Shown piece by piece: positions 1 to 64,000 of a stretch of DNA of 64,000 nt (the first letter of the stretch is position 1; every line of letters starts with the position of its first letter). Under the pieces are notes generated by a model, which saw only the letters and a list, made by a program, of their open reading frames with translations, was not told the origin of the DNA and searched no databases. The DNA lies in contig JAIVFI010000007.1 in NCBI GenBank assembly GCA_025558095.1, positions 682,001 through 746,000 of the forward strand, written 5' to 3'. Source of the stretch: Hyaloraphidium curvatum (lineage: Eukaryota > Monoblepharomycota > Hyaloraphidiomycetes > Hyaloraphidiales > Hyaloraphidiaceae). The position numbers and the translations under genes were made by a program.

Positions 1-239
1 GCATGGAGTGAAAGGGACTCGGAAAGCGGTGGACCAAGACCATGCCACTGTGTCCGAGGTGAGGAGTTAGAGCTGCAGGACACCTAGTGCTCCCAACTAC
101 CCGAAGTCAGATAAGACTTGACCTCACATCATCCCCTTTCTCACTTGTGAATGGAGAGTTTACTGAGTTGCCCTTGCATTGCATATAAATATGCTTTTGC
201 AGCATTTTTTTTGGGGACCAGTTTACAGCGTCAGAAACC

Positions 240-1172
240 ATGAAGGTGTCAGGAACCCCGTCAGGACCCAGGTGCCAGCTGGGCCCTAGTTGGGACGGAC
301 TGTACCCGAAGGAGGAGTACCTTGCCGGGGAAAGCACCAGGGACAAAGTGACATGCATGGCCCTTTGTGCTGTCACTCATCAGCCCAAATCTACCTCCCT
401 GGCATGTCTATATGCGATCACTGGCCAGTACCCTCTTGCAGTTCATGACCATGAGTCGGCTCTCAAGTTCCTCATGCGCATCAAAACAGCTGACCCTGCA
501 TTGTACCTGCTCTACAAGGAGCTCAAGATCGAGGCACTGAAGGGGTGCTGGAACTGGGCTGCCTTCCTGAGGGAACCACTTGTGTACTATGGTGGAGAGG
601 AGAGGAGGGAGATGTGGGAGAAGGACACTTTTTCATGGGCCAAGGAGACTGTGGAGAACCTTGTGAAGGGCAAGTTCAGGGAGATCAATGCCCAGAGGCT
701 CAAGGACAACGACAAACTGCACTTTTGGAGGATGTGTGACATGACCTTTGGCCACATCGGACCATCCCTGATCCGGGTGGAGAAGCACCGGAGGGATGTC
801 CAAAAGTTGCTGTGCTCTACCCACGACCTGGAGGTGGAGACAGGCAGGCACCAAGGACTTGAGGTGCAGCAGAGAACGTGCAAGCATGACCCTGAGCACA
901 TTGGAGACGAACAACACTTTCTGTTTCACTGTTCAGCAAATGCGGAGCGGCGCCAGAAGCTGCAGACTAGATTGGAAGCACTAGGCCGCGAGTGGAACAT
1001 GGAGACCTGGCTCTGGGCTCTTAGCATCAAGGAGTTCGAGCCCACGATCAAAGCGAGGCGGCAGAAGGAGAAGGCCCTCAACTCCATTGCCAGCTTCATC
1101 TCAAAGTCCATGAAGGACAGGAAAACTGGGAAAATGAAAAAGACACACGACAACGATGAACTTTGCAATTAG
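240..1172 (+). mobile_element. LINE (non-LTR retrotransposon) ORF2 C-terminal remnant
   Basis: A 310-residue open frame that looks like the part of a non-LTR retrotransposon polyprotein downstream of the reverse transcriptase. The clue is a zinc-knuckle-like block around residues 211-235 in which C, H, an acidic DEQHF motif and a second C-x-x-x-x-R follow one another, as in the CCHC tail of many LINE proteins. No catalytic YxDD is present, so the element is 5'-truncated or runs off the left edge. About 60 bp past the stop comes a short pentanucleotide run (TATTC-like, 1228-1242), which resembles a LINE 3' tail. Beyond it the sequence becomes Gypsy pol, so the LINE appears to have landed inside a Gypsy element. 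The family assignment is an inference from motif order only. Confidence 0.5.
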
Positions 1173-1242
1173 CAGCAAACTCATGGTGTAACAGCGGCCA
1201 AGCCAGGGGCAGGTCCGGGTCACCAATACTATTCTATTCTAT

Positions 1243-2925
1243 CTTCACCAAAATCGATGTAGCAGCAGCCTACTACCAAGTCAGAGTTGCCAAAGGCCAC
1301 GAGTGGAAAACTGCATTCAAAACTCGCTACGGAAGTTACGAGTACTTGGTGATGCCATTTGGGCTCAGGAACGCACCCAGTGCTTTTCAGCGCTACATGA
1401 ATACGATTTTCATCGAGTTCCTGGACGATTGGTTGGTATCTACTTGGATGACTTGCTGGTATACGACAAAGACCCAAGCAAGCACGCAGAGCACGTGAAG
1501 CAGGTGCTGCAGGTGTTGAAGGACAACAACTTGCAGGCCAGGCCACACAAATGCGTCTGGGACGCAACGGAAGTCATCTACGCAGGTTTCCTGATCACGG
1601 AGAAAGGGTACCAGCCACACCCGAAAGATGTCAAGGCCATCCTGGATTGGGCGGAACCCAGGAATGTAAAGGAACTGAGGACGTTTCTTGGCTTTGCCAG
1701 CTACCTGCGAAGATACGTGGAAGGGTTTGCAAGGAAAGCAATGCCCCTCTACAAGTTGTTGAAGAAAGAGCAAGCATGGGAGTGGACAAAGGAATGCAGG
1801 AAGGCGTTTGAGGACTTGAAACGCGCATTCACAACACCGCCACCAGTGTTGCTCCACCCTGACTTTGACAAGCAGTTCGTGATGGAGACGGACAGTTCTG
1901 CTTTTGCGATCAGTGCAATTCTGTTGCAGCAAGGGGAGGATGAACAGCTGCACCCGGTGTGCTACTTCTCAAGGGCAATGTCGAAGACCGAAGGGGACGA
2001 CTACGACACGCTTGACCAGGAGATGCTTGCAATCAAGGAAGGATTTGCAGAATGGAGGCACTACCTGGAAGGAGCAAAGCACAGAACGATTGTGTACTCC
2101 GACCACCACAACCTGCATGCCCTGTCAAAAGCAGTGGTTCTGAAAGGCAGACACGCCAGATGGGCACAGTTCTTCATGCGGTTTTGGTTTGAAATCAGGT
2201 ACAAACCGGGCAAACAGAATGGAAAGGCAGATGCATTGTCAAGGAAGCCACAGTTTGAGCCAAGTGAAGACCAACTGCTGGAGCAGAAGGAAAGGACAAT
2301 CTTCACGAACGAGAATTTTGTGCTGATGGCATTGCTTGCTGATGAAGAGGACGAAGATCTGTGGGAACGGATCAAAGGCCTTCAAGAAGAGGATCCTTTG
2401 GTTCAAGAGCTGAAGACATGGCTACTGAGCAGAGGCAAGGAACCAAGGCCAGACATGGGACACTTCTCACTGGACGAAGGAGTGCTGTACCATGGAGACG
2501 CAGTGTACGTGCCAGAAGAGCTTCGAAGGGAAGTTTTGGAGAGCAGACATGACAGCAAACTCGCGGGACATTTTGGGGTCAAGAAAACACTGGAGCTCGT
2601 GGAAAGAGACTTCTGGTGGCCCAAAATGAAGAAGGTCGTGGAGGCATACGTGACGACATGTGACACTTGCCAAAGAAGCAAAGCGAATCGTCACAAGCCC
2701 TACGGAGAACTTCAGCCTTTGGGGGTACCTGAGAGAAACTGGTCATCAATCTCAATGGATTTCATTGTAGAACTACCTGAGTCTGAGGGCAGAACATGCA
2801 TTCTCACAGTTGTAGACAGACTCTCCAAACAAGCGCACTTTCTGGACTTCAAGAAGCTGCCAGATTCGGAACAGACGGCAAAGAAGTTCCTGAAGCACGA
2901 TTTCAAAGAGCATGGTTATACGTGA
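1243..2925 (+). mobile_element. Ty3/Gypsy pol fragment (RT-RNase H-integrase), decayed
   Basis: Coding remnant of a Ty3/Gypsy retrotransposon pol. Reverse transcriptase motifs ([21 protein letters not shown], then YLDDLLVY), an RNase H domain (METDSSAFAISAILLQ, then DALSRK) and the HHCC integrase zinc finger (H near LAGHFGVKK, CDTCQRSK) occur in the usual order. They are followed by the first integrase-core aspartate (SMDFIVELP). A frameshift near 1425-1435 separates the palm start from the YLDD box, so translation needs a change of frame. The protein stops shortly after the integrase core begins, so the rest of integrase and the 3' LTR are missing; protease and gag lie to the left or are lost. 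Non-functional copy. Confidence 0.88.
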
Positions 2926-3073
2926 GCTGCTGCTACACATTGTAGAGTACGATATCGTCGTTTTCGCTGAAGCAAGGTGGACGGGCAAAGGCGAGAAGCG
3001 GACTTGGGAGGAGCATATGAGCAACAACGCTTTGTTCCCCTGGTCGCAGGCGCCCAGAGACAGGTGCGGATGA
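2926..3073 (+). mobile_element. Possible LINE endonuclease fragment
   Basis: Directly after the Gypsy remnant, one frame reads a short peptide with the pattern IVEYDIVVFAEARWTGKGEKR. This resembles the N-terminal part of an APE-type LINE endonuclease (the usual core is D-x-L-C-L-Q-E-T-R-W-x-G). It is only about 49 codons long and ends at a TGA near 3071. If real, it shows that the Gypsy copy was cut by, or joined to, a second LINE. It could also be chance similarity. Confidence 0.25.
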
Positions 3074-3095
3074 GGCAGGTGGCGTTCCTGGTGTT

Positions 3096-3244
3096 TGTTG
3101 TGTTATTCCTTTTTCCTTAGAGCCGCCCTCCTAGGTTATTGTCTAGCCAAGATCCACCCATCCATCCAAGTCCAACATCAAACTCCAGGACCAACTCCAA
3201 CTCGATCCGACGGCTCCAAACACATCCATCCATCCCCAGCAACA
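3096..3244 (-). repeat. Candidate Ty1/Copia 3' LTR (TGTTG...CAACA) with purine tract
   Basis: Read on the minus strand, a purine-rich tract (AAATGGGGGAG, 3245-3255) is followed at once by TGTTG, and the segment ends 149 bp later in CAACA, a perfect 5-bp terminal inverted repeat of the kind that bounds LTRs. It lies downstream of the Copia RNase H fragment in the correct orientation. No 5' LTR is present, so the LTR call rests only on the tract, the termini and the position. Confidence 0.4.
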
Positions 3245-3577
3245 CTCCCCCATTTGGAGGCGAGTGGATCGAGTGGAGTCCCCCACCGCGTGCTCCTCCA
3301 CGCCCCGGGAGTGAGTTCCTCGGGCTGCCTAGGCCAGGCTCCCTGATGTCACATCGCACGTCACACCTCCCCCCAAGCCCGGGCGATCCAATCGCCGTAC
3401 AAGGCTCCCCCAGAGACCATACATGCAAAGAAAGTACAAGACACAATACAATCCAGAGTTACACGTAGAGAAACGCCCCCAGAAAACCAAGGAACGGCTG
3501 CCCACTAGCCTCAGGCTCATCACGGGCAGAGATTCCCGGCAGGGTCTGGCTCGCAGAGAACGCTGGCCTCAGGCCCA

Positions 3578-4045
3578 TCACGTACTGGAAGCCGAACCCG
3601 GATCAAGATCCACAACACCAATGCGCGCACGGAAAATGTCAAAAGGGGCCGGAGCTAAAGGCTTGGTAAAGCCGTCCCCAAAGTTGTCGTCTGACACCAC
3701 CCGCGCAGTTTCAATGGTTCCATTTTGCACAGTGTCGCGAACGAGGTGGTACTTGATATCGATGTGCTTCGTGCGCTCGTGGAACTTAGGATCACGAGCG
3801 AGCTGTTCAGCAGACTTGTTGTCCTCGAAAAGTCGCGTAGGTGTCGTCCGCGCAAAGCCAAGTTCCTGCAGGATGGAGCGCAGCCAGAGAATGTTGCGAA
3901 CTGCATGCGCCATAGCAACATACTCGGCTTCCGTAGTAGACTGTGCAACAATGGATTGCCGCTTGGTCAGCCAGGCAATGCTGGAAGCACCCATGAGGAT
4001 GACGAGACCCGTGGTCGACTTGCGGGTCATCACAAAATGAGTGCA
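3578..4045 (-). mobile_element. Ty1/Copia pol C-terminal fragment (RNase H)
   Basis: The end of a Ty1/Copia polyprotein. The frame contains the hallmark Copia RNase H block RKSTTGLVILMGASSIAWLTK followed by QSTTEAEYVA, the DNKSAEQLA motif, the RTKHIDIKYH motif and the terminal DGFTKPL block. Everything upstream (gag, integrase, reverse transcriptase) is missing: the frame begins just inside RNase H, directly beside the strong hairpin at the 3' flank of the Helitron. The Copia element was therefore either interrupted or partly captured at that point. About 320 bp of non-coding sequence separates its stop from the candidate polypurine tract and LTR. Confidence 0.85.
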
Positions 4046-4074
4046 TGGGGCAAGAAGCAAGCTTCTTGCTGCAC
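4041..4074. repeat. Strong hairpin at the Helitron/Copia junction
   Basis: GCAAGAAGCAAGCTTCTTGC (4050-4069) is a perfect 9-bp stem around a 2-nt loop. Outside it, GTGCA (4041-4045) pairs with TGCAC (4070-4074) after a 4-nt bulge. It lies 44 bp beyond the last helicase codon on the minus strand, where a Helitron 3' terminal hairpin would be expected, but the canonical CTRR terminus is not seen next to it. Confidence 0.55.
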
Positions 4075-4117
4075 AGTGCCTTTTGACAAGCCGAAAATTG
4101 TATTCAAGCCCAACATA

Positions 4118-6660
4118 CTACAAAGCCATCAACTCCTCGTAGAACTCTCGGTGCCGTGCCTCGGTGTGCGTCCAAATCTCCTCCAATCGAGCCGTCTCGT
4201 CCACCACGTACTCCGGGCGGGAAGGGGCTACGTAGTGCTGTGATGGTGGCAGCATCCATGGGTCAACAATGGGTGCAGTCAAAACAAAGTCATCCAACGT
4301 CGTGAATCGTGAGAGCGCGGTGTACATGCGCTGGATCTGTGATCCTTTTGCTGACGGATTGTGGATCAATCTTCAAATCCAGCACCACCCCAGTCAGTGT
4401 TTGCCCTTGGGAAAAGTGCACAGTCATGGCATCGCATGGAGTGAGCTTGATCTGCTTCCTGGTCACTCCGATGTCCTTCTTTCGGTCCCCCGGCATCTTC
4501 AACTGCACCATTTTGGATGCTGTTTCTGCTGATAGGGGGATATGGTTCGGTGGCAACCCTGCCAATTTGAACGGTCGCAATGGGTCCACGACCTCCACAA
4601 TGACGTAGTCAGGAACAGGCACGTTCCGAACGTCTTGCCCAGGGTACCGAGAGTCAAAGGACCACTGCTCGGGAGTCAGGGGGTTCTTCCAGATGATGCG
4701 TCGAAGGATCACCACTGAACCATTGCAAGCCCCCACAGAAGTGGCCACATTGGCACGCAGGAAATACCGGTGCCCAATCACCAAAGGCAAAACACCCAAG
4801 AGGTAGTCCAGTTGAGCATCCAACACTGCAAGAAGGCGGAGCTCTTCCACGGGAGTAAAAGCCTTGTGGCCTTCGTAGGGCTTGTCCATTGCTTTGACCA
4901 GGAACACAGTCAAGCCGTGCCGTGCAGCAAATTCAAACACTCCGTCCATGGCAAACGCCTCCTTGGCAAGGTTGGTGTAGGTGAGCACACTGAGGTCACG
5001 GTAATGTTCATCCGACACGCGAATCAGTCTTCCTTCTCGCGGATGAGAAGCAGGGTATCTTGCAAGCCCAAGTGCTCGGCCATTCACGAGGTTGATTTGG
5101 TGGTCAGTCACGTTATTATTTCTCTTGGCTCCCGGTTGTGGGACAGTGCGCATGGCTTCCAGAAGGCTCGTGAGTCTGGGATCCTGTGACCGGCGATTCT
5201 GCTGCAGAATTACGCATTCTTCGAAAAAGTTCACCCAAAGAAGACGGCCCTGAACCAGGGCGAGTGATTTTGCTTGCTTTGCAGGGCCTGCACTGGCCAA
5301 TGAGACGGCCCCCACAGGTGGTAGCTGGTAAAAGTCGCCGCAAGCCTTGATGTGGGTGCCTCCAAACATGGGCATCTCGGTGACGTCGATGCCAGGGTAA
5401 TCAGCGGCCCTGATCTTCTTGAAGGCATAGTCCAGTATGCTGAGGAGCAATTGACCAACCATTCCCATCTCATCCAAGACGAAGAACCAGCAATCTTGAA
5501 GCTCTTCCCTCAGCTTGTGGATGTTGCGGTCCGCACACGCCTTGTAGTGCTCCTTCTGGCCGGGCTTGCCATCACCTCCAACACTGGCAATCCGCTTCTC
5601 TACGCCTTCCCGGATGTCTGGGTCCTCGACAACGCATACAGGAAGATACTCAGGCACCCCGTCCTCCGGAAGGTTGCATGCCTCATCAATCTCAATGTCC
5701 TCATAATCCGGGTTGTTTTTCTTCAACCACCGCAGAAATGCAAGCACTTTCTGCTTCCTGATTCGCATGGTTCGTACGAATGATGGATCATCACGGGCTT
5801 TACCACTTCCTAGAAGAACAACCACAATTTCCCCAGCAAGGTCTTCCAGTGCATGGGGCAGCTTCTTCGCCACGCCATTGTTGTCCCCTGGTACAATCAC
5901 AAAACTCCCTCGGAGGGCAACATGCTCTCCTTTGTGTCCCTGAGGTTCAGTGAGGTGCACAATGGTCATTCTCGACCTAACAGCAGCGCATACAATCTTC
6001 TCGCAGTACGTGAGGTCGGCAAACTGCTTGGGCAGAGGTCCAGTCCAGTTTCCGTTTGCCAAAGCCACGGCCGGAGTTTTCTTTTTGTACCCGTGGTGGC
6101 AATCACCGCACAGGCGAACAACGCGCACCCCGCCGGGAGTTGTATGAATACCCTCTTTTTGCAGTACCATGTCATCCGCGAAAAACTCGGCGCGCAACTC
6201 GGGGTTATCCGCGACGGTTGGGTGAAGCAAAAGGTCGGCAGGCGCCGTGAAGAGTCCGCTTTTTTCCACGTCCACGTAGTTGACGGTGGTGGAATGACGC
6301 TTGAAGCACAGACGCGCACACAACCCGCAGACTTCCTGCTCCATGGCTTCCTCACTGACTGCATTCAACCAGGCTTCCATGCACTTCATTCGTTCCGCAT
6401 TGTTTTCTGGAGGACAAGCAAACCCGTGTGGAACGTTGCAGGGGTCGACACGGACGCTGGCACACAGATCCCGAACGGTCTTGACGAACCGAGCGCGGGC
6501 AAAGCCCTTGGTAGTTCAGTAGGTGGGATCGACAAGGGGGTCCACCGAGGAGGCTGCCGAATCTGCCGAGCGCGGCCTGTGAGATCACTACCATGAAGCG
6601 AAGCCGCCTGCCACGAACTGTTGCCACTTGCTGACGCGGAAGTGCCGCGGCCGGGCGCAA
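4118..6660 (-). mobile_element. Helitron-type DUF6570 + PIF1 helicase remnant
   Basis: A transposon-type PIF1 helicase. The N-terminal part carries Cys-rich Helitron-like sequence (CGLCARLC, then CGDCHHGYKK). Next comes a DUF6570-like domain (DLTYCEKIVCAAVRSRMTIVHL through LPHALEDLAGEIVVV). Helicase motifs follow: Walker B-like FVLDEMGMV, GDFYQLPPVG, QQNRRSQDPRL, and the C-terminal MTVHFSQGQTLTGVVLDLKID. The closing MYTALSRFTTLDDF motif lies in another frame, so a 1-nt frameshift sits near 4350-4369. No Walker A P-loop and no HUH replication-initiator block occur between the DUF6570 part and Walker B, so a large internal segment is missing and the copy is not autonomous. The main frame begins at 6389; in-frame sequence continues upstream but its true start is unclear. 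Confidence 0.78.
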
Positions 6661-8207
6661 AAGGGACGGGCTCCGTCCGGCCGGCCGTGTCGCGCTCGAG
6701 ATTTGTGCCAGATGAACCTAAGAAGAGAAATAAAACCAACGGTCGAAGCGGGACCGAACGTGCGGAGGCAAACCTGCAATCGGGATGTCAATGTCCATAG
6801 GATCCACACCGCGTGTGCCCCCGGCCCTCGCGCTTTCGTTTCCGCAACAATCGCGATCTGCGGGACGGAAAGCAAAATGAGGCCGGAAGGCACGCGCAAA
6901 CAGACAACGCACCCAGGATCGGGTCAACGGTCACCGGACTTGCCGCTCCCGCTACCCGAACACGCTTCTTGGTGGATCCTGCAAGGCACAGCAATCATGA
7001 TCTGCCCTTGCACATCAAGCGCCTCTCAAACCCACCCAACGTAGTGCCCGCAATCGGCGCGTCCGTGGGTTGCGTGGCCCGGCGTTTGGTGGGTGATGCT
7101 GGAAGGGAGGGTCAAAAGGTGCAACGCGTTGCGCCCAAATCGGCGTCCGCCCACAGTGCCGGGAGCAGGCCTCGGATCCGAGATTGGTCTTTTCCACCTC
7201 GAAGGTTTCGGAACACGCTGCACGCGATTCGCAATCAGAACACCCGGCGGGGCTGCGCACGACCGTGTCCAACCTTCCCCACATTCAGAACTAACACATC
7301 CGTCGTCATGCCACGACTCTGCAACGGCAAAAGAAACGTCCTCTTCGCGCGCGTAGATAACGACCGTGTGAGCGGCGGCAACGGGTGCTGTGACGCCGCG
7401 CTCAACGCACCTGACCGTGCACGACGCCGAGACTTGTTCTTCGCAACGGCATTCCGTGCCCGAAGTTCGGCGCGTTCCTCTTCCGACATAGACGCTACTT
7501 TGACGCTTTGGAGCACGCGGTTGTAGATCGTCCTTCGTTGAGCTGCGGAAAGGGATGGAGTGCGTCGTACCGCGTCCGCCACTGCGGCCTTGGCCGCGGC
7601 CGCGGGGCTCTGTTTCGGAATCGCGGTTTCTGGCGGCGTGCCAACGGTCGGGAGAACAGGCGACAACGAGCCAGGGAGCTGACCCGACGGCGCGCTCATC
7701 GCGCCGTTGTCCGCGAGCCACTACGGCCGGGAGGGGTCAACGCGGTCGGTGTAAGCTTCGTACCGCCTTACCCCGTAAACCACTGCACCAGAACCGCCAA
7801 AAGAAGTCGCCCTCGTGAATGCTAGGTGCAGAACGGCGACCGCGGCGCAGAAGGCCACCAAGCGACCGCAGGCGGAGACCCTGGTCCGCACTGAACTGCA
7901 GCACCCGCCGGCACACAACGGGGCGCAGCGAGCGACACGGAAAGCGCCCCCGTGCAGACGCCGATGCTGCCTGAGCAGAGAGGCACACGCCGGTCGTCCG
8001 CGTCTGGTTCGGTGTTGGCCCCGCCACGGTGATAATCCCTTGCTGAGGGACATTCGTCTTGCCCCCCTCCCCACTTGCCACACACTTTTTCCCCAACCTT
8101 TTGACTCGATTTTGTACCAAAATCTATAGTCAAAAGGCAAGTCTTGCCTCCATAACACCCAAGCACCTTGCATCTGAAGTCTCCAATGATAACCCAGGCA
8201 GCAAAGG
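6661..8207. other. Region without a recognisable gene
   Basis: Between the Helitron remnant and the sugar-phosphate enzyme I find no domain that I recognise. One minus-strand frame (7235-7699, 154 codons, ATG start) is basic and reads MSEEERAELRARNAVAKNKSRR in its middle. That is reminiscent of the Arg/Ala-rich leader of Helitron-associated proteins, and it could be a lost 5' exon of the Helitron, but nothing confirms this. The right end holds the two hairpins listed separately. Confidence 0.3.
8097..8148. repeat. Pair of adjacent hairpins downstream of the fused sugar-phosphate gene
   Basis: CCTTTTGACT (8097-8106) and AGTCAAAAGG (8128-8137) are perfect 10-nt inverted repeats. Inside them ATTTTG and CAAAAT form a second 6-bp stem around a 3-nt loop. 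Immediately after, GGCAAG-T-CTTGCC (8136-8148) forms another 6-bp stem. They lie 60-110 bp past the stop codon of the gene that ends at 8208, so they may belong to its 3' untranslated region or be a mobile-element end. Confidence 0.5.
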
Positions 8208-11126
8208 CTACAACCTTGCAACGCCTGCAAAGGAAGCAAGACCTGCCTCCTGTCTGGCTACAACACGAGCAGCATAGTACATCCCATGCGCATATGCAGC
8301 AGCAACCTTGTTTGCATCATGGGCAATGTATGACGTGAGGGAGAGCCAAATGATGGCAAGCCATGCATGATGCCGGACTGAGAAACACGCCAGTGCCTCG
8401 GATGGCCAGTCAGCAAGACCATCCTTGATGGTGGCATCTCCAGCTGCAGAAACAGGCAACCCGTACTGGACCGCAGAGTTTAGGGCATCGTATCCCGAAA
8501 GTGCATAGAGCACCTTGGCTTGGTCGTACTCAGGTGGGCCATAGATCGAAGTCTCCCCGAAGTAACCCCTTGGGTCAATAAGTGCAAGGTTCCTGCCGTC
8601 CTGGGACACGAGAACGTTGGAAAAATTGACGTCTCCATGGATCAGAGTGTAACCGGCATCGCGGGAGCCCGATCTCCAAGCAAGCACCGAATGACAGGCC
8701 GCTGCCACGGCGGCCACATCCCCGCCAAAGGGCAACGGTACGCCGTTCACGCTGCGGATGCCAAAGTGCCGCCAAATGGTCTCCACCGAGGCACAGCGGG
8801 ATATGACCTTGTCGAGCGCCTCGATGCGCAGGTCCCGGGCGGCTTGCTCGGGCGTGGGCTGCGACGGCGCCGGCACAGCGTGAAGCGGAGCAAGCAGGCC
8901 CAGCACGCGGCGAACGAGGTCGGCGGTACGCCTTGCACAGGGATCCCCATCCAGCCAGACTGCGACCGGGATGCCGTCGATGGCCTCCATGGTAAATGAG
9001 GCTGCAGCATCGTCGACATGCAGGATCCGAGGTGCGCGTATGTCCAGCTCCTTCACGGCGTCGTACCAGGCGAGCTCGCGTGCCTGCAGAGCCCGAGCAG
9101 GGTCCGTAAGCGCGGTCTTGCGCACTCCCGAGTCGCCGACACGTTCAACGCGGTTGAACGGTCGGCTGACCATGTCGTCGGCGCCGCCACGGGCGGCACC
9201 GGCTGCCTTTATGGCCGCGGCGTACTTTGCGGCGTCCCCAACATCGAGCAGACCGGGGAGAGCGACGGTCTCAAATGCACCAAAGTTGTCGACAAACACG
9301 TCGGCCACATCCTCGCCGTCCGTCCAGTGGCGGAGCCCGCGGAAACCGTGCACGAGGTACAGGCCGACAACGTTCCCGCCTCGGCCGTCGGGCAGCTTGT
9401 CCAGGCGCCCATCGCGAGCGAGGTAGCGGCACTGATCTCCGTGCACAAACACGGTCGTGTGCCGCTGTCCGAGGCACGTACGCAGAGCATCGGCTGAAGG
9501 AGCCTCGGGCACGATGTCGCCCCATGCAATCAGCAGGTTGGATCCCCAATCCTTGCGCCCCAGGGTGTGCGCCACCGTGGCGGCAGTGCCGTCAATGCGG
9601 TCGTACGTACGGATCTCGATGCTCCGGATGCCTCCGGCGGATGCATCGTTCTTTCGGGCCGCAAGGTAGGCGTCGGCGTAGAATTGCGTCAGATCGGCGT
9701 GAGCGGGTCGTACGATGATGATGGCTCGTTCGGTGACGGTGCCGTAAGCGTCCAGGATGTGGTCGAGCAACGGGCGTCCATCCAGCGGAACCAGGGGTTT
9801 AGGCACATCCTTCGTCATGGGATAGAGACGCGTGGCAGCCCCGCTTGCAACCAGCACGACTGCATCAACGGCGCGGGAGCTGCTCTTTCCAAGCAAGCCT
9901 GCGGGGTGCCTTCGCTGAAAGGTCGACGACGAGACCCCCTTTGCCTGGGCGACCGCGACACCGAGAACGTCCAGGAACGCCATCAATGCGGCCGAGGAGA
10001 CGGTAGGGGCCATGTTGATGTTGTCGATCTCGACGAATCCCTTCTCGCTCATGCAGGCCGAGAAGTCGCAGGCCGATGCCAGCGGCCCTCCCGGCTGCAG
10101 GGTGATGGCGACCTGCAGATTCCCGAAGCCCGCATCGCGTACGTAGCTGGCACATTTCACCAGCTCCTCCGTGGTGCCAGAGTTGGACACATATACGAGA
10201 AGATCGTCCGGAGCGATGCCGCCAAAGTCGCCGTGGAAGAGGTTGGGCACGCTCGCAGTCTGCGCTCGCAGCCCCATCGAAGTCCAGGTAGAAACCGACT
10301 TGGCAGCCACCAAGCCGCACTTGCCGATGCCGAGCAGATAGGTGTGGCCGCGACACGAGGCCACGAGAGGCACGAGCCACCGCAGGGCTGATCCACCCTG
10401 CTCGGGCTGCAGAACCTCGCGCAAAGCGCTTGTGTAGAGGCGCGCCGACCGCTCGACGAGCATTTTGATGGCAGGAGCCTTGCCGACGGCGAAGCGATCG
10501 AGGAGCTCCAGCCGAAGGTCGGCGAGAGACTTGACCGTCTTGACTGAATGATCAGCGGCACAAGCGGCCACGCAGCCGGCCGGGCACGACTCGACTGCGA
10601 TGCACGGCAAACCGGCCGCACGGGCAGCGGCGATACCCCGCGGCGTGTCTTCGACGGCGACGGCGGCGCGGGCTGCGGGGTCCAGGGCCAGGGCCCGCAC
10701 GAACCCCTCGGGAGAGGGCTTGGAGGCTTTGCACACATCGCGCGTGACGAATCGCTCGACGGCACGCAGCTCGGGGTGCGCGGCCTTGAGCGTGGCCAGC
10801 GACGCCGAGCTCGAGTGCGTCACGATGCACGTCTCGATGCCGGCCGCGGTGAGGGATCGCAGCAGTTCTCCCGCGCCTGGGGCCAGCGGCGGCGGCGAGC
10901 GGCGGAGGGCGGCGGCGTATGCGCGCGCCTTGGCGTCGCGCAGGCCCGGCAGGCCGCGGACCGACGGCGGCTCGACGGGCTCCGTCGCGTGCTGCATGGC
11001 GCAGTACTCTTCGGCGGTCAGCGCCGGGCGCCCGAACGACGCCAGCGCCTCATTGTACGCGGCGTGGTGCAGCTGCTCGCTCGCGATCAGCGTGCCGTCC
11101 AGGTCGAACAGCACGTAGTCGACCAT
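8208..11126 (-). CDS. Four-domain fusion: HAD phosphatase / KpsF-like SIS isomerase / sugar nucleotidyltransferase / APH-type kinase
   Basis: A 972-residue single-exon protein joining four enzyme domains. Residues 1-210 are a HAD phosphatase of the CbbY/beta-phosphoglucomutase type (FDLDGTLIASEQ, THSSSASL, K in SKPSPEGF, VEDTPRGIAAA). Residues about 220-415 are a SIS domain close to KpsF/GutQ arabinose-5-phosphate isomerases (LFHGDFGGIAPDDLL, SNSGTTEEL, MAPTVSSAALMAFLD, HPAGLLGK). Residues about 425-650 are an RmlA-like nucleotidyltransferase (ASGAATRLYPMT, KPLVPLDGRPLLDHIL). Residues about 660-950 are an aminoglycoside/choline-kinase-like phosphotransferase (LIHGDVNFSNVLV, then LALIDPRG). 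Together these could isomerise, dephosphorylate or phosphorylate, and nucleotidylate one sugar, as separate bacterial capsule or LPS enzymes do; the substrate is unknown. I chose the ATG at 11126 because it starts two codons before the HAD motif; an open frame continues upstream to 11348 but shows no conserved residues. Confidence 0.85.
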   Translation of the reverse strand: MVDYVLFDLDGTLIASEQLHHAAYNEALASFGRPALTAEEYCAMQHATEPVEPPSVRGLPGLRDAKARAYAAALRRSPPPLAPGAGELLRSLTAAGIETCIVTHSSSASLATLKAAHPELRAVERFVTRDVCKASKPSPEGFVRALALDPAARAAVAVEDTPRGIAAARAAGLPCIAVESCPAGCVAACAADHSVKTVKSLADLRLELLDRFAVGKAPAIKMLVERSARLYTSALREVLQPEQGGSALRWLVPLVASCRGHTYLLGIGKCGLVAAKSVSTWTSMGLRAQTASVPNLFHGDFGGIAPDDLLVYVSNSGTTEELVKCASYVRDAGFGNLQVAITLQPGGPLASACDFSACMSEKGFVEIDNINMAPTVSSAALMAFLDVLGVAVAQAKGVSSSTFQRRHPAGLLGKSSSRAVDAVVLVASGAATRLYPMTKDVPKPLVPLDGRPLLDHILDAYGTVTERAIIIVRPAHADLTQFYADAYLAARKNDASAGGIRSIEIRTYDRIDGTAATVAHTLGRKDWGSNLLIAWGDIVPEAPSADALRTCLGQRHTTVFVHGDQCRYLARDGRLDKLPDGRGGNVVGLYLVHGFRGLRHWTDGEDVADVFVDNFGAFETVALPGLLDVGDAAKYAAAIKAAGAARGGADDMVSRPFNRVERVGDSGVRKTALTDPARALQARELAWYDAVKELDIRAPRILHVDDAAASFTMEAIDGIPVAVWLDGDPCARRTADLVRRVLGLLAPLHAVPAPSQPTPEQAARDLRIEALDKVISRCASVETIWRHFGIRSVNGVPLPFGGDVAAVAAACHSVLAWRSGSRDAGYTLIHGDVNFSNVLVSQDGRNLALIDPRGYFGETSIYGPPEYDQAKVLYALSGYDALNSAVQYGLPVSAAGDATIKDGLADWPSEALACFSVRHHAWLAIIWLSLTSYIAHDANKVAAAYAHGMYYAARVVARQEAGLASFAGVARL

Positions 11127-11530
11127 TGGTCGCGGTGACTCGATGGGGATCGCGGTGACGAGTAGGTCCTTAGTACCGTTTACAGAATGAACGGAAGCCT
11201 CTGAGAAACCAACAACTAAGCCAACCACAATACCTCCCGGCATCCTGCTCGTACTACGGCGATTGGTTACGCCGACTCCGGAGCAATGAACCCTACCTCC
11301 ATTTGTTTTGGTTCCTGCTCCCGCCCGCCGGGGTCTTCTCAGTATCACTGATCGCCCGGAGAAACCGAGCCCGCGGATAGATGCCCCGCCCGATCAAAAC
11401 ATCATTGCATAGCTCAGTCGGGATCGGATCGGCCACGACCCTTGCTTTCGAGAGCGAACTCAAGATCGCAAGAGTTGACCGTTGAGCGGGATCGTCACAC
11501 ACACAGGAGTCGTTGGAGGGCCAAAAGACC
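11127..11530 (-). other. Fanzor 3' flank (possible guide-RNA region)
   Basis: About 400 bp lie between the Fanzor stop codon and the start of the fused sugar-phosphate gene; no gene is seen. In TnpB and Fanzor loci the guide (omega) RNA is normally transcribed from the 3' end of the nuclease gene into the transposon end, so this is where it should be sought. I cannot identify a transposon terminus or a conserved fold by eye. Confidence 0.25.
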
Positions 11531-14500
11531 CTAGTTGACGATGACACCCGCGCTCGCCGGATCGCGTCCCTCGAAGTTGGCCCTCCGCGTCGAGTAGAAC
11601 ACGGGAGGCCTGCCTCCGTGGAGGATCTCCGACAAGGCAATGGTGCGGATGTTGGTGGCAGCCATGACGTCCCTGCGGCCGAAGTGTCAGGAGCTGCGTA
11701 ACGAGAACCCAAGGCAACGAACCGATTCCAGCACTTGATCAAATAATCCGGATTTCTGCAATCCTTGATCTGGTAGTGCCCGTTCTTCGGGTGTTGTTTG
11801 CCGACCCTTTCCCAGCATGCCGCACAGATCTGCGACGTCATGTCTTCCTCCACGTCCTCGGTGACCGTGACGCCGCGGCGGCGCAGGATGCGCTTCAGCC
11901 ACGCCAGTGCCGACCCTGGCGTCGTTACGCCGCCGCGCATGTTGTGACGGAACCTGGCCTTGCCGAACGCAAGTATAAGGCGCTCCGCTTCGACGCCGCA
12001 GCCCTTGATGACCTTCTCGGCAACGGCTTCCTGCGCGGTGTGCTTGCCGATGTACCGGTCGAACCGAGACCGCCGGTGGACCTTTGTCCCGTAGAAGCCG
12101 ACGATCGTGGAGAGGTGCTTGAGACAGTGGTGGATGTACAGCTTGGTGTCCGCGACCGTGGAGGCCTTGGCGACGGGCGTGTCGCGCTCGATCTCGAGGA
12201 TGGACGGGTGCCGCTTCTTGCGCTGGTTTGCTTTCCACGTGTTGTTCTTGTACCGGGCGAGGTGGTAGTACTCGCCCGCGGAGATGCTGACGGCCTTGCT
12301 GTTGCCGTGGTGCTTGTCGTCCCCCGGCGTCGAGAGGCCCGTCGAAACCGTGAGGATGGCTGTGCTGCCGGGGTCGAGCCCGGCAACGGACATGCCGGGG
12401 ATCTTGATGTCGGAGAACGACGTGCCGGGCTGCTCCTCTGACGGCTTCCGCACGCGAACCGTGATCGAGGCCTGCACGGCGTTGGTGGAGAAGGAGTAGT
12501 CGAAGTGCCTCGACAGGTTCTTGGCGCCGCCGGTGTTGACCTTCTCCGGCCGGAAGAACATGCGCCACCAGTGCTCCGGATCCTCGGCTTCCGCGGCGAG
12601 GTAGTCGGCCAGCGAGGTGGGCTCCTGGCCGAGCCGCCGCTGCGCCACCTGGAGGAGCTGGTGAAGAGCGATGCGGTCGATGAGGATGTGCTTGGCTTCG
12701 GTCGAGAAGCGCGGGAGGACGTTGAAAGGCTTCACGAGCTTGTGGTTGTAGGGAAAGTTGCGGAGAGCGAACTTCCTCTCGCTCTTGCTTAAGTTCTCCG
12801 TCCACTGCACTAGCTTCTTGCGCAGCTCCTCGTGCTCCCGCTGGATGCGGAACAGGACGTCGAAGAACCTCTGCCAGTAGTACGCTACCCAGTACGCGCT
12901 GAGGTAGAGACCCTTGAGCAGGTCGTCGCGCAGTTCGGTGTAGACGTCGCGGCAGATCTCCAGGAGCAGCGGGTCGGTCGTGACCTTGTCGTAGAGCTCG
13001 TTGTTAGGCAGCGTGAAGGGTCGGTTCGTGTTGGCGGGGTGCTCCCTCGGATCCCAGAACTTCAGGCTGTTGACAAAGTGGGTCGCGATGGCCGTGGTTT
13101 CACCCTTGGTGAGCGTACGGCCCTGGTTTGGTTGCTGGGGGCCAAAACGACCGTGCTTGTGCAGCCGGATGCGAATCCTGCAGATCGTCCACGCGCGCAC
13201 CCGATCGTGCAGGTTTTCCTTCACCGAGTTCATGGCAGCCGTCACGTAGCCTTGCGAAGCGGTCCGCATGATCTGGCCGAGGCCAATCCGTGAGGTCCGC
13301 TTGTAACCATGACGAGCAGCTCGTTTGACGCAGCCCAGCCATTCCGTGTCGCGGAACGTGTTCAGAAGCGGCACCAGAGTATCGGCGTGGTCTTCGTCGC
13401 CGTCGAGTGGCGCCGCCACGGCGAAGAAGGCGTTCAGGCCGAGGCTCATGTCCAGGTGAGGGTACCGAAGGTCCCCTCCCAGTAGCCGCAAGTCGCGCAC
13501 GTACTTGAAGAAGAGGTCCATGAACAGAGACTTTTCGAACGAAAGCTTCGTGAACCGCCCGATGGCATCCTCGATGACCTCGTAGAGCGTGGCAGCTAGT
13601 TCCTCCTCTGGGCTCGCGGGTTCCCGCGCCGTCCGGTCCCCATACCTCAAGAACTTTTGGAACGCCATAACAACGGTCCTCTGGGCAGACTGCGGGCCCA
13701 TGAGCTCGTCCAGCGCCTCCTTGGGCGTGAGCTTCTTCAGATCGTTGATGTTGAACACGCAGGCCCCGGCGGTAACCTTCGAGTGACCCCTTTGTCCGCA
13801 GCCGTTGGCGCTCGTGTGGCACGCAGACATGTAGTGCACGTGCTCCTTGGCCCGGTGCTCAAACGATCCGCACTGCGAACAGTACAGAGGCTCTACCCCG
13901 CCGTGCGCCGCGCGCGTGTGGCCCAGCGAGCCGCAGTGAACGAGGAAAGGCCGGCAACCGTTGGGCTCCTCTGCGGAAACGAAGCTATGCTTGTGCTCGA
14001 GCACGTGGTCCTCGTACGAGATCAGGGGGAACCACGAGTACAGCACGTTCTCGGAAAGGAAGCCATTTGCGACCATCTCCCACAGTTCCTCCTTTGAACG
14101 CGACGCCCAGATCCTCCCGGTGCACACGAGGGCGTCGCAAGGATGCGCGTGGGCGATGTCGCCATGGTCAAGCTCGCCACACGTGCCGCAGACCGAGTGG
14201 AAATCTTCGTCGTGGTCGAGCGTGTTGAGCGGGTCGCAGTGCGGGCACATGAAAGGCATGCGGGGATCGGGCCGCTTCAGATGTTCCTTGGTGTTGTGGT
14301 AGACGCTCCCGCAGGGAAATAACTGGCAGCCGCTCCCGTCGCCGTGACCGGTATCCCAATGATCAGTGTTTCCGTGACCGGTATCTCAATGATCAGTGTT
14401 TCCGCAAAGCAGGGCGGGGCAACCGGTGGGCACGTTGGCCTGCTCCAGGTGGGCGGAGTACTCCGGCGGCAGGGCCGCCTGGGCGGCGGCGGCGGCGGCA

Positions 14501-14853
14501 TCGTAGCCCTTCTTCTTCGGCTTCTTCGGTGGCGGAGGCTCTGCCGCGGCGCCCTCGCCGTCCGACAAGGGAGGAGACCGTGCCCGCTCCTTGCCTTTTG
14601 GCGTTGCCTTGGGCTGCTGCTTCTTTGTTGTTGACTTCTTGGCCACCGACTTCGTTGGCGGCGCGGAGTCCGAGTCGTCCCCCCCGGACTCGGAATCGGA
14701 CGACTCGTCGAGCGGAAGCTGTGCCGTGACGTCGATCTCGTCCTCCTTGGCTATTCCTCGAGCTGGTCGCTTCTTCGCCGGGTCCTTTGACGACGCTTTG
14801 CCCGCATCGCTGTCAGATTCCTTATCCGGAGTCCGTCTCCTCTTGGGCCCCAT
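11531..14853 (-). CDS. Fanzor (TnpB-like RNA-guided endonuclease), intron-containing, with one premature stop
   Basis: Eukaryotic TnpB homologue. Numbered from the internal Met at 14259: RuvC-I is VAGLDPGSTAILTVS (Asp629). The RuvC-II glutamate lies in the Fanzor-type position VEEDMTSQICAAC (Glu804/805), directly before a zinc finger made of C812, C815, C834 and C843. The frame would then run off, but a 50-nt GT-AG intron (11673-11722, branch CTGAC) restores CWNRDVMAATNIRTIAL, the RuvC-III RDVnAa.N motif with its catalytic Asp847, and ends at a TAG at 11531. The N-terminus has repeated zinc-knuckle motifs (CPHC, CGTC, CSQC, CGQRGH). The same frame continues upstream to Met 14853, with a lysine/arginine-rich nuclear-localisation-like start (MGPKRRRTPDKES). 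It is interrupted once, by TGA at 14386-14388, inside a duplicated 30-bp unit whose other copy reads TGG. The protein would be about 1,090 residues if that stop is bypassed, or about 930 from 14259. Confidence 0.88.
11673..11722 (-). other. 50-nt intron in the Fanzor gene
   Basis: The donor is GTTCGT and the acceptor GCCGCAG, with CTGAC 14 nt before the acceptor. Splicing joins TGGAATCG to GGACGTC and gives the peptide W-N-R-D-V-M-A-A-T-N, the conserved RuvC-III signature. Unspliced, the frame reads into unrelated sequence and loses the catalytic aspartate. Confidence 0.85.
14342..14401. repeat. Two-copy 30-bp tandem repeat inside the Fanzor N-terminal region
   Basis: Two adjacent 30-bp units (14342-14371 and 14372-14401) differ at one base. 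The unit is a whole number of codons, so the duplication keeps the frame. On the minus strand one copy reads NTDHWDTGHG and the other NTDH-stop-DTGHG, because TGG has become TGA. Confidence 0.85.
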
Positions 14854-14958
14854 GTCACTGCTATTGCAAACAATGTTAGAGCTCGATTGATCCTCGTCGA
14901 CGGCCGAGGGAACGGACCTCGATGCGGTGACTTGGGCAGGGGTCGAGGTCGGAGGCAA

Positions 14959-15335
14959 AGGCGGCTCTAGTCACCAGCGTCCTGGAGGAGGTGCGAAGGA
15001 ACGAGGGCGAGGTCAGCATCGCGCACTTCGCGAACCGTGTACTTGCGGCCCACCTAGACCCGGCTGGTGCAGTGGATGGCCATGCGGCCGGCGAGGCGGA
15101 CTCGGACTCGGCACCCGAATGCCATGCCGGCGGAGAGCGAAGCGGGCGCAGACTACCGACGTCTGAAAGAAAGAAGGTCAGCGGCTTCGTCGGAGGCAAT
15201 CCCGAGTGGAGCTCACCAACGAGCTGCAGGAATTGTGAATGAGGTTGTGCTGACCGGGGGCTCGCCTGGCTCGAGCACGGATCCCCACCGCGAATCCCGT
15301 CAATCCTTGCACCCCCGGTTTCTTGAGGCCGGCAC
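14959..15335. other. Intergenic region, nothing recognised
   Basis: This lies between the divergent Fanzor gene and the unknown gene to its right. Open frames here are short and show no family motif, and no clear transposon end or repeat is visible. It may hold the Fanzor promoter or left transposon boundary. Confidence 0.4.
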
Positions 15336-16173
15336 ATGGCTTTTCCCCTGGCATTGGCCGGTCCTCGGGATTTTCTTTCCATAGACCACTTCATTCGGGT
15401 GCGTTGGGGCGCCCTGGTCTACGATCCCACCGTGCACGGGACTGTGCACAACTTTCTTCAAAACTTTGGCGTCTTCGGCCCCTTGCAGTGGGCCCTCATA
15501 CCTTCTCTAGCGGTCTTCAATCCAGCATACAACCCTTTTTGGTGGCTGCCAATGCCTCCCTGGTTCCCCTTGCACGCAATGAATAGGGTGCTCCATGGAA
15601 ACATCCTGATGGCGCAGCCCGTCGGTCCGGCAGTTAAGAAAATGAATGTGATCAATATGGGGATGAACCATGGAATGCAATCGGGATCCATCGGACGCTA
15701 CTTCCAGATCGCCAACGGTGATACAACCAACATGGTCAACAGGGAGTTCCGGGCGCTTGGCAATGCCATCATGAACGGACTGGCGCCCCACATCCTTGCC
15801 ATATTGCTCATACCTGGACATCAAGGCACGCCCGGGTTTCCGCCTGCACAGGCGGTCATCAAGGTCTTCTGCCAGAACGTCTTCAACGGACCCGCCCTCT
15901 GGCAGTGCGTAAGCAATCATCGATCGAGACCTCTACTACTGACTTCATATCTCGACCAGGACGGTTCAAAACATCGACGCAATACCCATTCTGATGCACT
16001 TTCGGTACCTGAGGATCAAGCCTCTGATCATCGACTTCATCGGCCAGAATTCCGGAACCGCCTTCCCCGACCACCGGGCTGACGACGCTGACGATCGACG
16101 TGCGCTTCCAGCTCGGCAATTTGGTAGTTGTTGTTTAGCTTATGGTGGAGACAGAGATAGAGCGTCAGAATGA
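15336..16173 (+). CDS. Unknown protein, two exons
   Basis: I do not recognise this protein. Exons 15336-15904 and 15960-16173 are joined across a 55-nt intron (donor GTGCGT, branch CTGAC, acceptor CCAG) to give about 260 residues. The join produces the smooth sequence ALWQTVQNIDAIPILMHFRYL, whereas the unspliced frame turns into low-quality sequence. The protein is rich in Trp, Pro, Met and Asn (WWLPMPPWF, VINMGMNHGMQ) and has no clear signal peptide or membrane segment. The C-terminus is uncertain: a second frame after 16050 reads TTLTIDVRFQLGNLVVVV before a stop at 16136-16138, so another small intron or a frameshift is possible. The GT14 gene follows on the same strand. Confidence 0.5.
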
Positions 16174-16320
16174 TATGCAGTGGTTAGGAATTCAAGGGCC
16201 TGCTTTAGGCAGTGATATAGAACTTCTTTTGGCACAGAGTCCCGGTTGTTTTGAATATACCTCAAATACAGTATTTTGAGTTGATCGGGTTCCCGCCTCG
16301 GGCTCGCGATCGCCACGCCC

Positions 16321-17469
16321 ATGGTGACGCCGAACTTCGCGCGGGGCCTGCTCGTGCTCGGGGCGACCGCGGCTGTGGCGCTGTTGGCGACACGGGCAGC
16401 GCTGGCGCCCGTAACAGGGCCGGCAGCATGCACGCCGTGTGTCGCGTCGCCGCCTTCGCCGGACGTTGCACCTCGCGCCCCCGCCGCCGGCGGCACGCGC
16501 CCCGTCTTCGCCTACCATGTTCAGGCGTCGCGCGAGAACGTTGCGAGCGTTCCCCGCCTGATCCGCGCCATTCATGCCCCCGAGAACGACTACCTCTTGC
16601 ACGTTGACGCCAAGGGGATCGGGAGCCCCGGCGAGGTCGCGCTGCGCGCTCTCGTCGCCAGCGAACCATACTCCCGCAACGTGCGCATCATGGATAGCGC
16701 CTTTGTTGCTTACAGGGGGATTTCGATGGTCCTCACGACGTTCGACGCGCTGGTCGAACTCGTGGAAACCTCGCGGACGTGGACACACTTCGTGTATTTG
16801 TCCGGGAGTGATTACCCCCTCATCTCGCAGGAGCAACTGGCAGCGGCGCTGGAGGAAGCGTCGCGCGATGCGGCAAACAAGACGCTGGAGGTCAGCTTCG
16901 TCAGCACTTTTGGAGCTCTCGCTACGCGCTGGAAACATCTGGCGGTGGATCCGGCACTCTGGGGGTTGAACCTGTCGTTGCATGAGATCTACGGGTCGGA
17001 AATTCCGTTTGCGCCGCCGCTACCCGTCGGATACGGCTCCGCGTACGGGGTGCTGTCGCGGGCGGCATGTGAGGCGTTGGCGCGATCGCGCGAGGCCCGC
17101 AGGCTGCTGGTGATGATGGGCGGCATGACGGAGCCAGCAGAGAGCTTCTTCCAGACCTTCTTCGAATGGACGCGGGAGGGGAAGGAGCTCGGAGCCCTGC
17201 GTGCCCTCGACGATCTTCGGTACTGGGAGCAGCCCATGGACAGTCAGCATCAGAAGTACCTGGAAACGCAGGACCAGCTGGCAAAGGCGCTGGGTTCCGG
17301 GGCGCCGTTTGCGCGCAAGTTTGCCCCGGACAGCAAGCTCCTCGACCAGATAGACGCGCTGAGCGCGCAGGAGCGGGCGGCCGTGGCAGTGCGGGTGCTT
17401 GGTCGGATGAAGCGAGCTGTATCCAATCTTCCGGCGTACGGGCGGCGCGATACAGTGCCGGGGGGCTGA
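16321..17469 (+). CDS. GT14-family (core-2/I-branching or xylosyltransferase-like) glycosyltransferase
   Basis: A 382-residue type II membrane glycosyltransferase of the Golgi/ER lumen type. An N-terminal hydrophobic anchor (residues 8-28) precedes a Pro/Ala-rich stem. The catalytic domain has the GT14 landmarks: FAYHVQASRENVASVPRLIRAIH near the start, YLLHVDAK, FVYLSGSDYPLIS (the LSG.D.P motif), GYGSAYGVLSRAACEAL, and the acidic PAESFFQTFFEW block. Family members transfer GlcNAc or xylose to glycans or proteoglycan cores; the donor and acceptor here cannot be read from sequence. The gene is intronless and ends only 57 bp before the FERM-like gene on the same strand. Confidence 0.85.
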   Translation: MVTPNFARGLLVLGATAAVALLATRAALAPVTGPAACTPCVASPPSPDVAPRAPAAGGTRPVFAYHVQASRENVASVPRLIRAIHAPENDYLLHVDAKGIGSPGEVALRALVASEPYSRNVRIMDSAFVAYRGISMVLTTFDALVELVETSRTWTHFVYLSGSDYPLISQEQLAAALEEASRDAANKTLEVSFVSTFGALATRWKHLAVDPALWGLNLSLHEIYGSEIPFAPPLPVGYGSAYGVLSRAACEALARSREARRLLVMMGGMTEPAESFFQTFFEWTREGKELGALRALDDLRYWEQPMDSQHQKYLETQDQLAKALGSGAPFARKFAPDSKLLDQIDALSAQERAAVAVRVLGRMKRAVSNLPAYGRRDTVPGG

Positions 17470-17526
17470 AGTGGTAAAAAGAGTTCCCCGGCCGGCCCCA
17501 GCCCACCCCCGCTCCCCTGAATCACA

Positions 17527-19155
17527 ATGAGAACGCAGCAAAAGTCCGGCGGCTCGCGCGATGCCGTGCCGTCGACGCGCTCAATTCTGAAGGACCAGCT
17601 TGCGGCGACGGAGGAGCCCACCTTTGGCCAGCTCCGGGCGCTCGTCGCGAGCGGTCGGGTCCCACTACCCCTGGCCATCGCGGTCAAGCTCGCTTTCCTG
17701 GCCTGGCGCGCTGAAGCCACGGGAGATCAGAAGCAGAAGATTGGGAAGAGCGTCCTTTCGAAGTGGGTGTTCCGAGAGGGTCCCGGGTCCGACGTCCTGA
17801 CACTCCGGCCGCGCAGGGTCACCGCGAATCTGCCCCCGGAATACCGGAAGAAGGGCAAGGCCATCGAGAAGCAGATATCCGACGATGCGGAAGACGTAGC
17901 GAACTTGTCACCGTACGACGCTGTGCTCGCCTTCTTCAAGCTTTGGCGCAGCCTGCCCGCCTCCCGCTATGTCTGGTTCCCGGTCAAGGTGGATTCGACG
18001 CTATCGATGATGTCCGCCGTCTAACCCGCGTACGACAGCAAACCGTCCAGGATGAAGCGGACGCAAAGGAGATTTGGCTCGGGATCGGCAAGGAGTCGGT
18101 GTGCATCATCGACGGCCCGGCCAGGGAGATACAAAAGTCGTACGCTGTGGCCGATCTCAAACGTTTCGCAGCGTCTCCGAGCCAGTGAGTGCACTTGACA
18201 TGTCTTCTCCAAGTGCCAGCTAACTCTGCCTTTTAGGATAACCTTGGACTTTGGGACGAAAGGGTGCCCGACGTACTTGACGACCGAGGCCGGTCACATG
18301 GAGATCCTGCTAGCCGCGCATCTCGAGGTCTATTGGAGAAAGAAGCGCGAGGCAGAGCTGGCCGCCAGGCAAGCCGCAGCCCTGCTTCACGGGCCTGCAT
18401 CGAGCCAGCCCGATGTGCCGGCGAACGTTGTATTCGCTGCGCCGTCACCTTCTCCCGCGGACACGGATGGGCAAGTCTTGGGCGCACTTGAGGACGTAAT
18501 CACTTTCCTCGCAAGTGGCTCGGCGATGTGTACGGAGCCCTTGGTGTCGGACTTGCAGAACATACGCGACTTCTTGCAGGCACAGTCGGACGGATCGGAA
18601 AGCTTGGTGGCCGACCTGGACTCCCTGCTTCATGAGGTTATGTTTGCCGGTGCAAATGTGCTCGACGATCAAGGTCGGGCCACGATAACGGCTGCGTGCC
18701 TGTCGGCGCTGTCGACGGCCTTTGGTCATCCCAACATGAACTCATCATCCAACGACGCCTTGCTTCGGATGGCCAGATTGCTGGCGAACGAGATGGCTTT
18801 TCTCGCAGGACGAGGTGTCCCGTCTCGCGGACACGACACGGTGCAGATGCTCAAGGACCTGCTCCTGGAACTCGACGCAGGGGTTGGCGGCTCAGCGACA
18901 TCTTCATTGCATGAAACCGCCCGTGCAATCGGCAGAGCCATAGCGGCGATGCAAATCCAACTTAAAACCGTGCCCGACTTGCCGCATCGTGATGGCCGCG
19001 GTGAGGAGCCGTCGGCTGCGGGGTTGCCCGCCCTGCATGGACTGCGGACCAGCATGACAGCCACCTACGCCGAAGACGGAGCCGGAGACATTAGAGCAAA
19101 TGCGATTCGCCTAGCCGCTGTGTTCAACCATGGTATGGCATCCATCAGATTGTAA
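17527..19155 (+). CDS. FERM-domain-like cytoskeletal/membrane adaptor
   Basis: Three exons (17527-17988, 18039-18184, 18237-19155) give 508 residues. The introns are 50 and 52 nt, and CTAAC precedes both acceptors. Exon 1 ends with LFKL-like helices and RYVWFPVK, and exon 2 continues KEIWLGIGKESVCIIDGPAREIQKSYAVADLKRF. That is the pattern seen where the F2 lobe of a FERM domain meets the PH/PTB-like F3 lobe (LP.YG..FF.VK, then LGI...G..I). Exon 3 finishes F3 (ITLDFGTKGCPTYLTTEAGHMEILLAAHLEVYW) and then becomes a helical, Ser/Ala-rich rod-like region. FERM proteins link membranes to actin or myosin; the divergence is large and I am not certain. It converges with HIS7, the two stop codons lying 10 bp apart. 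Confidence 0.55.
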
Positions 19156-19165
19156 GGCGTCGGCA

Positions 19166-20983
19166 TTACAACCTCGGGTCAACATCCCTGATGCGAAGGC
19201 CCGCATTGCGACAGAAGTTCTTCACAGCTTCGATAGGAACCTCCCTCCTGTGGAAGATGCCCGCCGCAAGCGCAGCTTCCACATCCGTACTGTCGAACAC
19301 CTCCTTGAAGTGCTCGGGCTTCCCGGCGCCACTCGAAGCAATCACGGGGATATGCACAGCAGCCTTGACGTCCGCGATGAGCTCGAGATCGTAGCCGCTG
19401 TTCGTTCCGTCCTTGTCCATGCAGTTCTGGCGCAGGGAGTCAGGACAACAGAGTTCGCAAGGGCATCGTCTCGCCTCACCAGAAGGATCTCGCCGGCGCC
19501 CATCTTCTCGCACGCCGTCACGAGCTGGTAGACATCCAGATCGCGCTTCTCCCTCCCTCCCTTGACCGTGCACTGGTACCAACAGAATTTCTCGCCGCCG
19601 GGACCGGGAAAGGCGGTAGGTATGACGTGGTGGGTGGATGCAGCGTCCGGGGAAGAAACATAGACCCTTTGCGGGTCCACGGAAATGACCACGGCCTGCG
19701 AGCCATAGCCCCGCGCAATCTGCTCAATGGCAGTCGATCCGGAAAGCTGCTGGCCGTTGGCGTAGAACTCCTCCGCTGCATAGACGGCATCGCTGCCGAT
19801 CGAGACCTTGTCTGCCCCTGACCGAAAGTACTCTCCGGCGACCTCCAGAGCGCTGTGCACGACACCATTGGGATCCGTTATGTCGCGGATGCCCCCGCCG
19901 ATGGTCAGCGGCACGAAGACATTCTCCGACGTCCTGCGCAGGACCTCGAGCATGGGAAGATCGTGCAGCGGAACGTCGCGGAAGGACGTGATGTTCAGGA
20001 AAGTGACCTCGTCGGCTCCTTCCTCGAAGTACCGGCGTGCCAGGTCGACGGGCTTGCCCAGGTTCCGAACCTGTCCGTCAGATTTCTCGCGGACATCGTA
20101 CTGATCGCCCTTCGTGACGACAAGATCGCCCGTGTCGTTGGTTCTAACGTCCAAACAAGCGATGATGCGCTTGCTCAAGCGCTCCGGAGGGCGGGGAATC
20201 CCGACATCCCGGTGAAGCCCGTTTCCGATCGGCGCTGGCAGGGAATCCGGAAGATCGCAGGAAAGGAAAGACTTCAGGACACGGAGGCCGGCGAAACCGC
20301 TCTTCTCCGGGTGAAACTGAGTGGCGAAGCAGTTGCCCTTCCGGATTGCGCTCACGAACGTCTCGCTGCCGTACGTCGTGGTCGCCATGATCCAGTCCTT
20401 GATGTCGTCCGAGACCGGAATTGCGTAGGAGTGCACGAAGTAATACAGGGTCGAGTCCTCCCCGGTGTGGTTCAGAAGCTGGACCGAGTCCAAGGTGCAC
20501 GAGACCTGGTCCGGAGCCATGTCACCGTTCCGGCCCTTTACGGCGCTCGCACCGTTCCACCCGATCTGAGGAACAGCCTTATCGCTGTTGTCGAACCTCC
20601 GGACCCGCGTTGGGATGATCCCCAGGCCCTCCACGCTCGGGTCCTCGTCAGATCCGAGGCACAGAGATTGGAGGCCGATGCAGATGCCCATGAAAGGCCT
20701 CCCCGAGGCAATGTACTGCTTCAGAGGTTCCGCGTAGCCTTTGCTTCGCAGAGCAGTCAAACATTGTCCGCACGCCCCCACTCCGGGGAACAGTAGCTTC
20801 TGCAGACGGAGGAAGACTGTTGGCGGCGCGGACGGTGGGAAGCAGAGGTATTCGGTAGCGCACCTTGGCACGTAGAATATCCGAGGGCTCCTGGACGATC
20901 TTCAGATCGAACCCGAGATACTGGACGGCGTTGACAAGGCTGCGGACGTTCCCCGCGCCGTAATCTATCATCCAGACCTCCAT
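19166..20983 (-). CDS. HIS7: Imidazole glycerol phosphate synthase, fused glutaminase-cyclase
   Basis: Fused HisH-HisF enzyme of histidine biosynthesis. It uses glutamine-derived ammonia to convert PRFAR to IGP plus AICAR. Exons 20864-20983, 19480-20799 and 19166-19426 give 566 residues, close to the 552 of yeast His7. The glutaminase half starts MEVWMIDYGAGNVRSLVNA and has the nucleophile motif GICIGLQSL and the His-Glu pair in FHPEKSG. The cyclase half starts KRIIACLDVR and shows IGGGIRD, DKVSIGSDAV, VVISVDPQRVYV and IPVIASSGAG. The introns are 64 and 53 nt. The start is fixed by the conserved IDYGAGN sequence. The gene diverges from NOP58 across a 300-bp shared promoter region. Confidence 0.97.
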
Positions 20984-21283
20984 GGTTGTCGGTGGAGCAG
21001 CAGGCCGCGAAGGAGGGGACCTGGGCACCGTGGGTTCCGGTAGGCTGGATTGTGTTCTGATGCGCTCCCGCGAGGCAAGAAGGGGCGAACGGGCGCACCA
21101 GACTCCCGCAATCTGCTGCAGAAGGTTTGGCCCTTTGGTTGTTGACTTCGGCGGCGTCGCGACGAGAAACACAAGGTCGTCGGCTTCCCTCACTCATCTC
21201 CCCGCATCGCGCCGCTGCTCATCGGAGCGCGCATCGCAGCTCCCGAGCGAGCTCGATTGCGCCGATTTGCGGGGGCCGCAGCC

Positions 21284-23086
21284 ATGCTCGTCCTCTTCGA
21301 GACCCCCGCGGGCTACGCCCTCTTCAAACTGCGGGACGATGGAAAGCTCGACAAACCGGATGACTTGCAGAAAGACTTCGCTTCTCCCGAGTCTGCGAAT
21401 CGGCTGTCAGTATAGGCCGGTAGCACTCTGCTCCGTCCCGGCACTCACTGGCCGCCGGCCCCGCAGCCTCAAGCTGAAGGCTTTTGGGAAGTTCGAGAAC
21501 ACGACGGACGCCATGCAGGCCGTGACGGGCATCGTGGAGGGGAAGATGCCCAAGAATCTGAAGAAGTTCCTGTCGAAGGAGCTTTCGGAGCAGGAGATGA
21601 AGACGGAGCGGCTGGTCGTCGGCGACGCCAAGCTCGGTGCGAGGGTTCCCGGTGGAGAAGGGTGGCGGCAGCTCATTCCCCGCCTCAATCAGGCGCTTCG
21701 ATATCCAAGAAGCTTGGAATCACCGTGGTTTCTGACAGCTCGGTGAACGAGCTGATGCGCGGGATCCGGAGCCAGCTGGAATCGCTCCTCCAGGGCATTC
21801 CCGAGTCGGACCTGCGCTCCATGGTCCTCGGCCTGTCCCACTCCCTCTCCCGATACAAGCTCAAGTTCAGCCCCGACAAGGTGGACACGATGATCATCCA
21901 GGCCATATCGCTGCTGGATGACCTCGACAAGGAGCTCAACACGTACGCGATGAGGATCAAGGAGTGGTACGGCTGGCACTTCCCGGAGATGCAGAAGATC
22001 ATTGTGGACAACCTGGCGTACGCCAAGGTCATCAAGGCCGTTGGAGTGCGGACCAAAATGGCGGCCGCCGACCTGTCGACCATCCTGCCCGAGGAGCTCG
22101 AGAAGGAGCTCAAGGAAGCGGCCGAGGTGTCCATGGGAACCGAAATCTCGGAGGAGGACATTGAGAACATCACGTTTCTGTCGGATCAGGTGGTCTCGAT
22201 TGCCGAGTACCGGGCGCAGCTCTACGATTACTTGAAGAACCGGATGGCGGCCATCGCGCCCAACCTGACGGTTCTGGTCGGGGAGCTCGTCGGAGCCCGC
22301 CTCATTGCCCACGCGGGCTCGCTCATGAACTTGGCAAAGTACCCGGCTTCGACGGTGCAGATCCTCGGTGCGGAGAAGGCCCTGTTCCGGGCTTTGAAGA
22401 CGAAGCACGACACGCCCAAATACGGACTTCTCTATCACGCTTCCCTCGTGGGCCAGGCCGCCCCGAAGCTGAAGGGCAAAATGGCGCGGGCGGTGGCGAC
22501 AAAGGCCGCTCTGTCGATTCGCGTGGACGCGCTGGGCGACAAGGACACCCCCGAAATCGGCATTGAGATGCGTGCCAAGACGGAGGCACGGCTGAGGCAG
22601 CTCGAAGGCCGGCAAACGCACATTTCCAACAAGGGGGCGGGCAAGGGCAAATCCCCGCAGCAGAAGTTTGAGCTTGCCAAGGGCACCAAGACGTACAACG
22701 TTGCGGCGGACGTGGAGATGAACGGTGCGGAAAAGACGCCGAACGAGAAGAAGTCCAAGGACAAGAAGCGTTCCGCGGAGGAGGTGGGCGAATCCCGTTG
22801 GGGTTTTGGGTTTGGCTGACTTGTCCACTCGTTTTCCCAGGCACAAACGCCAGCGGCCGAAGACACCCCGAACGGCGAAGAGGGAACCGAGAAGAAGAAG
22901 AAGAAGGTAAAGGCATTTCGCGTGCGGCGGCGGTGTTGGCCAGGTCTCAGCCCATCTGTCTTCGCGCAGAAGGACAAGTCGGAATCATCGTCAAAGAAGC
23001 GCAAGGCGGAAGCGGAGGACGAGCCGGAGGGCACGCCTACGGGGGAAAAGCGCAAAAAGAAGAAGGATAAGAAGGCGGACGATTGA
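21284..23086 (+). CDS. NOP58: Box C/D snoRNP core protein Nop58
   Basis: Nucleolar scaffold of box C/D snoRNPs, which guide 2'-O-methylation of rRNA with fibrillarin, Nop56 and Snu13. Five exons (21284-21405, 21467-21636, 21693-22783, 22841-22906, 22970-23086) give 521 residues. The N-terminus [16 protein letters not shown] and the block [18 protein letters not shown] are NOP58-type rather than NOP56-type. NOSIC and Nop domains follow ([84 protein letters not shown]). The C-terminus is a lysine-rich KKE/KKD tail, built from two short terminal exons. The four introns are 61, 56, 57 and 63 nt. Confidence 0.97.
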
Positions 23087-23296
23087 AGCTGGGGTTGAGC
23101 CATCTTTGTCACTCATATGTGCAGCGTGCGCATTAATTCTACGGGAGTTGCGACAAAGCAATCAAACATCAGAGACACAGGAGAACTAGGAAAGCCAAAG
23201 CACGCGCAACAGAGCATCCCTCCCCTACCCGTCCTCCCCTACCCATCCTTCCCTATCCGTCCTTCCCCACCCGCCTTCCATACACATTCCTCGTCC

Positions 23297-26200
23297 TCAC
23301 GCAGCGTACGAGAAGTAGCCTAGCCGCTGCTTCTCCTTCACCTCGACCCGGTAGTACATGCTGTCGCAGTCCTGGTTCTTCTTGGGGAAGAACTCGGCCT
23401 CGACGTAGTCGCCCACGCCGAGGCTGCCGGCGACTCGCTCGTCGTACATCTGTTGGAACGGGCTGGGCCGCGCCCCCGTGACCTTGCCCGTGCCTTCCTC
23501 CCTGCCGTAGTCCAGGGTGTCGAGCACGGTCACGTTGCGCCCAATCTCCGCGTGGGTCGAGTTGTCCAGCGTCCGGCGCACGATGCGCAGCTCGATCCGG
23601 ACGCCGTCTCCGCACGAGCCCCAGAGCTCGAACTCGGCCCGCACGTTGAGCTCCTTGATGGTCATGTTGGAGATCCACCGCACCATGGCCGAGTTGGCCG
23701 GCGCCGGTCCGCAGCACGGCTTCCCGTTGCTGCAGGGTACGAGCCACAGCTGGTGCATCCGGGGCTGTCCACCGATCTCAGCCTTCTTGCTGGCCTTGTA
23801 TCCCCTGCCCGTCGGATGCGGGCACGCCCAGGTGCCGGGTTCCTTGCCCCTGTCCGGGTCGTCGCGCCACCAGGCCAGCTCCTTGGGCTCTCCCCTCATC
23901 GTCAGGCCGTCCTTGTCCAGCTCCCGGTACAGGTAGAACCACCCTTGGGCCTCGGGCTGCGTCTGCGCGGGCGTGAAGTTGGACCATGCCGTGTCGACCC
24001 ACGTGTAGACCGTCTTGACGATCGGCGGCGCGAGGTGGTCCCGCACGCGGTTGTGCACCGCGCTCGACCTGAGCGTCAGCAGCGACTGGTTCTTGAGGGC
24101 CGCCATGTCCAGCACGGGGTCCGAGTCCTCGAAGCAACCGTCCACGACGGGCTCCTTTGCAGGATCGGTCAGCTCAAACATGCGCAGGGGCAGCGTACCG
24201 ACGGCGCCGCCGGACTCCTCGAGCTTCATCATCAGGACAAAGGCGCGGTAGGTCCAGAAGGGATCCGGCTCCGAGGCGTTCTTCTTGTCGACGCGGTAAA
24301 AGTCGCAGAACGTCTTGCGCTTCGCGACGACGGGGTAGTCGTGGAAGCAGCGCTCGTCCTCCATGCGCGCGTAGTACAGCGGGCCCGTCGCGAGGGCCGA
24401 CGGGTCGAGCGCCGAGCGGCCCCGCCGGATGCCGGCGGTGAGGGCGACCAGGTTCGAAGGGCCACCGAACAGCGCGCGCGTGAGGACCTTGAGCTCCGCA
24501 TCGCGCCCGCCGATGAACTTGTACCGCGGCGTCAGGAAGAGGTACCCGTCGGGTTCGTCCAGGCCGCGCCTGCGCAGCGGCTTGCTGCCGGCCGACAGCT
24601 GCGTCCCTGCGGCACCAAAGTCCGAGCTCGTGATGGCGCTGACGCCCAGCCCCTCGCCCTCGCACAGCACGTTGCGCATGTGCGTGGCGTTGGGGTACGC
24701 GAGCGGGTCCACCACGGCGATCCGGTAGTCCTCGGGATCGACGTCGCCCTGCTTCCTCGCGAGCTCCTTGAGGGCCACCGAAAACGGCCGGATCGGTTTC
24801 TCCGGATCCTCCGAGGGGAGCTCGTTGGACAGCCACACCTTGCGGTGCCAGCCGATCCACGTCTTCTCCGCGGCCGTGAGCGCGTCCGAGAGCTCGGGCA
24901 CCTTGGCCGCCGACATGTCGTTCTCCCCCACCACCTTCCAGAGCTGCTCGCCCAGCGCCCGCGGGGACTTTTCGAGGATCAGGCTGCCCGTGCCCGGCTT
25001 GATCATCTCGGCAATGCCGCCCGTGTCGAAGGCGACGGTGCGCATGCGCAGGGTCGCGCACTCGGCGATGACGTACGGCAGGTTCTCGACCAGCGACGGG
25101 ATGACCACCACGGCGTCGTGCAGCCGCAGCTCCTTGAGGTGGTTCATGGCCTCGGACCGCGTGAGATTGTTGAGGGTGCGGATCTGCCACCGCTTTGGCC
25201 AGCGCTGCACCTGCTCGCGGATGTACACCGAGGCGTCCGTGAGGTTGACCGTGCCCTGCTCGGGGTGCTCGTTGATGGTGCCGAACTTGCCGACAAAGTC
25301 CACCTTGAGGTCGATGGCGTCACCGCCGCGGGCGGCCAGGAGGTGCAGCGCCTCGGCAAACACGCCCAGGCCCTTGCGCTCCTCGATGCGGGAGAAGAAG
25401 ATGAGGTGCCGCGACTTGCGCACCTCGCCGGGCTGCAAGGAAGGCAGCTCGGGGACCGAGTGGTTCGACACGTCGACGATGTTGGGGATGACCGAGGGGT
25501 TTCGCGAGTTCCAGCCGCGCTCCTTGGCGTACCGCAGCATGTAGGCCGTCGGCGAGATAACGGCGTCGGCGTGCTCCATCGAGTACTTCTCGGCAAAGTC
25601 CACGCCGAGCGAGTAGAGGTCCGTGTGGTTGCGCGCCATGGAGCTCCACACGTGGCTGCCGTGCGGCTGCACCGCGACGAACTCGGGGAGCACCTTGGTG
25701 ATGGTCGGGTCGTCGCGGGCCATGAGCAGGGGCGCGGCAACGCCGCCCCACTCGTGGCTGTGGACGAGGTCGCACTCCCGGCCGCGGAAGTCGGTCATGT
25801 ACGAGGAGGAAGAGCGGCGGAGCCAGTCGACCACCGCCGAGCCGTGCGAGATGGAGGTCAGGGCGAAGGACCAGCGGCCCGAGTGGCTGCTTTGCACCGT
25901 GGCCCTGCTGCCGCCGAGGGAGGGGTCCACGCAGACGAGCTCCACGCGGTGGAGGGCGTAGAGCGTCCTGAGACGGCGGCAGGCGTTGCGCGAGAGCACC
26001 GTGGTGATCCAGCGAACTCGGAAGGGGTGCAGGCCGCTAGACTCGCGGTGGTTGGCCAGGGTCGTGGCCATCAGCCAGTAAGCCGTTGCGGTTCCGCCCT
26101 GCAAAGAAAGGAGGTCAGCGCAAGTCGACCGGGAAGCGAACGCCGGTTCTTGGTGCCCACCATGCCCTTGACGCCGTAGGTGTCCATGCTGAGGATGCAG

Positions 26201-26791
26201 ATCTTCATCGAGTCCCTGCTCAGCTCGGGCTTGGGCGGCGCCGCGGTGATGAGCGGCGGCAGATCCTCGGGCTTGGCGCCCTCGCGGTGCGCCTCGGCGT
26301 CCGTGGGCGCCGGCCCCGGGGCATCCGACGAGTCCCACGCGCCGATGCTGCCGAGCACCTGCTCCACCGTCCGCCGGGCGCTCAGCGCCCCGGCTGCCGA
26401 GTGCTTCTCGAACGAGCAGATGACGCCGCCGCCGCCGTGCCGCCGCGGCCAGCCCTGGTCGCCGGGCTCCGGGGCGATGAGGCACGACTGCCGCGCCTTT
26501 TCCTTGAGCACGTCGTTGGGGTAGTAGACGAACATGAAGAGCGAGAGGACAAAGGCGCCCAGGCACACGAGGAGGACGAGCTGCATGAGGAATCGCAGCG
26601 GGTGCGCCAGCGGCGAGCGCGGCACGCAGAAGACGACCAGCCGCCGCAGGAAGCTGTGGTGGTTGAAGAGGGAGCACGTGCACCTGGGGACGGGGCGGCG
26701 TCAGCGGGGAGGAAAACGGCAAAGGCGGGAGGTGGTCAAGAGCGCACCAGAAGCGGCACCCGCAGCAGCCCGGCTCCGGCGACGGCGCCAT
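23297..26791 (-). CDS. GT4-family membrane glycosyltransferase
   Basis: A large 1,118-residue type II membrane glycosyltransferase. It has a 32-nt first exon (26760-26791), then 26161-26683 and 23297-26098, with introns of 76 and 62 nt. The first exon joins the second to give MAPSPEPGCCGCTCSLFNHHSF, followed by a transmembrane anchor (LMQLVLLVCLGAFVLSLFMFVYY). The GT-B donor domain shows IFFSRIEERKGLGVFAEAL and SLVENLPYVIAECATLRMRTVAFDTGGIAEMI, the GT4 E-x7-E region. The acceptor domain begins KICILSMDTYGVKGM-GGTATAYWLMA, where the second splice falls. The last 550 residues have no recognised domain; they contain many Trp and N-glycosylation sequons, consistent with a lumenal location. The substrate is unknown. 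It converges with NOP58 210 bp away. Confidence 0.88.
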   Translation of the reverse strand: MAPSPEPGCCGCRFWCALDHLPPLPFSSPLTPPRPQVHVLPLQPPQLPAAAGRLLRAALAAGAPAAIPHAARPPRVPGRLCPLALHVRLLPQRRAQGKGAAVVPHRPGARRPGLAAAARRRRRHLLVREALGSRGAERPADGGAGARQHRRVGLVGCPGAGAHGRRGAPRGRQARGSAAAHHRGAAQARAEQGLDEDLHPQHGHLRRQGHGGHQEPAFASRSTCADLLSLQGGTATAYWLMATTLANHRESSGLHPFRVRWITTVLSRNACRRLRTLYALHRVELVCVDPSLGGSRATVQSSHSGRWSFALTSISHGSAVVDWLRRSSSSYMTDFRGRECDLVHSHEWGGVAAPLLMARDDPTITKVLPEFVAVQPHGSHVWSSMARNHTDLYSLGVDFAEKYSMEHADAVISPTAYMLRYAKERGWNSRNPSVIPNIVDVSNHSVPELPSLQPGEVRKSRHLIFFSRIEERKGLGVFAEALHLLAARGGDAIDLKVDFVGKFGTINEHPEQGTVNLTDASVYIREQVQRWPKRWQIRTLNNLTRSEAMNHLKELRLHDAVVVIPSLVENLPYVIAECATLRMRTVAFDTGGIAEMIKPGTGSLILEKSPRALGEQLWKVVGENDMSAAKVPELSDALTAAEKTWIGWHRKVWLSNELPSEDPEKPIRPFSVALKELARKQGDVDPEDYRIAVVDPLAYPNATHMRNVLCEGEGLGVSAITSSDFGAAGTQLSAGSKPLRRRGLDEPDGYLFLTPRYKFIGGRDAELKVLTRALFGGPSNLVALTAGIRRGRSALDPSALATGPLYYARMEDERCFHDYPVVAKRKTFCDFYRVDKKNASEPDPFWTYRAFVLMMKLEESGGAVGTLPLRMFELTDPAKEPVVDGCFEDSDPVLDMAALKNQSLLTLRSSAVHNRVRDHLAPPIVKTVYTWVDTAWSNFTPAQTQPEAQGWFYLYRELDKDGLTMRGEPKELAWWRDDPDRGKEPGTWACPHPTGRGYKASKKAEIGGQPRMHQLWLVPCSNGKPCCGPAPANSAMVRWISNMTIKELNVRAEFELWGSCGDGVRIELRIVRRTLDNSTHAEIGRNVTVLDTLDYGREEGTGKVTGARPSPFQQMYDERVAGSLGVGDYVEAEFFPKKNQDCDSMYYRVEVKEKQRLGYFSYAA

Positions 26792-27776
26792 TGCCCTGTG
26801 CGGCGAGCCATTGTCGAACGAGGGGCGCTTTGGCCTGTGGTAGCCCAGCGGCGCGGGGAGCCGCGGCTTGGGGGCGGCCTCGACGACGGCGAACATCGCT
26901 TCCGCCGGCTGCCGGTGCCGCGTCAGAAGTCTGGCCGGGCCCCTTCAGGCTCTTCTGGCGGTGTCTAAAAGTGCGATTGGCGGTCCGGAGGGCGGGTTGG
27001 CGGAATGCGGGCGGGAGGGTGCCGGTGCCGGCGGCGACGGTTGGGCGAATGGAATGTGCCGGTGCGGAGGAGGGGAGCACGACAGCAGTCAGTTCCCCGC
27101 CCGCAGAGCGCGCAGCAGCATCGGCGCCCACCGTTTCCCGCCGTCCGCGGAGTCCCCCGGGCCGCGCGTCGGTCACCGCGCGCGCAGCCGCTCCCGCCCG
27201 TCCGCCGCCGCCGTTTCTCTGCGAAGGCCGTCGCGCCGCCGTGCTGCCGCGTGCGCTGGAGGCCTGGCCGTTGGTCGGCGAGCTCGGGGGATTCGGGTGG
27301 GCTCGGTTGGGGGATGAGGGTCCGGCGGAGGCCGGTTTCCCGTTTGACCCCCTTTGCTCGTTTACGGTCGGAGAGGTGATCAGCCGGGCGGGCGGTCCCC
27401 CGACCCCATTTTGCGCAGAGATGGATCGGAGCGCCCATCCGAAGCCAAGGTGGGCAGAGATAGACATGAATAGATTCACTGCGATTGCCGGAGGGTTGAC
27501 ACCGCATCGGCCGCCGCCCCCGGGCCCCATCTTCGGCTGATTATCGGGAAACGTCGGGCGTCCCAAACCCGATATACGCCTCGTTACGGCCTCGAACGGC
27601 TGGATCGGACGCAGAAGCACTCTTTGAGCGTAGCCGGACGTCGCACCGCCGCCGGGACGTCCCAGCTAAGGCAGCAGACGAGAGGTGAGATTGGGCGTAT
27701 GCACCAGCCCCTTCGCACGACCACAACCCGTTTGCCCGTTTGGGCGCAAACGCCAATCACCCATCCGCCTCGTCCA
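26792..27776. other. Long intergenic region, nothing recognised
   Basis: About 985 bp of GC-rich sequence between the GT4 gene's start and the next gene's stop. Long open frames exist on both strands, but their composition is Arg/Pro/Ala-rich as expected from unconstrained GC-rich DNA, and no domain motif is seen. It presumably includes the GT4 promoter. Confidence 0.4.
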
Positions 27777-28679
27777 TCACCCATCAGCCATCTCCATGTT
27801 GGCGTCCATCCTCTCCTCCTCGCCGAGCCGCCCCGCGCTCCCCCTCCCCGCCCGCCCGTCCACGAACTCGAGCACCTCCGCCGCGATCGCCCCCGCGGCA
27901 TCGACGTCCCCGCCCGGCGACAGCTCGACCAGCCGTGAGCCAAGCGTGTCCCTCAAGGTCCGCTGCAGCCGCACGTCCTGTCCAGTCCCGGTGGCGAACT
28001 GCAGCACGAACCCCGCGGCCTGGCTCGCCGCCCCGCCGTCGATCTTCCCCATCCCCTCGGGATCGACGTACGCGTCCACCAGCACCACCCCCGCCACCCG
28101 TCTCGTCCTCCCATTCCCCGCCGCCGAACCTAGCGACCCGATCAACCCCCATGCGGTGTACCCCGACGCGAGCACCACCGCGTTCCAGCGCCCCGACCCG
28201 AGCCTGTCCAGGGGGAGCTCCTCCACGGCTGCAAACACCCTCGCGTCCGACTCGATCTCCCTCGCCTCGGCCAGCGCTTCGACCAGGGGTCCGAAGAGCG
28301 CGGGGAGCGCGTCGCCGGGGTCACAGAGCACCACGAGCGTCCTGCCGCCCGTCCGGGGGTCCCCTGCAGACGTGCGGGCGGTGGGGCTGTTGAGCATCTT
28401 CTCGAGCTCGGTCGGGGACAGCGAGGGCGGAGTCGAGGGGAGCAGCGTCCTGGGAAGGTTGTCCGGCGCCAGGATTATCGACACACCGTGCTGCGGGTCG
28501 ATGGACGCCGAGGGAAACCCTGGACCCGCGTAGTCCATCGTTTCGCTGTCGGGCGACGACGGGGCGTGCCCGCCGTTGTGGGAACGCGACGACGCCGAGA
28601 GGCCGTGCGCCTGCTGCGAATGCCGCCGCCGGACGATGCGGACGGGGCCCTCGGCGGAGGCGCGCGTTTCGTGCGACAT
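27777..28679 (-). CDS. Hypothetical protein with weak alpha/beta-hydrolase-like features
   Basis: A 300-residue intronless frame. Its first 85 residues are Ser/Pro/His-rich and probably disordered. The rest alternates hydrophobic strands and helices (RTLVVLCDPGDALPALFGPLVEAL, WNAVVLASGYTAWGLIGSLGSAAG, RRVAGVVLVDAYVDP), resembling an alpha/beta-hydrolase core. The expected G-x-S-x-G nucleophile is replaced by ASGYTAWG, and no clear catalytic triad is visible, so an enzymatic role is doubtful. It diverges from the SDF2 gene 172 bp away, so the two may share a promoter region. Confidence 0.5.
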   Translation of the reverse strand: MSHETRASAEGPVRIVRRRHSQQAHGLSASSRSHNGGHAPSSPDSETMDYAGPGFPSASIDPQHGVSIILAPDNLPRTLLPSTPPSLSPTELEKMLNSPTARTSAGDPRTGGRTLVVLCDPGDALPALFGPLVEALAEAREIESDARVFAAVEELPLDRLGSGRWNAVVLASGYTAWGLIGSLGSAAGNGRTRRVAGVVLVDAYVDPEGMGKIDGGAASQAAGFVLQFATGTGQDVRLQRTLRDTLGSRLVELSPGGDVDAAGAIAAEVLEFVDGRAGRGSAGRLGEEERMDANMEMADG

Positions 28680-28851
28680 GGCGTCGCGTTTTCAAGCTGA
28701 AGGACGCGCTGATAGAGGGAAACGAGGTGTGACTCCCGTGGGTACTTGTCTGGTACTAACTTGTCGGCCGCGCGGTGCCACGTCAATCAATCGGAGTCCC
28801 CAACTCCTCTCGAGCACACCCGCTCAGGCCGCCAATCCCGGCTGTGCCGCC

Positions 28852-29572
28852 ATGGCACGCCGTACGGGGGCCCTCCGCTGGCCGCTCTTCGCGCTCGCCG
28901 GCGTCGCCGCGCTCTCCCTCGCCCTCCACGCGGACGCGGCCGGACCCCAAATCGACGAGGAGTTCCGAAGGGTCACCTGCCAGAGCGCGGTCAAGCTCAC
29001 GCACGCCGTGTCGGGATTCAAGCTGCACTCGCACCAGATAAACTACGGCTCGGGCAGCGGGCAGCAGAGCGTCACGGGGTTCCCCTCCGCGGACGACCCC
29101 AACAGCTACTGGGCCGTGCTGGGCGGGCTGGACACGCCGTGCAAGCGGGGGGAGCCGTGGGATTGAATTGCCTGCCGGGCTCGCTTCTTCGTCTGACCCC
29201 CCGTTCTTTCCCAGCATCGCCTGCGGCTCCACCATCCGCCTGCGGCACGTCGCCACCAAGAAATACCTCCACAGCCACGCCAACCACCAGTCCCCCCTCT
29301 CCTCCAACCAGGAAGTCTCCGCCTACGAGGGCGAGGACGCCGGGGACGAGTGGAAGCTGCAGTGCCCCGACTCGGCCAAGTTCTGGGTGCGCGAGTCGGA
29401 CGTCCGCTTGGTGCACGACACGGGGCGGTACCTGACCGCGCTGCCGGGCTACAAGTACCGGCATCCGATACCGGGGCAGATGGAGATCTGCGGGACCAAA
29501 AAGACCGACAAGGACACGCTGTGGAAGGCCATGGAGGGGATATACCTCGCGGACATCACCGTGAACGACTAG
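28852..29572 (+). CDS. SDF2: SDF2-like MIR-domain ER protein
   Basis: Stromal-cell-derived-factor-2-like secretory-pathway protein, a small MIR-repeat protein that works with ER chaperones and O-mannosylation in other eukaryotes. Exons 28852-29156 and 29215-29572 (58-nt intron) give 220 residues. The splice joins DTPCKRGEP to IACGSTIRLRH, matching the conserved family sequence. An N-terminal signal peptide (LFALAGVAALSLALHADAAG) is followed by MIR repeats: VKLTHAVSGFKLHSHQINYGSGSGQQSVTG, TIRLRHVATKKYLHSHANHQSPLS, and VRLVHDTGRYLTALPG. The C-terminus ends DITVND with no HDEL/KDEL-type retention signal. It converges with the metallo-hydrolase gene, 50 bp between stops. Confidence 0.93.
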
Positions 29573-29622
29573 CGGACGCCGCGCACGGGGCATGTAGAGC
29601 AGACCTGAAACGAAGATGGTAT

Positions 29623-30838
29623 TCAGAGCTTGTTGGGATCCGCGGGCGGAAGCTTCTCGAGCCGGTAGCTCGGCTTGTCCGCCCGCTTGGCGTCTACGAT
29701 CATGCCCGCCGTCGGCGTCCCAAAGTGCGTTCCTGAGGCGAACGGTCAGCAAATCTCGTCGGCCCGCTGTGCAGGTCTGGCCCACCGATGATCAAAGCGC
29801 CCTCGTCCGCCCACCGCCGGAAGAACTCCTGCCTTGTCGCCGCCGCCATGTCCGGGTCCCAATCCAGCACCGTGCTCATCCCCGGCTCCGCAATCTGCAC
29901 CGGCGTGTGGGTCATGTCACCGGTCACCACTGCCCGCGCCCCTTTGCTCTCGATCACGACGCTGATGTGCCCCGGCGTGTCTGCACCCGACCCCGGTGAG
30001 CGCACGAACCCGGGGACGCCCACGAACCACCCACGCCCGACCGTCGGCTCGAACCTGATCCCGTCCGCCACCACGTGGTCCACCGGCACCATGTCCACCA
30101 GCCCCGCCTTGACCACCGGCTCCACCGAATCCGCCATGATGTTCTCGCCGTCGTAGGACCCCTTGTCGGTGCGGCTCCAGTGCTCGTACTCCGGGCGCGC
30201 AAAGAGGTACCGCGCGTTGGGGAAGGTCGGCACCCAGCGCCCGTTCTCCAGCTTGGTGTTCCATCCCACGTGGTCAACATGGAGGTGGGTGCACACGACG
30301 TGGGTGATCGAGTCGGCGGGGTAACCCGCCGCCCGCATCGTGCCGAGGAACTCGGTCTTCAAATCGGACCACCCGGGCGTGGAGCGCTTCTTGTCGTTGC
30401 CGATGCATGTGTCCACGACCATCCTCATCTTGCCGTTGTCGATCACCAGCGCCTGGATCTTCTGCAGCAGGAAGCCGTCATTCGTGACGTAGTCCGGGGC
30501 GAGCCAGGGGTGCTGCCCGGCGATCTCGACGAGGCGTTTCTTGTCCACCGCGTTGCCGAAGATGAACTTGGGCGTCGTACGGGACTCGGATTCAGGAATG
30601 CTCTTGGGGAGCAAACACGCGGCGAGGGCCCCCGTGTGGTGGCAAATGACGGCATCAAAGGCAAGTGGTAGAGGCAGAAATGGGCAGGCGACGGCACGCA
30701 TGTGGTGGCAGCAAGTGGGGTCAGGAGCGGGGTGGGAGACACCAGAGCGGCGGGCCCAACGGTGATCTTGAAGTCGCCCACCCGCCAGCGGAGGATGTTG
30801 GCGGTGCCAATCTTGGTGCCCTGGAGTGATTGGGCCAT
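29623..30838 (-). CDS. Metallo-beta-lactamase-fold hydrolase (AttM/YtnP lactonase-like)
   Basis: A 334-residue zinc hydrolase. Exons are 30761-30838, 29786-30602 and 29623-29732. The metal-binding signature is THLHVDHVGWN (HxHxDH), followed by DTPGHISVVIES, VVTGDMTHTP and, only after splicing, GTHFGTPTAGMIV, which supplies the last conserved histidine. The terminal 53-nt intron has a CTGAC branch site. The first intron is unusually long for this window (158 nt), but its acceptor is the first AG after the donor and the frame is kept. The lactonase-like subfamily is suggested by the DTCIGNDKKR and WNTKLENG blocks; the substrate is unknown. Confidence 0.88.
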
Positions 30839-31790
30839 CGTGGTGGCTCTTCCGGGTGCCCTGGATCGTTCACGGGCTTGGTGTTGACCGATGTTGACGA
30901 CGCTGCTTCGGCCGCCCAGACCGAATACGGACTCCAAATAACACCGGAAGGAGCAACCGCGTGCCGTGTTTGACGGCCAGATAAATGGATCGACTATTCA
31001 TTCGGTGTAGCTCTGCCCGGCAGCAGTGTCATTATGGGAGGGTCGTCGCGAGGGACTCGAGGAGAGTTCAACCGCGCCTTCGCCCTCCAGACCCCATTTG
31101 AGCATACAAGACCCCTTTCGGAGCTGAGCAACCAGCTCTTTGGAATCAGATGCATTGATGGATGGCGCTTTTGGTGCTTTTCGGTATTCAAGATGGCCCG
31201 GGTCGATCGGCTTGCCAGACTCGAAGCCAAGACCATCTCGCACCTCCGGACAACTCGGACCTTGGAAAGACTCGGAAAGGAGCAGATCGGGCCCTTTTTC
31301 GTGCATCTTGCCATTTTATTCGTGTGCATAGTCAGCGGGGATATGTAGGGCCATTCTCTGCGGGCAGACTGGGCGATCGGCGCGTCCGGGGACGCCGGAT
31401 CACTCGATCGGGCGTTCGGGACTCGAATCACGTTCAAAAGTTTCGCGAGGGCGCTCTGCGGCCTTCGATTGCCACCTGGGGTTCGAGTGTGGACGGGGCA
31501 CCCCGCGCGCTCCTCCCGCCGCGAATCCCGGCGCCGGACCGGCCATCGCGGCCATCCGATGACGTGTCGGTCTTCTGGCGCCGTCTCTTAAGTCTCCTTC
31601 CACCTGCAGGCCCGGGAAAGGGCGAGGGATGGCAGGGGACGGCGGGTGGCTGGAACCGTGCTATTGAGCGCGTGCGCCGGGCAATGTTTGGCACTGCAAG
31701 TTCGCTGCAATCACGCCCGCACGCCCGCCGCATCGCCGCCGCGCCGCCGCCTCCGCCGCACGCAACTGCGAAGCAACCGCATCGGCAAAC
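30839..31790. other. Intergenic region, nothing recognised
   Basis: About 950 bp between two divergently transcribed genes. Several overlapping open frames are present on both strands, but none shows a domain, a start context or intron signals that make it convincing. It likely holds both promoters. Confidence 0.4.
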
Positions 31791-33101
31791 ATGCCACGCG
31801 GCGGGCGAAAGGTGCGCGCCTTCTTCTCCGGCGTCTACCGCCGCTCGGGTGCCGCGAAGGTGGTGGCTCTTGTCAAGAGCAAGGTTCACCCCGAGCCGGC
31901 CCGCCGCGACGTCTCGGGCGACCCTCTCTCGAGGCTTTACCCGATCGGTGGCCTCATGACCGTGACGGAGAGCGGGTTTGCTCGCGTGCCTCTGTTCGAG
32001 GGGCCACCCACGGTCGGCGCCGCGCTGCCCATCGCCCCCGCGCCGCAGCCCGCTCCCGCGCCCGAGGACGCGACCGACTGCATCGGCGCTGCGACCACCG
32101 AGGAGCTGCCCGCACCCGCCGCCCTGCTGCCCGCCGCCCCGGCGCAGGAGCCCGCCGCCGTGCCCGCCGCCGTGCCCGAAGACTCAACGGCCTCCATCCG
32201 CGCTGCGCCCATCAAGGGACCGATCGAGCAGGAGAGCGCCGAGACTCTCATCAGCGGAAGCACTACCGACCTCCACGGCGCCGTCCCCGCGGTGCACGAT
32301 GCTGCAGTCGGGGTGCACGGCGGGCGCATCGAGGAGATTACGCAGTCCAAGGACCTCGCCCAGAATGCGTCCGCGATCGCCAACCCCGACGAGACCCGCT
32401 CCTTCGCGCATACGAGCACGAAGCTCGAACCCCTCATGGAAGAGCTGAGCCTTGCGATGCGCGAGTTTGCCGACCAGGCCGCTGTGCAAGCCCCCGCGGA
32501 AGCCGGCGTGCCCGTCGCGGACGAGACCCTCGAGTCCGGCCATGACTTTTCGTTTGCCGAATCGATGGAGCTCCAGTTCTCGCCCGTCTTGTACGAGGAA
32601 CGGCCCCGGAAGGCGCTCGGGGAGCTGGACGGGGAGCTGACCCAGCAGCTCGAGGAGCACGAGAGTTTCGTGCTGTTGGAGAAGACGGCCGACGTGGCGT
32701 GGGTTCGGGCGTCGCAGGCCCGGGGCGAGCAGGAGCTGGACTTGGAGGTGGACGCGAGCGATGCATCCGACGTGCAAGCCCGTGCCGAAGCCGGGATGCA
32801 AGCTCATGTTGAGGTCAAGAACTGTGCCGCTTCGCCCTTTGTGCAAGCCGTTACGGAAGCCGGGGCGCACGGTGCGCTCGACACCGATCCGCACCTGAAG
32901 CTCATGGTCTCGGATTGGGATGCTCAGCTCAACGTGTTTCGTCACAACCTCAACCCTTTCGCCCTGCTTGAACAGGCCGCCGCCGGCGGAGCCAGACCGG
33001 GCCGGATGGAGCAACGGCCGATGGGACCGCCGAAAAGGCCGATCGAGAAGCGGTCCGAGGGTCAGGGTTTGAAGAGGTGGGCGGCAAAGGTCGACCAGTG
33101 A
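31791..33101 (+). CDS. Hypothetical, largely disordered Ala/Pro/Glu-rich protein
   Basis: An intronless 436-residue frame with a good ATG context. I recognise no domain. The first 35 residues are basic (MPRGGRKVRAFFSGVYRRSG). Residues 70-140 are Pro/Ala repeats, and the remainder is acidic and low in hydrophobic content, with recurring QARAEAG / QAPAEAG / QAVTEAG phrases that suggest a degenerate internal repeat. The tail is basic (RPIEKRSEGQGLKRW). Intrinsic disorder is likely. It converges with the MYND gene. Confidence 0.5.
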   Translation: MPRGGRKVRAFFSGVYRRSGAAKVVALVKSKVHPEPARRDVSGDPLSRLYPIGGLMTVTESGFARVPLFEGPPTVGAALPIAPAPQPAPAPEDATDCIGAATTEELPAPAALLPAAPAQEPAAVPAAVPEDSTASIRAAPIKGPIEQESAETLISGSTTDLHGAVPAVHDAAVGVHGGRIEEITQSKDLAQNASAIANPDETRSFAHTSTKLEPLMEELSLAMREFADQAAVQAPAEAGVPVADETLESGHDFSFAESMELQFSPVLYEERPRKALGELDGELTQQLEEHESFVLLEKTADVAWVRASQARGEQELDLEVDASDASDVQARAEAGMQAHVEVKNCAASPFVQAVTEAGAHGALDTDPHLKLMVSDWDAQLNVFRHNLNPFALLEQAAAGGARPGRMEQRPMGPPKRPIEKRSEGQGLKRWAAKVDQ

Positions 33102-33354
33102 GGAGGACTTTGGGGCCCAGCGCGAGATCCGCGCGGCCGGGCGCAGGAGAGGAGCGGTCGAAGAAGGAAAGAAGGGCCCGTCCACGGACATCCGCCGCGG
33201 GACACATATGGTCTTCGGACTTGCAGAAGCCCTGTTCCGACCAAATCACCAAAGCCGAAGCTCATTTAGCATGGCATTATTGTACTATATCCGCATCATC
33301 TGAAAAGTTGACATCTCCTCCAAACCTCGGCACAGCTTCAGTCCTCGGCATCAG

Positions 33355-35154
33355 TCAATTATCTTCCACATCATCGTCGACCTGGGCTTCCTCCTCGGCC
33401 TCCCGCGCCACGAAACGCGCCATCATCTCGCACACCTTTCGATGCACCGGCCAATCCTTCCGCTGGCACTCCTTGGAGCAGTACCTGATCACCCCGCACT
33501 CGGCGCATCGCAGCAGCCCCTCGCCCTCGCGCCTGGGGTCCTTGCACACCTCGCAGCAGACCGTGAACCTGGCGCCCTGCTTCCTGCGGGCTTGGTCCAT
33601 GCGGAAGGACTTGTAGGCCCGCGCCGAGAGCTCGCAGGATTCGTCGGAGCAGTAAGGGTACAGGAACGTGTGGCAGACGGTCTCGAGATCCTCCGCCCCG
33701 GGGCCTTGGGGGACCCAGGAGGTTCCGTGGTAGATGTACCCGTGTGCCTTTTTTCCGCAGCCCATGCAGTCGTGCTCGCGGCCGCCGGGATTCGACCGCC
33801 AGAACCGCTCGACGACATTGTCGAGCATATCCCGGGTTGCGTCGATGAAGCGCCCCGAGGCTGACTGCCGCTGCAGGAGCGAGGCCGGGTACGGGCACAC
33901 CGATTCGCCGACGAGGTCGTAGTCGGGTGCGAGGAAGAAGTGAACGGGGACCTTTGCGATGTTGGGGGGCGGGAAGCCGTTCTCGCGGCCGATGCAGCGC
34001 TCCTTGTGCAGTCCTTCGTTCCAGTCCGCCTTCTGGCACGCAGCGGAGCAGTACGAGGCCGTGCGGCAGCCCGAGCACCGCAGACGCCGGCTCCCTTCGC
34101 GGATGCGGAAACAGTAGTCGCACCAGTCGGGCACGTCGCCCCGCAAGAGTCTCGGGTCCGCTTCCATCCGCAAATCAACACCCGGCTCGTTGTGGTTGAT
34201 GTCCATCGCGGATTTGAGGACCCTGTTGAAGTAGACCATGGCGTCGTAGAACGGCTGCTTGCTCGCGTTGGCCATGCCGCCGAACTTCTCCTCCATGGGA
34301 TCCGTGACTTGCCGAAGCGCCTGAGCACCGATCATGAAGATCGTGTCTTCGTCCGCCCAGGCCTTCTGCTCGAGCATCCAGCGCCTCAGCGGCCCCTCCC
34401 GGTCGGCCAGCATCACTCCGACGATCTCCAGGCCCCGCTCCAGCACGTCCTTGGCCCTAATCTGTTGGTCGGTTGCTGGCAGGTCCACTTGTTCAAGCCG
34501 GAACTGGGCCACTGCCCAAGTCGAGATGGAAGCGACGACGGCCGCGCCGGCCAGCTCCGGCTCTGCAGTCAGCCTCCTCCGCACGGGCTCGCACGCGACC
34601 ATAAACGCCCCAATGGCATCGATGGCCCTCTCCACCAGCGGGTCGAAGAATTCGGCAAAGGGGCGCAGCCGCGCCGCGGTGCGGCCCGGGGACGGCGCGT
34701 CCCACTCGCTCCGTTGGCGAGGGTCGGGCGATTCCCAACCAGCGCGCAGCTCCGGGTCGATGTACCAGTAGACAACTTCCCGCAGCACGGGGTGGAAGAG
34801 CGGGAAGGCGACCAGGGCTAGGCGGCCCAGCATCGCGTCGGACGCCGCATCGCTCGGGCGGAGACCCTTGCGAAAGGGCGCGGGGCGGAGGTGCCGCACA
34901 TCGGCATTCGACGACTCGAGCGCCTTGAGCAGGTCATCCCTCAGCCTGACTGCCCGGGCCAGCGCCAGGGCCCCGGAAGGGCGGACCGACGCGGCGGCCT
35001 GCTTGCAGCTCGACTCGACCAGCAGGCGGCGGGCTTCCGATGCATCACGCAGCCACCGCTCGGCCACCCGCTCCGTGTCCAGCCCACGCCAGCTCTGCAG
35101 CTCGGGGCGTCCGATGGCCCGAGCGAGCTCGGCGGCGCGGTTGGATGGCGGCAT
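33355..35154 (-). CDS. Double MYND zinc-finger protein
   Basis: A 599-residue intronless protein with two MYND-type zinc fingers, which usually mediate protein-protein contacts in chromatin or signalling proteins. The first spans roughly residues 340-385 (WCDYCFRIREG, CSGCRTASYCSAACQKADW, HKERC). The second is near the C-terminus (CCEVCKDP, CAECGVIRYCSKECQRKDW, HRKVC). Both have the C-x2-C...C-x2-C...YCS-x2-C-Q...H-x3-C spacing. The N-terminal 330 residues are helical without a known domain, and there is no SET domain. I start at the ATG at 35154; the open frame extends a little upstream only through a GTG. The last residues are acidic (EAEEEAQVDDDVEDN). Confidence 0.85.
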   Translation of the reverse strand: MPPSNRAAELARAIGRPELQSWRGLDTERVAERWLRDASEARRLLVESSCKQAAASVRPSGALALARAVRLRDDLLKALESSNADVRHLRPAPFRKGLRPSDAASDAMLGRLALVAFPLFHPVLREVVYWYIDPELRAGWESPDPRQRSEWDAPSPGRTAARLRPFAEFFDPLVERAIDAIGAFMVACEPVRRRLTAEPELAGAAVVASISTWAVAQFRLEQVDLPATDQQIRAKDVLERGLEIVGVMLADREGPLRRWMLEQKAWADEDTIFMIGAQALRQVTDPMEEKFGGMANASKQPFYDAMVYFNRVLKSAMDINHNEPGVDLRMEADPRLLRGDVPDWCDYCFRIREGSRRLRCSGCRTASYCSAACQKADWNEGLHKERCIGRENGFPPPNIAKVPVHFFLAPDYDLVGESVCPYPASLLQRQSASGRFIDATRDMLDNVVERFWRSNPGGREHDCMGCGKKAHGYIYHGTSWVPQGPGAEDLETVCHTFLYPYCSDESCELSARAYKSFRMDQARRKQGARFTVCCEVCKDPRREGEGLLRCAECGVIRYCSKECQRKDWPVHRKVCEMMARFVAREAEEEAQVDDDVEDN

Positions 35155-35745
35155 CGGTGCGTCGTAGTTTGGAGCTGTTCGACACGTCACCCCGATCACT
35201 CCATCCCGACACCTTTTCCTGCGTCCACGGATCCACTTTCCCAGGCCTCTATCACGTTATCCATTAAGTTAAGCTCCGTCGCATCGCGATGCCCGGATTC
35301 TGGGACAACTCAACCTTCCGTGCCCGGCGGCAAATTCCAAGATGCATTTGCGGTCTCGAAGACGCTTTCCGTAGTCAGAAGGCCATCGTCACGTGATTGA
35401 AGCTCAAACCTGACCGCCGAGTCTCGCGCTGTTCTCGTGAAAGCGGAGGTTTTTGGAGCTTGGGGGACTTGGCTGGGGCCGAGCCCTGACACTTCCTGGC
35501 GTGGGGGTCCTCTCTTTCCCGCTTTTCGCAATTCCCGCGCACCACCACCACCACACGTCGCCTCCCCGGAGCCACGTATTTGGGTCTGGGGAGCGCCTTG
35601 CTCTGAGAAAAGAAAGCTTTGTGACGCGGCGGCACCGCCGCCGGAGGAGCCGACGCCGCCCTCTGCCGGCGTCGCGCGCGGAACGGACCGGACGGACCGG
35701 CCCCCCGCGGCACGGCTCCCACCGGGCCCTGAAGATTTTCGGACA
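35155..35745. other. Divergent promoter region
   Basis: About 590 bp between the MYND gene and the first EGF/CBM18/FAS1 gene, which are transcribed away from each other. No coding signal is convincing here, and no TATA-like element stands out. Confidence 0.35.
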
Positions 35746-38700
35746 ATGATGCGCCGGCGCGCACAACGCGGCCGGGAGCGGCCGCTGCGGCGCTGGTGGG
35801 CGGGCGCGCTGCTCGCCGCCGTCGCGCTGTCGGCCGCCGCCGCCGCCGCCGACCGCCCGGGCAGCCTGGCCGCCGCGCAGCAGCTGGTCGAGGAGAGCGA
35901 GGCGGGCATATCCGTCACACTGGGCACGGAGGAGGTCGAGGAGTACGGCTTGGAGCTCGGGAAGGCCGCCCCGGCGCCCGGCGCCCGGCAGGCCGGCGAC
36001 CATGCAACGCCCACCGCAAAGGGCAGCGTCCGGTACATGTGGGTGGCCCGCCGGCACTCCGTACGTCCCGAGTACTGACGCCGAGAATTGCATGCGCTCC
36101 CAGCAACGACTATGGGCATGACAAGGAGAAGCGGGAGCTGCTGCCTGCCGAGCGGGCAGACCTGCGCAGCTCCGACGGCTGCCCGGCCGACTGCGGCATG
36201 GTCCGCGACGCCTTTGCCAGCGGCCAATGTGGGTTCCTCATGCGACGACGTGCATTCCGCTCCGTCTCACCCTCTTTGGCAGGTGTCAACGGCGCATGCA
36301 AATGTCTGCCCGGCTGGGGCGGAGACACCTGCACCACCCCCTTGGGCCAGCCTCCCATTGCCGGCGACCCGGCCTGCGACATGCGCTGCGGCTCGGGCGT
36401 CTTCTGGGCCGTCGGCATGTGCAACTCCGAGACCGGCCAGTGCGAGTGCGCTGAGGGATGGAGCGGACCCTTCTGCGGCTTGTGAGTTCCCCCTCCGCGA
36501 CCTTTTTCTGCGGCTCCTCACCTCCCCCTCTCCTTCCAGCAACAACAACTACCCCCTCGCCAAGGGCCTCGAGCACGTGAACGTCATCGGCGTCGAGCTC
36601 GACCGCAACAACGGCGGCCAGCCCACCAACACCAACACGAATCCCATCAACCCGACCTACAACCCCGACACCTCCAACGGCTGCCCGTACTACGCCGTCG
36701 CTTCGGGCCTGCCGCTCATGTGCGGCCCGCAGAACGGCTTCAAGCGCTGCCCGGCCGGCCTGTGCTGCTCCACCTGGGGCTACTGCGGCGGCGGCTCCCT
36801 CATCAAGGTCAAGTCGTTCGCCCTGGACCGCAGCGCTCCCGCGCACCTGTACGAGCGCGGCAGGGAGGAGGAACTCGAGCGGTGGGAGTACGAGCGCCAC
36901 CTGCTCGCTGAGCGCAGCTACTGCTACGGCGCCCGCGCGCTCGACGGCTCGCGGTTCCGCGAGGTGCACTTCGAGTTCGAGGCCGAGGAGCACGCCATGC
37001 CCCGCGTGCAGCGCCGCAGCATCCGCCGCAACTGCGCCAAGCGGTCCCTCGAGGAGCGGACCAACTCGTGCAAGCGCACCAACGAGTGCTGCTCGCAGCC
37101 CATCTGCAAGAGGATGTCGATCGAGGAGCGCAACAATGCGTGTAGCAAGCGCAACAACGGCGGAGGCTGCTGCCCGCTCCCGCCCTGCCCGCCCACCCCG
37201 CCGCAGGCTTACTGTGGGTTTCCCGCCCGTGCATGCGGCTCTGCGCTCCCTTCTGACTCGCTCTCTGCACAGGCGGCGACGGGTGCCAGCCCAACTTTGG
37301 CAAGTGCTTGTCCAGCGTGGCCTCGTGCACCGGCCTGCCCACGGCTACGACCACGGCCACCGCCATCACCGGAATCACGACGACGACGCCGAGCAGGCTG
37401 ACGGACGCGACCCTGACGGCGCGCACCACGTTCACGGGCCCGACGACGTCCACGAGGACCCAGACGCCCCAGACGACCACCTCGACGCGCTCCACCCGGG
37501 CGACGACGCAGACGCTGTCCCCGGGCGCCACCACCACGCGATCGCGCTCGACGGCCACGGTCAGCATCCAGGCGCCCAACGTGTACGACGCCATCCAGGC
37601 CGTCGTCAACGGCACCATCAGCAAGGAATACCGCCTCGATGCCGCGCTCACCCAGATCGACAAGTTCGAGAGCATCCAGGCCATCCTGCGGGGCACCGAC
37701 ACCAACTTCCCCAACGTCACCTTCTTCTGCTCCAGCGACGGCGGCTGGGGCTCATTCCTCGCCCGCCGGCGGCGCTTCAACGAGATCGCCGGCCGCTCGC
37801 GCGTGCCCCGCGACGCCGGCTTCGTCGAGCGCCGACTGGCACCCCGCCAGACGGCCAAGGACCACATCGACCAGGTCCTGCTCTACAACATCAACCCCAT
37901 CTTCATCGACCGCCGCACGCTTTCGCCCAAGGTCCTGGCCCCGACGCTGCTCAACGGCCCGACGGACCTCACGGTGGTCTCGACCCAGTACATCGTCCTC
38001 ATCACCACCGACTCTGGCGTGGGCTTCTTCCCCACGTACGGCGTGAGCAACACCACCGTGATCGACACCATCGTGACCACGAGCGGGGTCCTGTACGTGA
38101 CGAGGGACGTGGTCGTGCCTCCCCTCATCCCCAGGAACACGCTCGAGGGGGCGGGGCTGACGCAGATGAAGCAGTTCCTGGAGAACACGACGCAGCCCAA
38201 CCAGCCCAACAGGGACCTGAGGATGATGGAGGTCACGGACGGGTACGGGCTGCCCGACCAGCCGGGGCTGACGATGTGCGTTTGGTTTGCCCGCCGTGCC
38301 CGCCTGGTCTCTGACCCGACCGCCCCGCCCAGCTTCGCCCCCATCAACGACGGCTTCTTCGACATCTCCGAGGCCATCTCCGCCTTCACCGCCGACGAGG
38401 TCGGCGCCATGCTCAACTACCACCAGGTCATCAGCGGCAACGGCGTCTACTACTCTTCCGACTTCACCGACGGCATGCAGCTCCAGACCGTGCAGGGCGA
38501 CAGCCTGACCATCAACATCCAGGACGGCACGGTGTTTGTGGACGGCGTGCAGGTGCTGCTGCTCGACGTGCTGACGGACTCGGGCGTGGTGGGTCTCCCT
38601 CTGGGCGCGGAGTGCATGGAGTGCAGCCGCTGACGTGCGCGCCCTCCTGCAGATCCACGTGATCAACTCGGTCCTCCTCCCCCCCTCCCTCGCCGGCCGC

Positions 38701-38958
38701 GCCACCGCGCCGCCCAAGTTCCAGAAGTCCAACAACGTCGTCGTCGCGGACCGCATCTCGGGGCTGGTCCCCATCGCGCGCAAGCTCGAGCCGGGGCACT
38801 ACGACGCCCCCGCCGCCGAGGACACGCGGGACGGCGGGCAGGTGGACAGCGGCGCGCTGGCGCCCGAGCCCGAGCGGCCCGCGGCGGGGGGCGACCCGAT
38901 GACGGATTCGGGGGCCGTGTCGTCGGGCGGGGAGCTGTACGCGGTGCCGGACGAGTGA
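35746..38958 (+). CDS. Secreted/cell-surface protein: EGF-like, split CBM18 (hevein), two FAS1 domains - copy 1
   Basis: Seven exons (35746-36038, 36104-36228, 36283-36481, 36540-37213, 37273-38275, 38333-38588, 38653-38958; introns 57-65 nt) encode 951 residues. After a signal sequence (residues 16-36) comes an EGF-like Cys region (CPADCGMVRDAF, VNGACKCLPGWGGDTC, CECAEGWSGPFCG). Next is a hevein-type chitin-binding start (MCGPQNGFKRCPAGLCCSTW, then GYCGG); its expected end (YCGDGCQPNFGKC) appears only about 140 residues later. The insert is rich in Arg/Glu and Cys pairs (RTNSCKRTNECC, CKRM). A Thr-rich linker precedes two fasciclin (FAS1) domains, the second reading LTIFAPINDGFF ... ISGNGVYYSSD ... 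SGVIHVINSVLLPP. FAS1 and CBM18 suggest cell-wall or matrix adhesion. The Thr-rich linker is a likely O-glycosylation region. Confidence 0.88.
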
Positions 38959-39088
38959 AGGGTCGATTTGGAGCATGTACTGCATCGTCGGAATCTAGAC
39001 TGACATGTGCAATTGGATGGGGCGCCGCAGCGTGCCGCCGGCGGCACGCGGCCGCCCCAGAGGTCCGATGAGGGGTGCGGCCCGGAGT

Positions 39089-39752
39089 TCACTGCGGCGG
39101 CTGCCCCGCCGCGATCGGCGGCCCCGCCGGCACCTGTCCGCGCCTCGCGACGGCGCCCACGGCCGAGCTCCCCGCCCACCAGACCAGCCGCACGGCCCCG
39201 AAGCCCATCCGCGCCACGTCCCAGAGCACCCAGAGCAGCAGCATCCCCCAGAGCACCCCCGCCACCTTCTTCCACGGCCGTGCCGAGCCGGCCCAGTGGA
39301 CCAGCCCGCCGGTGGAGCTCGTCGCCGCCCCGCGGATCCGCTCCATGTGCTCGGGCGCGAGCGTGTACGGGTGCGCCAGGCCTTGGCGCTGCGCGACGCC
39401 GCCCTCGTAGAGCTGCTGCACGAGCTGCACCTTGGTCGGCTGCGGCGCGGGCTTCGGGGGCTCGGGCGGGTCGGGCGTGAGGTCCACGGCGTCCTTGATG
39501 CCCGAGCCCACGCGCTTGAGCGTGCCCGCGATGCGGTCGTTGCTGGCCTCGATCTTGTCGCCGAGCTTGTCGAACGAGTCGGCGATCTTCTGGTTGCTCG
39601 CCTCGATCTTGTCGCCGATCTTGTCGAAGGCCTTGCCGATCTGTTTCGGGGTGGCGGTTGGCGCGGTCCCGGGGGGTGCGGGCGGGCCCATCGCGGCGTG
39701 GCGCCCGCCGGCATCGAGGGCCGGGGAGACTGACCTTGTCGAAGATGCCCAT
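39089..39752 (-). CDS. Small membrane protein with amphipathic repeats
   Basis: Two exons (18-nt first exon 39735-39752, then 39089-39640; 94-nt intron) give 189 residues. The tiny first exon encodes MGIFDK and joins to IGKAFDKIGDKIEASNQK. The next 40 residues hold three imperfect repeats of the phrase DKIGDKIEASN, probably an amphipathic helix or coiled coil. A Pro-rich linker follows, then a strongly hydrophobic segment (VAGVLWGMLLLWVLWDVA, then AVRLVWWAGSSAVGAVA), likely one or two transmembrane helices near the C-terminus. I do not recognise the family. It lies between the two paralogous EGF/CBM18/FAS1 genes on the opposite strand. Confidence 0.6.
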
Positions 39753-40459
39753 GGCTGCGATTCCGGGCGCCCGGGCGCGTTTCGGGGGGTCACGGAAGTT
39801 GGGGGGTCGGGCAGGCGGCCAAGCTCCGATCAGAGCCCTGAAGCAGCGCATCCCACGATCACTTGTGCACCGGCACGTCGCGGCCCTCAACGCGCACCGG
39901 CATTATCGGGAGAAGCAGCACACTGCATTTTTGCCCTCGACGGGACCGATTCGTGGGCCCTGGCCGCGATCGTCTGGTGACGACGCCTTGCCCTGTATCT
40001 GACCACACCCGAGGACAATCAAGGCGCCAACCTTCAAGAGAGCTCGATGTGCCTCGGTCTTTATTTTTCGCATCGTTTCTCGGGGTTTTATGGACGGCTT
40101 GGGCAAGGGTTGGCGGGGTCGGCGCGAAGGCGGGCTGGCGGCTCGGCTCTCCCGCCGCAGCATTTCGCTCAAAACGGACGGCAATCCCCCTGCGGCGGGC
40201 AAAGTGCCCTCGATCCGCAGCAGCACGCCGGCACGTTCAACGCGCTTTCCCTATTCATTCCCACCGCGCGCCGGACGCGCACGCCCTCAGCGGGTCCCCT
40301 TGGCGCGCGTTCACCCCGCCGCGTCGGCTGCGCGCAGCCGCGGCGCGCAACCCGCGGGACACCGGGCTTCCCCGCGCGGCTCAGCAGCGCCCGCCGCCCC
40401 CGCGCGCCGCGATGGGCACTTCCGCACGGCCCGTGGCCCGCGGAGCGGGCACCGCAGAC
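39753..40459. other. Divergent intergenic region
   Basis: About 700 bp between the small membrane protein gene and the second EGF/CBM18/FAS1 gene. An open frame runs through it in phase with the latter, but its content is Arg/Pro-rich and lacks conserved residues. An upstream in-frame ATG at 40412 is an alternative start. Confidence 0.35.
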
Positions 40460-43400
40460 ATGAATGACTCGCGCGCCGCGCCGCGCACGCCCGCCGCGCC
40501 CCGCCGCCGCCGCCATCGGACCCGCCTCCTGCCGCTGCTGCCGCTGCTGGCCGCCGTCGCCGCGCTGGCCGCCGGCGCCGCCGCCTCCGCCTCGAACCCG
40601 CTGCCCGCAGACGAGCGCGCCGCCGCCGTGCGCGAAATCATCGCAAAGCTCGACTCGGCGGTGCGCAGCCCGGACGGCTGCCCTGCAAACTGCGGCATGG
40701 TGCGCGACGCTTTCGCCTCGGGCCGCTGCGTCAACGGAGAGTGCGTGTGCATGCCCGGCTGGACGGGCGACTCGTGCACAATCATCGACGGCGAGCCGCC
40801 GATCCCCGCCGGCGGCTGCGATCCGCGATGCGGGACCGGCGTCTTCTGGAAGACGGGCTCCTGCAACCCGGAGACGGCGAGCTGCGTGTGCGAGGAGGGC
40901 TGGGAGGGCGATTTCTGCGGCCTGTGAGTTGGACCGCGTTCCCGCCGGCAAGCCGGATTGCTGACCGACCCCATCGGACCGCGCCCATCACCCTGTGCAT
41001 CCTGCTGTGCATCGTCCGCATCGAAAATGCCTGCTGCGTCGTCGGGCTTTTCCGTTTCTCGCACCTCCAGCAATCCCGAGCGCCCGCTCGTCGGCGGCCT
41101 CCTCAACGACCTCCCCGCCACAAAGATCCTGCCCGGCAAGGACAACGCCGGTCTCACGACGCAGACAAAGACCACCACCACCACCAACGGGGGCGGCACC
41201 AACACCGTCCAGCCGACCAACGGCTGCCCCTACTACCCCGTCGCCACGGGCTCGCCGATGAAGTGCGGCCCCGCCAACGGTACGCCCCTCGCTCGCCTCC
41301 CGCCCGCCTCCGCTGACCCTCGGCCCGCTTCCAGGCAACCAGCGCTGCCCCGACGGCCTGTGCTGCTCCAGCTACGGCTACTGCGGCGGCCGCCTGCGCT
41401 CCTACGTCCCCCTGAGCGCCAAGAAGCCCAGCCGCAACGCCAAGCGGTGGTACGTCCCCGACGACCTGGACATGCGCGACGGCGCGCTCGTGGAGCGCAG
41501 CGAGGGCGGCGAGACCTCGTGGGACCTCGAGCTCTACGACGCGCCGCCGTCGCCGACGGCGCTGGGAAAGCGCCAGGCGGGCCCGGAGCCCGACGACAAC
41601 TCGCCCTTTGCCGACGGCGAGGGCCGGCGGGCCTACTGCTACGGCGCGCGCGGCTTCTCCGACGCCGCGTCCGAGGGCGTCTGGGTGTTCCGCCGCACGG
41701 CGTGGGAGAAGCGCAACTGCGCGCGGCTGTCGCTGGCCAAGCGGACCAACGCGTGCGCGCGCAACAACGTGTGCTGCACCGGCAACGTGTGCAAGCGGTG
41801 GGGGCTGGAGGAGAGGACCAATTCGTGCAAGCGGAAGAGGAACAACGACGGGGGCAGCGGGTGCTGCACGACGACAAACCTGCCGCCGTGCCCGACGACC
41901 CCGCCGCAGGCGTACTGTGGGTCTCGATGCCGCCCGTGCTGTTATCGCCGCATCCGGCTGACCCGTTCTTCCGCCAGGCGACGACGGATGCCAGCCCAAC
42001 TTTGGCAAATGCCAGTCCGCCGTGGCCTCGTGCACGGGCATCACCGTCCTCCCCACCAAGACCGCCGACCCCGGCGCGCCCAGCACCACCACGACGCGCA
42101 ACACCGTCACGCTGAACCTGGCCACCACGACGACGCAGACGGCCCAGGCGCTCACGGGCACGTCGACGACCACCAAGGCGGGGACCAGCACTTCGACGGC
42201 CACGGTGGTGCCGGCCACCAACGACATCTTCGGGACGCTGTTCCAGATCACCACGGGCAACATCAGCAAGCCTTACCAGGTGCGTTCGCTCCCTCGTCGC
42301 CGGTCTAGCCCCGCTGACCCGCCTCCGTTCCAGGTCGACAAGATCCTCTCGCTCGTCAACCTCGCGCCCGCGGTCAAGGCCATCCTGCAGGGCCAGAACC
42401 CCGCCTTCCCCAACGTCACCTTCTTCGCCGTCATCAACGAGGGCTTCACCCTGCCCACCGCGACGGGCGACCAGGGTCTGCCCACGAGCACCACCGCCGC
42501 CCGGGGGACGGGGACGACCACCGCCGTGCGGATCACGGGGACAACCACGGCGGCGAGGACGACGACCAGGGGGACGGGGGCCGCGGGCACGACGACGGCT
42601 TCGCTGACGCTGTCGGAGGATTCGGCGACCGACGGGGGCACCACGGACGAGGGCACGGGCGACACCACCGACGGCGGCACAACGGACGAGGGCACGGGGG
42701 ACACGACTGACGGCTCCGGGGACGGGACCACCGACGGCGGCGAGGAAGCCGCGGGCCGGCGGCTTTTCGGCCGGCAGACCACGACGGAGCCGACGGCCGC
42801 GCAGCACCCCGGCGACGTGCTCCGCTACGAGATCGTGCAGGCCTACATCGACCCCGCCACGCTGCCGGGCAAGGTGCTCGCGCCCACGCTGCTCAACGCG
42901 AGCTTCACCCTGGCCAAGGTCAACCCGCAGTACCTGGTCATCACCAAGTCGGGCCTGGGCATCTTCCCCTTCTTCGGGTTCCTCAACACCACCGTCATCG
43001 ACACCGTCCCCGCGACAAACGGCATCATCTTCATCACCCGCACCCTCGTCGTGCCGCCCGTGTGGCCGACGACCACCATGACCCAGGCCAACCTCACGTC
43101 CTTTGTCTCGCTGCTGGCCAACGGCTCGCTGACCAACACGGTCAACAACTACGGGCAGACGGCGCAGCCGGGCGCCACCTTGTGGGTATCCTCCCCCCCC
43201 GCGCGCGCTCGTTCCGTCCTGACGCCGCCCCGATCCGCGCAGCTTCGTCCCCGTCAACGACGCCTTCACCACCGAGGAAGCCGTCGCCATCCTCACGGGC
43301 GCTTCGGCCGAGGAGCAGGCGTCCATCGCCAACTTCATGATCGTCGTCTCGGGCAACGGGGTCTACTACTCGTCGGACCTGACCGACGGCCTGGAGCTGC

Positions 43401-43819
43401 AGAGCGTCAACGGGCAGAACCTGCAGATCGCCGTGATCGACGGCACCGTGACGGTCAACGGGGCAAACTGCATCATCCTCGACATCCTGACCAGCAACGG
43501 CGTGGTACGTGCCTCCCCGCGGGCCGTCGCGTCCGCCGCTGACCTTCCCCGCTTTCAGATCCACGTCATCGACGCGCTCCTCATCCCGGACAACATCGGC
43601 GCCCGCCGCAACCGCGCCGACGGCGTCGTCCGCGCCCCCGCCGCCTCGGCCGCGCAGCTGCGCTCCTACGGCGAGCGCAGCGGGATGAACCGCCGCGCCG
43701 AGGTGATCCCGCCCTACACGTGGGCGGGGCAGGGCATCCTCAACGCCGGGCCGATCGGGTCGGCGAAGGGCAAGGACACGAGCCCGCTGTGGGATGCGTC
43801 GGCGGGGGGGGAACAGTGA
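40460..43819 (+). CDS. Secreted/cell-surface protein: EGF-like, split CBM18 (hevein), two FAS1 domains - copy 2
   Basis: Paralogue of the gene ending at 38958, with the same domain order. Exons 40460-40923, 41071-41279, 41335-41916, 41978-42279, 42334-43181, 43243-43504 and 43559-43819 give 975 residues. A basic n-region and Leu/Ala signal sequence lead into an EGF-like region (CPANCGMVRDAF, CVNGECVCMPGWTGDSC, CVCEEGWEGDFC). The hevein start (KCGPANGNQRCPDGLCCSSY) and end (YCDDGCQPNFGKC) again flank a long Cys-rich insert. The first FAS1 domain carries a Thr/Gly/Asp-rich low-complexity insertion with TTDEGTGDTTDGG repeats (42600-42750). The second reads ATFFVPVNDAF ... NGVIHVIDALLIP. The splice sites at the two FAS1 boundaries match copy 1, but two EGF introns of copy 1 are absent and two other introns are new. 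The start could also be the ATG at 40412. Confidence 0.88.
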
Positions 43820-44024
43820 TGGAGGGGGATCTGCTGAAGCATTCGCATCATCTTGTAGTACTTTATCTGGCGGAGCGCGGACGCATAGCCATTAATTCGC
43901 CTGTTTATGGTATCATAGAGATACGTGGAAAGCCGAACGCTCCGGTTGGGAGGGAGGAGCCCTGTACTCGCTGGCTTCTGCCGCCTCGTTCCGCCAAATC
44001 AAACCAACTCCAACGCGGTCAAAG

Positions 44025-44696
44025 ATGGCATCCGCAAATTGGTCGCTCGCCGGAATGTCCACAACCTCGGACGCGCGTCTCTCGGCGCCCTGGGTCGCCC
44101 GCAACCGCGACGCCATCCTCGCGGAGCTCGCGAGGCGGTTGCCCTCAACCGGGACGGTTCTCGAGGTCGCCTGCGGCTCGGGCGAGCACACCGCGTTCTT
44201 TGCTTCCAAGCTTCCACGGCTGACTTTTTTGCCGACGGATCTGGCGGACGAGATGCGCGCGTCGGCGGACGCCTGGGCGCGTTCGATGCACCTCGCCAAC
44301 GTGCTCCCGTCGGTCCCGCTCGACGCGTCGGATCCGACAACCTGGCCCATCACCACCGCCGACGCGGTGCTCTGCATCAACATGATCCACGTGGCGCCCT
44401 GGGCCGCGTGTCTGGGCCTGTTTGCCGGCGCGGCAAAGGTCCTCGGTGCTGGTGCCCCGGTGATCCTGTACGGACCGTTCATGAGGGACGGGAGGCACAC
44501 GTCGGAGTCCAACGAGGTGTTTGATGGCAAGCTGAAGGAGAGGAGTGGGGATTGGGGGGTCCGGGATCTCAAGGATGTTGCCGAGGTGGCGAGGAGCGAG
44601 GGGTTCGGGGAGCCGGAGGTCGTCGAGATGCCGGCAAATAATCTGGTCGTTGTGTTTCGAAAGACGGGTGTCGTGGATGGCGAGGAGGTCGAGTAG
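44025..44696 (+). CDS. METTL26: METTL26/DUF938 SAM-dependent methyltransferase-like protein
   Basis: A 223-residue intronless class I methyltransferase-like protein of the DUF938 (UPF0585, METTL26) family. The family block RLSAPWVARNRDAIL is followed by the SAM-binding EVACGSGEHTAFFA loop, PTDLADEM, DAVLCINMIHVAPW, and the closing ESNEVFDGKLKERSGDWGVRDLKDV. The length and motif order are those of bacterial and animal members. The substrate is not established for the family. It stands alone between the FAS1 gene and the SDR gene, on the same strand. Confidence 0.92.
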   Translation: MASANWSLAGMSTTSDARLSAPWVARNRDAILAELARRLPSTGTVLEVACGSGEHTAFFASKLPRLTFLPTDLADEMRASADAWARSMHLANVLPSVPLDASDPTTWPITTADAVLCINMIHVAPWAACLGLFAGAAKVLGAGAPVILYGPFMRDGRHTSESNEVFDGKLKERSGDWGVRDLKDVAEVARSEGFGEPEVVEMPANNLVVVFRKTGVVDGEEVE

Positions 44697-45206
44697 AAGT
44701 TCGGAGCGCGGAGCACCGTACCGGGGAATTGTGCGGTCGTTCATTTGACGATGCGGCACCTCGGATGAGAGCCGGCCTACCCACCATGAAGAGGCGAGAC
44801 GATTGAAGAGGCGGGAATCGGGACGCGTTCTTTGGCCAACGGCAGTGGCAACGTCCTGCTTCGCAGTGTGGCAAATCGAGTTTCGGCAACCGCCCGTGGC
44901 GGCGCGCTCATGGAGCGGCCCGTCGCATCGGAAGGGTAGTTTCTGGTGCCATTTGCAGCGCGAGACCCTGCTGATGGAGTCCAATTGGGAGCAGAGTTTG
45001 GGTTGATGACGGGCGGCGAAGCGGGCGGCGAGTGCGGCGGCAAGCGGTGAAGCGGCGAAGGGCCTGGACTTCCATGCTGACTTCCACGTTTTCCTCAACC
45101 TTCCTGGGAACCTTCGGTGAAAAACAACGGGTATAACTCCGCCAGCAAAGGCCGCCTTGCCGACTCCACCCCGTGTCTTCGAAACGAAACGAGCGACTAC
45201 GACACA
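44697..45206. other. Intergenic region, nothing recognised
   Basis: About 510 bp between two same-strand genes. Short open frames on both strands have no motif support. It presumably holds the SDR promoter. Confidence 0.4.
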
Positions 45207-46701
45207 ATGACCGCCGCCCCTCAGCGCGTGTACCAAGGCGACATGTGAACCCGCAGGCCCTCTCCTCGCGCCGTCCGCTGACCTTGACCCGCCTCAGCTA
45301 CGACGCGTTCGTCTTTCGCCGCCCGCGGCGCTTTCCTTTCGGACCTCGCGCTCACACGGCGCGGCCCCCCGCAGGATTGACCCCACAAAGGGGCTTAAGG
45401 ACGCGGCCAATGGCAAGGTGGTTCTCGTCACGGGGGCGGCCAGCGCCAGGGGGCTGGGTCCCCACATGTGCGTGGTGGGTTTTGGGTGCGCCCTGTTGCC
45501 GTTTTGGAGGGGTACTGACGGCGCCTTTGTTCGGTTCGCAGGCATTCGCGAGGGCGGGAGCGGCGGTGGTCGCGATGGGAGACAAGTCTGTGTCGGGCCT
45601 CAAAGAGACGGCGGCAAAGGTGGCTGCCGCGAATCCGAAGACCAAGGTCATCGAGGTGGGTTGCTTTCTTCTAGATCTGGAACCTCCTTCTGACTGGAGT
45701 GCGTCCGCCCCGGGGCCTGTGTTCCAGCTTGCACTCGACGTCTCCAGCCTCGAAAGTTGCAAGAAGGCCATTGAGACCGTCATTGCCGAGGCCGGCAGGC
45801 TTGACGTCCTCGTGAACGTAGGTTGACGCGAGCGCACTTGACCGAAGGGCGCTGATCGCGTAACCTGAACATAGAACGCCGGCATCTCGGAGCTTTGGGT
45901 TGATTTTCTCGAAAGCGACCCCGAGGAGTGGTGGCGGACCCACGAAGTCAACCAGAGGGGCACCTTCTTCATGTGCCGCCTTGCCATCCCGCAGATGCTC
46001 AAGAACGAACCCTCGAAAACGGGGACGAGGGGCGTTGTCGTCAACGTGGCCAGCATTGCGGGGGTGATGGTCGTGCCGACAGCGTCTTCGTACAGCGTTT
46101 CCAAGGCGGCCGTCATCAGGTTGACCGAGTTCATTGACGTGGGCTGTGCTTTGTCTCCGCGCATGATCCCCGGACTGATCTTGGACCGTGAACATGCAGA
46201 CCGAGATCGGACACGAGGGAATCGTCGCGATCGCCATCCATCCCTGCGCTGCAGAGTGAGCTTCCTGTATCGCGAAGGTGCCCTAGCCGGATCTCATGAT
46301 TCCCAACCGCAACTCTCCCTCAACCACCTCTTTTCCAGCACCGCGATGCAGGATCCTTTCCGCTCCAAAGAAAATGTCCGCGGGCAGAAGGGTAATCCAG
46401 CAGCGCTGCCTTTGAGTGCTCGGTGTTCTGACGCTGGGATCGGCAGGCTGGGAGATACTCAAGCCCTTCCTGACCGATAACAAGGAGCTCGCGGGGGCAT
46501 TTGCGCTGTGGTGCTCGACGCCGGCGGCGGAGCCGTTCAAGTGGGTTGTGCTGTCGCTCGAACTGGCTTTCGGTGAGCTCATTCGACGTTCACAGGGGCC
46601 GCTACCTGTCCGCGAATGACCCGGTGGACTGGCTGCTGCACAATGCAAAGGAGGTAGTCGAAAAGGATCTCTTCAAGCTCAAGCTCGCTAACCTTGCTTG
46701 A
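45207..46701 (+). CDS. Short-chain dehydrogenase/reductase, nine exons
   Basis: A classical SDR oxidoreductase broken into nine small exons: 45207-45244, 45375-45474, 45542-45655, 45728-45817, 45875-46138, 46200-46255, 46339-46391, 46447-46540 and 46596-46701. The summed CDS is 304 codons plus a stop. Splicing restores every family landmark: VVLVTGAASARGLG (TGxxxGxG cofactor loop), LALDVSS, VLVNNAGISEL (NNAG spans an intron), VVVNVASIAGVM (catalytic Ser), and SSYSVSKAAVIRL (YxxxK). The C-terminus is ELAGAFALWC followed by FKGRYLSANDPVDWLL, the fungal SDR pattern (KGR.vSANwDvdEL). The N-terminal MTAAPQRVYQGDMIDPTKGLKDAANGK is typical too. The substrate is unknown. It converges with the LRR gene 79 bp away. 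Confidence 0.92.
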
Positions 46702-46780
46702 TTTTGTGTACCGTTGCACTAGAGCGAATTCAAACCTACATCCCGTGCACGAGGGCCCTTTAGCTCGCCCATTGAGGCAA

Positions 46781-49436
46781 TCAAAGCTCCATCCCGTCCA
46801 TCTCCATCCCCTCCCCGTCGCTCTCCATCTCGTCGTCCTCGTCTTCCTCGTCTTGATCGCCGTTCTCGCCGTTCTGCGCGTGGTGCTGCTGCCCTGCGTT
46901 GGCTGCCCGCGCCTCCGTCCTCTGCCCCGCCAGCGAGATCCCAGGACCGGCCCAAGCAAAGTCGTCGTGGAATTCCTGCCCCTGCGCTTCGGGCTCCTGT
47001 CGCGGGACCTGTCCCGGCGGCGGGATGCCGAGGAGCCGCGGCTTTTGCAGGTTCGCAAGGTCTGGGCACGAACAGTCAGAATTGCCATCACTTCAACAGC
47101 AACGAGAACGCACCCTTCAGCGAATCAAGGCAAGCCTGCGTGCAGCCCGTGTGGTCGAGGTTCAGAAAGGACAGGTTCAAGAAGCCTGGACGCAGAGCCG
47201 TCAGACCTGCGCTTCCACAAAAGAGCTCCCCAACCAACCTGCGAGGCACGCGACGCCCTTGTCCGTCACCCCCGCGCACCGGTTCAGGTTCAGCTTCCTC
47301 AGTATCCTCTTGAACTGCGCCTCCCTCTCCGCGTCCGGCCTCGCGTACGCCGGCGACGTCGACATGCTCGCCACGTGCGCGGTCCCCGGCACCGTCCCCG
47401 CCCCGCCGTTCCACACCTCGAGCGCCGCGTCGCCGACCCCCGTCTGCGCCACCGAGAGCGACTCGAGGCCCGCGTAGCGCCGGATGCTCGCGGCGAAGAA
47501 GGCCTCCTCCTCGTTCGACGGGTCCAGGAAGGGAGGGGAGAGGCAGGCGACCCTGTCCAGGTCGAGAGAGACGAGGTCCAGCTGCGAGAGGAGCGACGTG
47601 AGGGCGCGGATCGAGATGGTCTTGATGCCGGCCAGCGAGAGGGTCTTGAGCGTGGGCGCGAACCCGGCGATGGCGGCCAGCCCGACGTCGGAGATGTCGG
47701 ATGCGTTCTCCAGGTCGAGGCCGGCCAGCGGCACGCGGTTCTGCGCCAGAGCAGGGAGGATGAGGTCCAGAGGCAGGTCGCGGGTCGGGAAGCTAATCGC
47801 CGTGAGGTGCTTGAGGGCTACAGCGCACGACTCAGTGCAAAGAAACGTCAAACGCAGCAAGCAGACTCACATTTGGCGATGTTTTGCATCCCGACCGCCG
47901 TCACGCCCGAGCACCCCTTGAGGTCCAGCTCCTTCAGATCCGAGAACCCCGAAACGATCCTCCGCACGTCCTCGTCCGAGACCGCGGTCCGCGAGACGTC
48001 CAGCACGCGCAGGTGGGGGTAGAACTCGGACTGCGGGCCCGTCGGAGGTTTGAGCGGGGAGGTGATCTGGGCCGAAACCAGAGACAACGTTTCGAGGTTT
48101 CTCAATGCTGACGGCACAACGTCAGCGGAGGCCAACGGCACGTCAGCAAACACTCACGCTTCAGATCCTCGAAGATGGTGTTGCCCATGATTCCGGGGCA
48201 GTGAGCCAGCATAAGAGTCTCGAGCGCCGATTCGCCACTTCCGTCGACCCCCAACCCCTTTGCGATCGTCCTCAGCCCGGCCGTTGTGATCTTGGTGCTC
48301 GACAGGTCCAGGTGCACCAGCCCCCGCATCGCCGCGAGCGTCGGCGCGCTCTTGTCCGTCACCTTGACGTTGGACAGGTCCAGATGCTGCAGCGTCTTTG
48401 TCAGCGGCGCCAAGGCCTTGATCCCGTCGTCCGTGACGTAGCTGCACCCCCGCAGCGTGAGCCTGCGCACGCCCGCCGTGCCCAGGATCGCGAGCACCGA
48501 GTCGGTCGCGAGGCGGTACGAGTCCATCGCCACGTTCTCGAGCTGGCACCGCGCCGCGAGCCGCCTGAGCGAGTGGATGTCGAGCTTCTTTTGCCGGATC
48601 AGCGCCGCCAGCACCGCGTCCGCCAGGCCGGGGGAGAGGAACTTGAGCGGGCTCAGCTCGGCGGCGGGGAGCTTGGGGTCCGTGAGCATCAGCGCCACCC
48701 GCGAGAGCACCGCGTCGCGCAGCGTCGGCATCTCCTTGCTTCCCTTCGGGCCCGCACCGGTCGGCGACCCCTCGTTCCCGGCCCTCGCGCCGCCGCGCGC
48801 CAGCGAATCCAGGAACGCCGCGCGCCGCCTCGCTTCCTCCTCCTCCCTGCGCCGCTCCGCATCGTCCGCTCCCTCGTCCCCGTCGTCCGGATCGGGCTCG
48901 GGGTCCGGCCCGCCCCCGCCGCCGGCCAGCGTCCTCCCCTGCCCCGAGAACCCCAGCGACCCCGCGTGCTCGTGCGCGAACCCCGTGCGGATCTGGCCGC
49001 CGGTGGGGAACCCGGGGGTGCCGGTGAAGTTGGTCGGGCGGGTGGCGACGTGGCCTCCGCCGGGGCGGTTGGCGCCGCCGCCGCCGCCGCCGAGGGTCAT
49101 GCCGGTGCCGGGGCGGATGTTGCCGGTGCCGCCGAGGAAGGGGTGCGGGTTGAGGGAGCCGGGGGTGTGGATGTTGGGGCGCGGGGCGGGGCGAACGCCT
49201 TGGATCGGGGGGCGGGCGGGGGCGATGGGCGAGGTCGGCGACGGGGTCGCTTCCGAGGCTGAAGGGCCGGCTTCCGAATCGTCCATGGGCTCCTCGTCCT
49301 CGGCTTCGGGCTCGGGGGCCGGAGCAGGAGGAGGAGCCGGCTGCGCCGGCGCCGGAGCGTTTCCAAAGACGACACCGTCATTGACCTGTTTGACAATCGC
49401 AAGAGAGGCCGACGGAGCGAGACCTTCACGAGGCAT
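46781..49436 (-). CDS. Leucine-rich-repeat protein with Gly/Pro-rich N-terminus (Rad7/AMN1-like)
   Basis: Five exons (48158-49436, 47871-48107, 47239-47817, 47114-47185, 46781-47061; introns 50-53 nt) give 815 residues. Residues 20-230 are low-complexity Pro/Ala/Gly, with a PMDDSEAGP acidic patch and a GGGGGG tract, followed by an RRREEEEARRR helix. From about residue 245 cysteine-containing LRRs begin (RRLTLRGCSYVTDDGIKALAP, HLDLSNVKVTDKSAPTLAAM, KELDLKGCSGVTAVGMQNI, RKLNLNRCAGVTDKGVACLAG), as in F-box/Rad7/AMN1-type LRR proteins. An F-box is not evident. The C-terminus is acidic (GENGDQDEEDEDDEMESDGEG). Such proteins often recruit substrates to ubiquitin ligases. Its start codon lies 2 nt after the stop of the UBX gene on the same strand. 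Confidence 0.82.
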
Positions 49437-49438
49437 GG

Positions 49439-50484
49439 TCAGACAAAGAACGAACCATTCGGGCAGAATGACAACACACCGCAGTCCGCCACCGTCTTGC
49501 CCGAGTCCCTCGGAACCTGGCGCCGGGGAGGCACCGTCTCGACCAGGCCCCACCCGTCGCCCTGCGCGTGCTCCGCGGCAAACTCCCACACCTTGTCCAC
49601 GCTGTCCGTCCGCTCGAACGTGCGCCGCACGGCGCGCCCGTCGGGGAGCCGGAGCTGCACCGTCGCGCCGGTTGACGGCGATGCGGGGGCGGGGGCGGGG
49701 GCGGGCTCGGGCGGGGCGGCCTTGCGCACGGGGGCGGGCTTGGGGCCCGCTTCCGCGGCCTTGGCGTTGAGCATGCGGGCGCGCTCGCGGTCCGCTTGGA
49801 TCTCCTTGAGCAGGCGTGCCTTATCCTGCGAAGCGCAGTGGTCAGGAATGACCATCAAATGAATGCAGCAGAGTGGTTTCGAACCTCGCGTTCCTGCTTC
49901 CTGAACTTGGCGTAGTCGTCGGCCGCCTTGGTCTGGGCATAGAGCTTGTTGTCGCCCATTTTGTAGCGGCTCTCGATCTTTCTCGCCGCGGGCGGACTGC
50001 CTCCCGCCGCCCCTGCCCCAGCCGAGCTCGGTCCCAGGGGGCTGGCCGCCACGGGCGAAGTGCCTCCCGCGGTCCCCGCCCCGGCCGAACCGGCTCCCGG
50101 GGCACCGGCGCCCACCAGAATACTTCCCGACGAGCTTGCAGCTGCAGGCGTCACGTCGATGGCCATGGGTGAGGCGCCGGAGAGTGCGAGAGGGGGCGCG
50201 AAGGGGCCGTCCGGGGGCAGATCCGGGATGGTGCCGTCGGCGGACGCGAACGGCGACGAGATCCCGATCGCGCGGGAGCCGCCGAGCCGCAGCGTCGCGT
50301 TCGCCGGCGCGGCCGCCGCCAGCCGCCGCTCGATGAGCTCCGCGGGCGACGCGCCGCCCTGCCGCTGCACGATCCAGTCGACGCCGTCCTCGACGTCGAC
50401 GGCCAGCCCGACGTTGACCGCCTCGGCGCACAGCTCGGAATCAAAGCCGAGCGCCAGCAGCGACGCGAGCACCGAGCCGGACAT
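49439..50484 (-). CDS. UBA-UBX domain protein (UBXN1/SAKS1-like)
   Basis: Two exons (49885-50484 and 49439-49825, 59-nt intron with CTGAC) give 328 residues. The N-terminal UBA domain (SVLASLLALGFDSELCAEAVNVGLAVDVEDGVDWIVQRQ) binds ubiquitin. A Pro/Ala/Gly/Ser linker and a charged coiled coil (KFRKQERE joined by splicing to DKARLLKEIQADRERARM) follow. The C-terminal UBX domain (TVQLRLPDGRAVRRTFERTDSVDKVWEFAAEH) is the p97/Cdc48-binding fold. The arrangement matches UBXN1-type Cdc48 adaptors. Its upstream region was the insertion site of the LINE: one TSD copy begins 6 bp upstream of its ATG, so its original promoter has been displaced by 7 kb. Confidence 0.9.
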
Positions 50485-50490
50485 CGTGTC

Positions 50491-50502
50491 GGGTGTGCGT
50501 TT
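50491..50502. repeat. 12-bp target-site duplication, 3' side of the LINE
   Basis: GGGTGTGCGTTT here is identical to 57469-57480. The two copies flank the three-ORF LINE exactly, as a target-primed insertion would leave them. Confidence 0.85.
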
Positions 50503-50549
50503 GTATGTAATGAGGAGCTAGCAATCCCACCGTACACTTAGAAATCCCC

Positions 50550-53500
50550 CTACGCCCCAAGAATCAGCTCCTCATCTACATTCAAACCAAAAGCGACCGG
50601 CGCGGGGGCCGGAGCGTTGACAGCGGCGGCTTCGGTGCACAGCTGAAGCCAGTGTTGGAGTTGGGCCGCGACGCCAAGAGCCCAGGCCACCGCGATCCGT
50701 TCGCGGAAGCGCCGCACAAAACGAGAGTAAAGGCCATCGAGGTCCACGGGCTGCCCATCGCGGCCGACGATCCCGGGATACTGGATGCGCCCCATCTCCG
50801 AGGAGAAGCGCGAGAAAGTGGCAGAGACAGCGCTGTACGAATCAAAAGCAAGCACGATCAGAGGGTAGAAGTTGGCGTTGAAGACGAAACGGGAGTAGTC
50901 CTTCCTGGCGGCCTCGACCCGCCGTTCGACTGCGTGGCCCGGGACCGAGAAGACCAGGCCCGTGTGCAAATGGGCCATAGAGGTGAGGGTCTTGATCTCG
51001 AGCAACCACCGTTTCCGGGTTTCGCGGTGCGTGATGAGAATGTCGCCAAGGCGGCCAGCATCCGCAGGCGTGGGCGGGGTGACAGTCTCGTAGCCATGCG
51101 CAAGGAGGTTTGGCGGCATGGGGTGCACGCGGAGGAGCGGGATGGAGCGAAGCGCCGCGCGGATGGCCGCGCAAATGTCGTCGTGACCAGGACTGAAGAG
51201 ATCCCGGCCATAGCAGCCCGAGAACGCGTGCTCCCCCGTCAGCGCCATGGCCGATCGCTTGCAGCCCCGCCGGCAGGGCAAGGAAAGACCAGGGTAGTCG
51301 GCCTCGTGCAGGAGCGGGAGGCAAAGCCGGAAGCGTACAAGTAAGCGGAAAAAGTTGTTGCGAATGTGGTTGGCAAGCAGCGCGGGAGAGGCAGTCAGGA
51401 AAGCCGACAGGCCGTCCTGCGCCTGGACGAGCCGCTTGCGGCGCTCCAGACCAGCGGAAGTGTCGGGTTGCAAGGCAATCAGAGCCGCGAGGCGGCGCTG
51501 GTCCTCGAGACGCGTAAGGTCGCTCTGCAGGCCGTGCCAGACCGGCTGAGCGAAGAAACTGGCGTCCGCAGGGAGCGTACGGCGGGCGGGCGCGGCGCCC
51601 ACCGGTTGCCCAGCACGCGCAGCCTCGGCGTACGCTGCGGCCGTGTCATCCTCGACACGCTCAAAGGCGGGGCGGAGGGCCTCGATGACGGGAACCAGTT
51701 CCCGCACGTGCTCCACGCCCACACCCCGGGCCGAGGTTCGAAGACCAAGCATGGCGTCCAAGGGGCCCGCCGTGAGGTTGAGTGAAGACAGGTAAGCCGC
51801 CGAGGCCACCTTCTCCGATGACAGAAGCCCCATCCCCGAGTAGTGCAGACCCAAGAATACCTGCTCCCGCACAGTCCGACCCTCCACCGACAGCGGATCC
51901 AGATCCTCGGCCCGATCTCCCAGCAAGCGCAAGAAGGTGGTGAAAAGCGCGTTGTCAAGACGTCGAGCAAAGGGTTGGGTAACCGAGGGGGGGAGAATGC
52001 GGAGCCAAAACGAGAAGAGCTGGGTCACACAGAGACGGAGGAGGGAGTACAGGCCCTGGAGGGAGGGGATGTCGGCCGGCATGGCGTAGCCGAGCGCGGC
52101 GCGCTCGATGTCATCGAGAAGAGCGGCAATGGAGTCGATCTTGGCCGCGAGGAACGACTCCACATAGGCAGGGGTGCCGACCGGGGCACCTACCACCTTG
52201 AGGCCGCACGAGCGAGCGAAGTCAGGCGAGCCCGGGGCCGACGCCGTGGCATGCACCTCGGGGTCGGCCTCGTGAGGCGGGAAGCCAGCGACGCGGATGT
52301 TGTGGGCCGCACCGGCCGCGCGCACCCACTCCAGCACGGCCGGGTTCGTCGAGAGCGAAAGCAGGTAGCTCTTGTCCGGGCGGTGGGTCATGCCGAGGGA
52401 AGAAAGGCCGTCACGCACCTCTCCCAGGACGGCCATGACCGAGTCCAGCGGCCCGACCACGGTGAGGTCGTCGAGGTACCCAAGGATGAGGCAGTCGGGG
52501 TGCCCAGAGCGGATGGGCCGCAGCATGCGGCTCATGGCGCAGGAGAAGATGGCAGACGCCAGCGGGTCGCCCTGGATGTTGCCCTCGTACATGGTGATCC
52601 GGAAAAGGAGCTCCGCCGAGCGCCGGTCGCGGAAGTAGGCGTGGGAAGGGCGCGAGTAAACGAGGTTGTAGTACGGGATAAGCTGAGGCACCTGGCGGAC
52701 CACCTCGCGCGCGAAGAGGCGGCGCAGCGTATTGAAGGCGTTCCTAGAGTCGACCTTCATGACGACGTGGTCGGGGAAGGCCGCCAGCCACGCGTTCACC
52801 GCGTGGGCGGTCGCCTCCGCGCCCCCGTCCACCCCGTGACCCAGGTCCTCCTGCTGTTGGAGCTTCCTCAGAAGAGCCTTGTGCCGCACGGCCAGGTACG
52901 AGCCCGCGAGCCGCGTGATGCCCTCCATAATGCCAATCGGCCGGAGCCCCCCCTCCGGCTTGAGCAGAGGGACGAGGATTTGATCCGTGAGGAGCGGCCG
53001 GAGCATGGGGGTGTCGAGTCGGCCAGTGCACACGCCATGCACCATGGCCGCCAGCGGGCGGAGCTTCCGCCGCGTCGCGTCGTTCTCGCAGTTGTGCACG
53101 ATGAAAAGTTTGGCCATGCTGAAACCCGACATGCCGGCCCCCACGCCGTCCTTCTTCCGGCGCAACCGGGCCCAGATGTCCTCCAGGAAAGCCGCGTCCG
53201 TGTAGGCAGGGCAGGGCGCGGGCGCGTTGGGGGGCAGAGACAGCCGACACAGCGGCTCTCCCTCCCGCGGCCCCGGGTACAGCTCCTCCAGTTCCGCCTG
53301 AAGCGTGGGCGTGAAGCCAGCCGGAACGGCCTCCCCCGAGAGGGCCGCGGACGCAGCACCAGGAGCGCCCTTCAAGGCGGCAAGCACGATGGACTTGAAG
53401 AGCTGGTAGTTGAGCGGCCGCAGCCCGTCCCGCCGCGCGCCCCGGTTGACCTGACGGGCGGCGAAGTAGTTCTGCTCGTACATGTAGTCCCCCGACATGA

Positions 53501-54461
53501 CGTAGCCGCCAAACGCAAGGTAGGCGGTGAGAGTGCGGTGCAGGTCGGTTTCCGGCGCCGCCGGGTCCTCGTAGGCCCGTTGGAAAGACTCGCTGGCCCG
53601 GAAGGCGAGCGCGCTCCAGGTGGTGGTCCGGTAGCGGTGCTTCAGCGGCTCCGGCGGCGGCGCCCCCGCGCCCCCGCCCGGCGGCGAATCAGGCCCGGGA
53701 CCCCCGGGTGGACCACCGTCGCCCGGGTCGCCCGGATCACCGCCGTTGCCGTGCCCGCCAGCCGCGGCGTTGCCGCCCGGCGCGCCGTCGCCGCCTGGGG
53801 GATCACCGCCGTCCGGGGCGGCACGCGCCGCCGCCGCCGCCGCCGCCAGCGCCGCCCGTTGCGCCTGGCCGTCCTGCGGGGCGTCGGCCGCAACCCGGGC
53901 GGCCGCAAGGGCCGCCATCAGCGCGGGCGCGGGTGGCGAAGCACGGGGAGATGCCGACGATGCCGCTGGTGACGCCGGTCCCTCCGCGCGTCCCGTGGCA
54001 GCCGCCCGCTCGGCACGCACGCGGTCGAGGAACTCGACGAGATCGGGTGGAAGCGAAGCTAAAGAGACGCCAAGTGGCGGGTTAGCTGCGTCCGGGTTGC
54101 ACGAGGTGTGCTGTCCAGAAACACCGGCACCAGAGGCGTTTGCGGCGTAGGGACGCCGGCAACCCCCGCACCGCGCTAGCCCCATGGCGCGCAACGCATC
54201 GGCAGACAGGCGCTGCATCGCCAACCAGTGCTCCGGGCTCCGTGTGACCCGAAGATGACCGTCCCGTTTGTTTTTGTTTGGAGTTGGCTGGAAGCGGCAA
54301 CCATCAACCGGGCACTCATGGAGGCCGGGTTCAGCAGGCGCCTCCGCCATCGGCACATCGCCGTCGATGCAAGATTGGTGATGATGAGATAGAGCTCCGA
54401 TGTTGGCGAAAGCTGCCGCGCAGCGGTGGCAGCTGTAAGGCAGGAGCGGCGTGCGGCTCAT
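50550..54461 (-). CDS. LINE ORF3: zinc finger, reverse transcriptase, restriction-like endonuclease
   Basis: A 1,303-residue polyprotein. Residues 11-31 form a C2H2-like finger (CHRCAAAFANIGALSHHHQSC), with a second Cys/His cluster at 50-121. A Gly/Pro-rich linker occupies 200-270. The reverse transcriptase spans about 455-720 (RPIGIMEGITRLAGSYLAVRH, VMKVDSRNAFNTL, NIQGDPLASAIFS, catalytic LGYLDDLTVVG at 661-670, then THRPDKSYLL). The C-terminal part has a CCHC knuckle (CRRGCKRSAMALTGEHAFSGC, 1063-1083), followed by a PD-(D/E)xK restriction-like endonuclease core (GRLGDILITH, RWLLEIKTLTS, near 1136-1160). This is the architecture of RLE-type LINEs such as R2, NeSL and Hero; no APE endonuclease is present. 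The start ATG overlaps the previous stop as ATGA. Confidence 0.92.
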   Translation of the reverse strand: MSRTPLLPYSCHRCAAAFANIGALSHHHQSCIDGDVPMAEAPAEPGLHECPVDGCRFQPTPNKNKRDGHLRVTRSPEHWLAMQRLSADALRAMGLARCGGCRRPYAANASGAGVSGQHTSCNPDAANPPLGVSLASLPPDLVEFLDRVRAERAAATGRAEGPASPAASSASPRASPPAPALMAALAAARVAADAPQDGQAQRAALAAAAAAARAAPDGGDPPGGDGAPGGNAAAGGHGNGGDPGDPGDGGPPGGPGPDSPPGGGAGAPPPEPLKHRYRTTTWSALAFRASESFQRAYEDPAAPETDLHRTLTAYLAFGGYVMSGDYMYEQNYFAARQVNRGARRDGLRPLNYQLFKSIVLAALKGAPGAASAALSGEAVPAGFTPTLQAELEELYPGPREGEPLCRLSLPPNAPAPCPAYTDAAFLEDIWARLRRKKDGVGAGMSGFSMAKLFIVHNCENDATRRKLRPLAAMVHGVCTGRLDTPMLRPLLTDQILVPLLKPEGGLRPIGIMEGITRLAGSYLAVRHKALLRKLQQQEDLGHGVDGGAEATAHAVNAWLAAFPDHVVMKVDSRNAFNTLRRLFAREVVRQVPQLIPYYNLVYSRPSHAYFRDRRSAELLFRITMYEGNIQGDPLASAIFSCAMSRMLRPIRSGHPDCLILGYLDDLTVVGPLDSVMAVLGEVRDGLSSLGMTHRPDKSYLLSLSTNPAVLEWVRAAGAAHNIRVAGFPPHEADPEVHATASAPGSPDFARSCGLKVVGAPVGTPAYVESFLAAKIDSIAALLDDIERAALGYAMPADIPSLQGLYSLLRLCVTQLFSFWLRILPPSVTQPFARRLDNALFTTFLRLLGDRAEDLDPLSVEGRTVREQVFLGLHYSGMGLLSSEKVASAAYLSSLNLTAGPLDAMLGLRTSARGVGVEHVRELVPVIEALRPAFERVEDDTAAAYAEAARAGQPVGAAPARRTLPADASFFAQPVWHGLQSDLTRLEDQRRLAALIALQPDTSAGLERRKRLVQAQDGLSAFLTASPALLANHIRNNFFRLLVRFRLCLPLLHEADYPGLSLPCRRGCKRSAMALTGEHAFSGCYGRDLFSPGHDDICAAIRAALRSIPLLRVHPMPPNLLAHGYETVTPPTPADAGRLGDILITHRETRKRWLLEIKTLTSMAHLHTGLVFSVPGHAVERRVEAARKDYSRFVFNANFYPLIVLAFDSYSAVSATFSRFSSEMGRIQYPGIVGRDGQPVDLDGLYSRFVRRFRERIAVAWALGVAAQLQHWLQLCTEAAAVNAPAPAPVAFGLNVDEELILGA

Positions 54462-55309
54462 GGCGAATACGGTGGCGGCGGCGATGCCGGTGTCCCGCCG
54501 CCAGGATCAGCTACCGCGGACGGTGCCTTGTCCGACGAGATCTCCCAATCGTCGAGCGCATGTGTCCGCATCCAAACCTCCTGTGACTCGGTCAGGTCGC
54601 CCCCCGCCCTGTGCCAGGCCGCAAGCGCCGACCACGCGTCACCGATAGCATCACGGCCGCCGTCATCGAGGAGCTCGGAACCTGGCCATTCGAGGTGCGC
54701 CGGCGAACCGGGCTCCGTGTGAGCATACCAAGGAGGCAAGGTGCGCGTCGGAGTGGATACTTCCGAGGAGCTCTGCCCCCCCCCGGCCGTTGGTGCCGGC
54801 GGCGTGCCGGGGGTTGTGCGGGGCGGCGCAGGCGGCAGCTGCAAGCTCGGCACGGCGGTTGCAGCTGGGGTTTCCCACGGAGGATGGCCTGGGTGCGCCG
54901 AGAGCATGGAAGCGGCCGAAGCCGGGGCATCAGCGATCAAGATCTGCGATGACGAGGAGGGAGATACTTCCGAGCATGCCGCCCCTTTCCCCCCCGCTGG
55001 TGCCGGCAAGCGGGAGGAGCCGCGGGGCGGCGTGGGCAGAGTGTGACCCTCGGCCAAGCTAGGCACGGCATTTGGCCGAGGGGCCCCGGGGGACGCGGGG
55101 TCAATGTCGGAAGTCTCCCCTGCTGCCGCGAACGGCCTCGGAACTCGGTGAGACGTTGTAGATAGTGGTAGTTGGCGTACCGGTGAAGACTGCAAAACAG
55201 CAAAAGATGGAGGGGCTGACCGCGCCCGGGAGGTATCCGGACGAGCTCGGCGCCGAGAAGAGCAGCCCACTACTCGGCGTTGCCACTTGCTTGGTGGTGT
55301 TTTAGGCAT
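54458..55309 (-). CDS. LINE ORF2: Pro/Ser-rich protein of unknown function
   Basis: A 283-residue frame lying exactly between ORF1 and the RT ORF. Its ATG lies inside the last codons of ORF1 (ATGCCTAA, 8-nt overlap), and its TGA overlaps the ATG of ORF3 (ATGA). It is rich in Pro, Ser, Ala and Thr, starts basic (MPKTPPSKWQRR), and includes a Trp-rich block near residues 190-265 (LPPWYAHTEPG, AWSALAAWHRAGGD, EVWMRTHALDDWEIS). I recognise no domain. The precise overlaps and intact frame argue that it is translated. Alternatively it is a linker translated by frameshifting or reinitiation. Confidence 0.65.
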   Translation of the reverse strand: MPKTPPSKWQRRVVGCSSRRRARPDTSRARSAPPSFAVLQSSPVRQLPLSTTSHRVPRPFAAAGETSDIDPASPGAPRPNAVPSLAEGHTLPTPPRGSSRLPAPAGGKGAACSEVSPSSSSQILIADAPASAASMLSAHPGHPPWETPAATAVPSLQLPPAPPRTTPGTPPAPTAGGGQSSSEVSTPTRTLPPWYAHTEPGSPAHLEWPGSELLDDGGRDAIGDAWSALAAWHRAGGDLTESQEVWMRTHALDDWEISSDKAPSAVADPGGGTPASPPPPYSP

Positions 55310-57467
55310 TCAAGGACGGTGAGCCAGGAGCCGGCAGCAGGGATCCGGTTGACGTGGAGGCGGCCTTGGCCTGGGGGAAGCCGAGCTTGCGAACGGCCGC
55401 CTTGGCCTTCCGTTCCGCTTTGGCGGATTTGACGTCGATTTGCTGATACGGCTTGGCAACCTTGTCCGGGTTTGTCCCTGCCACATCCTCCACGGGACGG
55501 CCCTTGCCTGCGTGCTTGGGGCCTGGGGCCATCGTAGGATCACCAACCGCGGATGCCCCAGCGGCCTCATCGGCCGTGTGCATGTCTTCGCTTGGTGCCT
55601 CCGAGTTCGAACCATCGCCCTCAGCAGAGGCTTCGGAGGCGGCGTCGTTTCCACCCGAGGCCTCAGAGCCGGTGGCATCCTCCTCCATCGCAGATTCCGT
55701 GCCCTCCATTGCGGGAGCAGCAAGCTCCAGATCCTCCAGCGCGGTATTGGCTGCAACCTGCTGTGCAGCACTGCTGATGGCGTTCTCAGCGGCCAGCTGG
55801 TCGGCACCACCCATGTCCTCGTCCCCATCCTTGTCAGCCGGCTCCAAAATGGGAAGACCATGGAAATCCATCTTTTCGGCGGCGTCAGACTCCCCCCAAT
55901 CGACCGAAGCACCGGCACCACCACCACCGAGTGCCGAAAACCTGTTGTGGGACGCCTTGGCCACTGGCTGGGCAAGAGCTGGGGGCGCAGAGCCTGCGCG
56001 CTTGCCGGACGGCCCAGCTGTAAGCCACTCGTTGGCCGCAGGGGCGGTGGGGGAAGCCAGATGCGGAGGAACGACCTCTTCCCTCAGGGGGGGCAGCCGC
56101 GGGGTCGTGGCGGGCTCCACCGTTGGGGGAGAGAGCCGTACGTTGGCCGGGTTGTGAATGCAGTCCGCCTCGTGCGCACGGCGTGCTTGCGGGCTGGCAA
56201 AGGCGCCGGGATTCATGCGGTTGAGACCGTCTGGGCAGTAAGCACAGTTGGTGCACGTGGCATCGTCACCGACGTGGCCGCCCGTGCGCTTGCAGTGGCC
56301 GCACTGTCCGTTGCTACTGTCATAGCGGACAGCTGGGCGAAGGAGCTTGTGCTGGAGGAGTGTCCCCCACGAGTCAAGGAAGCAGTACGAGGGTGGGCCA
56401 ATGCGTGCTGCGCGGTCAAAGAAGGCATCAACCCCGCACTGCGAGACGTCGAAAGTGACCCGCCAGAAGGCGTTGCTGTCGGTGCCCGAGATGGGAGCCG
56501 CTTCAATGACTTGGCAAGGGGCCCCATAGTGGTTCTGGAAAGTCGCGTAGAGGCGGGCCCACCAGTCCGGGCACTCGTGCACCGAACCAGGGACGATCAT
56601 GGGCCCGATCTTGAGCTCGGCGTGCGTGTCCTTGAAGACAGGGTGGATGCGCAGCCGACGCGTCGGGCCGTTTGGGAACTTGACCTCCAGCACCCCCTGC
56701 TCCACCAAGGCGTTGATAGCGTCTGCCCCGTCGACAGCACCAACAACACAGAAGAGGTCCAGTCGCGAGTAACGCGGGTTGTAGCCTCGCGTCTCGGTCG
56801 TGAAGACGGTGGTGGGGAAGGTCGCCTTCGCCACGGCTTCGGCGACGACGCGCCGTCGGTCCTTTGGCACACCGTTGAGGTCGATGAGGCAGTGGGGGAC
56901 AGGCCCAATGAAGGCCGGCGTGTAGCCCCGACCGTTGGCGTGCGGTTGCACCCGATCGATGAGCTTGGCGTAGTTGGTGGGCGCCGAGAAAGGCATGGCA
57001 GAAGCCAGATGCTCCGCCATCGCGCCGTCCGTGACACGAACAATCGGGCGGTCGGGCGAGGTGCGCGACGTTGCTGCGGCGAAAGAGCGAGACCCCAGGC
57101 GCGTGGCGGGGGCGGTTGCTTTCGGGAGACGATTCTGCGGAGCCGGCTCCTCCCGGGCGCCGCCGTTGGCGGACGCGGGGCGGATTTCAGTGGTCGATTC
57201 AGCAGCGTCCTCCTTAGAACCTGTCAGCTGAGCCGTAGCACCAGCGGGGGCCGGCGCGGGCTCCTCTGCCGCGCCAGGGAGGCGAGGAGAGGCAGCGACG
57301 CCGGGAGCGTGGGAAGAGTGGACGGGATTCGCAAGCGCCTCCGAGGAGGCCGCGGCGAGCGCAGGGGAGACCTTGCCATCAGGCAGGACCACGGGAGCGG
57401 CCGCATCATTGGGCCCCTGCCCTGTGTCAGGGGGGTCCATTCCGGGTAAAATTGACGGCGGCGGCAT
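55302..57467 (-). CDS. LINE ORF1: gag-like protein with zinc knuckle
   Basis: A 721-residue gag-like protein. The N-terminal 140 residues are Pro/Ala/Ser-rich. The middle (150-390) is a globular region with an RRM/esterase-free fold reminiscent of other LINE ORF1 proteins (IDLNGVPKDRRRVVAEAVAKATFP, YSRLDLFCVVGAVDGADAINALV, WWARLYATFQNHYG, FWRVTFDVSQCGVDAFF). A Cys-rich knuckle follows (CGHCKRTGGHVGDDATCTNC, then AYC and H-x3-C), likely nucleic-acid binding. The C-terminal third is acidic and low-complexity and ends in a basic stretch (KSAKAERKAKAAVRKLG). In this copy the first Met is the very first codon after the 5' junction, so the native N-terminus may be longer. Confidence 0.85.
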   Translation of the reverse strand: MPPPSILPGMDPPDTGQGPNDAAAPVVLPDGKVSPALAAASSEALANPVHSSHAPGVAASPRLPGAAEEPAPAPAGATAQLTGSKEDAAESTTEIRPASANGGAREEPAPQNRLPKATAPATRLGSRSFAAATSRTSPDRPIVRVTDGAMAEHLASAMPFSAPTNYAKLIDRVQPHANGRGYTPAFIGPVPHCLIDLNGVPKDRRRVVAEAVAKATFPTTVFTTETRGYNPRYSRLDLFCVVGAVDGADAINALVEQGVLEVKFPNGPTRRLRIHPVFKDTHAELKIGPMIVPGSVHECPDWWARLYATFQNHYGAPCQVIEAAPISGTDSNAFWRVTFDVSQCGVDAFFDRAARIGPPSYCFLDSWGTLLQHKLLRPAVRYDSSNGQCGHCKRTGGHVGDDATCTNCAYCPDGLNRMNPGAFASPQARRAHEADCIHNPANVRLSPPTVEPATTPRLPPLREEVVPPHLASPTAPAANEWLTAGPSGKRAGSAPPALAQPVAKASHNRFSALGGGGAGASVDWGESDAAEKMDFHGLPILEPADKDGDEDMGGADQLAAENAISSAAQQVAANTALEDLELAAPAMEGTESAMEEDATGSEASGGNDAASEASAEGDGSNSEAPSEDMHTADEAAGASAVGDPTMAPGPKHAGKGRPVEDVAGTNPDKVAKPYQQIDVKSAKAERKAKAAVRKLGFPQAKAASTSTGSLLPAPGSPSLNA

Positions 57468-57468
57468 T

Positions 57469-57480
57469 GGGTGTGCGTTT
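57469..57480. repeat. 12-bp target-site duplication, 5' side of the LINE
   Basis: GGGTGTGCGTTT, identical to 50491-50502. It abuts the first codon of LINE ORF1 on one side and the frameshifted membrane-protein gene on the other. Confidence 0.85.
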
Positions 57481-58070
57481 CGGGTGCGTCTCAGAAGCCA
57501 CGAGGTCGACGAGGTGGTGGCCGGATGCTCTGCCGCGGAGGCTGCGGGCGCCCGATGCGCGCGGGCCCGGGCCGGAGCCGGCCGCGTCGGCCAAGCTCGA
57601 CCCGCCCGCGCTGCTCCGCGCCCTGCCGCCGCCGCTGAGGCTGCTGATCGCCGCGCAGCTCTGGCTGGCCGTGCACTACATCGGCTTGCCCGACGCCGTT
57701 CTGCCCCCCTCTACACGGTGACCATGATCCTCAGCGTCGCCTACGTCGCCTTCTGGGACCTGCTCGCCGTCGCCGCCTCCAACGGGCAGGCAAACGCCAC
57801 CGCATCCTTGCTCCTCCAGGCGAGCCGGGAATGCCGGTCGCTCCTCGCTTTTTCGGCGCCGGATCCGGCAATGGCGCAGCACCCGGAGCTGCTGCGGGCG
57901 TTTGCGGAGGGGGGGGGGCGGGGGGGAGGGCGAGGTGGCTGTGGTTCGAGCCGGACTACGGGTCCGCGAGGGCCGTGGCGATCGCGGCGTTCACGGTCGC
58001 GGTGGGGTTGTGGTCGGTGTTCAGGTCGAGCGGGGTTTACCTGACGCCGGAGCTGGCGTGCTGGGGTTGA
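57481..58070 (+). pseudogene. Membrane protein gene broken by homopolymer frameshifts
   Basis: Three successive plus-strand frames together read like one small membrane protein. The first gives LRLLIAAQLWLAVHYIGLPDAVLPP. After a C6 run (57703-57708) the second gives LYTVTMILSVAYVAFWDLLAVAASNGQ, AMAQHPELLRAFAE. After a long G run (57908-57917) the third gives RARWLWFEPDYG, ARAVAIAAFTVAVGLWSVFRSSGVYLTPELACWG and a stop at 58070. Each piece contains one hydrophobic, transmembrane-like helix. Because the frame changes occur at homopolymers, they may be assembly errors and not true decay. The LINE lies directly upstream, so the promoter or 5' exon could also be lost. Family unknown. Confidence 0.5.
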
Positions 58071-58230
58071 GAACATGGACGGGGCATGCAGAGCATCCCG
58101 CCGGCTATATCCCCCGGTGGTTAGGCCAGAGGCGGCCTAACTTCTGTGGAATGGAGCCCAGTTACGAATGAATGAAGATTGCTTTGAAAACATCGTTATC
58201 AGAAGATTCAGATCGGGATACAAACGTAAG

Positions 58231-60021
58231 CTACCGCTCGGCCCTTTTTGAGTTACCTTCTCCTGCCATCGCTTTTGCTGCGGCGAAGTACTTCCTCATC
58301 GACGTTTGTACAGCTGCGCCCGAGTTTCGAAGCAGGGCGTCCACGTTCTTAGCAACCACGTTGAGGCGCGCCAGCACCTTGTCTTTGTCGAGCGGCGGCT
58401 CTGGGGTCCATTCCAGAGCTTCCAACACCTGAATCATCAGGTTCTGAATCCTCTTGGAGGAATCGACCACGAACTGCTGGGCACCTTCGACTTCCAGCTT
58501 CTCCATCTTGTCCCGGAAGCGGATGACTCGCATACCCGAGGCCAGCAGGTGGTGCGTCTTTTTCTCATCTTGCTCGCGAACTTCGTCGGTGCCGTGACGA
58601 TACGTTCCATCGAACTCAATGGCGACATGGCGTCCCTCGACTTCAATCACGGCATCGGGGGAGATCCGGCCCGAAACAAAGTCTTGTGATTTTGGTGCTG
58701 CAACAGTCCGCTTCATGGCTTCCACGACGACATCCGTGGCCAAGTCGGGCTCTTCCGGCCACCGACTGCCGAGTAGGCAGTACATGGTCGCAACAACGGC
58801 ATGGATCTCTGGCACCGAACGACCAACGAGGAGTTTGCCACAGGTTCGCTCATCTCCAGTGCAGCAGGACATCCGGCTGCCGTGTTCGCAGGGCAGATGC
58901 GTTTCCCTGTGCTTGGTAAGATCACTGCTTCTGGACATTGCAACATGGCATTGGTTACCATCCGAGCCAATGATGCCACAGATGTAGGGCCTCTCGCCCG
59001 TGTGGATCCGGATGTGCGACCTCAAGGCGCTGGGGTCGGAGAACGCGCTCTCGCAAGATGTTCCGTCAGGAAGATCGCAGATGCAAACGAAGGGTTTCTC
59101 GCCGGTGTGGATGCGCTTGTGGTTCGTGAGCGAGCTCTTCTGCACCCATCCTTTTCCACAAACACTGCCATCCGGCAAAGGATAGTCGCAAAAGAACTTC
59201 TTCACCCCAAGATGAAAAGCTACGTGTTTGTCTCTGTTACCGGAGTAAGCAAAGGCCTTCTCACAGATGTCGCAAAGGTATCTCAGGTTCTTGGTGTGAA
59301 CACTGTCTCGGTGGCGGCTACGAGCGCTCATGTCAGCGAAGGCGGCAGTGCACTTGGTCCCATCCTCGAGCTCGAAATCGCAAACGAATGGTTTTTCCCC
59401 CGTGTGCGTACGCAGATGGTTCTCTCTCGCCCATTTCGTGGGGAAAGCCCTGATGCAGGGCCCTTCATCATCAAACTTGAAGTTGCACACAAACGTCTTT
59501 TCACCGGTGTGAGTGAGAATGTGTCTGTTCCGTGTGGCGCTTTGCGTAAAGGCCTCCTGGCACGGTGTTCCGTCCTCGAGCTCGAAGCCGCAAATGTGGG
59601 GGCGCTCTCCCGTGTGCGTCAGACGATGCGTGTTTCGGGCTCCGATATCACTAAAAGCTTTAGGGCAATCTGACCCGTCTTTGCGCTTTAGCCCGCACGG
59701 ATACCTGCGCTCCCCCGTGTGCGAAGCCATGTGTCTGTCGCGAGCGCCACTTTGCGTGAACGCCTTCTGGCACTTCGTACCGTCCTTAAGCTCATAATGG
59801 CACACAAAAGGACGTTCCTTGGTGTGTGTTCGGATGTGGCGGACCCGAGACGATGCGTCCGCGAGCACAGCGGGGCACAAGGAGCCGTCGGGGAGTTCGA
59901 AACCGCAAGGGACGCCGCCCGGGTCCCCCGGGGCTCGGTTCGGCCGTCTCCCGCGCCCAGAGGGCCCCGTGGGCACCACTTTCACCAAGCCATCGTGCTG
60001 AGCGACCGATGAGTCGCTCAT
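58231..60021 (-). CDS. Ten-finger C2H2 zinc-finger protein fused to a PD-(D/E)xK (Vsr/DUF559-like) nuclease domain
   Basis: A 596-residue intronless protein. Ten tandem zinc fingers occupy residues 39-375, joined by TGE(R/K)P-type linkers. Nine have an expanded knuckle, C-x9-C (e.g. CGFELEDGTPC), and finger 7 alone has the classical C-x2-C; all end H-x3-H or H-x4-H. Fingers 1-7 have Arg where the helix usually has Leu (position 4), and fingers 8-10 have Leu. After a Cys-rich bridge (CEHGSRMSCCTGDERTC), residues 400-505 match the Vsr/DUF559-type restriction-like fold: VPEIHAVVATMYCLLG (helix Glu405), SPDAVIEV (Asp456), VAIEFDGTYRHG (Glu469, Asp471, His476), EQDEKKTHHLLASGMRVIRFRD. The C-terminal 70 residues are helical and basic. 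It has the make-up of a natural zinc-finger nuclease. The nuclease call is from motif order; activity is an inference. Confidence 0.8.
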   Translation of the reverse strand: MSDSSVAQHDGLVKVVPTGPSGRGRRPNRAPGDPGGVPCGFELPDGSLCPAVLADASSRVRHIRTHTKERPFVCHYELKDGTKCQKAFTQSGARDRHMASHTGERRYPCGLKRKDGSDCPKAFSDIGARNTHRLTHTGERPHICGFELEDGTPCQEAFTQSATRNRHILTHTGEKTFVCNFKFDDEGPCIRAFPTKWARENHLRTHTGEKPFVCDFELEDGTKCTAAFADMSARSRHRDSVHTKNLRYLCDICEKAFAYSGNRDKHVAFHLGVKKFFCDYPLPDGSVCGKGWVQKSSLTNHKRIHTGEKPFVCICDLPDGTSCESAFSDPSALRSHIRIHTGERPYICGIIGSDGNQCHVAMSRSSDLTKHRETHLPCEHGSRMSCCTGDERTCGKLLVGRSVPEIHAVVATMYCLLGSRWPEEPDLATDVVVEAMKRTVAAPKSQDFVSGRISPDAVIEVEGRHVAIEFDGTYRHGTDEVREQDEKKTHHLLASGMRVIRFRDKMEKLEVEGAQQFVVDSSKRIQNLMIQVLEALEWTPEPPLDKDKVLARLNVVAKNVDALLRNSGAAVQTSMRKYFAAAKAMAGEGNSKRAER

Positions 60022-60092
60022 CCTCTGTGGAGGTCGCCAAAAGACAAGTTTCGGGCGCTCTCAACTTGGATCATGGCTGGTGCCCAAGTTGC

Positions 60093-60405
60093 TAGTAATG
60101 AGGAGCTAGCAATCCCACCGTAAAATCGCCCCTACGCCCCAAGAATCAGCTCCTCATCTACATTCAAACCAAAAGCGACCGGCGCGGGGGCCGGAGCATT
60201 GACAGCGGCGGCTTCGGTGCACAGCTGAAGCCAGTGTTGGAGTTGGGCCGCGACGCCAAGAGCCCAGGCCACCGCGATCCGTTCGCGGAAGCGCCGCACA
60301 AAACGAGAGTAAAGGCCATCGAGGTCCACGGGCTGCCCATCGCGGCCGACGATCCCGGGGTACTGGATGCGCCCCATCTCCGAGGAGAAGCGCGAGAAAG
60401 TGTCA
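60093..60405 (-). mobile_element. 5'-truncated copy of the three-ORF LINE (3' end only)
   Basis: It matches the 3' end of the LINE at 50507-50820 with only a few substitutions and a short indel just after the ORF3 stop. It encodes roughly the last 90 residues of ORF3 (RFSSEMGRIQYPGIVGRDG to the stop), so it is a dead-on-arrival insertion. TGCCCAAG occurs at 60081-60088 and again at 60425-60432, a possible 8-bp target-site duplication with a few extra bases at the 5' junction. It lies between the zinc-finger nuclease gene and the amidohydrolase. Confidence 0.88.
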
Positions 60406-60440
60406 GAGCGGTCTCTACGGGCTTTGCCCAAGAACAAATA

Positions 60441-62264
60441 TCAAGATCCTGCAATGCTCAGCGCGGCCTGCTTGTTCAGCGCCCTGGCGGCCTTGCACAC
60501 GCACCCTCCCCCGTGCCCGCCCCTGCCGCACCCCTCGCCCGACCAGAGCGCCCTCGCGGCCTTGGTCTCCCTCCTCCGCACGGCGTCCTCGGGAACGGGA
60601 AACCATCTCCCCTCGAACATGGTCCCCACAACGTCCACGGCGTCCAGGCCCGAGGGATCGACGGCGTAGGGATCCTCGGCGAGCACGGTGAAGTTTGCAA
60701 CCTTGCCCTTCTCGATCGACCCCAGCCTGTCCTCCATCCTCCACGACCGCGCCGCCTCGATCGTGATGGCCCGCATCGCATCGGCGACGGGGATCCGCTG
60801 CTCGGGCGCGGCGATTCTGCCCGTCTCGGTGAAGCGGTTGGCGCCGCACCACGCCAGGAACAGCGGATCGGCGGGCCCCATCGGCATGTCGCTGTGGAAA
60901 GACAGCGGGATACCGCGGTCCAGCACCGACTTGGCCCGGACCATGCTATCGGCCCTCTCGGGCCCCAGCCCGCTGCGCGCGAACCGCTCCGAGAAGCCAG
61001 TGACGTAGTACGGGTTGGCCGACACGTGCGCGCCCAGCGCCGCGATGCGGTCCACCAGGGCCTCGGTCGAGTTGGCAAAGTGCACGATCACGGTGCGGTG
61101 GTCCTCGCGGGGGTTGGCCGCGGCGACGCGCTCCAGGGCGTCCAGGAGGGTCTCGAGGCCGAGGTCGCCGTTGACGTGGATGTGCAGCTGCCACCCGGCG
61201 TCCCAGTAGACCTTGGCAAAGGCTTCGAGGACGTCTGGTTTCATCAGCCATTCACCGTGATGGTGCGGAGCGGGCTGGCCCTGGTCGTCGAGGTACGGGT
61301 CCTTCATCTGCATCAGCTGCGAGATGATGGCCCCGTCCATGAACAGCTTGACGTGCTTGTCGAGCATGCGGACCTTTCCCTCGGGCGCAATGGCGACCTG
61401 CTTCTGGGCGTCGGCGACGGCATCCTTGGGGTCCATCCCCTTGTCGGCCTGCGTCCGGGCGTCGACCATGAAGGTCGAGTACATGGGCACGGCGTCGGCG
61501 CCCAGGATCGCCTGGTACAGCTGGAACGGCTCCTGGTCGAACACGATGCCGGGCTCGTTGAAGGCTGTGACGCCGTTTGCGTGCAGGTACTCGACCATTT
61601 GCTTCAGGCCTTTCACGAGGCGGTCCTTGGTCAGGAAGACGGGGCCGAGCTTCTTCAGCAGGCCGACAAAGAAGCCCGTCTCCCAAAAGTGCCCCTTGGC
61701 GATGTCCGAGGTGGCCGCCACCATCGGCGCCTCGAAGTCCGCGGGGACGAGGGCTAGCCGCGCGATGGCGGCCGAGTTGACGTAGAACTCGTGGGCCGAG
61801 CGGTGCCACACCCCCACGGGACGCGTCGGCGCGATTTCGTCCAAAACAGCGCGGTCGAGGGGCCCGTGCCACAGCGCGTGATAGCCCCACGAGAAGAGCC
61901 ACTCGTCGGGATCGGCCAGCTTGGCGCTGGCGACGCGCAGGCGGGCGCGGTACTCGTCCTGCGACATGGCCGCGGGGAACGACCCGTCGGGCATCGTCCA
62001 CGTCTCGGTGGAAATCACTTCCGTCGTCATCGTTGTAGCGACCAGGATCGGGTGCAGGTGCTGCTCGACGAAGCCCGGGAACACGCACAGCCCCGCGAAC
62101 CGCGCGTCGACGGTGTGCGGCTCGCCGCCGAGCTCGGCGAGCACCTCGGCGAGGCTGCCCACCGCCGCGACGGTCCTGCCGCGCACAGCGACGGCTTCGG
62201 CCTCGGCCGGCGCGCCCATCGTAAAGAAGCGGCCGGGATGATAAACCGTGACGGCCTCCGCCAT
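60441..62264 (-). CDS. Amidohydrolase 3 (YtcJ-like metal-dependent hydrolase)
   Basis: A 607-residue intronless member of the amidohydrolase superfamily, YtcJ/amidohydrolase-3 group. The N-terminal beta-sandwich start (VTVYHPGRFFTMG, VAVRGRTVAAVG) leads to the metal-binding FPGFVEQHLHPI motif. FNEPGIVFDQEP, LFMDGAIISQLM, WQLHIHVNGDLGLETLLDAL and the late aspartate in LSFHSDMPMGPADPL complete the barrel. The C-terminal amidohydrolase signature (ITIEAARSWRMEDRLGSIEKGKVANFTVLAEDPYAVDP) is intact. The substrate is not predictable. The truncated LINE lies within about 35 bp of the stop codon. Confidence 0.9.
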   Translation of the reverse strand: MAEAVTVYHPGRFFTMGAPAEAEAVAVRGRTVAAVGSLAEVLAELGGEPHTVDARFAGLCVFPGFVEQHLHPILVATTMTTEVISTETWTMPDGSFPAAMSQDEYRARLRVASAKLADPDEWLFSWGYHALWHGPLDRAVLDEIAPTRPVGVWHRSAHEFYVNSAAIARLALVPADFEAPMVAATSDIAKGHFWETGFFVGLLKKLGPVFLTKDRLVKGLKQMVEYLHANGVTAFNEPGIVFDQEPFQLYQAILGADAVPMYSTFMVDARTQADKGMDPKDAVADAQKQVAIAPEGKVRMLDKHVKLFMDGAIISQLMQMKDPYLDDQGQPAPHHHGEWLMKPDVLEAFAKVYWDAGWQLHIHVNGDLGLETLLDALERVAAANPREDHRTVIVHFANSTEALVDRIAALGAHVSANPYYVTGFSERFARSGLGPERADSMVRAKSVLDRGIPLSFHSDMPMGPADPLFLAWCGANRFTETGRIAAPEQRIPVADAMRAITIEAARSWRMEDRLGSIEKGKVANFTVLAEDPYAVDPSGLDAVDVVGTMFEGRWFPVPEDAVRRRETKAARALWSGEGCGRGGHGGGCVCKAARALNKQAALSIAGS

Positions 62265-62472
62265 CGTCGTGGGTCGCTGGGGGCGTTGCGGAGTTGGGAT
62301 GAAGGTGGTTCAGGGTCGCCGTCCGCGGACACGGTCCAATGTCCACATCCCCTTGCCCCCACAGCCCGTACCGCAATCGGCAATGTTGACCGGGCGGCAG
62401 CTACTTTACATGGATTTCCAGGCCACGAGCGAAGCCTGTCCCTCGCTTCCCGTCGCGATTCGTGGCTGCCAT

Positions 62473-63162
62473 CTAGATGCAGGTGCTGTAAAGGTACGCC
62501 ACGGAGCTGCCGACGTTGGGGCTAGCGGTGCACGTCGAGCCGTAGGCACAGAGGCAGACCAAGCTGCTGGAGTCCTGCAATCCGGGCCCGGGCCGTCAGG
62601 CAGATCCTCGCGGCGATGGAAGCGCGCGCTCACCGTCACCCACAGCTCGGCCACGAAGGGGTCCCCGGCGGCCCACTGGTTGCCGCACAATGTCTTGCAC
62701 TCGCCGATGTATCCCGCCGCCTTGGCGTCGGCCACGACGGCGCCGGAAGCTTTGAGCGTCGAGATGGAGTTCGTCTCGAGGCAGGAATTCGGCGGAGTGT
62801 TCTCTTGCACCGACACGCAGAGGCCGTCGCCGTACCGCCTGTAGAGCGCCGAAGCGTAGCGGGGCGATGTCACGCAGGCGACCGAGCCCTGCGGCGCGTC
62901 GGGGTGCGCGAACTCGCTGCGGTCCGTCAGCACGTGGAACGGAGGGGCGCGGCGGAACCGGGACCGACCAAAACGCGTCGACGTCGCAATCGCTGCAGCT
63001 GCGGGCGAAAATGACGCCGGCGGCGGGTGCGCTGGGCGGATGGCATCGTCAGCACCCAGCAGCCGACCGCGCGCGCGGCGCGGCTCACGCGTCGGCGTTG
63101 CGCGCGGCGCAGGCGAGCAGCCCAAAGAGAAGCAGCGCGCGGAGCTCGGTCCTCCTGATCAT
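62473..63162 (-). CDS. Small secreted cysteine-rich protein
   Basis: Four exons (63089-63162, 62969-62998, 62634-62916, 62473-62574; introns 90, 52 and 59 nt) give 162 residues. The first exon encodes a clean signal peptide (RTELRALLLFGLLACAARNADA). The 30-nt second exon adds CSDCDVDAF. The mature part contains paired cysteines (GSVACVTSPRYASALYRRYG, DGLCVSVQENTPPNSC, GECKTLCGNQW, VCLCAYGSTC, YSTCI) and ends at a TAG. I do not recognise the family; the length and Cys content are those of small secreted proteins. The second-exon donor (GTCGGT) is the least certain splice site. Confidence 0.65.
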
Positions 63163-63212
63163 CGTGGCCGTGGGAGCAGATTGGAGATTGGACGGGGTCT
63201 GATGGTCTGATG

Positions 63213-63332
63213 GCGGGGTCTCGGCCCCGAGGCGATCGGTGCGGTAGGGCGGCTGGGCGGCCCGATTTCAATGCGGGGTCTCGGCCCCGAGGCGATCGGT
63301 GCGGTAGGGCGGCTGGACGGCCCGATTTCAAA
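63213..63332. repeat. Two-copy 60-bp tandem repeat
   Basis: Two adjacent 60-bp units differ at about one base in the core. Each contains the self-complementary CTCGGCCCCGAG. The period is 20 codons, so the downstream end of the LINE frame on the minus strand reads the repeat twice in phase. Confidence 0.8.
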
Positions 63333-63962
63333 CCAAGACAATATACACGAAAAGCGAAGCCTTGCCCCCCGAAATTTACCCTTCCATCTCGTAGAGCCAC
63401 TGAGCCGTGCCCTCCACCCGACGAAGCCGAGCCCGCCGTGGCGACGGGGCAAGAAGATCTGGTTCGTGAGGTCGCCATCTGCGGGCGTGTTGGGGGCCGG
63501 AAGATGAGTTTGAGGAACGCCCATAAGGGTGCGAAGGTACGTGTCGCGCATGGCCGCCCGGATTCGCTCCGCTTCCGGGGCCGTGATGCGGGCCGGCACG
63601 GTCTGCGCCGTGTAGGTGAACTGCAGGGCGAAGCACTTTTCCAGTACCTGGCCCAAGCTATGGCGAAGCGGCAGCTGGCGGCCGGCTGAGGTGACGAGGC
63701 CCTGCTGGAGAGCTCTCCCCGGGGAAAGAAGTATGTCGATGGTGCTCTGTGCGATGCCGTGGACGCGCTGCCGCAGGAAGTCGTCCGTGCCGATGGGGAT
63801 GCCGACAACGATGAAGCCGGCTGGGGAGTAGCGAAGGCGGTGTTCCTCCGCCATCGCGGCGAGGCGTTGGTGGGCGGTGGGAACAACCCGCCGGCCACCG
63901 CCCAGCCGCCGCCTCCGGCGCCAAGAACACAGGTTGGCAGTGCGCCAAGCCCCCGTCCCCAA
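63333..63962 (-). mobile_element. LINE reverse-transcriptase thumb fragment
   Basis: The minus-strand frame reads RYSPAGFIVVGIPIGTDDFLRQRVHGIAQ, ALQFTYTAQTVPARITAPEA, LTNQIFLPRRHGGLGFVGW. This is the sequence pattern found just after the palm of LINE reverse transcriptases (G-x-P-x-G-...-L...R...P..., ending LP...GGLGL). The catalytic YxDD lies outside the window, and after the GGLGF block the frame degenerates into the 60-bp repeats. It does not look like the same family as the three-ORF element. Partial: it runs toward the right edge. Confidence 0.65.
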
Positions 63963-64000
63963 TGCCGATCCGCTGGTGGTGGATTGCTTGCCGATCTTAT

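Follow-up and report, generated by a model that had tools for sequence, protein, structure and literature searches.

Does a fungal genome encode, in a single gene, what is known as a laboratory engineering design, namely an array of C2H2 zinc fingers joined to a nuclease of the restriction fold? This question is raised by a gene (P0001) near one end of a 64-kb stretch of DNA (hereafter the window) from Hyaloraphidium curvatum, which we take to be a chytrid-grade fungus. The preliminary description of the locus, made from the letters of the window, had read the gene as a natural zinc-finger nuclease.

Ten C2H2 fingers and a Vsr-like domain in one open frame

The gene occupies positions 58231..60021 of the window on the minus strand as a single frame of 596 amino acids, with no internal stop over its 596 codons. 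Ten C2H2 fingers (residues 39-375; 58897..59907, minus) were located by the C2H2 pattern and by Pfam, with starts at residues 39, 74, 109, 144, 179, 214, 250, 278, 313 and 348; by the pattern, the cysteines are spaced C-x9-C in nine of the ten fingers and C-x2-C in the remaining one. The tandem fingers exceeded the Pfam cut-offs of both zf-H2C2_2 (E 3.8e-37, 124.9 bits for a cut-off of 40) and zf-C2H2 (E 2.5e-18, 65.8 bits for 25.2), and the product is therefore a C2H2 zinc-finger protein. Over all six frames of the 64-kb window the C2H2 pattern matched 11 times. Since ten of these 11 matches fall in the one frame and zf-H2C2_2 scores 124.9 bits against 40, the array lies far beyond chance, and a chance frame was rejected on the first of these counts. 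A fusion created by an annotation error is also unlikely, as the frame is uninterrupted and a sister gene on contig C15 was deposited as a single protein with fingers and domain. Ten fingers in one uninterrupted frame had been the first claim of the preliminary description; its frame, coordinates and strand proved exact, and the pattern returned the same ten.

The fingers are followed by a Cys/His motif, CEHG....CC......C (LPCEHGSRMSCCTGDERTCGK; residues 378-394, 58840..58890, minus), then immediately by the nuclease-like domain and finally by a tail. The motif is of low confidence in the structure model (pLDDT <50), and Cys-rich motifs stand at its position in the relatives whose aligned piece extends that far.

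The nuclease-like domain covers about residues 400-540 (58402..58824, minus), as delimited by Pfam, profiles and the structure model. Full-length P0001 matched the Pfam families MTES_1575 (E 0.0019) and DUF559 (E 0.0074), both under their cut-offs. With the isolated domain, E reached 4e-4 for MTES_1575 (PF18741; 20.8 bits, below the cut-off of 38.2) and 0.0018 for DUF559 (PF04480; 18.5 bits, below 20.6); the MTES_1575 cut-off was also missed by six of seven phage relatives and by a bacterial one (L032). Among the six fungal members described below, at E up to 10, MTES_1575 was matched by five, DUF559 by two and Vsr by one (E 0.054). At the same threshold neither Pfam Vsr (PF03852) nor DUF4379 (PF14311) gave a row for P0001, and no HEPN or helicase domain was found in it by the Pfam scan. 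A search of the PDB with the single P0001 sequence at E up to 10 did not find the entry 3r3p, and the rows it gave (best E 0.038) were judged irrelevant; PHROGs gave nothing firm (best E 0.045).

The nuclease assignment, weak from P0001 alone, becomes firm only when relatives are brought in through profiles and conservation. A profile of 18 sequences, run against the PDB at E up to 10, had a single match, the EDxHD homing endonuclease I-Bth0305I (3r3p; E 7e-7), and a profile built from five fungal sequences alone ranked 3r3p first (E 1.2e-4). The proposed active-site residues are kept in at least 16 of the 17-18 sequences compared. Of the 17 rows that have a residue in the column of E405 (58807..58809), the first conserved acidic position, 16 show E and one shows Q; D456 (58654..58656) is D in 17 of 18 rows, the remaining row having a D two columns off; in E469-F470-D471 (58609..58617) the E is kept in 16 of 18 rows and the D in all 18; H476 (58594..58596) is kept in 17 of 18, and both the D and the K of the D485 to K488 segment (58558..58569) in 18 of 18, all on the minus strand. 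The preliminary description had named E405, D456, E469-F-D471, H476 and K487-K488, each of which was found at its position, and had made the proposal depend on conserved acidic residues in homologues and on a predicted PD-(D/E)xK core. Every acidic position is kept in 16 or more of 17-18 rows, and the predicted structure has an alpha-beta core of the type expected for the restriction fold. Many of the structural matches listed for the model are restriction-fold nucleases; no Vsr entry is among the 50 listed, and Vsr may stand elsewhere. The profile match, the predicted alpha-beta core and the conserved acidic, histidine and lysine residues together place the domain in the Vsr-like/EDxHD-type PD-(D/E)xK superfamily. 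They support a Vsr-like (EDxHD-type) nuclease homologue with predicted DNA cleavage. Of the original label, Vsr/DUF559-like, the Vsr-like restriction-fold domain is retained, but the closest solved structure by sequence is I-Bth0305I and not Vsr.

The tail carries the only canonical PIP box of the protein, QTSMRKYF (residues 572-579; 58285..58308, minus), a predicted PCNA-binding motif found by pattern. It fits the consensus Q-x-x-h-x-x-a-a given in PMC6116012, according to which non-canonical forms may be without the Q or an aromatic residue. A canonical PIP box arose by chance in 142 of 20000 shuffles of P0001.

A fungal family with diversifying fingers, and its relatives elsewhere

We searched the H. 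curvatum genome (31.9 Mb, 55 contigs) for further copies. A six-frame search with the domain alone listed five places, including P0001, and missed the copy on contig C8, whose domain was spotted by eye. The domain is encoded at five further loci, four times behind C2H2 arrays and once behind CEHG-type motifs. In the C15 copy a single frame holds 11 pattern-matched fingers, of which one was read out of register; it was deposited as 'hypothetical protein DFJ74DRAFT_670374' (P0003). In the C10 copy the fingers are split over two overlapping frames (8 and 7), the C17 copy has 18 fingers and, where the domain begins, an in-frame TGA, and the C8 copy has 11 fingers and a change of frame within the nuclease domain. 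The frame changes may represent an intron; the TGA of C17 (L028:2720-2722, minus) falls at a Cys/Ser position and is likeliest a nonsense mutation, ahead of a recoded codon. On contig C28 (P0004; L029 minus, about 3140-2000) the nuclease domain stands behind CEHG..C..CGG zinc motifs without C2H2 fingers, and the E of E-x-D is lost, with F in its place. Beyond fingers and nuclease the six copies share no flanking sequence, apart from a 127-bp stretch outside the genes that is common to C15 and C28; comparison of the flanks revealed no shared insertion site or terminal repeats. H. curvatum appears, from its sequence, to carry several natural zinc-finger nucleases of its own. The claim of a zinc-finger nuclease encoded by one eukaryotic gene stood as far as a C2H2 array/Vsr-like fusion in an early-diverging fungus, at one of six loci, the nuclease being a predicted one.

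The termini of the copies were compared as well. The five other members have the pattern [ILM]-x-x-[FY]-[FYLM] near the C-terminus, at a place judged by eye to correspond to the PIP box of P0001; this pattern was picked after viewing the tails, so that shuffles of the tails do not amount to a p-value. Possible-start motifs, MQDIRRFL and MADIRAYF, are present in the open frames of C15 and C17, and the deposited C15 protein begins downstream of its possible N-terminal motif. Hydrophobic-acidic stretches such as MIVLDSDDDD in C15, C10 and C17 look like SUMO-interaction motifs. P0001 has neither the N-terminal PIP-like nor the SUMO-interaction-like features of its sister copies.

Among C15, C10 and C17 the nuclease part gave dN/dS values of 0.13-0.22 (dS 1.4-2.2), indicating purifying selection on these three domains; comparisons with P0001 gave 0.40-0.57 and are too diverged to read. 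The fingers were assayed by comparing the change at the DNA-contact positions (-1, 2, 3 and 6) with that of all sets of four non-ligand positions, keeping the fingers of main spacing (C17 16 of 18, C15 9 of 11, the two C10 parts 5 of 8 and 7 of 7, C8 11 of 11, P0001 8 of 10). In these statistics, which ignore kinship among fingers, the contact value was reached by 9 of 2380 sets in C8, 17 of 2380 in C17, 31 and 9 of 2380 in the two parts of C10 and 186 of 2380 in C15 (weak). No excess change at contact positions was detected in the P0001 array, where 2945 of 7315 sets reached the contact value. The contact positions are faster in four finger arrays, weakly so in a fifth and not in P0001, which means that the family shows diversification of its DNA address and that P0001 itself is without this signal. 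In C8, pN/pS was 1.19 at contact codons against 0.34 elsewhere; its fingers (L030:2542-3483) are eleven 90-bp units that differ mainly at these codons, a likeness to PRDM9, which also has a fast-evolving finger array.

Outside the fungus, no C2H2/nuclease fusion was found among 5.8 billion proteins in searches that required shared 5-residue words and were limited in length, one of them scoring the best 8000 candidates. Apart from P0001 itself and three proteins of H. curvatum, they matched a single PF14311 protein (source 'lgn', E 0.0057). The suggestion that other early fungi be searched for the same fusion was answered in part, by more copies in H. curvatum and none elsewhere in these word-limited searches. 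In the open-licence PMC literature, among the papers listed and at the level of titles and the openings of abstracts, we found no report of a natural C2H2-array/restriction-fold nuclease. When prokaryote genomes were scanned with the fungal profile, 13 loci were found. The translations of all 13 are long proteins in which the P0001-type domain is accompanied by Cys-rich repeats, the latter recognised by eye. Two of them were run against Pfam, and each contains DUF4379; for L035, a bacterial protein scanned over its full length, DUF4379 was listed and MTES_1575 was absent up to E 0.1. Viral contigs scanned with the fungal profile or with the C28 protein yielded no relative, and a mixed profile yielded at least nine loci, seven of which were translated and scanned. 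MTES_1575 was matched in all seven (above cut-off in one), NUMOD3 and DUF4379 were each above cut-off in one, Cys-rich stretches were seen by eye in four (zf-FCS weakly in two) and one was without any module. At one viral-contig locus (L074:2237-3049) a Vsr-like domain is joined to a weak Mom-family match (E 8e-4).

A virus-like island around one copy and the surroundings of P0001

The copy on contig C8 lies in a GC-poorer island of roughly 30 kb (G000:C8:502072-530193; L045-L048), among genes that share tandem 14-bp GTCACCATGAAAGT repeats near their starts. When a 27-base repeat probe was run over the whole genome with up to 3 mismatches, all 15 matches fell within C8:502072-530193, and the reversed control gave 0. 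A TATA-like sequence adjoins five of the six printed repeat clusters, by eye. Besides the one zinc-finger nuclease, the island carries F-box genes, a gene for a recombinase-like protein and one for a DUF5906 protein, whose match exceeds the cut-off (E 2.7e-13). The recombinase-like protein matched Phage_integrase at E 0.0018 (18.5 bits, under the cut-off of 27.1), and on our reading of its sequence it carries a tyrosine-recombinase signature. Relatives of it occur on C35, C26 and C30, with fragments on C10; up to E 0.1, Pfam gave nothing for the C35 relative. On C35 and on C26 an ATPase gene lies some 3 kb away from the recombinase-like gene; the C35 ATPase matches Pox_A32 at E 8.6e-12, and the C26 one is 98% identical to it. 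A relative of the DUF5906 protein lies about 18 kb further on in C35. These two segments (L065:3663-8840 on C35 and L066:4267-9332 on C26), in which a recombinase-like gene stands near a Pox_A32-type packaging ATPase, are likely integrated viruses of a chytrid-grade fungus, judging from gene content. The capsid family PF04451 gave no match, and the control likewise matched nowhere. No packaging-ATPase match was found within the C8 island, which is probably an integrated virus-like element. One member of the family thus has mobile or viral surroundings; the origin of P0001 is a separate matter.

P0001 has a GC content of 0.577 against 0.643 for the window. Its GC3 is 0.67, whereas the adjacent amidohydrolase ORF reaches 0.908. 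Its downstream flank is a LINE copy (50507..57467, minus) with an RVT_1 frame at 50550-54506; the ORF at 55302-57467, with a Cys-rich stretch, was taken for the first ORF of this LINE. A 314-bp fragment from the 3' end of the LINE family resident in this genome (60095-60408, minus) stands upstream of P0001, at 73 bp from its start codon. It encodes the end of the LINE RT frame and is 93-98% identical to at least 40 other places in the genome (41 rows including its own, 40 of the 65 candidates having been scored). The placement of the gene between two LINE copies is confirmed, with the RVT_1-frame LINE downstream and the 3' end of the same family upstream. The fragment appears to be a recent insertion, possibly one that harmed the promoter of P0001. 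As empty-site probes, the left flank gave partial matches only (71-88%) and the right flank is LINE. A target site predicted manually with a zinc-finger recognition code had 0 genome matches at up to 3 mismatches. Elsewhere in the window, a frame of 1061 amino acids (8208-11393, minus) has matches to HAD hydrolase, SIS, nucleotidyltransferase and APH-type kinase in a row, an unusual fusion, and at positions 63213-63331 a unit of about 60 nt occurs twice in tandem with 98% identity, in a stretch that resembles a LINE fragment by eye.

Proposed action, rival readings and known systems

We consider it probable, from the sequence evidence, that P0001 is a natural zinc-finger nuclease, one of an H. 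curvatum family, with an EDxHD-type cutter, a PCNA tether and a setting in genetic conflict. The molecular part of this reading (zinc-finger nuclease, homing-endonuclease-type cutter, PCNA tether) is well supported by sequence; DNA cleavage, the reading of an address, PCNA binding and the conflict role are inferred. The C2H2 array would keep the protein on a DNA address, beside which the Vsr-like (EDxHD-type) PD-(D/E)xK domain would nick or cut, using metal ions bound by the E405/D456/E469-x-D471 set. The C-terminal PIP box would tether the protein to PCNA, so that it would act on DNA under replication or repair. The setting would most likely be genetic conflict, with a homing-type endonuclease moving between the host genome and elements of mobile or viral kind; selection would have retained some copies, and others would have broken. 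Of the settings considered, conflict agrees best with the island, with copies that are partly broken and with contact residues that change fast. A bolder version seems doubtful to us: a self-diversifying set of zinc-finger nucleases, in which arrays with contact residues outpacing the other positions direct a homing-endonuclease-type cutter carried on PCNA, would move between integrated virus-like elements and host as re-addressable weapons in a replication-time conflict.

The preliminary description had left the choice between a selfish element, a defence factor and a domesticated transposon protein; the island around one copy, the unrelated flanks and the lack of a contact-position signal in the P0001 array bear on it. 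Several narrower readings can be set against this one. The gene could be a free-standing homing endonuclease gene, cutting alleles that lack it and spreading by copy repair, with fingers in place of NUMOD or treble-clef modules. That the closest solved relative of the catalytic domain is a homing endonuclease, that two of the relatives on viral contigs join the domain to NUMOD3 or to DUF4379 zinc repeats, that GC and GC3 of P0001 are below its surroundings and that several copies exist, partly broken, all agree with it. However, the six flanks, unrelated apart from the 127-bp C15/C28 stretch, give no sign of one cognate insertion site, and the hand-derived site is without a genome match at up to 3 mismatches; taken as a whole, we find this reading somewhat unlikely. 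Host defence, by diversifying zinc-finger nucleases that cut LINEs, DNA transposons or integrated virus-like elements during replication, leaves us on balance rather sceptical. It would account for contact positions that are fastest in four of six arrays and weakly in a fifth, for purifying selection on the nuclease in three copies, for the PIP box of P0001, and for the presence of all this in a genome with many near-identical LINE ends and virus-like elements. Yet the P0001 array itself lacks the contact-position signal, the search with the code-derived target gave no match, and a copy inside a probably virus-like island points equally to a weapon of the element.

The canonical PIP box of P0001, the PIP-like tails in six of six members and the acidic SUMO-interaction-like stretches in three sister copies would also suit a replication-coupled repair or structure-specific nuclease, whose fingers would serve for general holding of DNA or chromatin, on a plan like that of PCNA-bound repair nucleases; Vsr itself acts in mismatch repair. 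But a family that is single-species by the searches made, multi-copy and partly broken, with fast fingers in most arrays, is unlike a core repair enzyme, and we think this quite unlikely. Least probable in our estimate is a former nuclease, either a DNA-binding protein that keeps a remnant of the domain or a gene in decay. The C28 copy lacks the E of E-x-D, other copies are broken and a LINE fragment sits immediately upstream of P0001, but P0001 retains every conserved residue and an intact frame of 596 codons, and its sister domains are under purifying selection.

Among known systems, I-Bth0305I (3r3p) has a catalytic domain homologous to that of P0001, which according to PMC3943268 is tied to a long DNA-binding region. 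The entry 3r3p is listed as a 'mobile intron protein', whereas P0001 is a fungal-genome gene with ten C2H2 fingers, and the aligned 3r3p chain, native or mutated, has N and A at the positions of D471 and H476. MTES_1575, termed a 'novel Vsr-REase', and DUF559 are the best Pfam matches of the domain, yet stay under curated cut-offs; in PMC3710099 MTES_1575 is described as an REase of the Vsr fold, found in fusions with HEPN, transglutaminase and other domains. Proteins with DUF4379 and a Vsr-like REase, in bacteria and phage, have an array of small zinc modules with a homologous nuclease domain after or within it, but their modules are treble-clef DUF4379 whereas those of P0001 are C2H2. The PCNA-bound nucleases ZRANB3 and SNM1A unite, like P0001, a zinc finger, a nuclease and a PIP box within a single polypeptide, with nuclease folds and zinc-finger types other than those of P0001. 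If the proposed family is real, eukaryotic protein-addressed DNA cutters directed against mobile elements and viruses become testable, and genome engineering would gain a new nuclease domain and a C-x9-C finger geometry. Engineered zinc-finger nucleases join a C2H2 array to the FokI domain; P0001 is natural, appears by sequence to belong to another nuclease family, has ten fingers mostly of C-x9-C spacing and adds a PIP box, and in such a family evolution would have built the same tool as engineers.
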